Position numbers and translations under genes: made by a program
Notes under the pieces: generated by a model
Databases searched by the model: none
What the model saw: only the letters and a program-made list of their open reading frames with translations
What the model was told of the DNA's origin: nothing
Assembly: GCA_003215655.1 (NCBI GenBank)
Contig: QCKB01000004.1
Coordinates: forward strand, 62,001 to 126,000
Origin: Prochlorococcus sp. AG-409-J16
GTDB taxonomy: Bacteria; Cyanobacteriota; Cyanobacteriia; PCC-6307; Cyanobiaceae
Reading direction: 5' to 3'
Length of the DNA: 64,000 nt
Shown here: piece after piece, positions 1 to 64,000 of the stretch
How the letters are laid out: every line of letters begins with the position of its first letter
Numbering within the stretch: the first letter of the stretch is position 1

Positions 1-338
1 GCTAGATACCTTTGAGCCTCAAAACCAAGTGATCTAGGATTCTCTGGATTAGTTTTTATCTCCTTAAAGCATGAATGATATTCATTAGGCAAATTAGCTA
101 AAATATGATGTTTTCCATCAGTGATAAGACGAATGTCTATTTCATTGCGTATTGACTCATTCGCTGGATATACAGACCTGTCTGCCATATGCAAATAAGA
201 CTGGTACAGTCCTAATCTTCGAAGAAAGAGAAGCTGCTGCTTAAGAGCCTCAACACGCGGTCCTGGATTTGGGCGAAGCGATTGATGTGCTCCTCCTTCT
301 GGTGACCAGTAATGAACAATAGCTAAAAGAATCCTCAT
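1..338 (-). CDS. Conserved hypothetical protein, 3' end outside window
   Basis: An open frame starts at an ATG (complement of 336-338) and stays open for 112 codons to the window edge, so the C-terminus is missing. The product begins MRILLAIVHYWSPEGGAHQ, a short hydrophobic strand of the kind found at the N-terminus of GT-B glycosyltransferases and other Rossmann-like proteins, followed by a segment rich in Arg and Leu and a later LITDGKHHIL. I do not recognise a defined family. It is divergent from the glycosyltransferase at 356, with only 17 bases between the start codons, which suggests a shared promoter region and a role in the surface-polysaccharide island. Assigning it as a glycosyltransferase would be inference only. 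Confidence 0.7.
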   Translation of the reverse strand, partial: MRILLAIVHYWSPEGGAHQSLRPNPGPRVEALKQQLLFLRRLGLYQSYLHMADRSVYPANESIRNEIDIRLITDGKHHILANLPNEYHSCFKEIKTNPENPRSLGFEAQRYL

Positions 339-355
339 GCAAGAATGAATAGCTT

Positions 356-1561
356 ATGCAAAAAAAATTGAGAATTCTGGTTATAACAAATCTGTACCCT
401 CCTCAAGAGCTCGGAGGTTATGGCAGATGCATTGCTGACTTCGTATGGGGTTTGATCCAAAGGGGCCACAAAATAAAAGTTCTTACCGCTAATGAAAGTT
501 ACCTTGGTCTAGGAGAAAAAAAAGGGCCAAATGGAGAAGAAGTTAAAAGAGAAATAGAACTTAAAGGTAGTTTTGAAGGTGGAATGAGTCTTATAAATGA
601 TATTGGAAGATGTAAACACTTAGATCAAAAAAATCTTTCATTAATACAAAACTGCATATTAGAAGACGATTATGACGGAGTTCTAGTTGGTAATATTGAC
701 CTCATTGGTCCTGAATTTCTAAAACTTTTAGTAGATAAAGGTTTACCAGTTCTTCATCATATTGGTTTTATGGCACCTCCTATGAATAAAAAAGATATGC
801 CTTCTAAAAAAAACTTTATGTTAGTAGCATCTAGTCAAGCTGTTAAAGAGTCTCTAACGAAATATGGTCTAGAAATAAAGCAAGATTCAGTAGTATATCC
901 AGGAGCAAGAGTGGAAAAGTTTGGGAAGGAGGCTACTAAAAGACATCTACCACAACCTCTATCTGGATACCTAACTCATAAGCCTGGAACTAAAGCTAAT
1001 CCAATCAAAATAGCTTTTGCTGGATTAATTATGGCGAGTAAAGGAACTCATACAGTCATTGAAGCTGCAGGTCAACTGAAAACTAAAGGTATAGAAGTTC
1101 AAGTTAATATTGCAGGCGCAGAGTTTCAAAAAGGCTACACTGAAAAAATTAAAAACTATATTAATAATGTAGGGATAGAAGATAATATTTATTGGTATGG
1201 CCAACTAACTAGAAATCAACTATCTAGATTCATGATACTAAATCACATTGGAGTATTCCCTTCAATATATCCAGAAGCATTTGGTATTGTTGCTGCTGAA
1301 TTTATGTCTACTGGTCTAATAACAATAACAAGTGGTGTAGGAGGAGCAGCTGAATTGATAAATCACGGAGAAAATGGATTGAAGTTTAGGCCCGGTGATG
1401 CGAATCATTTGGCTATGATTATCGAGGAATTAATAGAAAATCCAAAATTGATGATTGAATTAAGCAAAGAAGGAAAGAAAACAGCATATAATAAATTCTC
1501 AGTAATAGAGTCTGCTAAGAAATTAGAAGCGATGATTCTGGAAAAAATAACCAACACTTAA
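356..1561 (+). CDS. Glycosyltransferase family 4 (GT-B fold)
   Basis: The 401-residue product has the two halves of a GT-B glycosyltransferase. The N-terminus (ILVITNLYPPQELGGYGR) carries the glycine-rich acceptor-side loop typical of GT4 enzymes. The C-terminal half has the donor-binding segment starting near IAFAGLIMASKGTH and the EX7E signature in PEAFGIVAAE, which in this family contacts the nucleotide-sugar donor. It probably transfers a hexose or deoxyhexose to a lipid-linked surface glycan on the cytoplasmic face of the membrane. It is followed after one base by the TPR glycosyltransferase gene and then by a third transferase, so the three form one transcription unit upstream of gmd and fcl. 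The donor and acceptor cannot be read from the sequence. Confidence 0.88.
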   Translation: MQKKLRILVITNLYPPQELGGYGRCIADFVWGLIQRGHKIKVLTANESYLGLGEKKGPNGEEVKREIELKGSFEGGMSLINDIGRCKHLDQKNLSLIQNCILEDDYDGVLVGNIDLIGPEFLKLLVDKGLPVLHHIGFMAPPMNKKDMPSKKNFMLVASSQAVKESLTKYGLEIKQDSVVYPGARVEKFGKEATKRHLPQPLSGYLTHKPGTKANPIKIAFAGLIMASKGTHTVIEAAGQLKTKGIEVQVNIAGAEFQKGYTEKIKNYINNVGIEDNIYWYGQLTRNQLSRFMILNHIGVFPSIYPEAFGIVAAEFMSTGLITITSGVGGAAELINHGENGLKFRPGDANHLAMIIEELIENPKLMIELSKEGKKTAYNKFSVIESAKKLEAMILEKITNT

Positions 1562-1562
1562 A

Positions 1563-2735
1563 ATGAGCAAAATCGCTCCATACAATTTAGTAAAACAGGG
1601 TGGTCAATTAATAAGTGAAAATCCTGCATTAGCACAAAAGCTAATAAGCGAAGGTCTGAAACAAATACCCGAGGAAGGAGTGGCTTGGTTCAATCTAGCT
1701 CTAAGTCTTCATCAACAAAGGAAAATTTCTGGGGCTATAAAAGCATATCAAACTAGTCTTGTTAGTAAAAATTCTCCAATTAATCAAACTTATAACAATC
1801 TAGCCCAAGACCTTTTACTAGCAGGAAGATATGAAGAAGGCTGGGAAGCTTATGAGTATAGATATCTCCAACCTGGTTTCTCAAACTTCGATAAGTATAA
1901 TGATATTTATGGAGAAGCCTGGACTGGCTTCAATGATAAGCGCAAGTGTGAAAATCTAGTAATCATTGGAGAGCAAGGATTAGGAGATACTCTACAGTTT
2001 TGCAGACTGATAACAGAAGTAAGGAATAGAGGACAAAAAACTACTTTTTTCTGTCCAGAGATACTTTCTTCACTTCTCAAATATGGAAATAATATTGGTG
2101 AAATAACTAGAATGGTAGGTGGTCATAATGAAAATATTCTTTGGTGTCCTTTACTAAGTCTTCCGCATAGACTAGGGATAACTAAAGAAAATATTCCTTT
2201 GTCAAATGGATATATTTCTTTGGATAGATCATTTATCAATAAATGGAAAATCTTACTTAAGAAAAAACCCTCACACAGACTGATTGCTTTGCATTGGCAA
2301 GGTAATCCAAACTTCGAAAAAAGACTTTATGGAATAGGTCGATCGATGGATTATAAAGAATTTCTACCTTTAAAAGATTTGAAGAGAGTTGAATTCATAT
2401 CAATACAAAAAGGTCCTGCTGCGGAGCAGTTGGATACTAAGCTAGGCCTTCCTCTAGTTAATGGTCAATCTGCATTTGACCAAACATTTAATTTTTTAGA
2501 TACTGCCGCTGTTCTGGCAAACTGTGATCTTCTAATTAGCAATGACAGCAGTGTTGTGCATCTAGCAGGGGCTATGAATATACCAACATGGATAGCTCTA
2601 AAATGGATCCCTGAATGGAGATGGGGACTAGAAGGTGAAACAACACCCTGGTATAGAAGCGTGCGTCTTTTCCGCCAACCCGATGAAGGAAACTGGACTG
2701 AAGTTATGAGCAAAATTCGCAAAAATCTACTTTGA
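1563..2735 (+). CDS. TPR protein with GT9 (heptosyltransferase-like) domain
   Basis: The first ~110 residues hold TPR helices (for example GVAWFNLALSLHQQRKISG and GRYEEGWEAYEYRYL). The rest resembles the GT9/heptosyltransferase fold: GEQGLGDTLQFCRL near residue 138 is the nucleotide-sugar loop, and SNDSSVVHLAGAM is the D-x4-H-L-A motif of the family. This TPR-GT9 combination is common in cyanobacterial and proteobacterial glycan clusters. The gene begins one base after the preceding stop, and its own stop overlaps the TTG start of the next gene, indicating translational coupling. It may transfer a sugar to a glycan or a protein; the acceptor is unknown. Confidence 0.85.
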   Translation: MSKIAPYNLVKQGGQLISENPALAQKLISEGLKQIPEEGVAWFNLALSLHQQRKISGAIKAYQTSLVSKNSPINQTYNNLAQDLLLAGRYEEGWEAYEYRYLQPGFSNFDKYNDIYGEAWTGFNDKRKCENLVIIGEQGLGDTLQFCRLITEVRNRGQKTTFFCPEILSSLLKYGNNIGEITRMVGGHNENILWCPLLSLPHRLGITKENIPLSNGYISLDRSFINKWKILLKKKPSHRLIALHWQGNPNFEKRLYGIGRSMDYKEFLPLKDLKRVEFISIQKGPAAEQLDTKLGLPLVNGQSAFDQTFNFLDTAAVLANCDLLISNDSSVVHLAGAMNIPTWIALKWIPEWRWGLEGETTPWYRSVRLFRQPDEGNWTEVMSKIRKNLL

Positions 2736-3721
2736 AGATACTTGCATTAACCGACTCGAGAGCTCCGTGGCATAGCTTCTGGATAAGGTTTGGACAGTAC
2801 ATTTCAAATCTGAGCTATATCATCGAAGTGATAGATGACCCAAAAGCAATCAATGATTTAAATGAAGGAGACAAGGTTTTCTTTTATCGATTTAATGAAA
2901 ATTGGAAAAACTTAGAAGAGACGCTAGGCTTAGCTAAAAATAGAGGTGTGAAAATAATTAGTGATATTGATGACTATATATGGCAAGCAAAAGGATGGAA
3001 TAAAAATCGTTTAAAAGGTTTCACTAGATCTTTAAAAAAATGTGATGTTATAACATGTAGCACTAACTATTTAAGATTACAATTAATAGCAATGTTTAAC
3101 GACATATCTATTGTTACTATTCCCAATACTGCTCCGTCAATTAAAAAAGAATGCATAAGAAGAAAAATAGATGGCTTCACTCGCATAGGATGGACTGGGG
3201 CTCCATGGACAAGGCCAAAGGATATCGAGATTTTATTAGAATTATCTCAATGGATTAAATTCAATGCCAATTTAAAACTAAAATTCGTTCATATCGGCCA
3301 CCACGAAGGATATTTAAGTTTCGCTAATATACTTAATCTTCCTAAAGGGTTAATTGAAACCTATCCTTTGCAGAGTCACAATGAATATCTAAATAATCTA
3401 TTCTTCGATATAGGCCTTGCCCCCCTTGAAAAGAATATATTCAACCAATTTAAAAGTTCTATAAAAATTTTAGAATACAGTAATATGGAAATTCCATGGA
3501 TAGCATCAAATGAACTCCCATACAATGAAACATGTAAAGAATGGGGTTGGAATGGACGCCTTTGTGAAAAACCAGAAAGTTGGATAGAACAAATTAAACC
3601 ACTTTTAAATCAAGATAGAAGAAAAAAAGAAGGTGAAAAGTTATTCAAATTATGTCAACTTAATTCAAGCTTTAATAGTGGAGTAGCTAGATGGGAAAAA
3701 TTACTGTCTATCAACACTTAA
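2732..3721 (+). CDS. Putative glycosyltransferase
   Basis: The 329-residue product starts at a TTG that overlaps the upstream stop by four bases (TTGA). No ATG gives a comparable N-terminus (MKILALTDSRAPWHSFWIR). The layout suggests a GT-B enzyme: an N-terminal Rossmann half with ISDIDDYIW, the linker VVTIPNT-like segment seen here as IVTIPNTAP, then a second half with IGWTGAPW and a segment FKSSIKILEYSNMEIPWIAS that corresponds to the donor-side region in GT4-like proteins. The canonical EX7E glutamates are not clear, so the exact family is uncertain. It is the third gene of the glycosyltransferase run and sits 34 bases before gmd. Confidence 0.8.
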   Translation: MKILALTDSRAPWHSFWIRFGQYISNLSYIIEVIDDPKAINDLNEGDKVFFYRFNENWKNLEETLGLAKNRGVKIISDIDDYIWQAKGWNKNRLKGFTRSLKKCDVITCSTNYLRLQLIAMFNDISIVTIPNTAPSIKKECIRRKIDGFTRIGWTGAPWTRPKDIEILLELSQWIKFNANLKLKFVHIGHHEGYLSFANILNLPKGLIETYPLQSHNEYLNNLFFDIGLAPLEKNIFNQFKSSIKILEYSNMEIPWIASNELPYNETCKEWGWNGRLCEKPESWIEQIKPLLNQDRRKKEGEKLFKLCQLNSSFNSGVARWEKLLSINT

Positions 3722-3755
3722 TTTTTAAGCTAGTATAGAAGCATCAATAAGGACT

Positions 3756-4895
3756 ATGGACAATAACAAGGTTGCTTTAATAACTGGCGTAACAGGTCAA
3801 GATGGCTCCTATCTTGCAGAATTGCTTCTTGAGAAAGGATATGAAGTACATGGGGTGAAGCGACGTTCTAGTAGTTTTAATACAAATAGGATTGATCATA
3901 TTTATCAAGACCCACATGAAAGCAATCCAAAATTTATATTGCATTATGGAGATCTCACGGATAGCACTAACTTAATCCGTATTATTCAACAAATACATCC
4001 AGATGAGATATATAATTTAGGAGCACAAAGCCATGTGGCTGTAAGTTTTGAAGCAGCAGAATATACAGCTAATTGTGATGCATTAGGGACATTAAGGATT
4101 CTAGAAGCTGTTCGCATTCTTGGCTTAACAAAAAAAACAAGAATTTATCAAGCAAGCACATCAGAACTATATGGATATGCTCAGGAAATTCCACAAAAAG
4201 AAACAACACCATTTTATCCTCGTAGTCCTTATGGAGTAGCAAAGCTATATGCATATTGGATTACAGTGAACTACCGAGAGTCTTATGGAATGTATGCCTG
4301 TAATGGAATACTTTTTAATCACGAAAGTCCTCGCCGAGGCGAGACTTTTGTAACAAGAAAAATCACTCGTGGGTTAACCAGAATTGATGCTGGGTTAGAT
4401 AATTGCCTATATATCGGGAACCTAGATGCAAAAAGAGATTGGGGACATGCCCGTGATTATGTAGAAATGCAATGGAGAATGCTCCAACAAGAAAGTCCCG
4501 AAGACTATGTAATTGCTACAGGGCGACAAGAGTCAGTGAGAAAATTTATAGAATTAACAGCATCAGAATTAGGTTGGGGAAATAAAGGTGTTAGTCCAAT
4601 TGAATGGATCGGTGATGGCCTATCCGAAATAGGCAAGCGAAAAGATAATGGTGATGTTGTAGTCAGAATAGATGCTAGATATTTCCGTCCTGCTGAAGTT
4701 GAAACCCTCTTAGGTGATCCAAGCAAGGCAAAGAAGAAGCTTGGCTGGACACCCAGCTGTTCCCTAGAAGAATTAATCGCGGAAATGGTTGCTTCAGAAA
4801 AAAAAGAAACAGCCAAAGAAAGAGTCTTAACAGATAAAGGCTTTGAGGTAATAAGCTCCCTAGAAAACCCACCTCATTCCCCAAAAGATAACTAA
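3756..4895 (+). CDS. gmd: GDP-mannose 4,6-dehydratase
   Basis: This enzyme converts GDP-D-mannose to GDP-4-keto-6-deoxymannose, the first step to GDP-L-fucose and related deoxysugars. The N-terminus has the NAD(P)-binding loop [14 protein letters not shown] and the family signature [15 protein letters not shown]. The catalytic Ser/Thr-Tyr-Lys set of extended SDR enzymes is in QASTSELYG and [13 protein letters not shown]. At 379 residues it is slightly longer than typical Gmd, with an extra hydrophilic C-terminal tail (after about residue 345). The next gene is fcl, the following step, 22 bases downstream, so both are probably on one transcript. The function is certain at family level. Confidence 0.96.
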
Positions 4896-4917
4896 AATCA
4901 AAAATAAGATAGTAAAA

Positions 4918-5925
4918 ATGTTTGAAAAAAATTCCCTGATTAAATCAAATGATCGCATATTTATAGCAGGATCAAGTGGAATGGCAGGCAATGCAATCAG
5001 TAAATCTTTAGAAAAGCATGGTTTCAGGAATCAACTTACACCTCGAAGACATGAACTAGACTTAAGTATAAGTAATCAAGTAACTGAATGGTTCCAAGAA
5101 AATAAGCCAGATGTTGTAATTATAGCTGCAGCTAAAGTTGGAGGTATACATGCTAACTCAACTCAACAAACTGACTTCCTATTGGAAAACTTAAAAATAC
5201 AAAATAATATTATTGAAACAGCCTGGAAATCAAAAGTAAGGAGATTATTATTTTTAGGCAGTAGTTGTATTTATCCTAAATTTTCAAAACAACCAATAAG
5301 AGAAGAATATCTCCTAACAGGGTCCTTGGAACCTACAAATGAAAGTTATGCTATCGCAAAAATTGCCGGAATAAAGTTATGTTCATCGCTAAGATTAGAA
5401 AAAGGTTTTGATGCTATAAGCCTTATGCCAACAAATTTATATGGTCCTGGAGATAATTATCATTACACTGAGAGTCATGTTTTACCTGCTCTAATTCGTC
5501 GTTTCCATGAAGCAAAAGAGAAAGGAGAAAAAATTGTAACCTGTTGGGGAACTGGAGAGGCTTTAAGAGAATTTTTATATGTAGGCGATCTTGGAGAAGC
5601 ATGTGTATTTGCATTAAAGCATTGGAATCCAGAACCTAATTCAAAAACAATTGACTCGAAGAATAATCCATTTAATATTATAAACGTAGGAAGCGGTTTA
5701 GATATAACAATCAAAGAGGTCGCTGAAAAAGTTTCTAAAATTATTGGTTTTAATGGCAAAATTTATTGGGACCATTCAAAACCAGATGGATGTCCAAAAA
5801 AACAATTAGATGTGTCTCGAATGCATTACTTAGGATGGGAAGCTAAAACATCATTAAATAGAGGTATACAAATTACTTATCAAAGTTTTTTAGAAGCATT
5901 AAAACAAGATAATTTAAGAACATAG
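4918..5925 (+). CDS. fcl: GDP-L-fucose synthase
   Basis: This is the epimerase-reductase that turns GDP-4-keto-6-deoxymannose into GDP-L-fucose with NADPH. The N-terminal Rossmann motif is IFIAGSSGMAGNAI. The Fcl signature with catalytic residues is present as FLGSSCIYPKF and NESYAIAKIAG (Tyr-x3-Lys). The length of 335 residues is close to the family norm of about 320. It follows gmd on the same strand and ends 10 bases before the convergent end of rfbB. GDP-fucose would be the donor for one of the glycosyltransferases encoded upstream. Another name for the gene is wcaG. Confidence 0.95.
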   Translation: MFEKNSLIKSNDRIFIAGSSGMAGNAISKSLEKHGFRNQLTPRRHELDLSISNQVTEWFQENKPDVVIIAAAKVGGIHANSTQQTDFLLENLKIQNNIIETAWKSKVRRLLFLGSSCIYPKFSKQPIREEYLLTGSLEPTNESYAIAKIAGIKLCSSLRLEKGFDAISLMPTNLYGPGDNYHYTESHVLPALIRRFHEAKEKGEKIVTCWGTGEALREFLYVGDLGEACVFALKHWNPEPNSKTIDSKNNPFNIINVGSGLDITIKEVAEKVSKIIGFNGKIYWDHSKPDGCPKKQLDVSRMHYLGWEAKTSLNRGIQITYQSFLEALKQDNLRT

Positions 5926-5935
5926 CCAAAGTAAT

Positions 5936-7048
5936 TTATTTACGCAATCCAAGCCTATTACCTTGATAACCAGATTTTTTATTTAGAGCATTGCACCAAT
6001 CTATATTTGAAATATACCATTCAATAGTTTCTTCTAAACCTTTCTCAAAAGTATATTTAGGACTCCAACCTAATTCTGTTTTGATTCTATTAGAATTAAT
6101 TGCATATCGGCGATCATGACCAGGACGATCATCAACCTTTTTAATTAAGTCTGAATATTGTTTACCCCTAGGAACCCGTTTATCTAAATATTGACAAATA
6201 AATTGAACGACCTGCTTATTAGTTCTTTCCCCAAAGCCACCAATACAATATGTTCTTCCTATCTTCCCATTAATTGCTGCAAGTAATAGTGCATCAACAT
6301 GGTCTTCAACGTAAAGCCAATCACGAATATTACCTCCATCACCATATAGAGGAATTGATTCTCCGGATAGTGCTTTAAGAATCACCAAAGGGATAAGTTT
6401 CTCAGGAAATTGCCATGGTCCAAAATTATTAGAGCAATTTGTAAGTATAACTGGCAAGTCATAAGTATGGTGCCAAGTCCTTACTAAATGATCACTAGCT
6501 GCTTTAGTGGCTGAATAAGGAGAACGAGGATCATATGGTGTAGTTTCATTAAAGCTCCCATTCTCACCGAGCGATCCAAAAACTTCATCAGTACTAATGT
6601 GATGAAAGCGGAAATTTTCTTTTCTATTATCTATTAATTCTAACCAATGATTCCTGACTGATTGAAGTAGATTAAAGGTTCCCAAAACATTGCTTTCAAG
6701 AAATATTCGTGGCCCATCAATTGATCTATCTACATGACTTTCTGCTGCTAAGTGAAGAACAAGGTCAGGATCTGACTCCCTTACAGCAGCTTGGGTAGCA
6801 TCAAAATCAGATAGGTCTGCTTTTAATAAAATATGCCTTCCTTCTAAAGAAGGCTCAAGTTGTTTTAAGGCATTATCAATTCCAGTCATATCACTTGCAT
6901 AACTACACTTATCAAGGTTAAAAACCTTAGAATTTGTAGATCGCAATAAGCGACGTACTACTGCGCCACCTATAAAGCCCGCTCCTCCAGTAACAAGAAT
7001 TCGAGGAAATTTAATTAAAGAGGTTGCTGTATCAATCAAAGAGGTCAA
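5936..7048 (-). CDS. rfbB: dTDP-glucose 4,6-dehydratase
   Basis: It catalyses the second step of dTDP-L-rhamnose synthesis, dehydrating dTDP-glucose to the 4-keto-6-deoxy sugar. The motifs seen are RILVTGGAGFIGGAVVRRLL (NAD binding), ISTDEVFGSLG with the catalytic Thr-Asp-Glu, and YSATKAASDHLV with Tyr-x3-Lys. The frame opens with a TTG at 7048, which adds about 15 residues before the usual start. A TAG lies seven codons upstream, and no ATG is available, so a TTG start is likely, either this one or the in-frame TTG three codons later. It is the last gene of the rfbA-C-D-B run, 43 bases after rfbD. Confidence 0.95.
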   Translation of the reverse strand: MTSLIDTATSLIKFPRILVTGGAGFIGGAVVRRLLRSTNSKVFNLDKCSYASDMTGIDNALKQLEPSLEGRHILLKADLSDFDATQAAVRESDPDLVLHLAAESHVDRSIDGPRIFLESNVLGTFNLLQSVRNHWLELIDNRKENFRFHHISTDEVFGSLGENGSFNETTPYDPRSPYSATKAASDHLVRTWHHTYDLPVILTNCSNNFGPWQFPEKLIPLVILKALSGESIPLYGDGGNIRDWLYVEDHVDALLLAAINGKIGRTYCIGGFGERTNKQVVQFICQYLDKRVPRGKQYSDLIKKVDDRPGHDRRYAINSNRIKTELGWSPKYTFEKGLEETIEWYISNIDWCNALNKKSGYQGNRLGLRK

Positions 7049-7091
7049 TCCAGGTAGTTGAAAAGTCTAAAAAAAGCTTGAACTCACATCA

Positions 7092-7994
7092 TCAATTATC
7101 TCTCTTTGAGACCTTTAGCAAAACTTCTCTTAACGCATTTCGCCAATACAAAGGCTCAAATCCAAGTAAACGATAAGTTATGGAGCAATCCAATATGGAA
7201 AAGCTTGGACGTTTGGCTGGTGTTGGGTAATCAATAGTTTTGATTGACTTAACAACTGCTGACTTATCTAAGAGACCAACTTCTATTCCCAATTCCCCTA
7301 TTGCTATTGCAAAGTCATACCAACTAGCTGCACCTGCATCACTCCAATGAAGTATTCGAGATTGCTCTGAATCTTCTAATTCTAATGCTCTCCAACAGGC
7401 CTTAGCAAGGGTATGGGTCGCAGTAGGACAACCAACCTGGTCTGCAACTACGCCTATTGGCTCATCTGCACTTGCTTTAACTTCGTGCAATCTCAGCATA
7501 GTTAGACAAAAATTCTTACCTATTGGGCCATAAACCCAACTAGTTCTTAATAATCTCGCCCCAGGCAACCTGAGAGCTGCAATCTCTCCTTCTGCCTTCG
7601 AAGCACCATATACCCCTAAAGGGTCAACACCTTGATGAGGTTTATATGGAGAACCTTGCTTGCCATTAAAAACAAAATCCGTACTTAACTGCAAAAGACG
7701 ACCACCAAATTCACTTAAAGCATCTGCAAACGCTGCTGGAGCTAATGCATTGACCGCTTTAGCTAAAGCAAAATCCTTTTCAGCTTGATCCACATTAGTA
7801 AATGCACCAGCATTAATAACCCAATCAGGCCTTTGTTCATTAACAAGCTGATAAATAGCATCTGGATCTGCAAGATTCAGCTCTTTTCTTGTGCATGCAA
7901 TCAACTCAACTCTTTTTCCTGATAAAATTTTTGGTTGTTGAGAAATTAACGCATTGCCAAGTTGACCAGCAGAACCAGTAAGCAATACCTTCAT
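7092..7994 (-). CDS. rfbD: dTDP-4-dehydrorhamnose reductase
   Basis: This is the last enzyme of dTDP-L-rhamnose synthesis, reducing the 4-keto group with NAD(P)H. The N-terminal motif MKVLLTGSAGQLGNALI, the segment VINAGAFTNVDQAEKD, and the catalytic stretch STDFVFNG followed by YGASKAEGE (Tyr-x3-Lys) are all typical for RfbD/RmlD. The length of 300 residues is normal. The start codon overlaps the rfbC stop by four bases (ATGA), so the two genes are translationally coupled. Confidence 0.95.
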   Translation of the reverse strand: MKVLLTGSAGQLGNALISQQPKILSGKRVELIACTRKELNLADPDAIYQLVNEQRPDWVINAGAFTNVDQAEKDFALAKAVNALAPAAFADALSEFGGRLLQLSTDFVFNGKQGSPYKPHQGVDPLGVYGASKAEGEIAALRLPGARLLRTSWVYGPIGKNFCLTMLRLHEVKASADEPIGVVADQVGCPTATHTLAKACWRALELEDSEQSRILHWSDAGAASWYDFAIAIGELGIEVGLLDKSAVVKSIKTIDYPTPAKRPSFSILDCSITYRLLGFEPLYWRNALREVLLKVSKRDN

Positions 7995-8581
7995 TCAAAA
8001 AGCTCCGACTTAGAAAGATCTTTAAAAAATGAAGCAGCCTGGTCCTTTGTAGAAACTTGGACTTCCTTTTGACACTTAGGCCAAGAAATTGCCAGCTGGG
8101 GATCATCCCAACGAATTGAGCGCTCTGAATCTTTACTCCAAAAATCTGTAGTTTTATAAAGAACCTCGGCATGATTGCTTAGGACTAAAAACCCATGTGC
8201 AAATCCCTCTGGAATCCATAATTGCTTTTTATTTTGATTACTCAATCTTGCACCAACCCACTCACCAAAAGTTGAGCTAGACAAGCGAATATCGACAGCT
8301 ATATCAAAAACTTCTCCTGCAATTACTCGTACCAACTTTCCTTGCGCATGGGGACGCATCTGATAATGCAAGCCCCGTAAAACTCCTTGAATTGACTTTG
8401 AATGATTATCCTGGACGAATCGCTTGGCGTTTTGTCCATAGCTACTAAGGGTCTCAGTCCAAGCACTCAAATTCCAACTTTCAAAAAAAAATCCTCTTTC
8501 ATCAGAAAAACACTTTGGAGTAATTAATAATGGTCCAGAAAGAGTTTTACCATTAAATGTTTTAAGCTCTTTAGCTTCCAT
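7991..8581 (-). CDS. rfbC: dTDP-4-dehydrorhamnose 3,5-epimerase
   Basis: It is a cupin-fold epimerase acting on the C3 and C5 positions of the 4-keto-6-deoxy sugar, the third step of dTDP-rhamnose synthesis. The family motifs are DERGFFFESWN, FVQDNHSKSIQGVLRGLHYQ (substrate binding with the catalytic His of the LRGLHYQ segment), and WIPEGFAHGFLVLS. The length of 196 residues fits RfbC/RmlC. It lies three bases after the rfbA stop and overlaps the rfbD start. Confidence 0.95.
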   Translation of the reverse strand: MEAKELKTFNGKTLSGPLLITPKCFSDERGFFFESWNLSAWTETLSSYGQNAKRFVQDNHSKSIQGVLRGLHYQMRPHAQGKLVRVIAGEVFDIAVDIRLSSSTFGEWVGARLSNQNKKQLWIPEGFAHGFLVLSNHAEVLYKTTDFWSKDSERSIRWDDPQLAISWPKCQKEVQVSTKDQAASFFKDLSKSELFE

Positions 8582-8584
8582 TTT

Positions 8585-9469
8585 TTATATTAATTCAGGG
8601 TTTTTAAGAATTTGCAAGAGATAATCTCCATAACCACTTTTCCTAAGTGGTTCAGCCAATACAGCCAATTCTTGACTGTTGATCCAACCTTGTCTCCACG
8701 CAACTTCCTCAGGGCAACCAACCTTCAGCCCTTGTCGATGCTCAAGAGTTCTGATATAGGAAGCAGCATCATGAAGAGAATCGCATGTACCTGTATCTAA
8801 CCAAGCCATACCCCTACCCATTAATTCAACTCGCAAAGAGCCTTCTTCCAAATACTGCAAATTCAGATCAGTAATCTCTAATTCGCCACGCTCGGAAGGT
8901 TGAACACTTTTAGCACGTTCAACAATCGTCTCATCATAAAAATATAAGCCTGTGACAGCATATTTACTTTTAGGTTTTAATGGTTTCTCTTCAATACTCA
9001 AAACTCTGCCATCTTTCTGAAACTCAACAACTCCATAACGTTCAGGATCACTGACTGGATAAGCAAAAACTGTAGCGGGCTGAGCAGCAAGATTAGTTGT
9101 AACAAGCTGAGGTACTAAATCATGGCCATGAAACAGATTGTCTCCAAGAACTAAAGCGACAGATGAACCTGCCAAGAAATCCTTTCCTATTAAGAAAGCT
9201 TGAGCCAAACCATCTGGACTTGGCTGTACCAAATAATCAATAGACATACCCCAATGACTACCATCCCCCAATAAACGCTTAAAGGCAGGTTGGTCATTTG
9301 GTGTAGTTATAAGAAGAACCTCTCTAATACCAGCCAACATAAGGGTCGTTAAAGGGTAAAAAACCATTGGCTTGTCATAAACAGGTATCAACTGTTTGCT
9401 AACAGCCTTTGTTATGGGGTGTAAACGCGTACCAGTGCCTCCTGCGAGGATGATCCCCTTGCGAGTCAT
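8585..9469 (-). CDS. rfbA: Glucose-1-phosphate thymidylyltransferase
   Basis: It makes dTDP-glucose from dTTP and glucose-1-phosphate and is the committed step of the rhamnose pathway. The nucleotidyltransferase signature [22 protein letters not shown] is present in pieces at the N-terminus (LAGGTGTRL), followed by [29 protein letters not shown] (metal-binding Asp), and EEKPLKPKS. At 294 residues it is full length. It is the first gene of the leftward rfbA-C-D-B operon; the divergent GNAT gene starts 42 bases away, so the operon promoter must lie in or near that short gap. Confidence 0.96.
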
Positions 9470-9511
9470 AAAGAAGAACCTCTTCGAAAATACTTACATG
9501 AAGCACTTGAA

Positions 9512-9979
9512 ATGAGCCGCATCGTCCTTGTAAAACATGCGCCCGGAGCACCTGGGCTTCGATGGCTAGGCCTAGGACCTAAATTAAAGCCAAGAAGAGG
9601 ACTGCTTAAACTGCAGAGATTGTTGAATAAACACGCCTTCTGGGCTAAAGGAAGAAGCACGCGAGAAATTCGCAAGATGCTAGCTGGTAGTCAAGTTGTC
9701 ATAAGTCTATGGCGAGGTAAAAGAATGGTTGGCTTTGGAAGAGCAACTACTGATGGAATTTACAGGGCAGTCCTATGGGACATTGTTGTAGCAGGTGATC
9801 TACAGGGACGGGGTTTAGGCAGAAAAGTAGTAGAAAAATTACTTGACACAGCAGAAATATCAGAAGTAGAAAAAATCTATTTAATGACCACAAAAAGCTT
9901 TGAATTTTATGAGCAGTTAGGATTCTCTAGCGAAAAAAATCAAAAGCTAATGTCTATAAAAATTAGTGAAGAAATCTAA
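9512..9979 (+). CDS. GNAT-family N-acetyltransferase (Ycf52/NSI-like)
   Basis: The 155-residue protein has the GNAT fold. VISLWRGKRMVGFGRATTDG and LWDIVVAGDLQGRGLGRKVV include the acetyl-CoA pyrophosphate-binding motif (Q/R-x2-G-x-G/A, here GRGLGR), and KSFEFYEQLGF is the C-terminal strand-helix found in many family members. The pattern of an Arg-Ala-Thr-x-Asp segment followed by a W-D-V/I-V-V strand resembles plastid Ycf52 and chloroplast NSI acetyltransferases, so an ancient cyanobacterial protein N-acetyltransferase is more likely than a sugar-modifying enzyme. Its place next to rfbA may be incidental. The substrate is not known. Confidence 0.82.
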   Translation: MSRIVLVKHAPGAPGLRWLGLGPKLKPRRGLLKLQRLLNKHAFWAKGRSTREIRKMLAGSQVVISLWRGKRMVGFGRATTDGIYRAVLWDIVVAGDLQGRGLGRKVVEKLLDTAEISEVEKIYLMTTKSFEFYEQLGFSSEKNQKLMSIKISEEI

Positions 9980-10124
9980 GTTTCTCTCAATATAAGGACT
10001 TAATCTAACTACTGTTTGAAAACTATCGATGCATGGCTCAAAGTAAGCCTATATAATTTAACAAGAATATTGTCAGAAGTCGAACTTAGTGTAAAATTAA
10101 CTAGAAACATCTTTCAAGGCATAT

Positions 10125-10961
10125 ATGGAAGAAAAAAGAATCAAAGAAATGTTCAAAAAATACTCTCCTCATAAATTAAATGAATTCCATCATATTTACC
10201 CAAAAATTTTACTTAAACTTATTGAAGTAAAAAAAGATAATGATTCGATATGCATATTTGAAATAGGGAATAGAAGCTATGAAACGCTTAATGCTTTACT
10301 AGCAATTGACAAAAGAATAGTTGCTTATGGAATAGATATAGGAAATGATTCAAGCCTTACAAAAGTTAAAAGAGAAAAGCTATTAGCAGATTACCCTAAC
10401 AGAATAAACCTTTTCTCAGACTCACAAGGGAATAAAGATACATTAACCTTGATCGCAAGATCTGCATTGGATAAATATGGAGGTTTTGACTTAATTATTG
10501 ATGACGGTAGTCATAAGAATGAGCATATGTTAAGTGGTTTTGATCTTCTAAGCAACTATATGAAACCTGAAGGCATTTATTCAATTGAAGATATAGAGTG
10601 TATGTATGGTAATGATATTTTTCCAGAGGAATTGAAAGAAATATATAGAGAACATAATTGCCTAATACCTACTCCTGATTCATATCATCAAGGTTTGACA
10701 GTGAAAGGATTTATAGAGGGAATGATAGATGTTTTAAATAGAGATTTTCTTAAAAGAGTAGAGTTATCAAAAGTTAATAATATAAAGATACCAAGAAGAC
10801 ATAAAGAGACTATAGGTCATCTAAGCATACTTGGTAGAGACGACCTCATTAGTTCAATTCAAGTCTATACGAACTGTCTAATTATATATTTCGGTTATAA
10901 TCTTTCAAAGCCAAATAACTTAGGTGGTATTAATCCAATGGAAAAAAATATGATTTTTTAA
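10125..10961 (+). CDS. SAM-dependent methyltransferase-like protein (TylF/MycE type)
   Basis: The 278-residue product has a class I methyltransferase-like Rossmann pattern: the first strand with IFEIGNR near residue 44, an acidic end of strand 2 at YGIDIG, and FDLIIDDGSH at residues 121-130. The last motif, followed by a strand-helix PEGIYSIEDIE, resembles the metal-binding D-D-G-x-H region of macrocin O-methyltransferase-like sugar methylases. A sugar O-methyltransferase acting on the surface glycan is a reasonable inference. The gene is visibly richer in A and T than the core genes and is flanked by about 145 bases without a gene on the left. It converges on the carbamoyltransferase gene. 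Confidence 0.75.
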   Translation: MEEKRIKEMFKKYSPHKLNEFHHIYPKILLKLIEVKKDNDSICIFEIGNRSYETLNALLAIDKRIVAYGIDIGNDSSLTKVKREKLLADYPNRINLFSDSQGNKDTLTLIARSALDKYGGFDLIIDDGSHKNEHMLSGFDLLSNYMKPEGIYSIEDIECMYGNDIFPEELKEIYREHNCLIPTPDSYHQGLTVKGFIEGMIDVLNRDFLKRVELSKVNNIKIPRRHKETIGHLSILGRDDLISSIQVYTNCLIIYFGYNLSKPNNLGGINPMEKNMIF

Positions 10962-11011
10962 GTATTCTTATATAAAAAAATTAGCCTGATAACGAGGGCA
11001 AAATATCTTAT

Positions 11012-12631
11012 TTAAAGAGAGTCATCTAAAATAATCCTATAATTATCTAAATACAAAACTTTATCCAATATTTTTGCTTTTAAAAATACTTGTATTGCCT
11101 CCTCAGGTGTCTCTACTATTGGAGAATTTATGTTAAAACTCGTATTTATAACTCCTGGAATCCCAGTTATTTTATTAAAGTTGACTAAAATTTCATACAA
11201 ATTAGAATTACTTTTTTTTGATACTAATTGTGGCCTACAGCTTCCATCAATATGAATTGCGCCTACAAACTTCTGGCACCAGTCGCTTCTTATATTTGCC
11301 GAAGTAGTCATATAAATAGAAGGAAATATTGGATAGTCTAGAACTTCTTTTGCGTATTCATCTATAATCATTGGAGCAAAAGGACGATACCATTCTCTAG
11401 ACTTAATTTGATTTAAAAGTTCCCTAGCATTTATATCGGAAGGATCATAAAGAATACTTCTATTACCTAATGCTCTCGGTCCAGACTCTGAGGACCCTTT
11501 AAAATGAAAACAAACTTTTCTATTTGATAAGTCATTAGCTATGATTTGATTTAATCTATTTTTATCTATAATATTATAAGTTACTTTATTTTCTAATCCC
11601 TTTAAAGAATTTTGAATACGCGATTCTGGATATAAAGGACCTAGATATGGAGTAAAATCTGCCGCAAATTTATTAATATTGATTCCATAAATATTGCTTG
11701 CAGCTAACATCGCATATCCAAATGCTAAACCACTATCATCAGGGAAAGGTGGAATCACAGCTTCTTTTAATTTATGTCTTTTTAAGGCGTAAGATGTAGC
11801 AACAATATTTAAGGACAATCCGCCAGAAAAACCTATTTCATCAAATTGGAAACCTTCTTTTCTTGCAAGTTCTATTGCCCAATCAATTAAACCCTCCATA
11901 TATATATTTGTATATCCCTGCAATTCTGCTGCTACATCTTGACTTCTCTTAGAACGATTATCAGACAAATCCTCACCATGATTAAATGGTTCTAAATAAC
12001 CAATTTTAAGTGAAGGAAGAGAAAAATAATTTAACAATTGTGCATGTGCTTTTGTATCCTTTTCACCATAAGCTGCTAGAGCCATTAATTTTCCTGGTCC
12101 TTTGAGCTCTCCTGTTTTATAGTTAAATATGCACATTGCACCCCAGACACAAGCAGGAGATCTTCTAACGTAGCCATAAACTTTTCCATCAATAGATCCT
12201 GAAGTTTTATCATAAAAAAATACGCAAGTATTAACATCATCTCCAATTCCATCTAAGGTGATTATTAACATCTTTCTGGAATTGCTAACACCAGCACAAG
12301 ATGCTGCATGTGCAAAATGATGTGGTATTTTAATAAAATCAATATCTCTTCCAAATATATTTTTCTTACATTTAATTAACTGAGGTCTAACTTTAGTCCT
12401 CTCTTTCTCAAATGGATTAGTAAAGCCAGCTGCTACAGCATCTATTTGATTTATTTGATATCCAAATCTTTTGACAACCTCTTCTATTTGGTCTTCGGTA
12501 ATGCCTTCATAATTTTTTATCCTGGTAATCCTTTCTATTTCTAAATTTCCTATTATTTTCTTCTGATCTAAATCAAGCAGGCAAACTGAACTATTATGTC
12601 CTCCATGAATACCCAGAAGAAGCACAATCAA
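11012..12631 (-). CDS. Carbamoyltransferase, NodU/CmcH family
   Basis: Members of this family transfer carbamoyl from carbamoyl phosphate to sugar hydroxyls through an adenylate. The N-terminal ASKHA-type domain has GIHGGHNSSVCLLD, the catalytic HHFAHA at about residues 104-109, TLDGIGDD near 126-132 and SGGLSLN. The C-terminal YrdC-like-associated half has SESGPRALGNRSI. The length of 539 residues is complete. The frame opens at a TTG at 12631 with an in-frame GTG two codons later; a TAA lies seven codons upstream, so no ATG start is possible. It lies at the right end of the glycan island and would decorate the polysaccharide. Base use is AT-rich like the neighbouring methyltransferase gene. 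Confidence 0.93.
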   Translation of the reverse strand: MIVLLLGIHGGHNSSVCLLDLDQKKIIGNLEIERITRIKNYEGITEDQIEEVVKRFGYQINQIDAVAAGFTNPFEKERTKVRPQLIKCKKNIFGRDIDFIKIPHHFAHAASCAGVSNSRKMLIITLDGIGDDVNTCVFFYDKTSGSIDGKVYGYVRRSPACVWGAMCIFNYKTGELKGPGKLMALAAYGEKDTKAHAQLLNYFSLPSLKIGYLEPFNHGEDLSDNRSKRSQDVAAELQGYTNIYMEGLIDWAIELARKEGFQFDEIGFSGGLSLNIVATSYALKRHKLKEAVIPPFPDDSGLAFGYAMLAASNIYGININKFAADFTPYLGPLYPESRIQNSLKGLENKVTYNIIDKNRLNQIIANDLSNRKVCFHFKGSSESGPRALGNRSILYDPSDINARELLNQIKSREWYRPFAPMIIDEYAKEVLDYPIFPSIYMTTSANIRSDWCQKFVGAIHIDGSCRPQLVSKKSNSNLYEILVNFNKITGIPGVINTSFNINSPIVETPEEAIQVFLKAKILDKVLYLDNYRIILDDSL

Positions 12632-12802
12632 TTCAGAAGAAGAGTTCGATTACGATACGACAAAAAAGTCCAAGCAACATAAAATTCCTTCTCATTACTT
12701 TTGATTGGGTTCAAATATCAATCAAAGTGAAGGAGAGTAATGGATTCCCATGTGTTGATATCCAATAAGAAAAGGCCCTCTAAGAAAGAAGACCTTATGA
12801 AA

Positions 12803-12874
12803 AGCGGATGAAGAGATTCGAACTCTCGACCCTCTCCTTGGCAAGGAGATGCTCTACCACTGAGCTACATCCGC
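12803..12874 (-). tRNA. tRNA-Gly (anticodon GCC)
   Basis: Read on the minus strand, the sequence folds as a full cloverleaf. The 7-bp acceptor stem is GCGGATG with CATCCGC, the D arm is GCTC-AGTGGTA-GAGC, the anticodon stem is TCTCC with GGAGA around the loop TTGCCAA (anticodon GCC), and the T arm is GAGAG-TTCGAAT-CTCTT. The discriminator base is U, usual for bacterial tRNA-Gly. CCA is not encoded. It decodes GGC and GGU. It lies between the island and ribH, and tRNA genes often mark island borders. Confidence 0.96.
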
Positions 12875-12883
12875 AAAGTTGCC

Positions 12884-12907
12884 AATTAGAAGAGCTTTGC
12901 TCTAATT
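12884..12907. other. Imperfect hairpin between ribH and tRNA-Gly
   Basis: AGAGC and GCTCT pair around a three-base TTT loop, and the flanking AATT segments pair outside a three-base bulge. There is no T-run on either side, so it is a weak candidate for a ribH terminator or a processing site in a ribH-tRNA transcript. Confidence 0.3.
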
Positions 12908-12946
12908 AGCATGCCCTAAGACAGGTGAACTGGTCAATAAAGACAT

Positions 12947-13441
12947 TCATTTACTTAAGTTAGCTGAATGGAGTTCACGCATTAAAGAGCCCATTTCAAG
13001 AGCTTGTAGAGCATAGCTCCAACCCAAATTGCTCTTAATCCCTGCTCTTTCTAGAGCTTGTTGCATTGTGTCAGTAGTCAAAAGTCCAAAAATAACAGGT
13101 ATTCCAGTTTCTCGAGAAACCAATGCAATCCCTTTACTCGCTTCAGAAACAACCACATCGAAATGAGGGGTATCTCCTCTAATTACTGCTCCAAGTGCTA
13201 TCAAAACGTGATAACGCCCACTATTGGCTAAAGCCTTAGTAACAATTGGCAACTCAAATGAACCTGGAACCCAGGCAACATCCAATTGAGGACTGGTAGC
13301 AGAAGTATCTAATCCATGTCTAGCTAAACAATCAAGACATCCGCTGAGGAGCTTTCCTGTAACAAGATCATTGAACCTTGATACCACGACAGCTACACGC
13401 AAGTCAGTGGCATCTGTGAAACGTCCTTCAAAAGTAGCCAT
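12947..13441 (-). CDS. ribH: 6,7-dimethyl-8-ribityllumazine synthase
   Basis: Lumazine synthase condenses the ribityl-aminopyrimidine with dihydroxybutanone phosphate, the penultimate step of riboflavin synthesis, and assembles as pentamers or capsids. The family motifs are seen in order: [45 protein letters not shown] with the catalytic His region, and [15 protein letters not shown]. The 164 residues match the family. It is downstream of psbZ on the same strand but is separated from it by a good terminator-like hairpin, so it may have its own start or depend on read-through. Confidence 0.96.
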
Positions 13442-13450
13442 TAAATAAGC

Positions 13451-13487
13451 AAAAAATAGCTCTTAGCCCTTTACGAAAGAAAGAGCT
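13451..13487 (-). terminator. Probable factor-independent terminator after psbZ
   Basis: On the minus strand the arms AGCTCTT and AAGAGCT pair perfectly (plus positions 58-64 and 81-87 of the 13,4xx block), with an inner CTTT/AAAG stem closing a three-base loop. The second arm is followed by A and six T residues. It lies 20 bases past the psbZ stop and just before the ribH start. Hairpin plus U-run is the classic form. Confidence 0.6.
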
Positions 13488-13506
13488 TATGAGCTGAATT
13501 ACTAGC

Positions 13507-13698
13507 TCAGACTACGAGGAAACTGATACCTGTGTTGACAAGTAGGAGAACAAGCCAGGTAACACTGCCAATCTCGATCCAGCGAATCGCACCTGAGCGT
13601 CCACTTTCTCCTTTAGCTAAAAGGACTGGGACCCCAATGACCATTATCAATGAAACGAATAGCAGAGCGTTTGCGGCGATGAAACTAATGAACTGCAT
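13507..13698 (-). CDS. psbZ: Photosystem II protein PsbZ (Ycf9)
   Basis: PsbZ is a two-helix membrane protein of the photosystem II core, near CP43, that affects antenna interaction and dimer stability. The 63-residue product has two hydrophobic helices, about residues 4-26 and 41-61, separated by the short loop KGESGRSGAIRW that matches the usual PsbZ loop. The length matches the family (about 62). It lies divergent from mutS, with a 157-base intergenic region, and upstream of ribH. Confidence 0.95.
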   Translation of the reverse strand: MQFISFIAANALLFVSLIMVIGVPVLLAKGESGRSGAIRWIEIGSVTWLVLLLVNTGISFLVV

Positions 13699-13774
13699 GG
13701 GTAATGGAGCGGCGGAGCAACTGCTCTAAGCATTGACTAATTCTCCCATGAGGTTGATACATCTGTGGGAAAGA

Positions 13775-13797
13775 AAGCCTCGTGTGTCGCGAGGCTT
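13775..13797. promoter_or_regulatory. 8-bp perfect hairpin in the psbZ-mutS intergenic region
   Basis: AAGCCTCG and CGAGGCTT form a perfect stem around a seven-base loop. On the plus strand no T-run follows, and on the minus strand only TCTTTCCC follows, so it is not a clear terminator. It lies in the 5' region of both divergent genes, about 60 bases before the mutS start, and may be an mRNA leader structure or a binding site. Confidence 0.4.
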
Positions 13798-13855
13798 CAC
13801 ATGTAAAAAGGTTTTCACCCTTACGATGCGAGCTTATAAATGGCCAAATTGACCT

Positions 13856-14719
13856 ATGCATGTCGACGCCGAACCCCTGCAGGGCAACTTGTTTGGTGAT
13901 TTCACAGAAGCATCTAAGGAGTCAATTTCAACAAAAAAAATTGTTGATGCCTCAAAAACACATCTTTCTGACCTTCAACTAGCTGAAGATGCAAAAAAAA
14001 GACCTAGAAGGCGCCTAAAACCTAATCCCTCACACAAAAACGAAACTGCAAGCCTCGAAAAAAACATCAATACTTCAAACGATGAAGAACCTGCATGGGC
14101 CAATCACTCAATGGTTGATCCAAACCAACTCACTCCCGTTCTTCGTCATTACGTAGAACTCAAGGCAGCAAACCCTTCAAAGGTTTTGCTTTACAGACTT
14201 GGAGATTTCTATGAATGTTTTTTTGAAGATGCAATACGGCTTTCTCGAATACTTGAGCTAACTCTCACGGGGAAAGATGCTGGGAAAACCATTGGCCGTG
14301 TTCCAATGGCTGGCGTTCCTCATCATGCAGCAGAGAGATATTGCGCAGAACTAATACGACGAGGAATCAGTGTTGCTTTATGCGACCAATTAGAAAGCAA
14401 GCCATCAAAAGGGTCCCTTCTTAAAAGAGAAATCACAAGAATCCTTACTCCAGGAACGGTAATTGAAGAAGGAATGCTGTCGGCAAGGAAAAACAATTGG
14501 TTGGGAGCAGTTTTTATTGAAGAGCCCAATCAACAAACTCAAATAGCTTGGGGACTAGCAAGTGCAGATGTAAGTACAGGTGAATTCATATTGAGAGAAG
14601 GCATAGGGTTATCCAATCTCAAGCAAGAAATCTCCCAAATCAATGCATCAGAAATTGTGTGGGGGGGGGGGCAGAATGCTGCATATCCAAAGACTGGTGT
14701 CCTGAAACATCTCAACTAA
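13856..14719 (+). CDS. mutS: MutS, N-terminal fragment (frame broken at an 11-G run)
   Basis: This is the first part of the mismatch-repair ATPase MutS. After a hydrophilic extension of about 95 residues it has the mismatch-binding domain, starting at [20 protein letters not shown] and containing the F-x-E mismatch motif in [11 protein letters not shown]. The domain continues through [11 protein letters not shown] and [13 protein letters not shown] into the connector domain, where the frame meets a G11 run at 14661-14671. From there the frame reads 19 unrelated residues to a stop at 14717-14719. The rest of MutS continues in the -1 frame at 14671. With 12 G (or 9 G) the two parts would join into a protein of about 920 residues. 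On its own this fragment lacks the core, clamp and ATPase domains and would not support repair. Confidence 0.88.
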
Positions 14720-16617
14720 CAGATATTTCCTCAGTTCATTTTAATCCTCTAGAAGCTGAAAATGCATTAAAAAAGAATTTTCAATTAATAACATTAGATG
14801 GACTAGGAATTCAAGATTTCGCTCTAGCCACTCAAGCTGCAGGGGGATTACTTGCATACTTGCACGATACAAAACCTCTAGATTCTGAAATTAACTCTAT
14901 TCCGAAACTAGATGTACCAAGTATCAACTATAAAGAAGATTTTCTAATCCTGGATTCACAAACACGACGTAACCTTGAACTAACAACAACACAAAGAGAC
15001 AACCAATTCCATGGATCTTTTCTATGGGCTATTGACAGAACACTTACTGCGATGGGCGGCAGATGCCTCCGCCAATGGTTAGAAGCGCCTCTAATGCATG
15101 CAAAGTTAATTTGCGAGAGGCAAGAATTTATAAGCACACTTGTAGAAAAAAGATCCGCACGCAAAGTCATACGCAAATTATTAAGACCAATGGGAGATCT
15201 GGAAAGAATTGCAGGAAGAGCAGGGGCAGGGCAAGCAGGGGCAAGGGACCTTATTGCGATTGCCGATGGACTAGAGCGATTACCAAAACTGGCCCAAAAC
15301 ATAAAAGGGCTTTCGATAAGGATTCCTTCTTTTCTTAAAGAGATAAACGAAGTTAATCCTTCTCTAATAAGAGTTTCCTCTATCATTCGAGATCAATTGA
15401 TTAATAATCCTCCTCTTAATCTAAGCGAGGGAGGGTTAATTCATGATGGAGTTGATCCAATTCTAGATGGACTTCGTAATCAACTTGATGATCAAGAAAG
15501 TTGGCTTTCGAATCAAGAAGAAAAAGAAAAAGTATCCAGTAAAAATTACAACCTAAAATTACAATATCATCGAACATTTGGTTATTTCTTTTCAGTAAGT
15601 AAAGCAAAAGCAGCTAATGTCCCAGATCACTGGATTCGAAGACAAACACTCGCAAATGAAGAACGTTTTATAACGCCTGATCTAAAAGCACGTGAAGGAC
15701 AAATTTTTCAATTAAAAGCAAGAACTGCGCAACGTGAGTATGAGCTATTTTGTAAACTACGTGATTTAGTTGGATTAGAAACAAACTCGATTAGAAAAGC
15801 AGCTAGAGCTGTTGCGGGGCTAGATGCAATGGCTGGATTAGCTGATCTCGCTTCAAGTGAAGGCTATTGCAAGCCTAAGATATTAATTCCTGATAATAAT
15901 AATAGCAATAGATTTATGGACATAAAAGGATGTAGGCATCCAGTTGTCGAACAAATTCTAGTCGAAGAAAGGTTTACGCCTAATAACATCAAGCTTGGCA
16001 AAGAAACAGAATTAATAATACTTACAGGTCCCAATGCTAGTGGAAAAAGTTGTTTTCTTAGACAAATTGGACTAATACAATTACTTGCACAAATCGGCAG
16101 TTGGGTTCCTGCTGAAAAGGCAGAAATCGGCCTGGTGGATAGAATATTTACAAGGGTAGGTGCAGTAGATGATCTGGCTGCAGGACAATCAACATTCATA
16201 GTAGAAATGGCTGATACTGCAAATATTTTGAATAATGCAACTAAGCGTTCATTAGTACTTTTAGATGAGATAGGGAGAGGAACATCTACATTTGATGGTC
16301 TCTCAATTGCTTGGGCAGTTAGTGAGCACCTTGCAAATAAACTTCATAGCAGGACTATTTTTGCTACCCATTATCACGAACTTAATGATCTAAGTAAAAG
16401 ACTTAAAAATGTTAAAAACTTTCAAGTTTTAGTTCAAAAAACAGGAAAAGAATTGATTTTTCTACATCAAATTAAAAGTGGTGGCGCTAGCCAAAGCTAT
16501 GGAATTGAAGCAGCACGACTTGCAGGAGTTCCTAATCAAGTTTTAACCCGTGCAAGAACAATCTTAAATAAACTTGAAACAGAAGCACCAACTAGTAAAA
16601 AAGATCCTTCTAGTTAA
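14659..16617 (+). CDS. mutS: MutS, C-terminal fragment (core, clamp and ATPase domains)
   Basis: This frame carries the rest of MutS, in the -1 frame relative to the upstream part. In order it shows the end of the connector, the core domain ([20 protein letters not shown], then WLEAPL), the clamp region, and the ATPase domain with Walker [10 protein letters not shown], the signature [14 protein letters not shown] and Walker [17 protein letters not shown]. The frame is intact to the stop, with no other damage, which argues for a recent or reversible break. The only upstream start codon in this frame is a GTG at 14659, formed at the edge of the G run itself, and it has no clear ribosome-binding site. 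Independent translation is therefore doubtful; it is most likely expressed, if at all, by slippage. Confidence 0.88.
14661..14671 (+). repeat. Homopolymer of 11 G inside mutS
   Basis: An uninterrupted run of 11 G follows GTGT in the connector-domain codons of mutS. It is by far the longest G or C run I see in this AT-rich window. Reading TGG then GGG x3 leads out of frame; one extra G, two fewer, or a -1 ribosomal slip on the run restores the MutS frame (GCA GAA TGC onward). Confidence 0.97.
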
Positions 16618-16628
16618 TTCCTAAGAAT

Positions 16629-17258
16629 CTATATAACCGTTGCTCGCATTAATGCGTTAACAACAGAAGCAGCCAAACCAGCTCCTCCTCGAGACCCCTT
16701 AAGCAAAACATAATTCAAGCCACTTGCTTCTAATCGCTTCTTACTTTCCGCTACTCCAATAAAACCTACTGGCATCCCAATAATCAAACTCGGAGGAGTC
16801 TCTCCTTGAGAAACGATCTCCAATAAAACATCTAAAGCGGTTGGAGCACTGCCTATAAGAACTATTGGTGCTTGCTGGTTCCTTCCTCTATCTCGTGAAA
16901 GATCAATCCAAGCCCTTTTCATACCAAGAGCAGTTCGAGTGAATTCTTGGGTGGAAGAGTCTGGTGACCAATCAAGAACACAATGGACTTCAGAGTTAAG
17001 TGTTCTCCTTGCCATTGGCTTGACTGCAGAGGCTGCCATTTCAGTATCTGTAAGGATTACTGAACCAGATGACAACGCCGAAATCCCTATCTGACATGCA
17101 TCTGGACTGAAAACAAGCAAATGCATTAGATCAAAATCACCACTACTGTGAATCAACCGCTCTAAAACCTGCTGCTGCAATGAGTCCAAACCAGTAGACC
17201 CTAAATAATTTTGAATATGTTGAATGCTCTTGAGAAAAATCGGATGGTCAATGCTCAT
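16629..17258 (-). CDS. cobH: Precorrin-8X methylmutase
   Basis: CobH/CbiC moves a methyl group from C11 to C12 to form hydrogenobyrinate or cobyrinate, a mid-pathway step of corrin synthesis. The family active site is in RLIHSSGDFD (His37), followed by GSVILTDTEMAA and IIGMPVGFIGVAESK, and the C-terminal KGSRGGAGLAASVVNAL. The 209 residues fit the family. It is convergent with mutS (11-base gap). Together with cbiD at 48.4 kb it shows a de novo cobalamin-type (pseudocobalamin in this group) pathway. Confidence 0.94.
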   Translation of the reverse strand: MSIDHPIFLKSIQHIQNYLGSTGLDSLQQQVLERLIHSSGDFDLMHLLVFSPDACQIGISALSSGSVILTDTEMAASAVKPMARRTLNSEVHCVLDWSPDSSTQEFTRTALGMKRAWIDLSRDRGRNQQAPIVLIGSAPTALDVLLEIVSQGETPPSLIIGMPVGFIGVAESKKRLEASGLNYVLLKGSRGGAGLAASVVNALMRATVI

Positions 17259-17323
17259 GCAATCCCCCTATTGAAAATTCCTGGTAAACCGCCATCAAAT
17301 ACAAAATCTAGTCTTCTTGATCA

Positions 17324-18337
17324 ATGCCAATCCATCTAATCTGGGGCAGTGATACTGCTGCTATTGAAAGAGCAACAGAAGCGTTAATTAGCGACTTGCT
17401 TGATCCTGCTTGGATAAGTATCAACCTGAGCAGACTTGATGGGAAAGAAGCAGACCAAGCAAGTAAAGCTCTTGAAGAAGCGAGAACCCCACCCTTTGGT
17501 AGCGGTGAGCGTATTGTTTTGCTTAATCAAAGTCCATTTTGCAATAACTGCCCCTCAGAGCTAGCCAAACGCTTCGAAAAAGATCTTGAGCTAATACCTC
17601 CAAACTGCCATCTAGTTCTAGCCAATCCAAGCAAACCCGACGCAAGACTTAAAACCACAAAATATCTAAAAAATCTAATTAAATCAGGACAGGCAAAAGA
17701 AAGAACCTTTAATCTTCCAGCATTTTGGGATCAAAAAGGTCAACGAGACCTTGTTGAAAGCACAGCTCAAGATCTAGGTCTTAGACTTGAAGAAAAGGCA
17801 TTGTCCATATTAGTTGAAGCAATTGGCACAGATAGCACAAGACTTGTCTCAGAATTAGAAAAACTTGCTTTACATGCAGGAATTGAAAACGAAAACCCCA
17901 TCAATGAAAAGGAACCATTATTAATTAAAGCGAATGCAGTCTCAGCATTAACTAGTGGTATAACTACAAATTCTCTGCAAATTGGAAATTCACTCTTAAA
18001 CGACCAAATTGGAGATACCATTGGTCTCATAGATGCCTTGCTAGAAACAGGAGAGCCTGCACTGAAAATCATTGCAACACTTACAGGACAAGTCCGAGGT
18101 TGGTTATGGGTAAGTTTGCTGGAATCTCATGGAGAAAAGGATGTTTCAGTGATTGCTCAAGCTGCAGGCATCTCTAATCCAAAACGCATCTACGTTATGC
18201 GAAAACAATTGCAAGGGATACAGCCCAAGCGATTCCTAAACTTGTTAAGCAATTTATTGACTATAGAAGCCGCATTAAAGCGAGGTGTTAGTCCAAAGAA
18301 CGCTTTCCGAGATGGGCTACTAATGAATCTCAACTAA
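17324..18337 (+). CDS. holA: DNA polymerase III delta subunit
   Basis: HolA is the clamp-opening subunit of the clamp loader, working with DnaX (encoded at 32.7 kb) and delta prime. The 337-residue product starts with MPIHLIWGSDTAAIERA, where the family has a P-loop-like N-terminal strand without a true Walker motif. It then shows LDGKEADQASKALEEARTPP (the beta-clamp-interacting region usually lies here), a Lys/Glu-rich lid, and the C-terminal collar helices with LKIIATLTGQVRGWLWVSL. It is followed after 45 bases by lysC on the same strand. Confidence 0.9.
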   Translation: MPIHLIWGSDTAAIERATEALISDLLDPAWISINLSRLDGKEADQASKALEEARTPPFGSGERIVLLNQSPFCNNCPSELAKRFEKDLELIPPNCHLVLANPSKPDARLKTTKYLKNLIKSGQAKERTFNLPAFWDQKGQRDLVESTAQDLGLRLEEKALSILVEAIGTDSTRLVSELEKLALHAGIENENPINEKEPLLIKANAVSALTSGITTNSLQIGNSLLNDQIGDTIGLIDALLETGEPALKIIATLTGQVRGWLWVSLLESHGEKDVSVIAQAAGISNPKRIYVMRKQLQGIQPKRFLNLLSNLLTIEAALKRGVSPKNAFRDGLLMNLN

Positions 18338-18358
18338 TTGACCTTCACACTGAAATAA

Positions 18359-18373
18359 TCAAGAAGTTCTTGA
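18359..18373. promoter_or_regulatory. Perfect 15-base palindrome just upstream of lysC
   Basis: TCAAGAA and TTCTTGA form a perfect inverted repeat around a central G, ending nine bases before the lysC ATG. It could be a protein operator or a small mRNA hairpin placed to control access to the ribosome-binding site (AAGG before the ATG). Confidence 0.4.
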
Positions 18374-18382
18374 AAAACAAGG

Positions 18383-20149
18383 ATGGCATTACTGGTTAAA
18401 AAATTCGGTGGAACATCCGTTGGTGACATCAAACGAATTCAAGCCGTAGCTAAGAAAATTGCTCATAGCAAAGAACTTGGTCACGAGCTTGTAGTAGTAG
18501 TTTCTGCAATGGGGCATACAACAGATGAGCTAAAAGCCCTAGCAGAGAGCATTAATGCAAGTCCTCCACAAAGAGAAATGGACATGCTTCTCTCAACAGG
18601 AGAGCAAGTTTCTATAGCTTTGATGACAATGGCACTTGACCAGCTGGGTTTACCAGCAGTCTCAATGACGGGGTCTCAAGTAGGAATAGTGACCGAATCT
18701 TCTCATGGCAAAGCAAGAATCCTAGAAATAAGAACAGAACGCCTAAAAACTCTTTTAGAAGCAGGGCAAATTGTTGTTGTAGCAGGCTTTCAAGGAACAA
18801 CGGCTGGCAATGCTGACACCGCAGAAATAACAACATTAGGCAGAGGGGGATCCGACACGTCTGCAGTCGCACTTGCTGCTGCTCTCAATGCCGATAAATG
18901 TGAAATTTTCACTGATGTGCCTGGAGTCCTTACAACAGACCCTCGCAAAGTCTCTAGCGCACAACTAATTAATGAAGTCAGTTGTGATGAGATGCTTGAG
19001 TTGGCAAGTCTTGGTGCAGAAGTACTTCACCCAAGGGCTGTCGAAATTGCCCGAAACTATGGTGTCAATGTTGTAGTTCGTTCAAGCTCAAGTGATGAAG
19101 AAGGAACTACAATCACAAGCACAACTGAACGTTTACTGGGTAAAGAAGGACTTGAATTAGGTCGGCCAGTTGATGGAGTTGAAATAGTTGAAGAACAAGC
19201 AGTTTTAGCTCTTTCTCATATCCCTGATAAACCCGGAATAGCAGCAGATCTCTTCGAGGCTCTATCTAATGGAAATGTAAATGTAGATCTAATTATTCAA
19301 TCAACTCATGAAGGAACTAGTAATGACATTACGTTCACAGTCAATCAAAGCCAATTTAATCAAGCTCAAGAAATTTGTGGCCAAACACTAAAGAAATTTG
19401 GTGGTCAACTATCTGCAGAGAGTTCCATGACAAAAATCAGCATTAATGGGGCTGGAATAATGGGCAGGCCAGGAATTGCAGCAAGCCTTTTCGAAACTCT
19501 GTCTAGATCTGGTATTAATCTCAGATTGATTGCAACTAGCGAAGTAAAAGTTAGTTGTGTTATTGATGAAAGGTTAGGCAGAAAAGCACTGCAAGCTGTT
19601 GCTAAAAAATTTAATTTAATAGAAAATCAAATACTTATTAATCCACAAGTCAAAGATGCTAATTTACCGGAGGTGAGAGGTATTGCATTAGATATAGAAC
19701 AGGCACAACTCAGTGTAATAGGAGTACCAGATAAGCCAGGGACAGCTGCATCCTTATGTTTAGCCATGGCTGATTTTGGAATCAACCTTGATGCAATTGT
19801 TCAGTCAGAAAGACAACATGAGAATGGCAGTCGCGATATAAGTTTTATACTTAAAAAAGAAGAAAGGAAACTAGCTGAAAATGCCCTAGTTCCTCTCCTA
19901 TCAGCTTGGCCAGGGACAAGATTACAAGAGGGTCCAGCAATTGCAAGGGTGAGCGCTGTAGGGGCAGGCATGCCAAGTACTGTTGGAACTGCTGGGAAAA
20001 TGTTCAGGGCAATTGCCAATGAAAATATTAATATTGGAATGATTGCAACAAGTGAAATAAGAACTAGTTGTGTCGTTGCACAAAAAGATGGAATCAAAGC
20101 CCTAAATGCTGTTCATAGCAAATTTAATCTTGGAAAATTAAAGACATAG
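18383..20149 (+). CDS. lysC: Aspartate kinase with four ACT domains
   Basis: It phosphorylates aspartate, the entry step to lysine, threonine and methionine. The kinase domain (about residues 1-250) begins with VKKFGGTSVGD and has TTLGRGGSDTSAVALA and FTDVPGVLTTDPR. It is followed by two pairs of ACT domains, seen by their repeated starts (LSHIPDKPGIAADLFEAL near 275; ISINGAGIMGRPGIAASLF; LSVIGVPDKPGTAASLCLA; VSAVGAGMPSTVGTAGKMF). A 588-residue enzyme with four ACT domains is the cyanobacterial form, expected to be feedback-inhibited by lysine and threonine. Two later pathway genes, asd and dapA, are 7 kb away on the other strand. Confidence 0.96.
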   Translation: MALLVKKFGGTSVGDIKRIQAVAKKIAHSKELGHELVVVVSAMGHTTDELKALAESINASPPQREMDMLLSTGEQVSIALMTMALDQLGLPAVSMTGSQVGIVTESSHGKARILEIRTERLKTLLEAGQIVVVAGFQGTTAGNADTAEITTLGRGGSDTSAVALAAALNADKCEIFTDVPGVLTTDPRKVSSAQLINEVSCDEMLELASLGAEVLHPRAVEIARNYGVNVVVRSSSSDEEGTTITSTTERLLGKEGLELGRPVDGVEIVEEQAVLALSHIPDKPGIAADLFEALSNGNVNVDLIIQSTHEGTSNDITFTVNQSQFNQAQEICGQTLKKFGGQLSAESSMTKISINGAGIMGRPGIAASLFETLSRSGINLRLIATSEVKVSCVIDERLGRKALQAVAKKFNLIENQILINPQVKDANLPEVRGIALDIEQAQLSVIGVPDKPGTAASLCLAMADFGINLDAIVQSERQHENGSRDISFILKKEERKLAENALVPLLSAWPGTRLQEGPAIARVSAVGAGMPSTVGTAGKMFRAIANENINIGMIATSEIRTSCVVAQKDGIKALNAVHSKFNLGKLKT

Positions 20150-20174
20150 AATGAGCAAGAGCTCTATATCAAAT

Positions 20175-22214
20175 CTATTTATTGCCTAACATCTTTATTC
20201 TGAGCTTCTTGATTCGATCTCGTAATTTAGCCGCTTCTTCAAAATCTAAATCCTTAGCGGCCTCTTTCATTCGATTCTCTAGGCTATCTATTAATTCTGG
20301 CAATGCTTCAAGGGTCATACCCTCAAATGATTCGATTGATATCGCATCTGCCGCCCTTTCGGCAATGTCAACAAGTTCAGCATTAGGCGCATCTTTTTGT
20401 AAACGTCTCGATAATTCTAAAAAAGAAAGAATTGAATTACTAGACCTTTTACCTGCTGGTTTTGGAACTATATTATTATCTTCATTATATTGATTTTGAA
20501 TTTTCCTTCGCCTTTCTGTCTCATTAATCGCTTTTTCCATTGAATTAGTTAGATTATCTGCATATAAAATTGCAACTCCATTTACGTGCCTTGCTGCTCT
20601 TCCTATTGTCTGGATTAAAGACCTTTGAGCTCGAAGAAAACCTTCTTTATCTGCATCTAAAATAACAACAAGAGATACCTCTGGAAGGTCAAGACCCTCT
20701 CTTAAAAGATTAACTCCTATCAAGGCATCATATTCACCTAATCGTAAATCCTGAATAATTTCAATCCTTTCAATTGAATGAATCTCAGAATGCAAATATC
20801 TTACTCGCGCTCCATTTTCTGATAGATAATCAGTAAGGTCTTCAGCCATTCTTTTTGTTAGAGTAGTAACCAAAACCCTTTCATTTAATTCTGCTCTTTT
20901 TTTAATCTCACTTAACAAATCATCAACCTGACCTTCTGTTGGCCTAACCTCTACAATAGGGTCTAATACTCCGGTTGGTCTTATAATCTGCTCTGCAATT
21001 TCTCCATTTGACTTTTGAAATTCCCAATCTCCAGGAGTGGCACTTATAAAAACAGTCTGTCTTACTTTTCCCCAAAACTCTTGACTATTTAATGGTCTAT
21101 TGTCTGCTGCACTAGGAAGCCTAAAGCCATGATCAATTAAAACTTTTTTTCTTGCTTGATCTCCATTGTACATAGCTAATATTTGCGAGCAAGTTACATG
21201 GCTTTCATCAACAACTAATAACCAGTCATCTGGAAAATAATCAATTAAACATTCAGGCGGAGAGCCCTTAATTCTTCCTGTTAAATGTCTCGCATAATTC
21301 TCAACACCATTGCAATAACCAACTTCTTTCAACATTTCTAAATCATATTTAGTTCTCTGCTCAAGACGTTGAGCTTCAAGCAACTTTCCGTCATTGTTAA
21401 ATATATCCAAAGATTCCTTCATCTCTTGGTTAATTGCCTTAACTGCTGAGTCAAGTCTATCTTTAGGAGTAACAAAATGTTTAGCAGGATAAACGCTAAC
21501 CTGATTTAAATCCTCAAGTATTTCTCCTGTTATTGGGTCAATATATTTAATAGATTCAATATCATCACCAAACAATTCTATTCTTATTAATCTATCCTCA
21601 TATGTAGGCCCAATCTCCAAAACATCTCCTCGAATTCGAAACCTACCACGACTCACATCAAGATCATTACGGCTATATTGATTATTAACTAATTCTCGCA
21701 ATACAGATCTAATATTCAATGTTTCCCCTACTTGAAATTTAACAGCAGCTTTAAGGTATTCGCTGGGTACTCCTAGTCCATATATACAACTAATTGATGC
21801 TACTACAATAACATCACGCCTTTCAAATAAAGAGCGGGTTGCTGAATGACGAAGCATATCAATTTCTTCATTAATAGAGGAACTCTTTGCTATATAAGTA
21901 TCGCTAACAGGCACATAGGCTTCTGGCTGATAATAATCATAATAAGAAATAAAATACTCAACTGCATTTTTTGGAAAGAATTCTCGTAATTCATTGCATA
22001 ATTGAGCAGCCAAAGTTTTATTATGGGCAAGTACTAAAGTTGGCCTTCCTGTTTGATTTATAACATTTGCAATAGTAAATGTTTTTCCTGTCCCAGTCGC
22101 ACCCAAAAGGGTCTGATAAGGCTTCCCCGCATTTACACCATCAACCAGTTGATCGATAGCTTTTGGTTGGTCACCTTTAGGACTATAAGGAGCTTCTAGT
22201 TGATAATTATTCAT
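20175..22214 (-). CDS. uvrB: Excinuclease ABC subunit B
   Basis: UvrB is the damage-verifying helicase of nucleotide excision repair. The 679-residue protein has Walker A in [16 protein letters not shown] (residues about 37-52), the beta-hairpin region around [12 protein letters not shown], the DESH-type motif VVDESHVTC, helicase motifs V and VI ([24 protein letters not shown]) and a C-terminal UVR motif ([20 protein letters not shown]) that binds UvrA or UvrC. It is complete. No cyanobacterial LexA box is visible upstream of its ATG. Convergent with lysC. Confidence 0.97.
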
Positions 22215-22328
22215 AAGATTATTTAATTTAAAAATCTAAAAAATAAATCATATAGAAAAAAGCAAAATACCAAATTACACATTAATAATCAGCATTCAAG
22301 AATTTCTAATAAGTTAAAAACTTGTTGG

Positions 22329-23105
22329 TTATTTCAAGCTAAAAGCCTCTTTTAGTTTCAATGATTCACTTAAGGCCCTAACACCGGCAATCATTTCTAC
22401 CTCATCTTTCAGTCGATTTATCGCAGACCCAACACCAACTCCTGATGCACCTGAGGCAATCGCCATAGGAAGAGTAACTGCAGATAATCCAGAAGCGCAA
22501 AGTACTGGAACTCTGCATCCAACCTTTCTAAAAGCACTAGAAATGCTATGCACTGCAGCCAAGGTAGGAGCTGCTTTTTCTATCAAACCAAGGCTTCCTG
22601 AGCTAAAAGGTCGCGCATTAGTGCCTCCCTCAGTCTGAATTAAATCTGCGCCAGCCGCGGCCAAATCTAGGGCAAGTTGCTCTTGTTTATCCAAGGGCAA
22701 AATATGAGGAACAGTAACTGATAAAACTACCGTGGGTAAAATCGACCTTGTTTTATGAGTCAAGGCTAGAACTTCCTTCGCATCAAAAAAGCGTCCTTGT
22801 GGGTAAAAAGTATCAAAATTGCCGATTTCAACCATTGATGCTCCTGCATCAATAGCAGCAGGGAATAACTCTGGTTCAACAGAGCTAACACAAACCGGCA
22901 AACCAGATGAGCTAAGCGCCAATCGAACCAATACTGGATCGCATGCAATATCCAATAAATCCGCTCCTCCTTGGCTAGCCGATTTGGCTACACGTTCAAC
23001 TGAAGAAGGGTCAAAATTACTTAGGCCTGAAATAACCTTAAGAAGCGTACGCTTCTTAAGGCTGTTATACAGAGCTGCGGGCAATAGGTTAAGACGCTTC
23101 ATCAA
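22329..23105 (-). CDS. ycf23: DUF561 (Ycf23) protein
   Basis: This 258-residue protein belongs to the DUF561/Ycf23 family, conserved in cyanobacteria and some algal plastids. The sequence looks like a TIM barrel: repeated strand-loop units such as GADLLDIACDPVLV, GASMVEIGNFD, GADLIQTEGGT, PVLCASGLSAVT and GASGVGVGSAIN, the last two resembling the phosphate-binding strands 7 and 8 of flavin- or phosphate-binding barrels. The biochemical role is not established. It is divergent from tilS (62 bases). The start may be either of the two consecutive ATG codons. Confidence 0.88.
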   Translation of the reverse strand: MMKRLNLLPAALYNSLKKRTLLKVISGLSNFDPSSVERVAKSASQGGADLLDIACDPVLVRLALSSSGLPVCVSSVEPELFPAAIDAGASMVEIGNFDTFYPQGRFFDAKEVLALTHKTRSILPTVVLSVTVPHILPLDKQEQLALDLAAAGADLIQTEGGTNARPFSSGSLGLIEKAAPTLAAVHSISSAFRKVGCRVPVLCASGLSAVTLPMAIASGASGVGVGSAINRLKDEVEMIAGVRALSESLKLKEAFSLK

Positions 23106-23167
23106 AAAAATTCCAATGACTCAGATTCTCCCATTCTCTAATAAATAGCAATAGAAACTGTCCTCAA

Positions 23168-24220
23168 ATGAAAAACAATTTCCAATTTCCCTTTAAAAAA
23201 CCACCAAATCACTGGAGTAAATGGCATAACAGACTTCATAACCACCTCAAAGCAAACCCTTCTCTCCTCCCTAGTGGAAAACCTCTTTTAATCTCACTAT
23301 CTGGTGGCCAGGACTCTATGGCATTAACAGGATTGCTTTTAGATTTACAAAAACTTCACAAGTGGAAATTATATGTATGGCATGGTGATCATAATTGGCA
23401 TAATAAATCTTCAACTTTTGCTAAAGAAATAAAAGAATGGTGCAAAGAGAAACATCTAGATTTATTTATAACTTCAGGAGCCATAAAAGAAACTAAAAAT
23501 GAATCCCTAGCAAGGTCATGGAGATATGAAAGTTTAAAGAATACAGCCAAGCTAATTTCTCAAACAAACAATATGGAGCCCTGCTTACATATACTTACAG
23601 GCCATACAAGTAGTGATCGAACAGAAACATTTTTATTAAATTTATCAAGGGGCACAGACCTAGCTGGACTAGGTAGCATGAGTTCTTCAAGAAGCCTTGA
23701 AGAGAATCCTATATTCCTAAAAACGAAACTTATACGACCAATGTTGTGTTTTAGCAGAGAAGAAACAGGAACTATATGCTCAGATATGGAATTACCTATT
23801 TGGATTGATCCTAGCAATAAAAATATGAATTTAAGTCGAAATAAGATACGACATAAAGTAATTCCTATTTTAGAAGAGCTATATCCAGGGTGTAGTCTTA
23901 GAATAGCCTCTCTATCAGAAAGAATTAGAAATTATAAAAAAGATCAAAACTCCCTAATTCAACTCGCACTTAATAGCTTAAGAAATAAAAAAGGTCTTTA
24001 TAGAAAAGGAATTATTAATCTAACAAAAAGTGCCCGGGGTAACATCGTCTCATTCTGGCTAAAGGAAAATAGTGTTACACATTTATCTTCCTTGCAAATT
24101 GAAGAAATCAGTCTTGCTATTGGTCCTAGAAAAAAACCTGGAAGAAGAGATCTTGGTGAGGGTTGGATAATTAAATGGGATAGAGATTCAATTGAATTAG
24201 AGAATCAAACAACGATTTAA
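23168..24220 (+). CDS. tilS: tRNA(Ile)-lysidine synthetase
   Basis: TilS modifies the wobble C of the CAU anticodon of a minor tRNA-Ile to lysidine so that it reads AUA. The PP-loop ATPase motif is SLSGGQDSMALTGLL near residue 44, followed by WHGDHNWHN, GHTSSDRTETFLLNLSRGTDLAGL (the family HxxDDxxET-like region, here GHTSSDRTET) and WIDPSNKNMNLSRNKIRH, where the family has the D-P/T-S-N-x-x-x-x-x-x-R-N-x-I-R-H signature. Length 350 residues, a short cyanobacterial version without a long C-terminal domain. Confidence 0.93.
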   Translation: MKNNFQFPFKKPPNHWSKWHNRLHNHLKANPSLLPSGKPLLISLSGGQDSMALTGLLLDLQKLHKWKLYVWHGDHNWHNKSSTFAKEIKEWCKEKHLDLFITSGAIKETKNESLARSWRYESLKNTAKLISQTNNMEPCLHILTGHTSSDRTETFLLNLSRGTDLAGLGSMSSSRSLEENPIFLKTKLIRPMLCFSREETGTICSDMELPIWIDPSNKNMNLSRNKIRHKVIPILEELYPGCSLRIASLSERIRNYKKDQNSLIQLALNSLRNKKGLYRKGIINLTKSARGNIVSFWLKENSVTHLSSLQIEEISLAIGPRKKPGRRDLGEGWIIKWDRDSIELENQTTI

Positions 24221-24231
24221 ATAAAAAAAAC

Positions 24232-26229
24232 TTAAACAGCTGCTGATCGTCGGCGACGGACTCTGCCGGAAGGGATTTCTACATCTGATTCACTCTTAGC
24301 TTTATTGTTTAAATCATTGATTGGTTGTGAATTGATTGGATGATTAACCTGTCCTTTTCCTAGATCTTTGGACGCAGCTGCAACTTGTTTCCTTACCCCA
24401 TTAGGAGACACATTTCGTGAACCAGAAGCATTAGATCTAGCAGGGCTTGGATCTTCTAACCTAGGTTTATAAGCAGGAGTTCCTCCTGGAGCTGGTTGAA
24501 CAAGACAAAGAATCAAGGGTTCTACTTGTAATTCTCTTCGCATCCTCCTACCAATTCCAGTTTCAACTTCTCTTTGAACACCTACCCAATCAACTTCAGG
24601 ATTTTTACCTCCAGTATGACGACAAAGCTGTTTCCAACGGTTTTCTAATACCCAAGTAATTTCCTTCTCTGTCCAAAGTGACATTTTCCTAGCATCTGCA
24701 GCAGTAATTACACCACGTAAATTCACTCTAGGAGGAGCAACCATCACTCCATCAGTACTAATTGCGGCCAATATCGTAACTACTCCATCTTCAGCTAACT
24801 GCTGACGTTCTTTTAAAACTCTTGCATCGACTATCCCATTCCTAGATGCATCAAGTAGTTCAATACCTGCTTTTACAGGCTGACCCTTAGAAATAGAATC
24901 AGACTTAAGCTCAACAACATCACCATTATCAAGAATAAGAATATTCTCAGCTGAAATGCCCATCGACTGTGCACTTCTACTATGACAAACAAGCATGCGG
25001 TGTTCGCCATGAACTGGAACAAAAAACTTTGGTTTAGTTAAAGCAAGCATCAACTTTTGATCTTCTTGAAATCCATGCCCAGAAACATGTATGCCTTCTG
25101 ATTTTCCATAAACAACTTTTGCGCCAAGCATCATAAGACGGTCAATTGTATTTACTACGGAAATAGTGTTTCCTGGAATTGGACTAGCTGAAAATATAAT
25201 TGTATCGGTTGTTTTTACTTGAACATGTTGATGCTCACCTCGGGAAATTCGACTTAATGCTGCTAATGGTTCTCCCTGGCTTCCTGTCATCAGCAATAAT
25301 GTTTCTCTATCAGGTAAATCACGTATTTGCTTTATAGGTACAAACAATTCATCTGGTGCTCGCATATAACCAAGCTCTCTAGCCTTAGCTATTACATTAA
25401 GCATTGACCTGCCTAATAAACCTACTTTACGTCCATTTTTTAAAGCAAGTTCTAATATCATCGAAACTCGATGAATTGAACTTGCAAAAGTTGTAATAAT
25501 TACTCTTCCTTCAGCTTGTGAAATATGACGGTCAAGTGAAGGGAAAACCGAGCGTTCTGGGGGGCAAAATCCGGCTACTTCAGCATTTGTTGAATCACTA
25601 AATAAGCATAAAACCCCTTTTTCTCCATGATGTGCAAGACGGGACAAATCAAAATGTTCTCCATCAACTGGAGTATGGTCAAATTTAAAATCTCCTGTGA
25701 AAATAATTACACCAACAGGTGTTGTTATTGCTAATGAAAAGCTATCTGCCATCGAATGAGTATTTCTAATAAATTCTACGGAAAAATATTTCCCAACCTT
25801 TACTATATCCCGTGGTCCAACTGTCTGAATTGTTGTTCTATCGGTAACACCAGCCTCTTCCATTTTTCCTTGAAGCATTGACATGGCCAAGCGTGGTCCA
25901 TGTATAACTGGAATATTGAAATGTTTTAAATGATGTGAAATGCCTCCAATATGATCTTCATGTCCATGCGTAACAATCATGCCACGAATACGGTGCTGAT
26001 TTTCACGTAAATAACTTGTATCGGGCATCACAACATTTACGCCATGCATTCCATCACTAGGAAAAGCAAGCCCTGCGTCAACCAACATAATGTCGTCGCC
26101 ATATTCAAAAACACAAGTGTTTTTTCCGATCTCATGGAGACCACCAAGTGGTATGACCCGCAAAGAGGAATTGCTAACTTTGAGTTCCTTAGAGTTGTTT
26201 GATTTGATGTTGATTGAACTAGACGTCAT
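24232..26229 (-). CDS. rnj: Ribonuclease J
   Basis: RNase J is an endo- and 5'-exoribonuclease of mRNA decay and rRNA processing. The metallo-beta-lactamase core has VTHGHEDHIGG near residue 86 (zinc ligands) and FTGDFKFDHTP, and the beta-CASP domain includes SDSTNAEVAGFCPPE and MLMTGSQGEP-like TGSQGEPLAAL. HVSGHGFQEDQKLM and FVPVHGEHRML supply later metal ligands. After the usual end (about residue 590) a basic, Ser/Asn-rich tail runs to RVRRRRSAAV; such a low-complexity tail is typical of cyanobacterial RNase J. Lies downstream of asd-dapA on the same strand, 81 bases after dapA, and may be part of that unit. Confidence 0.95.
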   Translation of the reverse strand: MTSSSINIKSNNSKELKVSNSSLRVIPLGGLHEIGKNTCVFEYGDDIMLVDAGLAFPSDGMHGVNVVMPDTSYLRENQHRIRGMIVTHGHEDHIGGISHHLKHFNIPVIHGPRLAMSMLQGKMEEAGVTDRTTIQTVGPRDIVKVGKYFSVEFIRNTHSMADSFSLAITTPVGVIIFTGDFKFDHTPVDGEHFDLSRLAHHGEKGVLCLFSDSTNAEVAGFCPPERSVFPSLDRHISQAEGRVIITTFASSIHRVSMILELALKNGRKVGLLGRSMLNVIAKARELGYMRAPDELFVPIKQIRDLPDRETLLLMTGSQGEPLAALSRISRGEHQHVQVKTTDTIIFSASPIPGNTISVVNTIDRLMMLGAKVVYGKSEGIHVSGHGFQEDQKLMLALTKPKFFVPVHGEHRMLVCHSRSAQSMGISAENILILDNGDVVELKSDSISKGQPVKAGIELLDASRNGIVDARVLKERQQLAEDGVVTILAAISTDGVMVAPPRVNLRGVITAADARKMSLWTEKEITWVLENRWKQLCRHTGGKNPEVDWVGVQREVETGIGRRMRRELQVEPLILCLVQPAPGGTPAYKPRLEDPSPARSNASGSRNVSPNGVRKQVAAASKDLGKGQVNHPINSQPINDLNNKAKSESDVEIPSGRVRRRRSAAV

Positions 26230-26310
26230 GGAAAAACTTATGAAAAACTAGTGAAAACTTGATTGGAAATTGCTGATAGCAAAATCGCAATATTTAAAAC
26301 AGCCGGAGCA

Positions 26311-27222
26311 TCAAGTAGGACGCAAGGCAGTAATGGTTTTTAAAAGGGCTTCTCGCATTTCAGAATTTAAAGGAATCAAAGGACTTCTAGGAGATCCAAC
26401 TGGCCAGCCAGTTAATTCCAACGCTGCTTTAACAGGGATCGGATTTGTTGTAGCAAATAATGACTTAAAAAGAGGCTGCAGCTGCTCGTGATAAGCCAAA
26501 GCAACAGTAAATTGCCCAGTCAAAAAAGCATCAATCATCGCTTTCAATCTAGGACCAACTAAATGACTAGCAACACTGACAACACCAACAGCTCCAACTG
26601 ACAACATTGGCAAAAGTAAACCATCATCTCCGCTATATATGGCTAAACGATTGCCGCAATGCAATCTGAGCTGCGTTACTTCATCAGTACTCCCGCTTGC
26701 TGCTTTAAAGCTAACTACATTTGAGCATTCCATTAATTTTGCAACGGTATTAGGAGCAATTGAACACCCTGTTCTTCCAGGAATGTTGTAAATCATCAAT
26801 GGCAAGTCTGGTGCAGCTTCTGCAATAGCCCTGAAATGAGCCTCAAGACCATCTTGAGGCGGTTTATTGTAATAAGGAACGACAACTAATGCACCGTCGG
26901 CACCTGCAAATGCAGCTTCGCGAGTTGCCTCTATTGCCTCAGCAGTACTATTGCTACCTGTTCCAGCTAAAACCTTAACTCCCTTCCCTACGGATTCACG
27001 AACCACTTTAAGCAATTGAAGCTGCTCTTTCCAGCTAAGAGTTGGTGACTCTCCAGTCGTTCCACAAACAACCAAACCATCAGATCCCTCCTCAACAAGA
27101 TGAGAGGCAAGCCGAGCAGCCAAAGAAAAATCAACATTCCCTAATTCATCAAATGGTGTAACCATTGCCGTTAGTAATCGGCCAAAAGGTGTTGGGGAAA
27201 GAGAAGCCGCAGAACTCATCAT
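26311..27222 (-). CDS. dapA: 4-hydroxy-tetrahydrodipicolinate synthase
   Basis: DapA condenses pyruvate with aspartate semialdehyde, the first step of the lysine/diaminopimelate branch. The Schiff-base lysine is Lys173 in VSFKAASGS; Tyr146 in [10 protein letters not shown] is the other active-site residue, and GTTGESPTL is the substrate-binding signature. At 303 residues it is full length. The start overlaps the asd stop by four bases (ATGA), so the substrate-producing and substrate-using enzymes are translationally coupled. Confidence 0.96.
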
Positions 27223-28247
27223 GATGCAACTAATAATTCAGCTATTTGAACCGCATTTAAAGCAGCACCTTTGCGTATTTGATCGCCACAAAGCCAAAGC
27301 TCGAGGCAATTTGGATTACTAATATCTTGACGAATTCGACCAACTGCAACTGGATCTCTACCAGCTACATCTATAGGCATTGGGAAACGATTGGCTTGCA
27401 TATCCTCAATTAATTCAACACCTGAGGCTTCTTTCAATATTGAACGTGCGTCCTCTACAGGGAATGGCTTCTCAAACTCTATGTTCACAGACTCAGAATG
27501 CGCTCGAAGAACGGGTACTCGAACACAAGTAGCTGAAATTTGTAAATTAGGGCTTTCCATTATCTTTCTAGTTTCATCCACCATTTTCATTTCTTCCTCG
27601 CAATAACTATTAGCCTGAAGAGGTGAGTTATGTAGAAAAAGATTGAAGGCAAGAGAATAAGGTAATACTTTGCTTTTTGGCATCCTTCCATCTAAAACTT
27701 CTTGAGTAAGGTTTTTGAGCTCTTCCATAGCTAGTGCACCAGCTCCACTGGCTGATTGATAAGTACTAACAACTACTCGTCGAATTGGCAAAAAAGCGCC
27801 TAAAGGAGCAAGTGCCAATGTCAACAAAATAGTTGTGCAATTTGGGTTAGCAATTACACCTTTATGAAGTGCCGCTTTATGTGGGTTTACCTCTGGCACC
27901 ACGAGAGGAACATCGGGATTCATGCGGAAAGCACTGGAATTATCAATAATCACTCCACCAGAATCAGCGATTGAATGCCTCCATCTACGAGAAACTGAAG
28001 AGCCTGCTGAAGCAAGAACTAAATCAACCCCATCGAAAGACTTTTCCGTGACCTCCTTAACAAATAGTTCCTCCCCCTTCCATGTCTGTGAAGTTCCTGC
28101 GGAACGAGAAGACGCCAACAAGCGAAGCTCTTTAATAGGGAAAGAGCGTTCCTCCAGTAAATGAAGAATCTCCTGACCAACTGCACCACTCGATCCAAGG
28201 ACCGCAAGTGTGAGTGGACGATTTAAAAAGGGATTTTTAGAAAGCAA
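27219..28247 (-). CDS. asd: Aspartate-semialdehyde dehydrogenase
   Basis: It reduces aspartyl phosphate to the semialdehyde with NADPH, the second step of the aspartate pathway. The cofactor loop is [13 protein letters not shown] near residue 17, the catalytic cysteine is Cys137 in ANPNCTTI, and [12 protein letters not shown] carries the substrate-binding histidine. The 342 residues fit the family. The frame starts at a TTG (28247); scanning upstream in frame gives a TAA and no ATG or GTG, so the TTG start is well supported. It is followed by dapA with a four-base overlap. Confidence 0.95.
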
Positions 28248-28413
28248 GCGTTGAAAACAACTATGAACGAAAAAGCTATGAGATGTTTGGTTGCAAAAGT
28301 AAAACCGGCTGGGTTAGGCCACAAATGCCTTCACTTTTGAAATACATTCTCCCCACAATACGCTGCAGCTGTTTAGCTGTCTGTTCCTTAAGGTATTGAG
28401 CTGCTTGCTTTAG

Positions 28414-29838
28414 ATGCTAATGAGTTCCATGAAACTAAAAATAAAAACCGAACACCGTCCCAAAAGTCGCTTAGCAATTGAAGTGACTGTGCCTGCAGAA
28501 AGATGTAAGGCAAGTTATGACAATGCATTGTCTGGCTTAAGCCGATCAATCAAACTTCCAGGATTTCGGAAAGGCAAGGTACCGAAACCCGTACTTTTGC
28601 AGCAAATTGGTCCAATTCGGATAAAAGCGACAGCACTTGAACAGCTAATTGACGCCATTTGGAAAGAAGCACTCACTCAAGAGTCCATAGAAGCGCTTTG
28701 CGAGCCACAGTTAAACGAAGGCTTTGAAGAAATTCTAGAAAAATTTAGTGTTGATAACTCGTTAACCCTCTCACTAGAAACAGACATCTCACCCATACCA
28801 AAACTCAAAACCACAGAAGGGCTAAAGGCAGAGTTTGAACCAATTCAATTCAATAATTCAAAAGTTGACGAGTTATTGGAACAGTCAAGGAAAGAACTTG
28901 CGACTCTTGTACCAATAGAAAAAAGGCCTGCAGCACTAGGAGATATTGCTGTAGTTAGTTTTAAAGGAACTTACAAAGATGATGGCTCAGAGATTGAAGG
29001 TGGGAGCTCAGAATCTATGGACATTGATCTAGAAAAAAATGGTCGAATGATCGAAGGCTTTATTGAAGGAATTATAGGAATGTCAATCAATGATGAAAAA
29101 ATCGTTGATTGTCAATTCCCCAAAGACTATGCGAACGAAATTGCACAAGGTAGACAAGCATCTTTCCTAATAAAGCTAAAAGAACTTAAAAACAGAGAGC
29201 TTCCTCCCTTAGATGATTCTTTTGCGAAGCAAGCAAGCGACAAAGAAACACTTGAAGAATTAAGGAATGATCTAAATCAACGTCTCGAAGAAGATTCCAA
29301 GCGCCAGGATGAAAACAATCGGCATAAGGCACTAATAAAAGCATTAGTAAAAGAATTAGAGGTAGATCTTCCCGAAACACTTATCCAACAAGAAATTCGA
29401 AACCTAATTGAACAAACTGCAAGTAAGTTTGCCCAACAAGGAATGGATGTTAAGTCAATGTTTACTGCTGATCTGGTTAAGTCATTAATGGAATCATCAA
29501 GAGAAGAAGCTGAAGAAAATATTCGGCAAAATTTAGCAATGAAAGAACTGGCTAAAACAAAAAACCTGATTCCTGAAGAGCAAGATATCGAAAAGAAATT
29601 AAAAGAAATTAAAAAACAGTTTTCGAATCAAAAAAATATTGACCAAAAACGGCTAAAAGAAGCAGTAATAGAAGATCTTCAACAAAACTTAGTTCTTGAA
29701 TGGCTAGAACAAAATAGTTCAATAGTCGAAAAGCAAGCAAAAACACAGTCTTCCACAAAAAAAACCTCGTCCTTAAAAAATAAAGAGACAAAACCAAAAA
29801 CAACCAAAAAAAAATCCAATACAAAAACCCCCAAATAA
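28414..29838 (+). CDS. tig: Trigger factor
   Basis: Trigger factor is the ribosome-bound chaperone and prolyl isomerase. The N-terminal ribosome-binding domain includes the signature LPGFRKGKVPKPVLL (FRxGK loop near residue 53). The PPIase domain follows from about residue 165 (GDIAVVSFKGTYKDDG), and then the helical C-terminal arms. The C-terminus ends in a Lys/Thr/Ser-rich tail that is longer than in the E. coli protein; the total is 474 residues. Three in-frame ATGs occur at 28414, 28420 and 28429; by comparison with the family, the second or third (M-S-S-M-K-L-K) is the more natural start. First gene of the tig-clpP-clpX order that is widespread in bacteria. Confidence 0.95.
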   Translation: MLMSSMKLKIKTEHRPKSRLAIEVTVPAERCKASYDNALSGLSRSIKLPGFRKGKVPKPVLLQQIGPIRIKATALEQLIDAIWKEALTQESIEALCEPQLNEGFEEILEKFSVDNSLTLSLETDISPIPKLKTTEGLKAEFEPIQFNNSKVDELLEQSRKELATLVPIEKRPAALGDIAVVSFKGTYKDDGSEIEGGSSESMDIDLEKNGRMIEGFIEGIIGMSINDEKIVDCQFPKDYANEIAQGRQASFLIKLKELKNRELPPLDDSFAKQASDKETLEELRNDLNQRLEEDSKRQDENNRHKALIKALVKELEVDLPETLIQQEIRNLIEQTASKFAQQGMDVKSMFTADLVKSLMESSREEAEENIRQNLAMKELAKTKNLIPEEQDIEKKLKEIKKQFSNQKNIDQKRLKEAVIEDLQQNLVLEWLEQNSSIVEKQAKTQSSTKKTSSLKNKETKPKTTKKKSNTKTPK

Positions 29839-29897
29839 TAAAATAAGGTCATAGATTTACTAAATAGTGAACCCGTCACCCAATTCCTTAATAAGTA

Positions 29898-30542
29898 ATG
29901 AATGATATTTTCAACCACCCTGTCCAAAATCATTGGCAGTGGGATCTACCTATCTCACAATTAGACGTTCTGCCAACTGTGATCGAACAATCAGGTCGTG
30001 GTGAAAGAGCTTTTGATATCTACTCTCGTTTGTTAAGGGAGCGGATAATTTTTCTTGGCACCGATGTAAATGATCAAGTAGCAGATGCTCTTGTCGCTCA
30101 GATGCTCTTTTTAGAAGCAGAAGACCCTGAAAAAGATATCCAGATTTATATCAACTCACCAGGCGGATCAGTAACAGCAGGTCTGGCCATTTACGACACC
30201 ATGCAGCAAGTATCACCTGATGTAGTGACAATATGCTATGGCCTTGCTGCAAGTATGGGTGCTTTTCTACTGTCAGGCGGAACTAAAGGAAAAAGATTGT
30301 CCTTACCAAATTCAAGAATCATGATTCATCAGCCTCTAGGTGGGGCTCAAGGACAAGCTGTCGATATTGAAATACAAGCTAAAGAAATTCTTTTTCTCAA
30401 AGAAACCCTTAATGGTTTACTTGCTAATCACACAGGGCAACCTATAGAAAAAATCTCTGAAGATACTGATAGAGACCACTTCCTTTCCCCGCAAGAAGCG
30501 GTTGAATATGGATTGATCGACCAAGTAGTGGAAAGCCTATAG
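29898..30542 (+). CDS. clpP: ATP-dependent Clp protease proteolytic subunit
   Basis: ClpP is the serine peptidase ring that works with ClpX (encoded next). The catalytic triad is Ser119 ([11 protein letters not shown]), His144 (MIHQPLGG) and Asp193 (DTDRDHFLS), with the spacing of 25 and 49 residues known for the family. The processing site region lies in [20 protein letters not shown], so about 28 residues before it (including [13 protein letters not shown]) form an N-terminal extension or propeptide. Length 214. The spacing from tig is 59 bases and to clpX 113 bases, so clpX may also have its own promoter. Confidence 0.96.
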
Positions 30543-30565
30543 AACAAAGGATTCGTTAAGGAAAG

Positions 30566-30580
30566 ATGACTTCATGTCAT
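30566..30580. promoter_or_regulatory. Inverted repeat in the clpP-clpX gap
   Basis: ATGAC and GTCAT flank a five-base TTCAT spacer, 75 bases before the clpX ATG. The gap is long for this compact region, so a separate clpX promoter or operator is possible. The repeat is short and could be chance. Confidence 0.3.
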
Positions 30581-30655
30581 TCTCGAACGATCCTATAGGT
30601 TCAGGCTGACCAACATTCGTCAGATCCTTGTCCTTTGTTGCAGTGAGCAGCGCCG

Positions 30656-32023
30656 ATGGCCAAATTCGACGCCCATCTGAAATGTTCGTTTTGTGGAAAA
30701 TCACAAGACCAGGTCAGGAAATTAATTGCAGGGCCTGGTGTCTATATATGTGATGAATGCATAGATCTCTGTAACGAGATCTTGGATGAAGAAATGGTCG
30801 ATGCCTCAGGCAACTCTCGCACCAGTACAGAGAGCACTAAAAAAAGCTCAAGCACCAAACAGGTGAACGACAAACCTGCACCAACACTTGCTTCAATTCC
30901 CAAACCACTAGAAATCAAGACCTTTCTTGACAAACAAGTTGTCGGGCAAGAAGCTGCTAAGAAAATTCTCTCTGTAGCTGTCTATAACCACTACAAACGA
31001 ATTGCATGGTTAGGAGACGGAAAAGGTGAAGCAGATCAAACAGCTACAAAGCTCCATAAATCAAACATTCTGCTAATTGGCCCAACAGGTTGTGGAAAAA
31101 CCCTTCTTGCTCAAACACTTGCAGAGTTATTAGATGTACCTTTTGCAGTCGCAGATGCCACAACCCTTACCGAAGCTGGCTATGTAGGCGAAGACGTTGA
31201 AAACATCCTTTTAAGACTCCTCCAAAAAGCCGATATGGATATAGCTCATGCTCAACGTGGAATTATCTATATCGATGAGATTGACAAGATCGCAAGAAAA
31301 AGCGAAAACCCTTCAATCACAAGAGATGTTTCAGGGGAAGGAGTACAACAAGCTCTTCTAAAAATGCTTGAGGGAACAGTCGCAAATGTTCCACCACAAG
31401 GGGGACGGAAGCATCCATATCACGACTCAATACAAATTGATACCAGCCAAATTCTGTTTATCTGCGGAGGAGCTTTTGTTGGCCTTGAAGACGTAGTCCA
31501 AAAAAGACTAGGTCGTAATGCAATAGGTTTCATGCCAAGCGATAGGCGTGGCCGAACTCAAACAAATCGAGATCTTCAGGCAGCACAAATACTTCAACAA
31601 CTTGAGCCTGATGATCTTGTCCGATATGGACTAATCCCAGAATTCATTGGCCGCATGCCCGTAAGTGCAGTACTTGAACCCCTTGATGCTGAAGCATTGG
31701 AATCAATTCTCACTGAGCCTCGTGATGCCCTTGTAAAACAATTCCGAACATTACTAAGCATGGACAACGTTCAATTGGAATTTGAACCCACTGCAGTTAA
31801 AGCTATTGCACAAGAAGCTCATAGGAGAAAAACCGGAGCTAGAGCTCTCAGAGGAATTGTTGAAGAACTTATGCTCGATCTCATGTATGACCTACCTTCC
31901 CAAAAAGATGTGACTAACTTCACAATTACTAGTGAAATGGTTAAGGAGCATGCAGGAGAAACAAAAGTCCTGCCATTACAAGAAAAGAAAAAAGTTAAAG
32001 TTAAAGAACAAGAATCAGCCTAA
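30656..32023 (+). CDS. clpX: ATP-dependent Clp protease ATP-binding subunit ClpX
   Basis: ClpX is the AAA+ unfoldase that feeds substrates to ClpP. The N-terminal zinc-binding domain has Cys10, Cys13, Cys32 and Cys35 (CSFC and CDEC). Walker A is GPTGCGKT at residues 142-149, Walker B is [10 protein letters not shown], and the pore and ClpP-contact regions follow, including GYVGEDVEN (pore loop 1) and an IGF loop in [12 protein letters not shown]. The length of 455 residues is slightly above the E. coli protein. The downstream gene begins four bases later. Confidence 0.97.
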
Positions 32024-32027
32024 ATAA

Positions 32028-32693
32028 ATGGCAGCAGCGGATCATATTCAAGTACCTAGGCAACATGGATTATTCATGCACCACGGAATAGATCTAGGAG
32101 ATGGAACTATTGCTCACTACCTAGAAGGGAAACAAATCATTAGAAGTACATTGGATGAGTTCAGCTGCGGCGAAATGGTCAGGATCATTCAACACGACAA
32201 AGCCTCTTCTAAAAGAGTGACTATTTCACGCGCAATTAGCAGAATTGGCGAAGAAAGCTACAACCTTCTATTTAATAATTGCGAACACTTTGCTTACTGG
32301 TGCAAAACAGGAGTTCACCGCTGTAAGCAAATGGAAAGCCTTCTGAAAAAAAGCAGTGATGGAGCTATGTATATCAGTCACGTGTTTCCTAAAACATTTT
32401 TATCAGGATTAAATTTACTCATACAAAAAGGACTAGCAAATAAAAATACTAAGGAAATTGCAAAGGCAAAGTTGAATCAAATAGCAGCATGCAGAATGCA
32501 ATTACTAACAAAACTCGAATTCACACTTGAGCAAATAGATCAATGGATACAAAAAGATAAAGACACGGAAGGAGAAAAGCCAGAAAGCTCTCCTGCCCGT
32601 AACCTGATAATGAAGGGACAGTCCCTTGCAAATCAGCTAACTGCCTTAGAAGATCTTGAAGACCAAATATCTACCTTGTTAAACAAACCTTAG
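32028..32693 (+). CDS. LRAT-domain (NlpC/P60-like) protein
   Basis: The first ~105 residues match the LRAT/H-rev107 version of the circularly permuted papain-like fold: FMHHGIDLGDGTIAHYLEG supplies the histidines (His19 and His30) and LLFNNCEHFAYWC gives the N-C-E-H-F motif with the presumed nucleophile Cys85. In animals and bacteria this fold acts as a thiol acyltransferase or hydrolase on lipids. The remaining part (about residues 110-221) is helical and charged with no recognised domain. There is no signal peptide. It begins four bases after clpX, so it is probably co-transcribed with the protease genes. The substrate is unknown. Confidence 0.82.
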   Translation: MAAADHIQVPRQHGLFMHHGIDLGDGTIAHYLEGKQIIRSTLDEFSCGEMVRIIQHDKASSKRVTISRAISRIGEESYNLLFNNCEHFAYWCKTGVHRCKQMESLLKKSSDGAMYISHVFPKTFLSGLNLLIQKGLANKNTKEIAKAKLNQIAACRMQLLTKLEFTLEQIDQWIQKDKDTEGEKPESSPARNLIMKGQSLANQLTALEDLEDQISTLLNKP

Positions 32694-32733
32694 CAACAAT
32701 CTTCAGTATTATTTCCTTCCCCTCTAGCAGCGC

Positions 32734-34431
32734 ATGAGCCAGGTTTACCAGCCGCTGCATCACAAATACCGACCACAAAGCTTCGAGAGCTTAGTGGGTC
32801 AGGAAGCTATAGCAGCAACCCTCAATCAAGCATTAAAAACCAATCGGATTGCTCCTGCATATCTATTTAGTGGACCAAGAGGCACAGGTAAAACATCTAG
32901 TGCCCGTATTCTGGCGAGATCACTGAACTGCTTAAACAGCAATGTCCCAACTCCAAAACCATGTGGTAGGTGTGACTTATGTAAGTCCATTGCCAATGGA
33001 ATTGCAATGGATGTCATTGAAATAGATGCAGCATCCAATACCGGTGTAGAAAATATTCGAGACATTATTGAAAAAAGCAGATTCGCTCCAGTGCAAGCGC
33101 GCTGGAAGGTCTATGTAATTGATGAATGCCACATGCTTTCAACCGCGGCATTTAATGCTTTGCTTAAAACACTTGAAGAGCCGCCACCAAATGTAGTTTT
33201 TGTATTAGCAACAACAGATCCTCAAAGAGTAATTCCAACAATCCTAAGCAGATGTCAAAGATTTGATTTCAGAAGAATTGAGATCAATGCACTGAAAAAG
33301 CATCTTGAAATGATTGCTCGCCAAGAAGAAATCTCTATTGAACCTGAAGCTATCAATTTAATTGCACAAAGAGCCCAAGGTGGATTGAGGGATGCTGAAA
33401 GTCTTCTAGACCAATTAAGCCTAATACCAGGAACAATTCAAGCAGAATCTGTCTGGGAAATACTAGGTGAGGTTCCTGAAAAAGATCTTCTATCTTTAAT
33501 TAAAGCTTTGAAGGAAGAAAACCCTTTAAACGTCTTAATATCATGTAGAAGACTTCTAGATAAAGGAAAAGATCCTGGTGCAATCCTTCAAGGAGTAACA
33601 TCCATTCTTAGAGATTGCGTAATAATAAAAGCCGCTCCTGATAATCCAGAACTTTGTAGTATTTCAAGTGATTTATTCGAAGAAATAAAATTAATCATAG
33701 ATTCATTAGATATGAATAAACTACTTGGATGGCAAGCAGAATTAAAAGGGACTGAAAACCAATTACGCCTAAGCACACAGCCAAGACTATGGATTGAAGT
33801 ATTGCTTCTTAGTTTATTAGCAAAACAACCCAATAATGAAAACAAAGAATACAAAAAAGAAGACTCAACAAAAGAGCATAAAGAGAACTTACTAACACAA
33901 ATAGCCAATAATCCGAAAAAAGAAATAGAGCATAATCCCGTTTCTCAAGAAAGTTCTATTAAGCCAAAATCTCAAAATCTGGATGAGTTATGGCAACAAA
34001 TTCTAGGAATACTTGAATTGCCATCTACACGAATGCTTCTTTCGCAACAAGCATCACTAGTCAAACTCAATAATGAACTAGCAGTTGTAAAAGTTTCAGG
34101 CAATTGGATGAGCATGATTCAAAGCAGAACTAAGTTACTCGAAGAAGCGATTGCAAAAGCTTTAGGTAGTCCTAGAACTGTTATTCTTGAAAATGAAGTG
34201 ATTAGTAAACTTGAAAAAAAAAGCCTTCACGAAGAAATAGAGCCTAAACCAAATGTAAACAAAGAATCGATAAAAGAAGATCAAAAAGGAAAAGAAGTTA
34301 TTAAAAATAAAAAAGAGACAAATGAAAATATGAAAAGTAAGGAGTTAAAAACTACTCAAGATACTATCGAAAAAAATGCAAAAAATTTAGCTAATTTCTT
34401 TAACGGTCAAGTATTAGATATCGATCTTTAA
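32734..34431 (+). CDS. dnaX: DNA polymerase III subunits gamma and tau
   Basis: DnaX is the ATPase of the sliding-clamp loader. Walker A is GPRGTGKT at residues 47-54, the zinc module is Cys66, Cys77, Cys80, Cys83, and Walker B plus sensor are in VYVIDECHML and ATTDPQRVI. The ATPase part ends around residue 370. It is followed by a lysine/glutamate-rich linker, a conserved segment LDELWQQILGILELPSTRML of tau, and an acidic-basic low-complexity tail, giving 565 residues. I see no obvious frameshift site for a separate gamma form. Spacing from the LRAT gene is 40 bases. Confidence 0.95.
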   Translation: MSQVYQPLHHKYRPQSFESLVGQEAIAATLNQALKTNRIAPAYLFSGPRGTGKTSSARILARSLNCLNSNVPTPKPCGRCDLCKSIANGIAMDVIEIDAASNTGVENIRDIIEKSRFAPVQARWKVYVIDECHMLSTAAFNALLKTLEEPPPNVVFVLATTDPQRVIPTILSRCQRFDFRRIEINALKKHLEMIARQEEISIEPEAINLIAQRAQGGLRDAESLLDQLSLIPGTIQAESVWEILGEVPEKDLLSLIKALKEENPLNVLISCRRLLDKGKDPGAILQGVTSILRDCVIIKAAPDNPELCSISSDLFEEIKLIIDSLDMNKLLGWQAELKGTENQLRLSTQPRLWIEVLLLSLLAKQPNNENKEYKKEDSTKEHKENLLTQIANNPKKEIEHNPVSQESSIKPKSQNLDELWQQILGILELPSTRMLLSQQASLVKLNNELAVVKVSGNWMSMIQSRTKLLEEAIAKALGSPRTVILENEVISKLEKKSLHEEIEPKPNVNKESIKEDQKGKEVIKNKKETNENMKSKELKTTQDTIEKNAKNLANFFNGQVLDIDL

Positions 34432-34455
34432 AATTGCATGCATAAATTTCCTTTA

Positions 34456-35793
34456 CTAACCTCTATGTATTGTTTTAAACCAAATCAAGCGTTTAGGAAA
34501 AATTGACATTTGAATTGCGACCCAAGGAATAACAACAAACCAATGCACCAAATAAGAAATAGCTAATAATAAGGAAAAAGGCGATGGCCTTGGAATCAAT
34601 GGCCCTTCACTAATTGTGCTACAACCTCTCCAATATGCTAGGCCTGAAATACTAAAAGCGACTAAAGAAAGTGGCCAATAACTAGGTACAGTACGTGTAA
34701 TAACAGTAGTAATCAGGTCAACAAAGGAAACTACTGGTAAAGCATATTGAAGCAAGAAAAAACAAGCTATATCTGTCTTTTGCGAAAAATTAAGTTGATT
34801 AGAAAGCAAAAAAGGCCAATAATCAAAAAAACGCTGCAAGCCTCCTTCAGCCCATCGCTGACGCTGCTTCCAAAGGGCTGGAATTGTCTCAACTGCTTCC
34901 TCTTTGATAGGCGGATCCCAAAGAATGCCTATTTGGGAACCTACAGAAAGCAAACGGAAACTTAGATCTAAATCATCAGTGACAGTTGCTTCATTAAACC
35001 CTCCACAAGCTTCAACACTAGATCGTTTAATAAGTTGTCCATTTCCGCGCAATTCCACGACTCCTCCACCTGACAAACGACCTTGTTGAATCAGAGCATC
35101 CATAGCCATTTCCATGGCTTGAACCCTGGTTAGAGAGTTTTGATGTGCATTAACCACAGACTTTCTTAATTGAACGGCACTCCAGCCACCCTGCTGAGCA
35201 AAAGAAACTATGCGATGCAATACGTCTGCGTCCATTTGTGCATCCGCATCAAGGATAAATAACCATTCTCCTGTTGCTTGTTTCAAAGCCTCATTAAGAG
35301 CACCAGATTTACCTCCGCCAGCTTCACGACGACGATTGATTACCCTTAATGCTGGGAAACGAGCCTTTAACCCTTCTAATAGCAGTGCTGTTCTATCCTG
35401 ACTGCCGTCATCAATGATGTAAGTAAAAAGCTTTTTCTTTGGATATTTGAGAGCAAATAATCTTTCAACCAACCTACTAATAACAGCCTCTTCATCCCTA
35501 GCAGATACCAAAATATCCACAGTTGGATATTGATCCTCCTTTAAAAGCTCTGACGACTGGTCATCCAAAGTTGAATTACTAGAAATAGCCTGCTTCCTAT
35601 CACGTAAAACTGTCCTAAGCCCATAACCTCCTAATACAAAAGCGAGAGTAATTGCAGGCAAAAGGCTTTTACCTGCCTCAATCCAATGTGGTGCTGCACC
35701 AGCCCATCCACAAGCAATCAAAAACAAAGCTGTCTTGCTACGTCGATGATCCTTAGTGGCAACAGCCAAGGCCATAAATGGTCCCAAAGTCAA
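34456..35793 (-). CDS. Membrane glycosyltransferase family 2 (processive type)
   Basis: The 445-residue protein has GT-A glycosyltransferase motifs of the cellulose/hyaluronan synthase-like group: IIDDGSQD at 126-133, LDADAQMD (metal-binding D-x-D) at 181-188, VTDDLDLS at 271-278, and the acceptor motif QRQRW at 310-314. Hydrophobic segments occur before the catalytic domain (about 22-60) and after it (about 330-435), so it sits in the membrane and may export the polymer it makes. Product unknown; a beta-linked polysaccharide is only an inference. It follows the SpoIID/LytB gene by 18 bases. Confidence 0.88.
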   Translation of the reverse strand: MTLGPFMALAVATKDHRRSKTALFLIACGWAGAAPHWIEAGKSLLPAITLAFVLGGYGLRTVLRDRKQAISSNSTLDDQSSELLKEDQYPTVDILVSARDEEAVISRLVERLFALKYPKKKLFTYIIDDGSQDRTALLLEGLKARFPALRVINRRREAGGGKSGALNEALKQATGEWLFILDADAQMDADVLHRIVSFAQQGGWSAVQLRKSVVNAHQNSLTRVQAMEMAMDALIQQGRLSGGGVVELRGNGQLIKRSSVEACGGFNEATVTDDLDLSFRLLSVGSQIGILWDPPIKEEAVETIPALWKQRQRWAEGGLQRFFDYWPFLLSNQLNFSQKTDIACFFLLQYALPVVSFVDLITTVITRTVPSYWPLSLVAFSISGLAYWRGCSTISEGPLIPRPSPFSLLLAISYLVHWFVVIPWVAIQMSIFPKRLIWFKTIHRG

Positions 35794-35811
35794 AGAACTC
35801 TATAGGGAGTT

Positions 35812-37425
35812 TTAAAAGTCAGGCAAAGGTGCGAAATCAGAATCAGGGAAATAATGACCAAGAATCTGTTTGGTCGTCCATCCTCTACCCGCCAAATCTA
35901 TAGCGCCAGCTTGCGATAGGCCTACCCCATGCCCAAATCCTCCACCCACAAAAAGCCAATTACCATCATCAACTTTTTCAACTACAAAAAGAGTACTGGG
36001 CAATCGACGTAAATAACGACGGATTGCATCTAGGCGTAAAACCACAGGAACTTCTAAATTGCCTGCACTAATTTCTAAAGCCAGCACCCTTCCACTATTT
36101 CCTCTTTTCAATACAGCAACTTTATTTGGATTTAAAATTCGAGGTTCCAAATCTGCCAAAGCATTCTCTAAATCTTGCGCAGAAAAGGTTCTTTCCCAAC
36201 GAAAACGAGGATGAGATGAACCATAAGCATCATTACCAAATTTTAATAAATCAATAACTTGAATACGTTGTTCAAAAGGCAATTCAAATTGACTAGACCA
36301 TTCAATAGGGCCATCTAATTTATTACGAAAATAAGGCAAACTGTCCATTAGCCATGCTTCTGAAGACTTGGCCATTACACCACCATTACTGGCATGATAA
36401 AAAGCATTAATAATCTTTCCTTGCCAAAAAAGGACCTTTCCCTTTGTCTGTTTAATAGCCTGGCGGACAAAACTATCAGCTTGTCTAGGATCGCTATAAA
36501 CCTGACATTGAGTATCACTACACAAATGATATCCATCAATCAAAAATCTTTTCCGATTAGCCAACGCCCAAGTTCTTGCTAAAACTGCCTGAGCAGCCAA
36601 AGCAGCGTGCGGCGAAGTAGAACCAATTTCATGTGGAACAACTCCTTCAAGATATCTCTCTAAAGGGACTTTTTCTATTAACGTCCAAGTTCCATAGGAG
36701 TCAGCCTGCAAACGAAAAGGGCCCATATAAATTCCATCTTTCCAAATTAAGCCATCAGGAGCTTCTATATCAATAGGGCCTATTAATCTATTCATCCCAG
36801 CTGATACTTGTACAAAAGGTTTTACTAAAGTTCTAACTCTTTCTTCAAACGTCTCTGCTTCTAAACCAATAGGCAATTTACTTTCTTTTGATAACCAAAC
36901 TTCCCATTGATCAGGATGAGCTACTAATGGTTTATAACCAGCTGATCGTAGAGGTGCTGCAACCTGTTCAGCAGATTCAAAACTAGCAAAAGGACCTATA
37001 ACTTGCCTTGCTATAGAAATAGGTTTCTTTAATGGAAACTCTTTCCATATAATTCTTAATTGCGATGCTTTATATATTTGATCGGAAGAATCTTTTAAAG
37101 ATAATTCACTACCCGCACTTTTTAAAAGTAAGGAATTTGGTGCTTTTAAACCAAAACCATTTACTGAGCCTAAATAAGGCTTTAAAGCAACCCACAAAAC
37201 TTTTTTAGGAGTTCTAAACACACCCGGAGGAGCGGGGACAAAATGATGGGTTGCTAAAGACTCAGAAGATAGAGAAAGAGAAGGGGGAGGCAATAACTTA
37301 TTTTTTCTCCTACAGCCAGCTGTACCTTGCAAAAAAAAGGTAAGAAAGCAACACAAAAGTAAAGTTCGCCTAAAAAATGGATTTGAAACAATTTTTCCAC
37401 GCATAACAAACATGGATAATTTCAT
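35812..37425 (-). CDS. SpoIID/LytB-domain protein (amidase-enhancer or lytic transglycosylase type)
   Basis: The SpoIID domain is recognised by LERYLEGVVPHEIGSTSPH followed by AALAAQAVLARTWALANRK, and by GGGFGHGVGLSQAGAIDLAG near the C-terminus. The region between carries YHASNGGVMAKSSEAW. SpoIID proteins cleave peptidoglycan strands stripped of stem peptides. The N-terminus has an export signal, FRRTLLLCCFLTFFLQGTAGC, with a cysteine that might be lipidated although the lipobox is not ideal; residues 150-190 may hold a small SPOR-like repeat (IGPFASFESAEQVAAPLRS). Length 537. It is the upstream member of a likely two-gene unit with the GT2 gene. Confidence 0.9.
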   Translation of the reverse strand: MKLSMFVMRGKIVSNPFFRRTLLLCCFLTFFLQGTAGCRRKNKLLPPPSLSLSSESLATHHFVPAPPGVFRTPKKVLWVALKPYLGSVNGFGLKAPNSLLLKSAGSELSLKDSSDQIYKASQLRIIWKEFPLKKPISIARQVIGPFASFESAEQVAAPLRSAGYKPLVAHPDQWEVWLSKESKLPIGLEAETFEERVRTLVKPFVQVSAGMNRLIGPIDIEAPDGLIWKDGIYMGPFRLQADSYGTWTLIEKVPLERYLEGVVPHEIGSTSPHAALAAQAVLARTWALANRKRFLIDGYHLCSDTQCQVYSDPRQADSFVRQAIKQTKGKVLFWQGKIINAFYHASNGGVMAKSSEAWLMDSLPYFRNKLDGPIEWSSQFELPFEQRIQVIDLLKFGNDAYGSSHPRFRWERTFSAQDLENALADLEPRILNPNKVAVLKRGNSGRVLALEISAGNLEVPVVLRLDAIRRYLRRLPSTLFVVEKVDDGNWLFVGGGFGHGVGLSQAGAIDLAGRGWTTKQILGHYFPDSDFAPLPDF

Positions 37426-37462
37426 GAAGTGATATTTGGCTTAAGGGAGGTCAAGGTCGTAA

Positions 37463-37483
37463 AATTGCGGCTTGCACGCAATT
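37463..37483 (+). promoter_or_regulatory. Hairpin in the rpmI leader
   Basis: AATTGCG and CGCAATT form a perfect 7-bp stem with a 7-base loop, 15 bases before the rpmI ATG. Ribosomal-protein operons with L20 are often autoregulated by L20 binding a leader structure in other bacteria; whether this hairpin has that role is inference. Confidence 0.4.
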
Positions 37484-37498
37484 AACGGTTAAGAAAGA

Positions 37499-37696
37499 AT
37501 GCCTAAGCTAAAGACCCGCAAAGCTGCTGCCAAGCGGTTCAAAGCTACTGGCACTGGCAAATTCATGAGACGTCGCGCATTCCGCAATCACCTTCTTGAT
37601 CACAAGAGTCCAAAACTAAAAAGGCACCTTGCGACTAAAGCAGTTGTTGATGACCGGGATGCAGACAACGTGAGTTTGATGCTCCCTTATGCCTAA
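37499..37696 (+). CDS. rpmI: 50S ribosomal protein L35
   Basis: The 65-residue basic protein has the L35 signature [20 protein letters not shown] at the N-terminus and ends [12 protein letters not shown]. It is a large-subunit protein. A purine-rich AAGAAAGA precedes the ATG directly. It is followed by rplT after 61 bases; the usual bacterial partner infC is not adjacent here. Confidence 0.98.
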
Positions 37697-37757
37697 AGGA
37701 CTACTAAACAACAGTTCTTTATAGATCTAAATTTTCCTATTTTCACGATTAATTCCT

Positions 37758-38105
37758 ATGGCTCGCGTTAAGAGAGGCAATGTTGCTCGAAAACGACGCA
37801 ATAAAATCCTAAAACTAGCTCGAGGCTTTAAAGGGAGTAACGGAACCCTCTTTAGAACAGCTAATCAAAGAGTTATGAAGGCTCTTTGTAATGCCTATAG
37901 GGACAGAAGACGTCGTAAACGTGACTTTCGTAGGCTTTGGATTGCAAGGATTAATGCAGCAGCAAGAATTAATGGCTCAAGCTATAGCCGGTTAATTGGC
38001 GGACTAAAAAAAGCAGAAATAAAACTGAACAGAAAAATGTTGGCCCAGCTAGCCATCATTGACCCAAAGAGTTTCCAAACTGTTATTAGTTCAGTAAAGA
38101 GCTAA
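37758..38105 (+). CDS. rplT: 50S ribosomal protein L20
   Basis: L20 binds 23S rRNA early in assembly and often represses its own operon. The 115-residue product has [20 protein letters not shown], the helix-rich basic N-terminal arm, then [18 protein letters not shown] and [20 protein letters not shown], all standard for L20. It is paired with rpmI as in most bacteria. Confidence 0.98.
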
Positions 38106-38140
38106 TTCCTATTAATTAGCTCATCACCAAATAGATGGTG
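38100..38140 (+). terminator. Two hairpins at the rplT end (possible attenuator or terminator)
   Basis: AGCTAATT and AATTAGCT pair perfectly over eight bases with a six-base loop (38100-38121), overlapping the rplT stop codon. A second small hairpin, CACCA/TGGTG with a six-base loop, follows at 38125-38140. No T-run follows, so this is not a standard terminator; mRNA 3'-end stabilisation is another possibility. Confidence 0.4.
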
Positions 38141-38162
38141 CTTACTCATTAGGTTCATAGCC

Positions 38163-38720
38163 ATGAAGATCCTCCTACCTCAGGCCTACCTAATCGGATT
38201 AATTGGCTTATTAATACTCATTGCTGTATTAGTAGGCCGACAATTACTAAAAGTTAGAAAAGATGAAATTGATTTCATTAAGTTAGAAAAAAGTGGGGCC
38301 GCGACTTCTAAGGAAGCCTCCGATCTCTATGAGCTAGCTTCAGTACAGTTACGAAAAAGGCTATACCCTCAAGCGGTCACATCGCTTCGTAAAGCTCTAA
38401 AAGGACTAAATGAAGAACCAAACGAAGCAAAGGCACTGATTGAAAATGCCTTAGGTTTTGCCTTGGCAGCACAGGATGACTTCAAAGGTGCAGTTAATCA
38501 TTACAAGGCAGCTATTAAGGCAAAAGAAGACTATCCAGTTGCACTAAATAATCTTGCATATGCTCAAGCTCAACTACTAAATTATGATGAAGCTTATGAG
38601 GTATATCAAAAAGTCTTAAAGATAGATCCTAACAACAAAACTGCTAGTAAACAGGTAAAAAAAATTATGAATAAGATGTCAGAAGTATCACCAGATAGAT
38701 CTAATAGCAGGGGTTTTTGA
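38163..38720 (+). CDS. Membrane-anchored TPR protein
   Basis: The 185-residue protein has one N-terminal membrane helix (about residues 8-26, YLIGLIGLLILIAVLVG) and then TPR units: ELASVQLRKRLYPQAVTSLR, NALGFALAAQDDFKGAVNHY and ALNNLAYAQAQLLNYDEAYE. This arrangement matches cyanobacterial TPR proteins, some of which assist photosystem assembly, but no specific identity can be given. It is 57 bases after rplT. Its last 33 bases overlap the end of the convergent gene. Confidence 0.85.
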   Translation: MKILLPQAYLIGLIGLLILIAVLVGRQLLKVRKDEIDFIKLEKSGAATSKEASDLYELASVQLRKRLYPQAVTSLRKALKGLNEEPNEAKALIENALGFALAAQDDFKGAVNHYKAAIKAKEDYPVALNNLAYAQAQLLNYDEAYEVYQKVLKIDPNNKTASKQVKKIMNKMSEVSPDRSNSRGF

Positions 38721-39308
38721 AATCTTTGATTGACAAATTTGTTTTAATTCTAATCTTCCACCAGGCTTAATAAAACTAGTAGATTCTAAACCAAGTAAAT
38801 TAATCCCCTGCAAACCCATAAAATAATCCCCAGGCTCTATACCTTCAATAAATTGATCAGATAAAAGAATTAAATCGAGCTGATCAGATTTAGCATTTAA
38901 ATTTCCCTGAATAGGAATTAATATATTCTCTATACTCATATTTCCCTCCAAATTAACCATCTGTCCTACAGGGTTAATTTTTAAAAAATTTATTGTCACT
39001 TCCAGATCATCGGATGTATTGCCAAACGACTTATAAGAACCACACCACTTACGAGACAAGTTTTCTGCTAGAGCTTGTGCTCTAGCAACAGGGTCAAAGT
39101 TCTCTACAGAGCCTTCAAGCTCTACTGGCTTAGGTTCATAGATAGAGTCCTTCAATAAAAGTTCTTCTAAATCATCCTCAGGCAAGATTGAATCCGAAGT
39201 CTCTTCAGAAAACTCTTGCGGAATGGAAACCTCACTTGCAATTGGCAGATCTACTGCTGGCAAAAAAGGCATAGAACCAATTAATGATGCAAACACGCTT
39301 AGACCCAT
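38688..39308 (-). CDS. Conserved cyanobacterial hypothetical protein, probably exported
   Basis: The 206-residue product has a short hydrophobic N-terminus (MGLSVFASLIGSMPFLPAV), an acidic linker rich in Glu and Asp, and then a domain starting at ALAENLSRKWCGSYKSF with repeated beta-like segments (LEVTINFLKINPVGQMVNL, GNMSIENILIPIQGNL). The W-C-G-x-Y motif recurs in several uncharacterised cyanobacterial proteins as I recall them. Function unknown. Its 3' end overlaps the TPR gene by 33 bases on the opposite strand, and its start is 63 bases from that of thiG. Confidence 0.75.
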   Translation of the reverse strand: MGLSVFASLIGSMPFLPAVDLPIASEVSIPQEFSEETSDSILPEDDLEELLLKDSIYEPKPVELEGSVENFDPVARAQALAENLSRKWCGSYKSFGNTSDDLEVTINFLKINPVGQMVNLEGNMSIENILIPIQGNLNAKSDQLDLILLSDQFIEGIEPGDYFMGLQGINLLGLESTSFIKPGGRLELKQICQSKISKTPAIRSIW

Positions 39309-39371
39309 TAGGGCTTCAGGGAATATCGAAATGGTGCTCCCAAAACCTCCACAACAATATTAAAAGTTCAG

Positions 39372-40175
39372 ATGCAAAAAACACATGACCCACTGACAAT
39401 AAGCAATCAATGCTTTCAAAACCGACTCATCACTGGCACTGGCAAGTATCCAAGCATGACAATCATGCAGGACTGCCTTATAAGCTCAAAATGCGAAATA
39501 GTGACGGTTGCGGTTAGACGAATACAAGCTAGTGAATCAGGTCATGAAGGACTAATGCAACATATCGATTGGTCAAAATTTCTGATGCTTCCTAACACTG
39601 CAGGATGCTCTAACGCAGAAGAAGCCATTCGTGTTGCAAGGCTTGGCAGAGAGCTAACTAAACTTGCTGGGCAAGAAGACAACAACTTTGTAAAACTAGA
39701 AGTAATTCCAGATAGCGTTAATCTCCTGCCTGATCCCTTGGGCACACTTCAAGCAGCCGAGCAAATGATAAAAGAGGGGTTCAATGTGCTCCCATATATA
39801 AATGCAGATCCATTATTAGCAAAACGACTTGAAGAAATTGGATGCTCAACCGTCATGCCTCTTGGTTCTCCGATTGGATCTGGGCAAGGACTTCAGAATG
39901 CAGCGAATATTTCCATAATTATTGAAAACGCAAAAATTCCTGTCGTAATCGATGCTGGAATTGGAGTCCCCAGTGAAGCTGCACAAGCAATGGAAATGGG
40001 CGCAGATGCTGTTCTAGTGAATAGTGCAATTGCTCTAGCCAAGGATCCCGGATTAATGGCAGAAGCAATGTATAAAGCCGTAGCCGCAGGTAGAAAAGCA
40101 TTTTTAGCTGGGCGAATCCCTAAGCGGAATCATGCATCGCCAAGCTCACCCTTAAAAGGGCTAGTGAAGGACTAA
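39372..40175 (+). CDS. thiG: Thiazole synthase
   Basis: ThiG builds the thiazole phosphate of thiamin from deoxyxylulose phosphate, dehydroglycine and ThiS thiocarboxylate. The motifs are [11 protein letters not shown] at residues 19-27, [20 protein letters not shown], and the Schiff-base lysine Lys108 in [27 protein letters not shown] and PVIDAGIG-like [20 protein letters not shown] form later barrel strands. 267 residues, full length. ThiS and ThiO are not adjacent. thiL, another thiamin gene, lies at 59.7 kb. Confidence 0.96.
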
Positions 40176-40251
40176 TACGCATAAAGGAAAGTAACGGAAA
40201 TTGCCGACTGTGCCTTTAAGTCCATAAGGTCCGCCGAGATGAATTAATTCA

Positions 40252-40419
40252 ATGTCAGTAACTAAAGAAGAAGGTGGAAGATTAAATGCTTTTGCAAAAG
40301 AACCGAAAATTGAGGTCCTCAAAGGAGAAAGCATTAATAGCAATAAGTCTTGGCTAATAACTATTATTGGGATAGTCGTTCTAGTTGGCTGCATTGCTAT
40401 CGCCGTTGGGATAAGCTGA
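40252..40419 (+). CDS. Small Psb34-like photosystem II assembly protein
   Basis: A 55-codon frame runs from ATG to TGA and encodes an N-terminal soluble arm with EEGGRLNAFAKEPKIEV and one C-terminal membrane helix (about residues 34-53, LITIIGIVVLVGCIAIAVG). The G-G-R-L-N-x-F-A-x-E-P arm plus a single helix is, from memory, the pattern of Psb34, a small protein bound to CP47 during PSII assembly that resembles high-light-inducible proteins. Identity is by pattern only; an Hli-like protein of another kind is the main alternative. It lies 76 bases after thiG and 58 before the sqdB start. Confidence 0.72.
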   Translation: MSVTKEEGGRLNAFAKEPKIEVLKGESINSNKSWLITIIGIVVLVGCIAIAVGIS

Positions 40420-40464
40420 AAAGCCTGTACTAGCTTGCGCAAATGAGCGGCTTGCTCTTTTCTG

Positions 40465-40470
40465 AAGGAG
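40465..40470 (+). promoter_or_regulatory. Ribosome-binding site deciding the sqdB start
   Basis: AAGGAG lies seven bases before the TTG at 40478 but only one base before the earlier in-frame TTG at 40472, so the later TTG is the better start. Confidence 0.6.
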
Positions 40471-40477
40471 TTTGAGG

Positions 40478-41674
40478 TTGAAAATTCTTGTTCTTGGTGG
40501 AGATGGGTTCTGCGGATGGCCTTGTGCAGTAAACCTTGCTGACGTTGGGCACGACGTTCTGATCGTGGACAACCTGAGTCGAAGAAAAATAGATATCGAT
40601 CTCGAGGTGAATTCCCTTACCCCAATCGCAAGCATTGGAGAAAGGCTCAAAGCTTGGAATGCAATAGGGAAAAAGCCATTACGTTTCAAGCAACTTGATA
40701 TCGCTCACCAATATCAACGACTACTAGATCTACTTTTAGAAGAAAAGCCTGATTCAGTTGTCCATTTTGCTGAGCAAAGAGCTGCTCCATATTCAATGAA
40801 AACAAGCTCAACGAAGAGATATACCGTCGATAACAATGTCAATGGAACTCATAACCTTTTAGCAGCAATAGTTGAAAGCAATCTAGACATTCATATTGTC
40901 CATTTAGGGACTATGGGTGTATATGGATATGGTTCCCATAGGGGAGCGACTATCCCTGAGGGATATCTAAAAGTAGAGGTCCCGCAACCAGATGGAAGTC
41001 GATTTGAAGAAGAAATTCTGCACCCAGCAAGCCCAGGAAGTGTGTATCACATGACCAAAACCCTGGATCAGTTACTCTTCCTGTATTACAACAAAAATGA
41101 CAATATACGAATCACAGATCTACATCAAGGAATTGTATGGGGAACTAATACAGAGGCAACTAATAGAGATATAAAACTGACAAACAGATTTGACTATGAC
41201 GGAGACTATGGAACAGTCCTTAATCGTTTTCTAATGCAAGCAGCAATTGGTTATCCGCTAACAGTGCATGGAACAGGAGGTCAAACTAGAGCTTTTATTC
41301 ATATTCAAGACTCAGTTAAATGTGTTCAACTCGCGCTAGAAAACCCACCATCAAAAGGAGAACGAGTCAAAATCTTTAACCAAATGACAGAGAGTCATCA
41401 AGTGGGTGAACTTGCTAAAAAAGTAGCTAATTTAACTGGGGCAAAAATAAACTATCTTCCCAATCCCCGAAATGAAGCTGTAGAAAACGATTTAATTGTA
41501 GATAATCGTTGCTTTATTGAATTAGGCCTGAAACCAACAACTCTTGATGATGGATTACTTTCTGAAGTAGTAGATGTTGCTAAACGCTGGTCTGATAGAT
41601 GTGATAAAAACCGAATCCCATGTATTTCAGCTTGGACATCAAAACAGGCAAAAGCTATCAAAAAAGGTTCTTGA
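40478..41674 (+). CDS. sqdB: UDP-sulfoquinovose synthase
   Basis: SqdB makes UDP-sulfoquinovose from UDP-glucose and sulfite for the thylakoid sulfolipid SQDG. The NAD-binding loop is VLGGDGFCGWPCAVNLADVG at the N-terminus. The family-specific HFAEQRAAPYSM, HLGTMGVYGYG and the Tyr-x3-Lys in VYHMTKTLDQLL follow. The frame is open from a TTG at 40472; I prefer the TTG at 40478 because of the spacing from AAGGAG, giving a product of 398 residues beginning M-K-I-L-V. Sulfolipids let this group save phosphate in poor waters. sqdX follows after 39 bases. Confidence 0.96.
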   Translation: MKILVLGGDGFCGWPCAVNLADVGHDVLIVDNLSRRKIDIDLEVNSLTPIASIGERLKAWNAIGKKPLRFKQLDIAHQYQRLLDLLLEEKPDSVVHFAEQRAAPYSMKTSSTKRYTVDNNVNGTHNLLAAIVESNLDIHIVHLGTMGVYGYGSHRGATIPEGYLKVEVPQPDGSRFEEEILHPASPGSVYHMTKTLDQLLFLYYNKNDNIRITDLHQGIVWGTNTEATNRDIKLTNRFDYDGDYGTVLNRFLMQAAIGYPLTVHGTGGQTRAFIHIQDSVKCVQLALENPPSKGERVKIFNQMTESHQVGELAKKVANLTGAKINYLPNPRNEAVENDLIVDNRCFIELGLKPTTLDDGLLSEVVDVAKRWSDRCDKNRIPCISAWTSKQAKAIKKGS

Positions 41675-41713
41675 AAATAAAATCTATAAAATCCTTATTT
41701 CCGATATAAGCAA

Positions 41714-42859
41714 GTGAAAATAGCTTTTTTCACCGAAACATTCCTTCCAAAAGTAGATGGGATAGTTACTCGGCTTACAAAAACTATTCCTCATCTTATT
41801 GATGCCAGTGATGAAGTTATGGTTTTCTGTCCAGAAGGCGGGCCAAGTAATTACATGGGGGCAAAAGTAATAGGAGTGCCAGCAATGCCATTACCCCTAT
41901 ATCCAGAATTAAAACTTGGATTGCCTGGACCAGCTGTTTCCGAAGCACTAGAAGATTTTCAACCAGATCTAATACACGTAGTGAATCCTGCAGTACTTGG
42001 TTTAGGTGGAATATGGTTAGCAAAAACAAATAACATAGCTCTCATAGCTAGTTATCACACGCATCTTCCGAAATATCTTGAACACTACGGAATGGGAATG
42101 CTAGAACCACTTTTATGGGAAATGCTTAAAGCCGCACATAATCAAGCATTGCTGAATTTATGTACATCAACTGCAATGGTCAAGGAACTAAGCATTAAGG
42201 GGATTCAACACACAAAACTTTGGCAAAGAGGAGTTGATACAGAAACCTTTCGCCCAGAATTACGAAATGATGTAATGAGAAAACGCCTTTTAGGTAAGCA
42301 TGATGATCAAGGATCTCTTCTGATCTATGTAGGAAGACTTTCAGCAGAAAAGCAAATTGAAAGAATCAAACCTGTTCTGGAAGCAATGCCAGAAACCCGG
42401 CTTGCTCTGGTAGGGGATGGACCTCATAGGCAACAACTTGAAAAAACTTTTGAAAATACAGCGACAACTTTCGTTGGCTATCTAAGTGGACAAGAATTAG
42501 CTAGTGCTTATGCAAGCGGAGATGCCTTTCTGTTTCCATCCAGCACGGAAACCTTAGGTCTTGTACTTCTAGAAGCAATGGCTGCAGGATGTCCTGTCGT
42601 TGGCGCTAATAAAGGTGGCATCCCTGACATAATTACAGATGGTAAAAATGGTTGTCTTTACAATCCAGATGGCAATGATGAAGGGGCTGAAAGCCTAATA
42701 AACGCAACGAAACGAATTTTAGGTAACGACTTAGAACGCCAAACAATGCGTAATGCAGCAAGAGAAGAAGCTGAGCGCTGGGGATGGGACAAGGCAACTC
42801 ATCAATTAAGGCAGTATTACCAAAAAGTATTAACCGAAGCAGAAACAATTGCTGCTTAA
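41714..42859 (+). CDS. sqdX: Sulfoquinovosyltransferase, GT4 family
   Basis: SqdX transfers sulfoquinovose from UDP-sulfoquinovose to diacylglycerol. The 381-residue GT-B enzyme starts with a GTG (M-K-I-A-F-F-T-E-T-F-L-P-K-V-D-G), the typical GT4 N-terminus of this subfamily. It has SYHTHLPKYLEHYG, LIYVGRLSAEKQIE, and the EX7E motif in TETLGLVLLEAMAAG. Pairing with sqdB directly upstream makes the assignment strong. Confidence 0.95.
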   Translation: MKIAFFTETFLPKVDGIVTRLTKTIPHLIDASDEVMVFCPEGGPSNYMGAKVIGVPAMPLPLYPELKLGLPGPAVSEALEDFQPDLIHVVNPAVLGLGGIWLAKTNNIALIASYHTHLPKYLEHYGMGMLEPLLWEMLKAAHNQALLNLCTSTAMVKELSIKGIQHTKLWQRGVDTETFRPELRNDVMRKRLLGKHDDQGSLLIYVGRLSAEKQIERIKPVLEAMPETRLALVGDGPHRQQLEKTFENTATTFVGYLSGQELASAYASGDAFLFPSSTETLGLVLLEAMAAGCPVVGANKGGIPDIITDGKNGCLYNPDGNDEGAESLINATKRILGNDLERQTMRNAAREEAERWGWDKATHQLRQYYQKVLTEAETIAA

Positions 42860-42886
42860 CTCTTAAGAAAGTAACCCTTTATAAAT

Positions 42887-44689
42887 TCAAATAGAGTCAA
42901 TAGTTTTCCAAGCCTCAAGAACCTGACGCGCCATGGGCAAGGCGTGAACAGAACCACCTCCAGGAGTATTTTGAGCGAACGCAACTACAACAATCTGTCC
43001 GGAATCATAAGGAGCAAAACATGCAAACCAAGCATGATCTCTCCCTCCACTACTGTCCTCTGCTGTTCCTGACTTTCCCGCAACTGGTGGTAAATGAGGC
43101 AAATTAAGAGGAGCCCCTGTCCCGTACTCAACCACCTTTCTAAGACCACGTCTTAACGTCTCCAAAGTGGTTTCTTTCATGTTTACCTTGGTGCGATATT
43201 TACTTGATGACCAATCAATACCGCCATCAACCAAATGCGGTGTAACCAAATAACCACCATTAGCAAAAACTGCATAAGCCCTTGCCAATTGCAAAGGAGT
43301 TATCAAAACAACTGATTGACCAATCGAAGCGCTGGCAATATCTTCTGGGATCCAAGGAGTCGTTCCAGGTTCAGCCCAGCCCCGACCTTTTTCAGCCCAT
43401 TCCTGATGGCCTACTAAACCTTTGCTCTCTTCATAGCCAATTTCAATCCCAGTTAGAGCATCAAAGCCTAATTCTTTAGCCGCAGCGTACAAAGCATTAG
43501 AACCTACTCCTACTCCAATTTGATAAAAGAAAGTATTACTTGAAAAACTTAAAGCATCTTCATATCCAATTTTTCCAAAGCCTCTACGGTTGTATTCAGG
43601 AAAACAATGCCCCCCATAAGTAATACACCCTTGAGTCTTTAAAAGAATATTAGGAGGAAATTTACCCGTTTCCATTCCTGCCATTGCCGTTACAGGCTTC
43701 CATGTACTACCAGGGTCGTATGCATTTAACGCTCTATTAAAAAGAGGTTTGCGTGAAGACGCAAAAAGCTGATCGTATTCTTTTTGAGTTGTAAATGCCC
43801 TAGAAAAGAAATTAGGATTAAATACAGGCTTACTTGCCATTGCAAGCACTGCCCCTGTATTTGGATTAAGAGCAACAATTGCACCAGCAGACTTGTTAGA
43901 TAAAGCTTTTTCTGCAGCAATTTGCAACTTAAGATCAATAGTTAATGCAAGATCCTTCCCTGGAACAGACTGTTTCTGACCAAGACTTCGTTGCACAGTT
44001 CCTAATGCATTCACCTCAAGCATCTGACCTCCCCATTCACCACGAAGATGCTCTTCAAATGCAGCTTCTACTCCAATTCGACCAATGCGGTCCTGAAGCT
44101 TATACCCCCTTTTAGAAAGTATTTCATACTCATTTTTTGTAATGGGCTGGGTATATCCCAAAACATGAGCAGCCAAAGTTCCATATGGGTACTGACGAAG
44201 AACATCTCCATCAACTTGAGCACCTTTCAAAAGAGTGGCATTTTCTTTAAAACGCAATACTTGCTGGCTTGTGAGATCAGTGGCAAGAATTACTCGATAA
44301 ACCGTTTCAGAAGGAGGTTGATTAAAACGAACATCCAAAACTTCTTTGGAAATATTCAAAAGTTCTGACAACCTATCTCTAAGAGCTGGCCAACTATCTT
44401 TAGTGACCAACCTAGGTTGTAAGTATAAATTATAAGAAATTTTGTTAGTCGCAAGAGTTTCTCCATTCCTAGCCAAAAGGCGACCACGCATAGGCGAACG
44501 CGCTACTAAACGTATACGATTTTCCTCCGCTAAATTCTTATAACGAGAACCCTGAATAATTTGCAACCAAAAAAGACGTATTGCCATTGTACTGGAGCAA
44601 ATTAAAATCAAACTAAACAGCAATCTAGGCTGATAGTTAACCCCAGAATTACGTCTATTTAGATTCCTAATAGGTGCATTCTCTGCCAT
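42887..44689 (-). CDS. mrdA: Penicillin-binding protein 2
   Basis: PBP2 is the monofunctional transpeptidase of lateral-wall synthesis. There is one N-terminal membrane helix (about 22-43), a dimerisation/pedestal domain (about 60-240), and a transpeptidase domain with the S-x-x-K motif at Ser328-Thr-Trp-Lys331 (DPGSTWKPV), an S-x-N motif in SFSSNTFF and KSGTAED near the C-terminus. The length of 600 is normal. It lies four bases after the unknown gene 44694-45083 and probably in one transcript with it. Confidence 0.95.
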   Translation of the reverse strand: MAENAPIRNLNRRNSGVNYQPRLLFSLILICSSTMAIRLFWLQIIQGSRYKNLAEENRIRLVARSPMRGRLLARNGETLATNKISYNLYLQPRLVTKDSWPALRDRLSELLNISKEVLDVRFNQPPSETVYRVILATDLTSQQVLRFKENATLLKGAQVDGDVLRQYPYGTLAAHVLGYTQPITKNEYEILSKRGYKLQDRIGRIGVEAAFEEHLRGEWGGQMLEVNALGTVQRSLGQKQSVPGKDLALTIDLKLQIAAEKALSNKSAGAIVALNPNTGAVLAMASKPVFNPNFFSRAFTTQKEYDQLFASSRKPLFNRALNAYDPGSTWKPVTAMAGMETGKFPPNILLKTQGCITYGGHCFPEYNRRGFGKIGYEDALSFSSNTFFYQIGVGVGSNALYAAAKELGFDALTGIEIGYEESKGLVGHQEWAEKGRGWAEPGTTPWIPEDIASASIGQSVVLITPLQLARAYAVFANGGYLVTPHLVDGGIDWSSSKYRTKVNMKETTLETLRRGLRKVVEYGTGAPLNLPHLPPVAGKSGTAEDSSGGRDHAWFACFAPYDSGQIVVVAFAQNTPGGGSVHALPMARQVLEAWKTIDSI

Positions 44690-44693
44690 CTAT

Positions 44694-45083
44694 TTACTCT
44701 GATAGATTTATGTCAGAATCCGATTCATTATCGCCAAAATATCTATTCAGAGCATCAATATTCTTCTCAATTCGAATCAATACATGTCGCAATTCATCAT
44801 CATCTTTATTCGAAGACTGAGAAGATTCATCTGAAACATCAACCTTAACTGACATAACTGGGTTTCCCAAGCCTGGACTAACTTGATCTAATTTCTCTCT
44901 CAAAGAACTCGCCGAAGACTCACCTTCTGATCGAAGCTCCTGAAATGGGTCGCTCGATTCAGTGAAAACCTCGAATAATTTGCCAACGCCTCCTTTCCGA
45001 GCCCGCTCAACGATGGCCAAACCAACAGGCAACAAATCCTGCATAAAGGCAAGACGAATGTTATCTAAAGGTTCTTCAGCCAT
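44694..45083 (-). CDS. Conserved cyanobacterial hypothetical protein
   Basis: The 129-residue acidic protein starts EEPLDNIRLAFMQDLLPVG, then has a basic stretch VERARKGGVGKLFEVF and a low-complexity acidic/Ser-rich middle, and ends with a likely helix (ELRHVLIRIEKNIDALNRYF). No known domain is apparent. It stands between 45098-45709 and mrdA with gaps of 14 and 4 bases, so a link to cell-wall or envelope work is possible but unproven. Confidence 0.8.
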   Translation of the reverse strand: MAEEPLDNIRLAFMQDLLPVGLAIVERARKGGVGKLFEVFTESSDPFQELRSEGESSASSLREKLDQVSPGLGNPVMSVKVDVSDESSQSSNKDDDELRHVLIRIEKNIDALNRYFGDNESDSDINLSE

Positions 45084-45097
45084 ATCAACATTTAAAT

Positions 45098-45709
45098 CTA
45101 CCTAATCCCAGTCTGCTGAGATGGAACCAAAAAAGTAGGACAAGTGCTATTTGAGGCACCCATTGACCAACCAAAGAAACCTGAAAATACAACTAATGCA
45201 GCCATAGGAGCAACAGCCTTATGAGTCGCCTCCATACCTAGCCATTCCTTCCATAAACGCCAAAAATGATCGCGTTCAAATCTCTTTCGTTCCTTTTCCT
45301 CCTCCTGTGACCTGCGTTTAAATGACTTTTCAACCCAACGTTCAAAAGCTCTCTTTTTCGTCACTGCCATCTTTCTCTCAACCTCAAGCAACTGTCCCGA
45401 AGTCAGCTCTGGATGAAATGTGCCTATCAATTCAAGACTTTTCAAAAACATTTCAACTGAAGCATCTTTTAAAGTCCTTTGTTCTGGATCTAAAAAAGTC
45501 CAATCAATTTCCGGATAAAAACGACTTCTATTGAGAATAATCTGATCTTCTCCTAGTTGGCCAGGCTCACGCAGCCAACGATCAGTATTGCTATCAAACC
45601 TCCGCCAGTAAAGAAAAGGGTTTATATAGACGGTCTTTCCAGACAGCTGAATACTGTCTTGCTGCAACCTGCGTTGCAAATTCACATCCTGCTGTTGAGA
45701 TACAACCAC
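45098..45709 (-). CDS. Conserved cyanobacterial membrane protein of unknown function
   Basis: The 203-residue product has a soluble N-terminal part with TVYINPFLYWRRFDSNTDRW, a long charged helix (about residues 110-160, rich in Lys, Arg and Glu, with a possible coiled coil) and a C-terminal membrane helix around AVAPMAALVVFSGFFGWSMG. I do not recognise the family. It is the first of three closely spaced leftward genes ending with mrdA. Confidence 0.78.
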   Translation of the reverse strand: MVVSQQQDVNLQRRLQQDSIQLSGKTVYINPFLYWRRFDSNTDRWLREPGQLGEDQIILNRSRFYPEIDWTFLDPEQRTLKDASVEMFLKSLELIGTFHPELTSGQLLEVERKMAVTKKRAFERWVEKSFKRRSQEEEKERKRFERDHFWRLWKEWLGMEATHKAVAPMAALVVFSGFFGWSMGASNSTCPTFLVPSQQTGIR

Positions 45710-45837
45710 TGCGCATAAAGCTAGTGGCCCAGATTATCTAAATAACGAGTAAGAATCCAGCCCTGAAAAAACAAAATTAATTTATAAAGCAAAGAAAACA
45801 AAACCGATAAGAGAAAAATAAAGGTGATGTAGAGAAA

Positions 45838-46725
45838 TTATCTAAGAGATTTGCACCAAGCACCTTCTGCACTATTCAACCATTTTGAAATTGATATTTC
45901 ACCTAGTTTAAAAGCTTTTTTCCAGCTTAAACATGCCCCTTTCGTATCACCTATCTCATATTTAAGATCAGCAATTCTATACATCAAAGAGGAAGACTTA
46001 GGTTCTAATTTAGTAGCTATCGTATAATCATTAAGAGCCCCTTGCTTATCATATTTAGCATACCTTACATCGCCTCGATTAATGTATATCCGTGAATCAT
46101 TAGGATTAAGTCTTATTGCTCTGGAATAATCCTTTATTGCAGCATTTGAATCACCAAGTTCATATTTTAAATTTCCTCGATTATTAAAAGCCAAGCTAGA
46201 ATTAGGATTTATAAATATCATCTTGCTGTAATCTTTTATAGCCTCTTTCTTTTGCCCTATTTTTATAAGTGCGTAAGCACGCTTTTGAAATGCATAAAAG
46301 TCTTCCTGATTTAAATCTAAAACAGTATTATAATCTAAAATTGCTTCCTTATAATTTTCTATCACAATAAAAGCATTTCCTCGATTGAAATATGCGTCTA
46401 TGTAATTAGGGTTAACTTTAATTGCTTGAGTATAATCAGAAATTGCATTTCTATATTCTCCTAACTCATATCTAATAACGCCACGATTACTGTAATATAA
46501 TGGGTTGCTTGGATCTATTTTAATTGCATTATTATATGCCTCAATAGCTGCATAAATCTCTCCAGTTTTTCTCTTATTAGTAGCTTCTCTGTGGTATTGA
46601 TCAGATTCATTTGAATAAGAGCTTGATGTAAAAATAAAATAATTTAGAAAAATAAAAAATGATAAAAGAAAGAAAGGATATTTACGCAAATATGATGATT
46701 TACCTATAGAGTATAAAGTGTTCAT
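45838..46725 (-). CDS. TPR-repeat protein, exported or membrane anchored
   Basis: The N-terminus has a single hydrophobic segment (about residues 15-37, rich in Phe and Leu). It is followed by about seven TPR units, each about 34 residues, with the recurring pattern NRG-x-x-x-Y-E-L-G (for example SNRGVIRYELGEYRNAISDY and NNRGNLKYELGDSNAAIKDY). The last unit ends with GACLSWKKAFKLG. TPR proteins are protein-binding scaffolds, and the partner cannot be named. The gene is more AT-rich than guaA beside it and stands alone between two gaps of 128 and 64 bases. Confidence 0.85.
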   Translation of the reverse strand: MNTLYSIGKSSYLRKYPFFLLSFFIFLNYFIFTSSSYSNESDQYHREATNKRKTGEIYAAIEAYNNAIKIDPSNPLYYSNRGVIRYELGEYRNAISDYTQAIKVNPNYIDAYFNRGNAFIVIENYKEAILDYNTVLDLNQEDFYAFQKRAYALIKIGQKKEAIKDYSKMIFINPNSSLAFNNRGNLKYELGDSNAAIKDYSRAIRLNPNDSRIYINRGDVRYAKYDKQGALNDYTIATKLEPKSSSLMYRIADLKYEIGDTKGACLSWKKAFKLGEISISKWLNSAEGAWCKSLR

Positions 46726-46789
46726 GATTAATTCTTAAATTCAAACTTAAGTTAGAGTCTAGGTAAAGGTAAGTTTACTTAATCAAATC

Positions 46790-48370
46790 TTATTCCCACT
46801 CAATTGTACCAGGTGGTTTACTAGTTATATCAAAAACAACTCTATTAATACCTTTGACTTCATTGACAATTCTGTTAGATATTATCTCCAGCAGGTCATT
46901 CGGCAAGCGAGACCAATCTGCTGTCATTCCATCTTCACTAGATACACATCTAACAACTATTGGCCAAGCATAGGTTCGTTGATCCCCCATAACACCGACC
47001 GAGCAAACAGGAAGCAAAACTGCGAAAGCCTGCCATACATCATGGTATAAACCACCTTTTTTGATTTCCTCTCTAACAATTAAATCTGCATCTCTAAGAC
47101 AATTCAACTTTTCATTAGTAACTTCTCCTAAAATCCGAATTGCCAAACCTGGACCTGGAAAAGGATGACGACTAACAATCTCCTCAGGTAATCCCAATGA
47201 TCTGCCAACCTTGCGGACTTCATCTTTAAATAAGCGCCTAAGTGGCTCAACCAATTTAAACTGTAAGTCCTTAGGTAAACCACCAACATTGTGATGGCTT
47301 TTTATCTTTACAGCAACTCTTTCTCCTGTCTTCGAATCAATATTGGTTGCTGCACTTTCAATGACATCAGGATAAAGAGTTCCCTGTGCTAAGTAATCAA
47401 ATGGTCCTAAACGAGCACTCTCTTCCTCAAAAACTCTAATAAATTCAGTGCCTATAATCTTTCTTTTTTGCTCAGGATCAGTAATTTTCTCAAGTTTTGA
47501 TATAAAACGCTCTCTAGCATTAATATATTGAACATTAATATGAAATTTTTGATCAAAGAATTCCATAAGGAATTCAGGCTCACCTTTTCGCATAAAACCT
47601 TGATCAATAAACATACATGTCAATTGATCACCTATTGCTTTATGAAGTAGAAACGCAAGGGTTGAAGAATCAACACCACCAGACAAGGCAAGTAATACCC
47701 TCTTTTTCCCAACTTGACTTCTAACATTGCTTATAGCCTCTTCAATAAATGCAGTAGTTGTCCAATCAGGCTCACAACCACAAATATGGTAAACAAAATT
47801 TCTTATTAGAAGCATTCCATCAGTGGAATGTACAACCTCTGGATGAAATTGAACTCCATATAGCCTACGAGAATGTGCTGCAATTGCTGCCTCAGATGTG
47901 TTCGAAGTATGTGCTAAACGAACAAAGCCCTCTGGCAAACTCTTTACTGAATCACCATGACTCATCCACATAGTTGAACCACTAGCAACATTAGTCAACA
48001 ATTCTTTGGGGTCATCAACCTGAAGAGGTGCTTTCCCATACTCAGCTTTACCTGTAGCTGGTTCAACTAAGCCTCCCAACTGATGAACCATTAATTGCAT
48101 TCCATAGCAGACACCAAGAATCGGTATTCCTAATCTCCAAATAGCTGCATCACATATAGGAGCAGCCTCCTCATAAACTGATTTTGGTCCTCCACTAAGG
48201 ATTATTCCCTTAGGAGCCAAATCTCGAAGCTTCTCAGCTGATGTTGTATGGCTCATCACTAAGGAATAAACCTCAGTCTCTCGAATACGTCGAGCAATCA
48301 GCTCGGAATACTGTGATCCAAAGTCAAGAATGATAATTGCTGGTGAGCGATCAGATTGAAAATTATGCAT
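46790..48370 (-). CDS. guaA: GMP synthase (glutamine-hydrolysing)
   Basis: GuaA converts XMP to GMP. The class I glutamine amidotransferase domain has the nucleophile Cys88 in GVCYGMQLM and the triad histidine in YGVQFHPEV. The ATP-pyrophosphatase domain begins at [12 protein letters not shown] (PP-loop), and the dimerisation domain ends KPPGTIEWE, the standard C-terminus. 526 residues. The upstream gene on the strand is cbiD, with a 36-base gap. Confidence 0.97.
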
Positions 48371-48406
48371 ATGATCGAAAAACGAATCTTCAGGTTAAAT
48401 AGATCA

Positions 48407-49510
48407 TTATGAAAAGTCTTCTAGACAACCGCCCAAAGCCAACAATTGCCTAGCTCCGTTTTTGCCAGTCCATCGCAAGCGCCTCCGTCGATCAAATAAA
48501 GCTGATCCTATTGAAATAGGCCAAATCCCATAATTAGCAAGGTATTTAGTACTGCGTTTCTCCACTTCCGAAGCAATTCGAAACCATAACTTACTTGCCA
48601 AATCAGAGTTCACAGACTCAACCGCAATCAAAGCTTCTTCTATAGATACTGACTGGTTGATAACTTCGATTAAATCTATTGGCAGATTTTCTTTAATTGC
48701 TAAAGAAGTCAAAACCTCAATCCGTCCATCAGCTAAATGATGATGTGTATGAAAAATTCCACCTGCTAATTTAACTAATTTTCCGTGATAACCAAATAAC
48801 AAAAGCTCCTTTACACCTGACTCAGCTGCAGCAACTAATAAAGGGCCCAACCAGTTGCCTACTTTCAAAATAGGTTGGCTATCTAAACCTAATTGCTTCA
48901 CCAAAGCCAAACCATTCTCGCCTATCACAAAGGTTAAAGAGCCACCAAAATCACTTCGATTGCATTGATCTCTTAATAAATAGAGATTCTCCTTAAGCTT
49001 TTCAGGAGAAGCACTTGATTGAATCTCTGCCTGGGTCCCAATTAAGGCTAAACCTTCAACAACACCAAAGGCTTCATTGCTAGTGCGTTGAGCCAGTTCC
49101 CGGCCTTTAGGTATTACAACTTCAACACGCAAACAACGACCACTTGGAACCAAAGAACGAAGATTTCGCCTAAGGAGTTGCAGAGCAAAGTCTGAAATAC
49201 ATGTTTCACCTCCTGGACCCAGCGTTCCAACACCCATGCCAGGTACCAGTTCTAACCAATTTTCAAGATCATCATCCTTTGGACTAATCCATTCAACAAA
49301 AACCCAAACCTCCAAATCTCTTGTGAGATCTATTCCTGCACATGAATTGCAGTGACTGATTGCTATAGCTTGACAACCACCTGAGAACAAAATGGCTTTT
49401 GAAATAGGCACAGAAATTTCTTCTTCCCTATTTGGCAAATCAAGAGACTGATTCGGTTTAAAAGAATGACCAATCAAAATTTCAGTAGCAGCTCTCGCTG
49501 CTGCTACCAC
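48407..49510 (-). CDS. cbiD: Cobalt-precorrin-5B (C1)-methyltransferase
   Basis: CbiD methylates C1 in the anaerobic (early-cobalt) corrin pathway. The start MVAAARAATEILIGHSF and the motifs VEVVIPKGRELAQRTSNEAFG, FGYHGKLVKLAGGIFHTHHH and VTVG-like LTFVIGENGLALVKQLGL fit CbiD. The family is specific to the early-cobalt route, and with cobH at 16.6 kb it marks a B12-producing genome. Length 367. There may be a slightly later start, since the first ~10 residues are short relative to some homologues. Confidence 0.93.
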   Translation of the reverse strand: MVAAARAATEILIGHSFKPNQSLDLPNREEEISVPISKAILFSGGCQAIAISHCNSCAGIDLTRDLEVWVFVEWISPKDDDLENWLELVPGMGVGTLGPGGETCISDFALQLLRRNLRSLVPSGRCLRVEVVIPKGRELAQRTSNEAFGVVEGLALIGTQAEIQSSASPEKLKENLYLLRDQCNRSDFGGSLTFVIGENGLALVKQLGLDSQPILKVGNWLGPLLVAAAESGVKELLLFGYHGKLVKLAGGIFHTHHHLADGRIEVLTSLAIKENLPIDLIEVINQSVSIEEALIAVESVNSDLASKLWFRIASEVEKRSTKYLANYGIWPISIGSALFDRRRRLRWTGKNGARQLLALGGCLEDFS

Positions 49511-49614
49511 CCATATTGGAAGTATCCATCCTTGTGAATTTGATGTTGAATGCTCGATGAAAGACCTCTAAAAAAAATTATTTTTTAAAATAGGTGATCA
49601 ACAACATCTAAAAC

Positions 49615-50763
49615 GTGCAGGAGAAACTGAGCCTAATGATCCCAGGACCGACTCCGGTTCCTGAAAGAGTCTTGACTGCATTGGGACGCCATCCAATAGG
49701 GCATCGCAGCAAGGAATTTCAAGCATTAGTTGAACGCACTAACAAACAACTTCGATGGTTACACCAAACAGAAGAAGAGGTATTAGTCATTACTGGTAGC
49801 GGTACAGCAGCAATGGAGGCAGGAATAATTAACACTCTGAGAAAAGGAGATAAAGTCCTTTGCGGAGAAAATGGAAAATTTGGCGAGCGCTGGGTCAAAG
49901 TCGCCAAAGCCTATGGTCTTGAAGTAGAAGTTATTCAATCAGCATGGGGAACTCCTCTTGAAACAGACACATTTAAGGAAAGACTTGAAAAAGATATTAA
50001 CAAAGAAATTCGTGCTGTAATTATTACCCACTCAGAAACATCTACTGGAGTAATAAATGACCTAGAAGTAATTAGCCAGCACGTAAAAAAACATGGGAAA
50101 GCATTAACTATTGCCGATTGTGTTACAAGTCTAGGTGCATGCAATGTACCTATGGATGCATGGGGAATAGATGTAATTGCATCTGGTTCACAAAAAGGTT
50201 ATATGATGCCGCCTGGCCTAAGTTTTGTTGCATTAAGCCAAAGAGCATGGCAAGCATATAAAAAATCAGATTTACCTAAATTTTACTTAGACCTTGGTCA
50301 ATACTTAAAAGCAGCTAAGAATAACAGCAATCCATTCACTCCATCAGTAAATCTTTATTTTGCTATGGAAAAAGCTCTAGAAATGATGGAAAAAGAAGGC
50401 TTAAAAAATATTTTTTCAAGACATGCTCGACATCGATCAGCTATACAAGCTGCAATGAAAGCTATCGGACTTCCTTTATTTGCTGACGAAATTCATGGCA
50501 GCCCCGCAATTACTGCTGTAGCACCAGAAGATTTTGATGCAGAGTTACTTCGTAAAATTGTAAAAGAAAATTTCGACATCCTTCTTGCAGGTGGTCAGGA
50601 TCATCTCAAGGGAAAAATTTTCAGAATAGGTCATCTAGGCTTTGTAAATGATAGAGATATACTTACAGCCATAGCCGCAATCGAAACGTCCGTCCATTCA
50701 TTAGGAGCTGGTAAAAACAAGCTAGGAGAAGGGCTAAGGGCTGCTTCAGATCATATTATTTAG
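49615..50763 (+). CDS. Serine/alanine-glyoxylate aminotransferase (class V, PLP)
   Basis: A class V PLP aminotransferase of 382 residues: MIPGPTPVPERVL and GRHPIGHRSKEF at the N-terminus and the PLP lysine Lys194 in IASGSQKGYMMPPGLS. THSETSTG and DCVTSLGA are the cofactor-binding turns of serine-glyoxylate and alanine-glyoxylate aminotransferases. It would serve in photorespiratory glycolate recycling. Older annotation often calls it the small subunit of a soluble hydrogenase, which is a misnomer. The frame starts with GTG at 49615; the first ATG (the M of MIPGPTP) is at codon 8, too late for the N-terminal strand, so GTG is preferred. Confidence 0.92.
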   Translation: MQEKLSLMIPGPTPVPERVLTALGRHPIGHRSKEFQALVERTNKQLRWLHQTEEEVLVITGSGTAAMEAGIINTLRKGDKVLCGENGKFGERWVKVAKAYGLEVEVIQSAWGTPLETDTFKERLEKDINKEIRAVIITHSETSTGVINDLEVISQHVKKHGKALTIADCVTSLGACNVPMDAWGIDVIASGSQKGYMMPPGLSFVALSQRAWQAYKKSDLPKFYLDLGQYLKAAKNNSNPFTPSVNLYFAMEKALEMMEKEGLKNIFSRHARHRSAIQAAMKAIGLPLFADEIHGSPAITAVAPEDFDAELLRKIVKENFDILLAGGQDHLKGKIFRIGHLGFVNDRDILTAIAAIETSVHSLGAGKNKLGEGLRAASDHII

Positions 50764-50786
50764 TAAAACTTAGGAAATCAAAGGTA

Positions 50787-50792
50787 TATAAT
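50787..50792 (+). promoter_or_regulatory. -10-like box upstream of tRNA-Gly(CCC)
   Basis: TATAAT matches the bacterial -10 consensus exactly, 19 bases before the mature tRNA start. The AT-rich region after the preceding gene makes chance matches likely, and no clear -35 hexamer is seen. Confidence 0.4.
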
Positions 50793-50811
50793 ATTATAGA
50801 ATTAAAAAATT

Positions 50812-50883
50812 GCGGGTGTAATTCAGCGGTAGAATGTCAGCTTCCCAAGCTGAACGTCGCCGGTTCAAATCCGGTCACCCGCT
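50812..50883 (+). tRNA. tRNA-Gly (anticodon CCC)
   Basis: The cloverleaf is complete: acceptor GCGGGTG with CACCCGC, D arm ATTC-AGCGGTA-GAAT, anticodon stem TCAGC with GCTGA around loop TTCCCAA (anticodon CCC), and T arm GCCGG-TTCAAAT-CCGGT. The discriminator is U, and CCA is not encoded. It reads GGG codons. It is the second glycine tRNA in this window and 38 kb from the GCC form. Confidence 0.95.
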
Positions 50884-50920
50884 TATCTAAAAATAATCTC
50901 ATTAGATTAATACAAAATTA

Positions 50921-51112
50921 TTAATTTCTAGGCTTTATTAATTGCAAAACTTGAGGGCCTACTGCTCCTGCTCGTCGCTCTTGATCAAGAGCCTTAAGGA
51001 TTAAGATACCTGCTGCTTGCAAATCCCCTGCTTCTGCATGAGCACAAGCAGAATCAAAGAAATTATGTGCAGCTTTGAAACATTCTTCACGTTTTCTTTG
51101 AACAATATTCAT
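50921..51112 (-). CDS. Small conserved hypothetical protein
   Basis: The 63-residue product is mostly helical: REECFKAAHNFFDSACAHAE followed by GDLQAAGILILKALDQERR. The pair of helices resembles a single TPR-like hairpin. It has no signal or membrane segment. I know no function. The start ATG is at 51112. It ends 37 bases from tRNA-Gly on the other strand. Confidence 0.65.
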   Translation of the reverse strand: MNIVQRKREECFKAAHNFFDSACAHAEAGDLQAAGILILKALDQERRAGAVGPQVLQLIKPRN

Positions 51113-51275
51113 TCTTGATGGTGAAAACTAAAGGAATGATGTCAAGAACACTCAGGTCAAGCCCTTTACTAGAACTTTAACCTAATTAGTTTGAAGCGCT
51201 GCAAATTAAGCAACATTAATTAGAGAAATTTTATTCACCATGAATTGGATCGAAATAAAAGTAAAGGGTTTTATT

Positions 51276-51503
51276 TCAAGTCCCTGGTTCCTCTATGTTT
51301 CCGCCAAGCTCAGCAATTTGGGCTCGTAAGAGTTTAGAACGGATTTGATCACCTCGAGTCTCAGCAATAGCCAACGCAAATTCGAGTTTTTCTAAATGAT
51401 GACCACCCTCATAAAAAGCCTTCGAATGATAAGTTTTTGGCAATCCAGAGATATGAGATTGCCTAAAGTCTGAATTAACTGAGGCAGAAATGGTGGAAGC
51501 CAT
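51276..51503 (-). CDS. Small conserved hypothetical protein
   Basis: The 75-residue product has a Ser-rich N-terminus and a likely helical pair (GGHHLEKLEFALAIAETRG and IRSKLLRAQIAELGG). Unknown function. Immediately before the start, on the coding strand, is a run of ten A (51511-51520), so initiation may be affected by slippage there. It is 38 bases downstream of the stop of 51542-51832 on the same strand, so the two may be co-transcribed. Confidence 0.65.
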   Translation of the reverse strand: MASTISASVNSDFRQSHISGLPKTYHSKAFYEGGHHLEKLEFALAIAETRGDQIRSKLLRAQIAELGGNIEEPGT

Positions 51504-51541
51504 GGTTGCCTTTTTTTTTTATTTTGGCACTTTACGTGCTC

Positions 51542-51832
51542 TTATGCAGCCATAGGAACTTCTTCTTCAGTCCATGACTGATCATTATCAGTTGACTGAT
51601 CAGAACTCTCTAGTAACTCTTGACACTCCCGCATCAATTGCTCGACACCATCAAGAATCGCCATTTCCTCATCAGCAGGAACATCATCTTTATTAGTTAA
51701 CTGAATTTCCAAAGCCTCCTGACGCTGCTCAAGCTTCACCAATCGCTGAGAAAGTGCGGTAATCGTTTGAGCCAAGTCCTCTGCAGTGCGAGTAATACGA
51801 AAAGAGCAATTCGAAGATGAAGAAGACATCAT
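51542..51832 (-). CDS. Small hypothetical protein with coiled-coil segment
   Basis: The open frame extends to an ATG at 51880, but the first 16 codons (rich in Leu, Cys and Val) look like leader DNA. The natural start is the double ATG at 51832/51829 before a Ser-rich segment. The 96-residue protein has a helix RTAEDLAQTITALSQRLVKL continuing into LEQRQEALEIQL, a likely coiled coil, and an acidic C-terminus (WTEEEVPMAA). No recognised domain. Confidence 0.6.
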   Translation of the reverse strand: MMSSSSSNCSFRITRTAEDLAQTITALSQRLVKLEQRQEALEIQLTNKDDVPADEEMAILDGVEQLMRECQELLESSDQSTDNDQSWTEEEVPMAA

Positions 51833-51963
51833 AAAAAAAGTACTTGGCCAGATAACAACACATAAACAGAGAAGACTCAAGCCCCAATAAGTGATTATCC
51901 ACTAGAAATCTGCTATCAACCAAAAAAAAATTGGCTGTATCTCCTACGCATCCCTTTGCAACT

Positions 51964-52461
51964 ATGGTCTTATATCTCCTAGAAGGGTCATCAGCCAGGC
52001 TTCTGATGCTTCTTAAAGTATTCCAGCAGCACTAATCGCTGGAGCATTACTGTGGAACAGGGATATTAAGCATGAGCGGGCAAATTGAAGTCGCTCTATG
52101 ACCAGATGGAACAAAAACCTTACTTCAAATCGGTATAGGAACTTTAATTGGAACACCATTAACTAGAGATTTTTTTGAACAATTACAAGCCTTTTGGTAG
52201 CCCGCTTTAGTAATCACTATGAGTCTTGACCTAACAGGAATTGCTGTGGTCTTATGGACCAGCCGATTATTAGGTATAGACCCTTTAATTTTTTTACTAG
52301 AAGCTGGACCCATTGGTATCAGTGGGATCAGCCTAGTAAATTCATAATTCAGTGCTGGGGCAGCTGTACCAGCTCTACATCCTGTGAGGTTAATTACAGT
52401 TCTACTAGTGATACAGCTAATAGCAAAATTCTTAATTCGTTTAAGGATTAGCAATCTTTGA
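51964..52461 (+). pseudogene. Degenerate AbrB-family membrane protein gene
   Basis: Three reading frames together rebuild one small membrane protein of about 165 residues. The first piece reads MVLYLLEGSSARLLML (51964 onward), and a frame shift near 52017 leads to IPAALIAGALL (52020). A second shift at 52070 leads to MSGQIEVAL (52072). After that come three in-frame stops: TGA at 52099, TAG at 52198 and TAA at 52345. Between them read LLQIGIGTLIGTPLTRDFF, PALVITMSLDLTGIAVVLW, LLGIDPLIFLL and RLITVLLVIQLIAKFLIRL, ending at TGA 52459-52461. The order of these segments matches the AbrB / 'putative ammonia monooxygenase' repeat found in many bacteria. The gene is decayed and not functional. Confidence 0.8.
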
Positions 52462-52520
52462 ACTTCTATGGACAGGAAGCAAAAAATCGATAATTTAATG
52501 AATATGAATCATTAACTTTC

Positions 52521-52907
52521 ATGGTCAAAAATCGATATTGGCTTGCTTTTAATCTTGCCTTAATAAGCCTTGCCAGTTTAATTCTCAATCCTCAGGCTAG
52601 CCATAGTCGCCCTAAAGATACTGGTGGGAAAGGAGCTCAAATTTACTGCTATATGAGAGAAACCGGAAACAAACATGAAGTCAGCTGGAATGCTGCATAT
52701 GCGTTAATCAAACGTCAAAGTAATAGCATCTTCAAAACATCACCTAAACACGCAGCTGTAATGATTATTGAATCAGTAGTAGAAGAACCTAACGATTACC
52801 CTGATTGCGGGAGATACCTTGGTGAACTTTTTGGTGGGAAAATAGTAGAAGATGAAATGACAAAAAGTAGTGGCAAGTCTTCGGGTGAAAACAGATATAA
52901 TTTTTAG
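52521..52907 (+). CDS. Small secreted hypothetical protein of picocyanobacteria
   Basis: The N-terminus is a signal peptide (about residues 1-29, FNLALISLASLILNPQASHS). The mature part of about 100 residues has two cysteines (YCYMRETGNKHEVSWNAAY and DYPDCGRYLGELFGG) that could form a disulfide, then a Lys/Ser tail. Family and role unknown. The gene sits just after the AbrB pseudogene on the same strand and converges on the helicase gene. Confidence 0.72.
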   Translation: MVKNRYWLAFNLALISLASLILNPQASHSRPKDTGGKGAQIYCYMRETGNKHEVSWNAAYALIKRQSNSIFKTSPKHAAVMIIESVVEEPNDYPDCGRYLGELFGGKIVEDEMTKSSGKSSGENRYNF

Positions 52908-52959
52908 ATTATCAATTAATAATAGCTAAAAAAATAGTTATCAATCATATAAAAGAAGT

Positions 52960-54522
52960 TCATTTATAAAAATCATCCAAATAAAGGTCAATAGTTTTAA
53001 TTAAAGATGTCGATAAGTTAGCAGTTGAATTTGTACCAAAAACAAGGTCAATAACTTCGGCTTTTCTTTCCAACAATCCATCTACAAGTTTATCAGGGAA
53101 ACCAAGTTTAAACCAATGGCTTATTAAATTGCCATGCATACCTAAACGATGACAGCGATCTTCGGCTTGGATAACATCAGCTGGAGTCCAAGGTCTATCT
53201 AGCAAAATAACATGGTTTGCTTTTTGCAAGTTTAATCCTAAGCCACCAGTTCCATAGGTAGTTAATAATAAGGAGGATTTTCCAGATTGAAATCTTTCAA
53301 CGATTAAATTCCTTTGACGAAGATCAGTCGAACCAATCAAAAGATCACCTCCAAGATTTTGCTTTAAAAGCTTCAATGGACTAATGAAACTGCTAAAGAT
53401 AACAACAGACTGAGAATCAGCCAACAAATCTAATACCAACTTAAATACCGAAGGTAATTTGAATTCCGAAGAAATTTTTCTAACCGCTGTTAAGAAAACT
53501 AAAGCTTCTGCTTCTGATCGAACCAATGTACTGCCTGATCTAGCACGATAATCATCTATTACAATAGATAGCCTGTGCTTAAATCCAATATTTTCAGATC
53601 CAGAGAGTGAAACAATATGATCTTGCCTATTTTTAGATGGTAAATCTAATAAATTAAATTTACTTCTATTCAAAATGAATGGTTTAATTAAAATCCTTAA
53701 CTCAGATAAAGTAATAGCATCCAATGCAGAATTATTGGATGATTGTCTCCTGCAAAACCTTTTTTCAAAGTCTTTTTGATCAAGCGCCAAAGGGTGATTG
53801 ATAGCAGCTAATAAAGGAAACAGTTCAAAAGGCCTACCGTTTTTCATCGGTGTTGCAGTCAACAACCAAATCGCTCTAAGGCAAGGATGACGCGCTAAAC
53901 GCAAAAAAGATTGTGTTCGATTTGCATACAAAGACTGAGCAAAATGGGCTTCATCAACAATCAGCAGAGCGCCAGATGAAGGCAAATCCTTAGGAATCCG
54001 AGCCCAACTATGTAAAACAATTGGGACTCCAACTGCAGTTGCTTCACGAAGCCAATGATCATGCAACCCAACTGGAGCTATAACCATTACGGAGATTGGT
54101 GTCGAACGTGAAATAGCTCGTGCTCCTAAAAGCGCAGTAACACTTTTACCCAGACCCATCTCATCTGCTAACAAAGCCTCTCTTCTCTTTAAAAGCCAAC
54201 TCACACCTGAACATTGATGCGGCAATGGGATTCTTCCATCTGCTAATGGCTTTAAAAGATCTGCATGTCTCATCAAAACGTTATGAGCTGGTAACGATGG
54301 CAAAGGATCCTGATAAAGGGTTAGCCATTCAGCTAAATCATCAGAAACTGCAAAACGATTACCAAGCAAAGCGAGCAAAGGCTCTGCAGCAGTAACTGGG
54401 AATTCCCAACCAATTTTTGGACCCCTACATATCCCTCTTGGCCTAATTTTGCTCAGTTGTGACTGAGTGACCTGATCAAAAGGAAAAACGACCTTCAATA
54501 ACCCACTAGGGCCAAGATCCAA
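52960..54522 (-). CDS. SNF2-family helicase with N-terminal HARP-like segment
   Basis: The 520-residue protein has the SNF2 motor: motif I DEMGLGKS (120-127), motif II DEAH (190-193), LLTATP (220-225), then lobe 2 with TTYGTGGLGLNL (motif V) and QAEDRCHRLG (motif VI). Before the motor, residues 25-66 (RPRGICRGPKIGWEFPVTAA, then LLALLGNRFAVSDDLAEWL) look like a HARP/HARP-like domain, which in SMARCAL1 and ZRANB3 helps rewind DNA and reverse forks. A role in replication-fork or recombination repair is therefore likely. It is divergent from the HNH nuclease gene with a 190-base gap. Confidence 0.85.
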   Translation of the reverse strand: MDLGPSGLLKVVFPFDQVTQSQLSKIRPRGICRGPKIGWEFPVTAAEPLLALLGNRFAVSDDLAEWLTLYQDPLPSLPAHNVLMRHADLLKPLADGRIPLPHQCSGVSWLLKRREALLADEMGLGKSVTALLGARAISRSTPISVMVIAPVGLHDHWLREATAVGVPIVLHSWARIPKDLPSSGALLIVDEAHFAQSLYANRTQSFLRLARHPCLRAIWLLTATPMKNGRPFELFPLLAAINHPLALDQKDFEKRFCRRQSSNNSALDAITLSELRILIKPFILNRSKFNLLDLPSKNRQDHIVSLSGSENIGFKHRLSIVIDDYRARSGSTLVRSEAEALVFLTAVRKISSEFKLPSVFKLVLDLLADSQSVVIFSSFISPLKLLKQNLGGDLLIGSTDLRQRNLIVERFQSGKSSLLLTTYGTGGLGLNLQKANHVILLDRPWTPADVIQAEDRCHRLGMHGNLISHWFKLGFPDKLVDGLLERKAEVIDLVFGTNSTANLSTSLIKTIDLYLDDFYK

Positions 54523-54712
54523 ATAACATCTATGGGAAGGAGTGTTGGAGAAATGCGTTATTTAAAGCAAATATCAATTTACTGGTATCTAAAAAACATG
54601 CAAGAGATAGAAAAAATATCTTTAAATACTTTAAAGTTGAGGGGTTTAGTATTACTGAAAACATTGACTAAAGGCACAAGCACGAGAAACTTGATTCAAC
54701 CTACTTAATCGA

Positions 54713-55144
54713 ATGCACACTAGGGATGCGGTTTTCTTGGAAGATCTATGTCCCAAATTGAAAGTAAGACGATGGAGACAATCACTGCATAACTTTACAG
54801 GGAAAAGTTGTATTTACTGTGGCCAAAGATCTGAGTCAATTGATCATATTTTACCTCAAAGTCGTGGCGGCTTAAGTATTACAGAAAACTGCGTCCCTGC
54901 TTGTCTTTCATGCAATGGGCATAAGTCCAATAATGATGCTTTTGATTGGTATAGACGACAAAGATTTTATGATCCAAGAAGAGCTATGGCTATCCGAGCT
55001 TGGATGGATGGTGACCTAAGGCTCGCTCTAAGATTGTTGCAATGGGCCACACCAAATCAATCCAGAGAAGTCATTAATTTATTAAGCCATCAACAAAAAC
55101 AATCTAATGAAATCAAATCAGAATGGAAACTTCAAACTGCCTAA
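54713..55144 (+). CDS. HNH endonuclease
   Basis: The 143-residue protein carries an HNH nuclease domain at about residues 30-72: zinc-binding Cys33-x2-Cys36 (CIYC), Asp44-His45 (SIDHILPQSRGG), Asn59 (ITENCVPAC), Cys64-x2-Cys67 and the closing Asn68-Gly-His70. The first 30 residues and the C-terminal helices (about 80-135) have no clear match. HNH enzymes of this size include restriction, homing and repair nucleases. Its divergent partner is the helicase; no methyltransferase is nearby, which argues against a simple restriction system. The next gene converges on it. Confidence 0.85.
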   Translation: MHTRDAVFLEDLCPKLKVRRWRQSLHNFTGKSCIYCGQRSESIDHILPQSRGGLSITENCVPACLSCNGHKSNNDAFDWYRRQRFYDPRRAMAIRAWMDGDLRLALRLLQWATPNQSREVINLLSHQQKQSNEIKSEWKLQTA

Positions 55145-55151
55145 ACGTCTA

Positions 55152-55376
55152 TTACCAAACTAAGCAAGCTTCTGAAGAGTTATGCCTTTGACAAATAGAA
55201 GCTTGCTGCAAAGGTGCTTCAGGTGCAAAGGCAATTGCAAATGAAGAAAAAGCAGCAACCATTAAAAGCAAAGCTTTTCCTGGGTTTTGAGGACCACCTC
55301 TCGGACAAGCAAATATTGGAAACTCTTGGTTACGCTGATTAGAAACTGAAATACGAAAAGAAGAACTAGCCATCAA
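55152..55376 (-). CDS. Small conserved hypothetical protein
   Basis: The 74-residue product has a hydrophobic segment near residues 35-55 (ALLLMVAAFSSFAIAFAPE) after a basic Ser/Arg-rich N-terminus, so it is probably membrane-bound or exported. Two cysteines near the C-terminus. No family recognised. The start may be either of two consecutive ATGs. Its last 50 bases carry a perfect 11-bp inverted repeat. Confidence 0.6.
   Translation of the reverse strand: MMASSSFRISVSNQRNQEFPIFACPRGGPQNPGKALLLMVAAFSSFAIAFAPEAPLQQASICQRHNSSEACLVW
55163..55207. repeat. 11-bp perfect inverted repeat at the end of the small gene
   Basis: AGCAAGCTTCT (55163-55173) and AGAAGCTTGCT (55197-55207) are exact inverses separated by 23 bases, just past the HNH stop codon. 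It could act as a bidirectional transcript end signal for the convergent genes, but there is no T-run. Confidence 0.5.
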
Positions 55377-55403
55377 ATTTGATTCACTAATACATTTGTA
55401 CTC

Positions 55404-56312
55404 ATGCTCAAAGAACTTGTCAAGGCCTGTAAGCCTCTTCCTCCAAAATCAAAACTGCTCATCCTTGGAGGTGGCTTCAGTGGTCAGCATATTGCCGCTC
55501 TTGCTCGGGGGCTTGGAACAGAAGTTTTATGTAGCAGGAGAAAGGCTGATGCATCAGGAGCTGACATAGTCTTTGACAGTGGGTTAAATCTTTTGCCAGC
55601 TAATGAAGAAATTAATGATGTAACTCATTTACTGAGTTGTATACCTCCGGAAAAAAATGGCAAAGATCCTGTACTAGAGCTCTTATTGGATCAAATCAAA
55701 AATATGCCGTTGAAATGGGTGGGATATTTATCAACCACTGGAGTATATGGAGACTTCAAAGGGGGTTGGGTCACAGAGTCCAATACTCCAAAACCTCAAC
55801 AACCTCGAAGTCAAAGAAGACTAGCGTGTGAAAAAGCCTGGGAAGCTAGTGGGCTCCCTTTACAAATTCTTCGACTACCTGGAATCTATGGACCGGGAAG
55901 ATCTGCTCTTGAAAGCTTAAAAGCAGGAAAAGTAAGAATGATAGAAAAACCAAATCAAGTTTTTTCTCGAGTCCATATTGATGACATAGCAGGTGCTGCT
56001 ATTCATTTAATAAATCTTGCGGAAAAAGGAGAAAAGCCTTCAATTATTAATATTTCAGATGATTTACCTATTGAGAATACAGAAGTACTTCGTTATGCAG
56101 GCAAATTGCTAGATATTAAATTACCGCCAAATGAAAGCTTCGATTTAATATCAAATCAATTAAGTCCTATGGCACTTTCTTTCTGGCAAGAAAGCCGTCG
56201 GGTTAGCAATGATCTCCTCTGCAAACAACTTGGCTATAAATTGATTCAACCCAACTATAAATTAGGTTTAAATGATTGCTTAATTCAATATCAATTAAGA
56301 ATGAATTGCTAG
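55404..56312 (+). CDS. NAD(P)-binding SDR/epimerase-like protein (YeeZ type)
   Basis: The 302-residue protein starts with a Rossmann loop KLLILGGGFSGQHIAALARG and has GYLSTTGVYGDFKGGWV and RLPGIYGPGRSALESLK, in the manner of atypical SDR epimerases of the YeeZ group. The catalytic Tyr-x3-Lys is not clear (the usual site reads P-R-S-Q-R-R-L-A), so it may bind nucleotide without being a standard epimerase. The gene is present in a core position, divergent from the small gene on its left by 27 bases; its stop overlaps the end of 56309-56491 on the other strand. Confidence 0.82.
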   Translation: MLKELVKACKPLPPKSKLLILGGGFSGQHIAALARGLGTEVLCSRRKADASGADIVFDSGLNLLPANEEINDVTHLLSCIPPEKNGKDPVLELLLDQIKNMPLKWVGYLSTTGVYGDFKGGWVTESNTPKPQQPRSQRRLACEKAWEASGLPLQILRLPGIYGPGRSALESLKAGKVRMIEKPNQVFSRVHIDDIAGAAIHLINLAEKGEKPSIINISDDLPIENTEVLRYAGKLLDIKLPPNESFDLISNQLSPMALSFWQESRRVSNDLLCKQLGYKLIQPNYKLGLNDCLIQYQLRMNC

Positions 56313-56491
56313 GATTTTTTCTGATTCATACGTTTAAATATGATCTCATTCCAATCCATAGGTTTATCAGGGTCAACTTCTGTAAACCCAACGCTATGAA
56401 ATAGCTGAGACCATTTCACAATTATCCATCCGTCTCGAATTCCTGTAATCGAACCAAATACAAACAATCCAAGAAGCAACCACCTCAACAT
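56309..56491 (-). CDS. Small conserved membrane-anchored hypothetical protein
   Basis: The 60-residue product has an N-terminal hydrophobic helix (about 1-20, MLRWLLLGLFVFGSITGI) and then a Trp-rich soluble part (RDGWIIVKWSQLF). The gene fits exactly between its neighbours: its start codon shares the CATG with the pdxA start, and its stop overlaps the epimerase stop by four bases. Its function is unknown. Confidence 0.6.
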   Translation of the reverse strand: MLRWLLLGLFVFGSITGIRDGWIIVKWSQLFHSVGFTEVDPDKPMDWNEIIFKRMNQKKS

Positions 56492-57518
56492 GATCAGATC
56501 AAATCAATATACTGACACCAAACATACTGTCGCGATCTCATTAGGTGATCCTGCAGGTATAGGTATGGAAATAACTCTAAAAGCCTTAGCTTCAAAAGAG
56601 TTTCCAGTAACATTGCATCCTGTGCTTGTTGGTTGCAGAAAAACACTAGAAATCACTCATAAAAGACTGTTGTCACAAGGAAAAGTTGAATTAGCAAATC
56701 CTGCAAACCTGGAAATATTAAACCTCCCTTTAAACGAAGAGCTAATCCCTGGACAACCAACCAAACAAACTGGTGATGCCAGTTTCCAATGGGTAACCAA
56801 AGCTGCTGAATTAGTAATTACAGGTCAAGCAAATTCCTTAGTTACTGCACCGATAGCTAAACATGCTTGGAATGCCGCTGGACATCAATATAATGGACAA
56901 ACAGAAAGACTTGCCGAACTAGCAGGCTGCAAAAAAGCATCCATGCTATTTACTGCAAAATCCCCGCATAATGGCTGGCGACTTAATACTCTACTTGCAA
57001 CAACTCATATACCACTCAAACAAGTAGAGAAACTCCTTACACCAGAATTAATTGCTAATAAGTTAAATACTTTACTTACTTTTTGCCAAATATTCAAATC
57101 AAGACCAAAACTTTCTATTGCAGGACTCAATCCTCATGCAGGAGAAAAAGGCTTGCTAGGTGAAGAAGAAATTCAATGGCTCATTCCTGTTATCAAAGAA
57201 TGGAAAAAAATACATCCTGAAGTTGAAATTAATGGACCAATTCCTCCTGATACTTGCTGGCTTTCAGCGGCAAGAGCCTGGAAAGATATGTCCGAAAATA
57301 ATTCAAATTCGCCTGATGGAATTTTAGCCCTATATCACGATCAGGGATTAATTCCTATGAAACTAATTGCTTTTGAAAGAGCTGTAAATACAACTCTTGG
57401 GTTGCCATTTTTAAGAACTTCTCCTGACCATGGAACAGCATTTGACATAGCTGGTCTTGGCTGTGCGAATGAAGAAAGTATGCTCGCCGCTTTAGAAGCA
57501 GTCTTGGAATTAAGTTAA
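56490..57518 (+). CDS. pdxA: 4-hydroxythreonine-4-phosphate dehydrogenase
   Basis: PdxA oxidises 4-phosphohydroxythreonine in pyridoxal phosphate synthesis. VAISLGDPAGIGMEITLKAL is the characteristic N-terminal signature, TAPIAKHAW and GLNPHAGEKGLLGEEE carry metal-binding histidines, and ALYHDQGLIPMKL gives a third. RTSPDHGTAFDIAG ends the active site. Length 342, normal. The ATG overlaps the divergent start on the opposite strand by two bases. Confidence 0.95.
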   Translation: MIRSNQYTDTKHTVAISLGDPAGIGMEITLKALASKEFPVTLHPVLVGCRKTLEITHKRLLSQGKVELANPANLEILNLPLNEELIPGQPTKQTGDASFQWVTKAAELVITGQANSLVTAPIAKHAWNAAGHQYNGQTERLAELAGCKKASMLFTAKSPHNGWRLNTLLATTHIPLKQVEKLLTPELIANKLNTLLTFCQIFKSRPKLSIAGLNPHAGEKGLLGEEEIQWLIPVIKEWKKIHPEVEINGPIPPDTCWLSAARAWKDMSENNSNSPDGILALYHDQGLIPMKLIAFERAVNTTLGLPFLRTSPDHGTAFDIAGLGCANEESMLAALEAVLELS

Positions 57519-57526
57519 TGGAAGAA

Positions 57527-58033
57527 CTAAGAAGGTTTAACTCTCATCAGGACTTGCCCAAACTCGACAGGGGTTCCATTTTCTACAAGTATCTCAACTA
57601 CTTCACCACTAACTTCTGATTCCAACTCATTCATCAATTTCATCGCTTCAAGAATACAAACAGTCTGTCCTATCCCAATTCGGCTGCCTTGGTCTACAAA
57701 GGCTGGTTCTCCAGGTCCTGGAGACCTATAGAAAGTTCCAACCATAGGAGCCGTTACATCGACAAGGTCTGCACGTGAAGCAGGGACTGCTGGAGGTGGG
57801 TTACTAGGAGCAGGAGCTGCCTCAACTACTTTTGATTGACCAGAAGATGAAACAGGGACAGGTTCAGGTTCAGAGACTAATTGAACCGTAGGTTGAACTG
57901 ATCCAGACACAGGAAGGTTTCGCCTAATCTCCAAACGGAAATCATCTCCTTCCAAACGAAATTCCTGGATATCGCTTTCACCCAGTGCAGCGAGCAAACG
58001 ATGCAGTTGGTCATGGTCAAGCTGCATAGTCAT
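57527..58033 (-). CDS. accB: Biotin carboxyl carrier protein of acetyl-CoA carboxylase
   Basis: AccB carries biotin for the carboxylation of acetyl-CoA in fatty-acid synthesis. The biotinylated lysine is Lys132 in LEAMKLMNE, within a C-terminal biotinyl domain (about 88-168). A Pro/Ala/Ser linker (about 45-88) joins it to an N-terminal segment ([19 protein letters not shown]) that is standard for BCCP. Start overlaps the efp stop by four bases, the efp-accB pairing being common in cyanobacteria. Confidence 0.96.
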
Positions 58034-58593
58034 TGATTCTCGCGACCAAGGTAAGTGTCATTACGAGTATCGACCTTGATCTTCTCACCAACAGAAATAA
58101 AAAGAGGGACCATTACTTGAGCTCCCGTTTCAAGAATGGCTGGCTTAGTACCGCCTGTAGCAGTATCGCCCTTTACTCCAGGATCTGTCTCTTTGATTTC
58201 TAAAACCACAGAATTTGGGAGCTCCACTTCTAGAGGCTTATCATTCCAAGAGACAACATTAACCTCCATACCCTCCTTCAAGTATTTACGACTAGTACCA
58301 ATCTGTTGAGGAGTGAGCCTAGTCTCCTCATAAGTTGACATATCCATAAAAACAAAGTCTCCGGAATCCATGTAAGTGTGCTGAAGTGTTGACTTCTCTA
58401 AAAGAGCCTGAGGAAGCATCTCACCAGCCCTAAAAGTTTTCTCCACAACATTTCCTCCCTGCACAGCTTTCAGCTTGGTACGCACAAACGCTGAGCCCTT
58501 TCCAGGTTTAACATGCAAAAACTCCACAACACGCCAAACAGCACCATCGATCTCAATCGTGGTGCCTGTACGGAAGTCATTACTAGAGATCAT
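58030..58593 (-). CDS. efp: Elongation factor P
   Basis: EF-P relieves ribosome stalling at polyproline. The frame is open to an ATG at 58632, but the family starts at [17 protein letters not shown], so I place the start at 58593, giving 187 residues. [16 protein letters not shown] carries the tip lysine (Lys32), and the later domains end YLGR. It is co-transcribed with accB and divergent from the cyclophilin gene. Confidence 0.95.
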
Positions 58594-58656
58594 TCCGACA
58601 GATCCAATCAAAAGATCATAAGGCTGTGCCAAAGTCCAATAGAAATTGGTTCTGCA

Positions 58657-59733
58657 ATGCCAACCTCTCGACTTCTGATTAAGGCCCTAACATTTCTCCT
58701 AACACTAGTTCTAGCTTGGGTACAGCCAGTAAAAGCCGACTTGCCGCCAGGGAATGCAATAAAAGATCCATATGCAATTCTTCGTAATGCATTACCAATA
58801 GATCAAAAAGATTTACGAGAAATACAACACAGACTTGAAGAAACGAGCGATGCAATGCGTGGAAATCGCTGGACCACACTCTCAAAAGCCGCTACTTCCA
58901 GTCAATCAATACTGAATAACCGAAAGCAACAAATAATTCAGGAAATCCCAAATAGCGAAAAGAGCAAAGCAGAAAATCTTCTTACTGGATTAAAAGAGAC
59001 CTTAAAAGAACTTGAACTTCAAGCTAAAGAAGAAAACAAAGATAAATTTATAGCTGAAAGGCGTAAAAGCCTAAGTAAAATAGGAGAACTCGAGGCCCTT
59101 TTAATTACAAATAATTTTCCTTATACAATACCTAATGAATTCGACAACCTACCAAGACTTTTAGGTAGAGCAAACGTATCTATAAAAACGAACAAAGGAA
59201 GCATGAATGCCGTAATTGATGGCTTTAATGCTCCACTTACTGCTGGAGCATTTATAGATCTTTCTCTAAAAGGTTTCTATGACGGATTACCAATTAGTAG
59301 AGCTGAAGATTTTTATATCCTACAAAGTGGTGATCCGAAAGGTCCTGAAATAGGATATATAGATCCTTCCACAAAACAGGAGAGGAAAATTCCGTTAGAA
59401 ATTAGAGTTCCAGAAAAAAAAGAAACACTCTATAACCAAACTTTTGAAGATATAGGCCTCTATAAATCAACACCAGTACTTCCCTTCGCAACATTGGGCA
59501 CACTTGGTTGGGCACATTCAGGAAGTGCTCTTGATGATGGATCCTCACAGTTCTTCATGTTTTTATACGAACCGGAATTAACCCCTGCAGGAAGGAATCT
59601 AATTGATGGGCGAAACGCTGCTTTCGGGTATGTGGTCGATGGCTTCGATGTCCTTGAAAATCTAGGAGTTAATGATCAGATTCTTTCAATCCAAGTAATT
59701 GATGGTGCTGATCGATTAAAGCCACATGCATGA
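58657..59733 (+). CDS. Thylakoid-lumen-type cyclophilin (CYP38/TLP40-like)
   Basis: The reading frame is open from 58513, but the first 48 codons overlap the divergent efp gene. I choose the ATG at 58657, which begins with an export signal ([20 protein letters not shown]). The mature protein has a helical N-terminal part that starts [20 protein letters not shown] (as in CYP38/TLP40) and a cyclophilin-type PPIase domain from about residue 185 ([36 protein letters not shown]). CYP38 in plants supports PSII assembly; the PPIase active site here is partly degenerate, so a chaperone role is more likely than catalysis. thiL follows nine bases later. Confidence 0.87.
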
Positions 59734-59742
59734 GGAGCATGA

Positions 59743-60726
59743 GTGACAAAAACACTTGCTGAGCTTGGTGAAAAACAAATCATCCAAAGACTAAAAAAAT
59801 TTGTACCACCAAAACAAATTGATGACGATACCGCACAAATAAAATCCTATGGCAAGGATCTCTTAGTCAACACAGATTTACTAATAGAAGGAGTACATTT
59901 CAGCGATCAAACAACATCTCCTATTGACGTTGGTTGGAGAGCAATTACTACAAATTTTTCTGATCTTGTAGGAAGTGGTCTTGATCAAATTATTGGAGTT
60001 TCAATTGGACTTGTAGCCCCTCCAGACACAGCATGGGAATGGGTGGAAAAGGTCTATGAAGGAGTTACATATGCCCTTAATGATTTTGGTGGCATTGTTT
60101 TAGGAGGAGATTGCTGCAGTGGAAAAGAGAAAATGCTTGCAGTAACTGCTCTAGGAACACTTGGGCCACTAAGGCTTCATCGAGCAAAAGCTTCTCCTGG
60201 CGATTGTCTAGTAGTTAGTGGTCCCCATGGCCTCAGTCGCCTCGGTTTAGCTCTTTTAAAAGCTGAACCAATACTTAAAAAAATCAATTTACCTAAAGAG
60301 CTTCAAGAAAAAGCAATCAAAGCCCATCAAAGGCCAATACCGAGAACCGACGCACTTCTGAGCCTTCAAAAATGCAAACCCTCTTACCTCCCCTGGAGAG
60401 CAGCAGGAACAGATAGCAGCGATGGTCTTTTCGAAGCAATTAGGTCAATATGTGAAAGCAGTAGCTGTCAAGCCTTACTCGCAGAAGACTTTTTACCAAG
60501 AGATGATCTATGGCCTCAAGGATCTTTCTGGGATAAATGGTGCTTTAACGGAGGTGAGGATTTTGAACTAGTGCTTAGCCTTCCACCTGAATGGGCAAAT
60601 AATTGGATTAAATCTGTACCTAATGCAAAAAAAATTGGCTATATCAGATCTGGTAAGCCAAAAGTTTTTTGGCCAGATGGAAATGAAATCTCAAAAAGAT
60701 ACTTTGAACAATATGAACACTTCTAA
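59743..60726 (+). CDS. thiL: Thiamine-monophosphate kinase
   Basis: ThiL phosphorylates thiamine monophosphate to the active diphosphate. Mg/ATP ligands are in DDDTAQIK and VNTDLLIEGVHFSD, followed by GGDCCSGKEKMLAVTALGTL and the C-terminal GGEDFELVLSLP (FNGGEDF). It starts with GTG at 59743, preceded at five bases by GAGGAG; the ATG at 59739 is in another frame and runs into a stop. 327 residues. Confidence 0.94.
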   Translation: MTKTLAELGEKQIIQRLKKFVPPKQIDDDTAQIKSYGKDLLVNTDLLIEGVHFSDQTTSPIDVGWRAITTNFSDLVGSGLDQIIGVSIGLVAPPDTAWEWVEKVYEGVTYALNDFGGIVLGGDCCSGKEKMLAVTALGTLGPLRLHRAKASPGDCLVVSGPHGLSRLGLALLKAEPILKKINLPKELQEKAIKAHQRPIPRTDALLSLQKCKPSYLPWRAAGTDSSDGLFEAIRSICESSSCQALLAEDFLPRDDLWPQGSFWDKWCFNGGEDFELVLSLPPEWANNWIKSVPNAKKIGYIRSGKPKVFWPDGNEISKRYFEQYEHF

Positions 60727-60764
60727 TGAAATATTTTTAAAATTCTTTGCCTTAAATTATTTAA

Positions 60765-61787
60765 TCATTGCCAATTCTTAGCAACAATCTCTGCAAGATC
60801 TACAACTCGCTGGCTATAACCCCATTCATTGTCATACCAAGCAACTACCTTAACCATATTGTCTCCAATAGCCATTGTTAATGCCTCATCAACAATAGTT
60901 GATTCATCAGTACCTGCGTAATCACTTGAGACCAGTGGAAGATCACCATACTTAATGATTCCTTTCATCTCACCTTCTGAAGCAGCCTTTAAAGCTGCAT
61001 TAACTTCTTCAGCTGTGGTTGCTCGACCAGCCTCAAAAACTAGGTCTACTGCAGAAACATTTGGCGTGGGAACTCTCATCGCAATCCCAGTCAACTTACC
61101 CTTCATCTTTGGATAAACCAAAGCAACTGCTTTAGCTGCCCCTGTAGAAGTTGGAACAAGATTCATTGCAGCTGCTCTTGCTCTTCGGAGATCTCTATGA
61201 CTGTTATCCAAAATTCTCTGATCACCTGTATAGCTATGAATCGTCGTCATCAATCCCTTTTCGATTCCAAAAGTCTGATCTAAAACCTTAACAATTGGAG
61301 CAAGGCAATTAGTTGTACAACTTGCATTACTCAAAACATCAAAATCTTGGTGTCGATATTGATCAGCATTAACTCCAACTACATAAGTTCCCACACCTTC
61401 TCCTTTGCCTGGTGCCGTAAGGATTACTTTCTTTGCTCCAGCCTGTAAATGCTTACTAGCTCCTACATCTGTATTAAATACACCTGCTGATTCAATAACA
61501 AGATCTATACCCCACTCCTTCCATGGAAGATTTAAAGGATTACGATCCGAAAAGCATTTGATAGTTTTTCCATTAATGATAAAAGTGTCATCGGTATACC
61601 CAATCTCAGCATCTTTGATCTGACCCAAAATCGAATCGTACTTAAGCAAATGAGCATTCGTCTTAGGGTCTGACGTCACATTGATACCAACAACCTCTAT
61701 ACCGGTATTGGCTCCACGACTTAACCAACAACGCATGAAGTTGCGACCAATTCGGCCGAATCCATTAATCGCAACTCTCAAAGTCAT
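60765..61787 (-). CDS. gap2: Glyceraldehyde-3-phosphate dehydrogenase, Gap2 type
   Basis: Gap2 works in the Calvin cycle and gluconeogenesis and can use NADPH or [17 protein letters not shown] is the cofactor loop, the catalytic cysteine is Cys157 in [12 protein letters not shown], and [20 protein letters not shown] is typical of chloroplast/cyanobacterial Gap2. The length of 340 is full. The divergent murC gene starts 199 bases upstream; that intergenic region must hold both promoters. Confidence 0.96.
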
Positions 61788-61985
61788 AACAAAAGCGGCT
61801 AAACCGAAAAAGTACTATGGCCGCTGATCATACAGAAATGCCTAAATTCTCTGATTGATTGGAGCAAAAAATCGCATCAGGCCAGCTTCCAAATCAACCA
61901 AAATCATAGTGATAGAAAGAAAAAAACGAAAACACGAGCCTTCTTGGCAAGAGTGATTTATCTTGCAGATCACTAACAAAACCCA

Positions 61986-63428
61986 TTGAGCTCAGCGAAA
62001 AACATCAATCAAAGGATCCACTTCATTGGTATTGGCGGTATAGGCATGTCTGGCTTAGCTCTGATACTGGCCAAAAGAGGCTTTCAAGTCTCTGGATCTG
62101 ATAAAGGACGCAATACAAGCATTGAAGACTTAAAAGCAGCCGGAGTGAGGATTTTTGATATTCAAGCTAAAGAAAATATTAATCAGATGTTAAAAAGCAA
62201 TGAACTAAAACCATTAATAGTCGTCAGTACTGCCATACCTCCTCAAAATCCAGAATTAGAAGCTGCGATAAAAGCAAATCTAGAAATATGGCATAGATCA
62301 GATCTACTTGCAGAACTGATAAATAAACAACGATCAATAGCAATAGCTGGAACTCATGGAAAAACAACTACAAGCACATTAATAACTACTTTATTAGCCC
62401 TAAACAAACAAGATCCTTCTGCTGTCATTGGAGGATTTGTTCCATACTTTAATAGCAACTGTCATGCAGGTAAAGGTAAGCTACTGATTGCAGAAGCTGA
62501 TGAATCTGATGGAACGCTTGTCAAATTCAAGCCAAGCTTAGGGTTAATAACTAATATTGAACTAGATCATACAAATCACTACAAAAATATCGAAGAAGTA
62601 ATTAAAACAATGCAAGATTTTGGCAAAGGCTGCGATCGATTATTAGGAAATTATGATTGTCAACTAATTAGAGAGAATTTTAATCCTTTTGCTTGGTGGT
62701 CTATAGAAACAAAGAAAAATGTTGATTTCGCAGCTTTACCAGTAGCTCTCGAAGGCAATAAAACCATAGCAAATATTTATGAAAAGGAACAACTAATTGG
62801 GCAAATAAATATCCCATTACCAGGACTTCACAATCTAAGTAATTCAATTGCTGCAATTGCAGCTTGCAGAATAGAAGGTATTAGCTTCAATAAATTAAAA
62901 GAAGTAATTGCTTATATTAAGACCCCTAAAAGACGATTTGAATATAGAGGGACATGGCATGGAAGACATCTTGTTGATGATTATGCACATCACCCTAGTG
63001 AAATCAAAGCTACAATTTCCATGTCAAAATTGATGATTGATAAAAAAAACAGTCCACTACCTACACCACCGAAAAGACTATTAATCATATTTCAACCTCA
63101 TAGATTTAGTCGAACTGGAGAATTTATAAAAGAATTTGCGGCAGCTCTTGGCAAAGCTGATTTAATAATTCTTACTCCAGTTTATAGTGCAGGTGAAATT
63201 CCTATAATGGGTTCAAATTCGAACGATCTACAAAAGGAAATAAAAAATATTAATCCAAAGTTAGAAATAAAACTTGCAAATAGTTTAGATGAACTACCAG
63301 AAGTAATTAAAAAAGTTAGTTTGAAGGATGATCTTATATTAACTATGGGTGCAGGAGATATTAATACTCTTTGGGATCGATTAATGAAAACACAAAATGG
63401 AGAAATAATTACTAATGTTGCAGCCTAA
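61986..63428 (+). CDS. murC: UDP-N-acetylmuramate--L-alanine ligase
   Basis: MurC adds the first peptide amino acid in peptidoglycan synthesis. The N-terminal UDP-binding loop is [16 protein letters not shown], the ATP P-loop [10 protein letters not shown], and [15 protein letters not shown] and [13 protein letters not shown] are the C-terminal family motifs. It starts at a TTG (61986), the only start codon that fits the N-terminal strand. 480 residues. It overlaps murB by 14 bases, so translation is coupled. Confidence 0.96.
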
Positions 63429-64000
63429 AAAATTGAATGAATTAAACCTATTATCAGATGAATATCTATCCAACTACACAACATGGCGAGTAGGTGGAGC
63501 TGCCGAATGGCTAGCAGAACCAACAACTATAGAGGAGCTGAGAAAAATAATAGCCTGGGCAAATTTAAAAAAAATAAATTATAGAGTTATAGGAGCCGGC
63601 TCAAACCTATTAATTCATGATTCAGGCCTCAAAGGACTAAGTATTTGTATGCGTAGATTCCATGGATCGAAACTTAATCAAAATGATGGGGAGATAGAAG
63701 CTTTAGCAGGTGAAGCAATACCAACCTTGGCAAGGCGTGCTGCAAAATTAGGGTTGCATGGCCTTGAATGGGCAGTTGGAATCCCCGGAACAATTGGTGG
63801 AGCTGCCGTAATGAATGCCGGAGCTCAAGGGAGTTGCATTGCTAATTGGATGAAATCTGTAAAGGTCATTTCAAAAAATGAGTCTAAAATTTTTGAAATA
63901 AAGCGTGAAGAACTATGCTATAGCTATAGAAATAGCCTTCTACAGCAAGAAAATTTGTTGGTACTTTCTGTCAAATTACAACTCGAACCTGGTCATGACA
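63415..64000 (+). CDS. murB: UDP-N-acetylenolpyruvoylglucosamine reductase, 5' part
   Basis: MurB reduces enolpyruvyl-UDP-GlcNAc to UDP-MurNAc with FAD. The frame begins with ATG at 63415, overlapping the murC stop by 14 bases, and runs open to the window edge (195 codons). FAD-binding motifs seen are [31 protein letters not shown] and [20 protein letters not shown] (Gly-rich substrate loop), and the catalytic region [10 protein letters not shown] near the edge. The C-terminus lies outside the window. Confidence 0.95.

Follow-up and report, generated by a model that had tools for sequence, protein, structure and literature searches.

Membrane proteins of the E. coli AbrB type are about 350 amino acids long and contain two repeats. 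Paralogs were reportedly deleted during genome reduction in Prochlorococcus, a process that Luo et al. are said to have described in 2011 (Mol Biol Evol 28:2751, cited in PMC3940434). The likeness to the present case is that one duplicate was lost and the other kept; the difference is that the deletion there is finished, whereas the loss that we describe is in progress, in place, graded and found in several lineages. The formation of pseudogenes and their subsequent deletion under drift have also been discussed for Prochlorococcus (PMC10837832). The stops, small indels and spacer shrinkage presented below fit that path, although here they concern a single locus with a paralog kept. A search of the accessible literature found no paper on AbrB in Prochlorococcus. 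Paralog deletion and the pseudogene stage before deletion are thus already known in kind; what is new is this instance, a graded and replicated series at one locus.

We have analyzed a stretch of 64,000 nucleotides from Prochlorococcus sp. AG-409-J16 (the window). Positions 51944-52458 of its forward strand are a homolog of a one-repeat AbrB membrane protein, and constitute the wreck of a small membrane-protein gene of which the genome retains a working duplicate at another place. The repeat is that of the AbrB proteins of TIGR03082 and PF05145, and the intact paralog scores above both cut-offs. In contrast to the two repeats of the E. coli type, the picocyanobacterial genes encode one, of about 170 amino acids, and the copy in the window is dead. 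The features of the locus are as follows.

51944-52458, forward strand: pseudogene of abrB copy A with one AbrB/Gneg_AbrB_dup repeat, full length but not translatable, from profile matches and frame-aware alignment
52521-52907, forward strand: intact DUF6554 gene (PF20191), the ancestral downstream neighbor of abrB copy A
51542-51832 (from ATG), reverse strand: small conserved gene that bounds the locus upstream and occupies this position in most relatives
52125-52454, reverse strand: spurious open reading frame of 109 codons, a by-product of the sense coding

Scanning the window's own genome with PF05145 (cut-off 29.2 bits) identified exactly two places, the relic and a paralog on contig 1. 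The relic scored 40.4 bits with four in-frame stops, and a straight reading with X at the stops gave 38.4 bits, identifying it as an AbrB repeat. With TIGR03082 (Gneg_AbrB_dup) it reached 65 bits, below the cut-off of 94.7 as expected of a decayed copy. The copy-A profile matched at 173.8 bits (E = 2e-55) between -581 and -75 relative to the DUF6554 gene, while reversed upstream regions, used as a control, gave at most 0.7 bits.

The lesions were located by frame-aware alignment with a profile built from intact copies, in which the positions of frame shifts are approximate.

52015-52016 (approximate), forward strand: frame shift (-1)
52050-52053 (approximate), forward strand: frame shift (+1)
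52099-52101, forward strand: in-frame TGA, where 10/10 intact copies have W
52198-52200, forward strand: in-frame TAG, at profile column 93, occupied by R or K in the intact copies displayed
52345-52347, forward strand: in-frame TAA, where 10/10 intact copies have E

The fourth stop of the straight reading sits within the shifted segment. With two frame shifts and three stops there is no frame able to make the protein. The relic has an intact homolog at the orthologous position, disabling lesions and relaxed constraint, the marks of a pseudogene. The first-pass annotation, made from the letters alone, had described a decayed AbrB-family gene, and both the PF05145 score and the copy-A profile agree with it. 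The single repeat of about 165 residues that it had proposed is borne out in length and family, the two shifts and three stops are exactly those of the alignment, and its reading of TGA as a former tryptophan codon and TAA as a former glutamate codon falls on two invariant columns. It had placed the gene at 51964-52461, which is the right locus, but the alignment shows that the homology starts slightly upstream, near 51944.

The setting of the relic is conserved. DUF6554 is present in 130 of the 151 genomes of the family, and in 53 of the related genomes examined an intact AbrB half-gene on the same strand ends 27-167 bp before it; in the window the gap between the end of the relic and the start of DUF6554 is 59 bp. 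Gene order is also largely conserved over a longer stretch (aminotransferase, small minus-strand genes, abrB, DUF6554, helicase and HNH gene). Because intact AbrB genes occupy the same position in relatives and the wider order is maintained, the relic is the dead ortholog of the picocyanobacterial abrB locus, which we call copy A; this answers the comparison of the orthologous locus that had been proposed as a check. The upstream boundary gene at 51542-51832, conserved before abrB-DUF6554 in most relatives, encodes an acidic, possibly coiled-coil product that matches no Pfam or NCBIfam family.

How far has the decay progressed? Ten intact copies define 79 invariant columns; the relic differs at 21 of them (about 27%), and 19 of these changes are besides the lesions. 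Two intact copies outside the definition of the columns, those of G038 and G094, have changed at 3/79 and 5/79, respectively. The ratio of change at codon positions 1 and 2 to that at position 3 on the tip branch is 0.53 for the relic, and the remaining copies, where the estimate is usable, give 0.04-0.32; we take this as a supporting sign only, as third positions approach saturation, one estimate is degenerate, and the less decayed relics of G015 and G054 give 0.10-0.11. Simulated neutral drift starting from any of four intact copies reached the same erosion after about 58-60 substitutions, i.e., 0.12 per site; by then 2.1-2.4 stops had arisen on average, compared with the three observed.

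The window genome is the sole member of its genus in the comparison set, and its rpoB third positions are about 50% identical, i.e., saturated, relative to the other Prochlorococcus-like genomes compared. They were discarded as a dating tool, since saturation yields a bound only. Since the relic is still recognizable while neutral sites are saturated with respect to the relatives, the break postdates those splits. The inactivation thus belongs to this lineage alone; by that clock it is recent, and the decay has gone well past the first stop. The earlier view that the decay is recent holds relative to the lineage splits, but the extent of invariant-residue change and the simulated distance show that it is not fresh. 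Siting the relic within the tree of A copies was abandoned, as its long branch takes no firm position.

Remains of the same gene lie just before DUF6554 in nine relatives that span seven genera other than that of the window (G010, G015, G031, G036, G041, G054, G072, G078 and G099), as detected with the copy-A profile. In the frame-aware alignment the lesions of the window copy are shared with none (0/9) of these relics. The gene loss in progress that had been suggested from the window is seen across relatives as several stages of decay of one gene at one spot. On an rpoB tree that took in nine relic genomes, including that of the window, the relic label requires seven changes by parsimony, of which three are forced by well supported branches; G041 (relic) groups with G056 (intact A) with SH-aLRT 98. 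Because no window lesion is shared and neutral sites are saturated, the least decayed relics are independent inactivations in separate lineages. Those of G010, G036, G072 and G078, changed at 39-65% of the columns that are at least 90% conserved, may go back to an older event common to some of them. Several of the relic genomes are incomplete (64-77%) and in many contigs, so that frame shifts there could be errors.

Two further copies deserve description. That of G054 (L120:4951-5354, C3) has two frame shifts only, with 7/78 invariant residues changed, and is either the freshest wreck of the set or the product of errors in an incomplete assembly (64%). The copy of G026 (L062:5854-6333, C11) has an open frame of 168 amino acids, 20/77 invariant residues changed and an end branch of 1.58; it may be a copy yet to acquire its first stop, or one whose function has changed.

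The spacer between the upstream gene and DUF6554 measures about 620-810 bp where copy A is intact, 500-725 bp in relics except that of G099 (344 bp), and about 100-560 bp in most genomes that have no detectable trace of A. In G064, sister to G010 in the rpoB tree, a spacer of about 680 bp is unrecognizable. In G014 the spacer at the DUF6554 locus has shrunk to about 344 bp, and a second AbrB gene (L057:3796-4278, C13), copy-A-like and 61% identical to copy B, lies away from DUF6554; this could be a relocation or a transfer of copy A.

No protein and no known RNA product is predicted from the relic. The open reading frame of 109 codons on the opposite strand is present, and the first-pass annotation was correct in calling it misleading. 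Behind intact copies this register also stays open, over a median of 130 codons, and the frame has no match in Pfam; on these grounds we ruled it out as a gene. The case is a warning against reading the antisense frame of such a region as a gene. A structured RNA was rejected, as the relic has no match in Rfam. The idea that the 3' end of the relic is preserved as the promoter of DUF6554 is unsupported, as changes at invariant columns are scattered along the whole gene.

Could the gene be intact, and the lesions result from sequencing or assembly errors? The assembly is a draft of 18 contigs, but base-call errors cannot account for five separate lesions together with 19 further changes of invariant residues. 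Moreover the neighboring DUF6554 and helicase genes are open over their full length and the genome is 99.96% complete, and the probability of such errors is practically negligible. It is also extremely unlikely that the locus is still used, either for a recoded protein made by shifting and read-through or for an antisense frame or RNA. Its full length has been kept and the antisense frame is there; against this, invariant residues are eroded over the whole gene, the window lesions are absent from every other relic, and the antisense observations given above apply equally here.

A single ancestral death, with the relics inherited from it, is improbable, though slightly less so. In favor of a single event, every relic belongs to the streamlined portion of the Prochlorococcus tree, whose branching is poorly resolved. 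However, the lesions in the window are common to no other relic, and genomes with intact A are interleaved with those carrying relics, as for G041 and G056. Furthermore, with neutral sites saturated, a relic inherited from so far back would be unrecognizable, and not changed at 9-31% of its invariant residues.

The paralog, copy B, is an intact gene for 173 amino acids at about 610966-611523 of contig 1, and is 51% identical. It passes both cut-offs, with 112.6 bits for TIGR03082 and 70.1 bits for PF05145. The 36 B proteins form one clade (SH-aLRT 100) nested within the diversity of A, and their identity to the B of the window genome is mostly 73-91%, falling to 63-68% in three genomes that belong to a single genus. 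Copy B (L067:5937-6455; 610966-611433 on contig 1) is situated in variable surroundings, some 7 kb short of the contig end. Among the B loci compared, its neighbors match consistently only those of G011, and there is therefore no synteny by which to date the gain of B. Copy B may travel with variable regions. Viral contigs were searched and no relative of B was found in them, and spread by phage was rejected on that basis.

The occurrence of A and B was tallied by hand in genomes that are at least 90% complete. Twenty of these carry B, and their A copy is open in 4, a relic in 4 and without trace in 12, while most genomes lacking B keep A. Both copies are intact in G007, G011, G013, G021, G057 and G103, and some lineages without B are also without A. 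The association of B with loss of A is a correlation on a shared tree; that copy B is the cause of the loss is what we infer.

The conclusion that emerges, to which we assign a probability of about 0.93, is that the relic is a dead gene orthologous to the abrB half-gene directly preceding DUF6554 in marine picocyanobacteria. In our best reading the gain of B would have made A dispensable, so that A breaks down by drift in several lineages in parallel. A second copy would have come, by duplication or transfer, into an ancestor of the streamlined Prochlorococcus lineages, and this copy B would have become the strongly constrained one. Copy A, its selective cover gone, would then have broken independently in several lineages through point mutations and small indels, to be followed after inactivation by slow shrinkage of the spacer and gradual deletion. 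We happened to notice no mobile element in the relic. The wider proposal, that a single gain of a better-constrained half-AbrB in variable surroundings caused the ancestral copy to decay repeatedly and independently across Prochlorococcus, with at least one lineage, G026, caught while open but degenerate, seems to us somewhat better than an even chance. Family resemblance suggests that the half-AbrB proteins are small transporter-like membrane proteins; to resemble the two-repeat AbrB, a protein with one repeat would presumably need to associate with itself or with a paralog.

Most gene loss in Prochlorococcus is seen merely as absence. Here the fate of one redundant gene can be traced at one locus: intact, open yet degenerate, a full-length wreck, a shrunken spacer and, last, no trace. 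The stages occur in separate lineages and the paralog that likely replaced the gene is known, so that rates of decay and deletion become measurable. If this is correct, the gain of B would constitute a replicated natural experiment on how quickly a gene made redundant is inactivated and removed from streamlined genomes.
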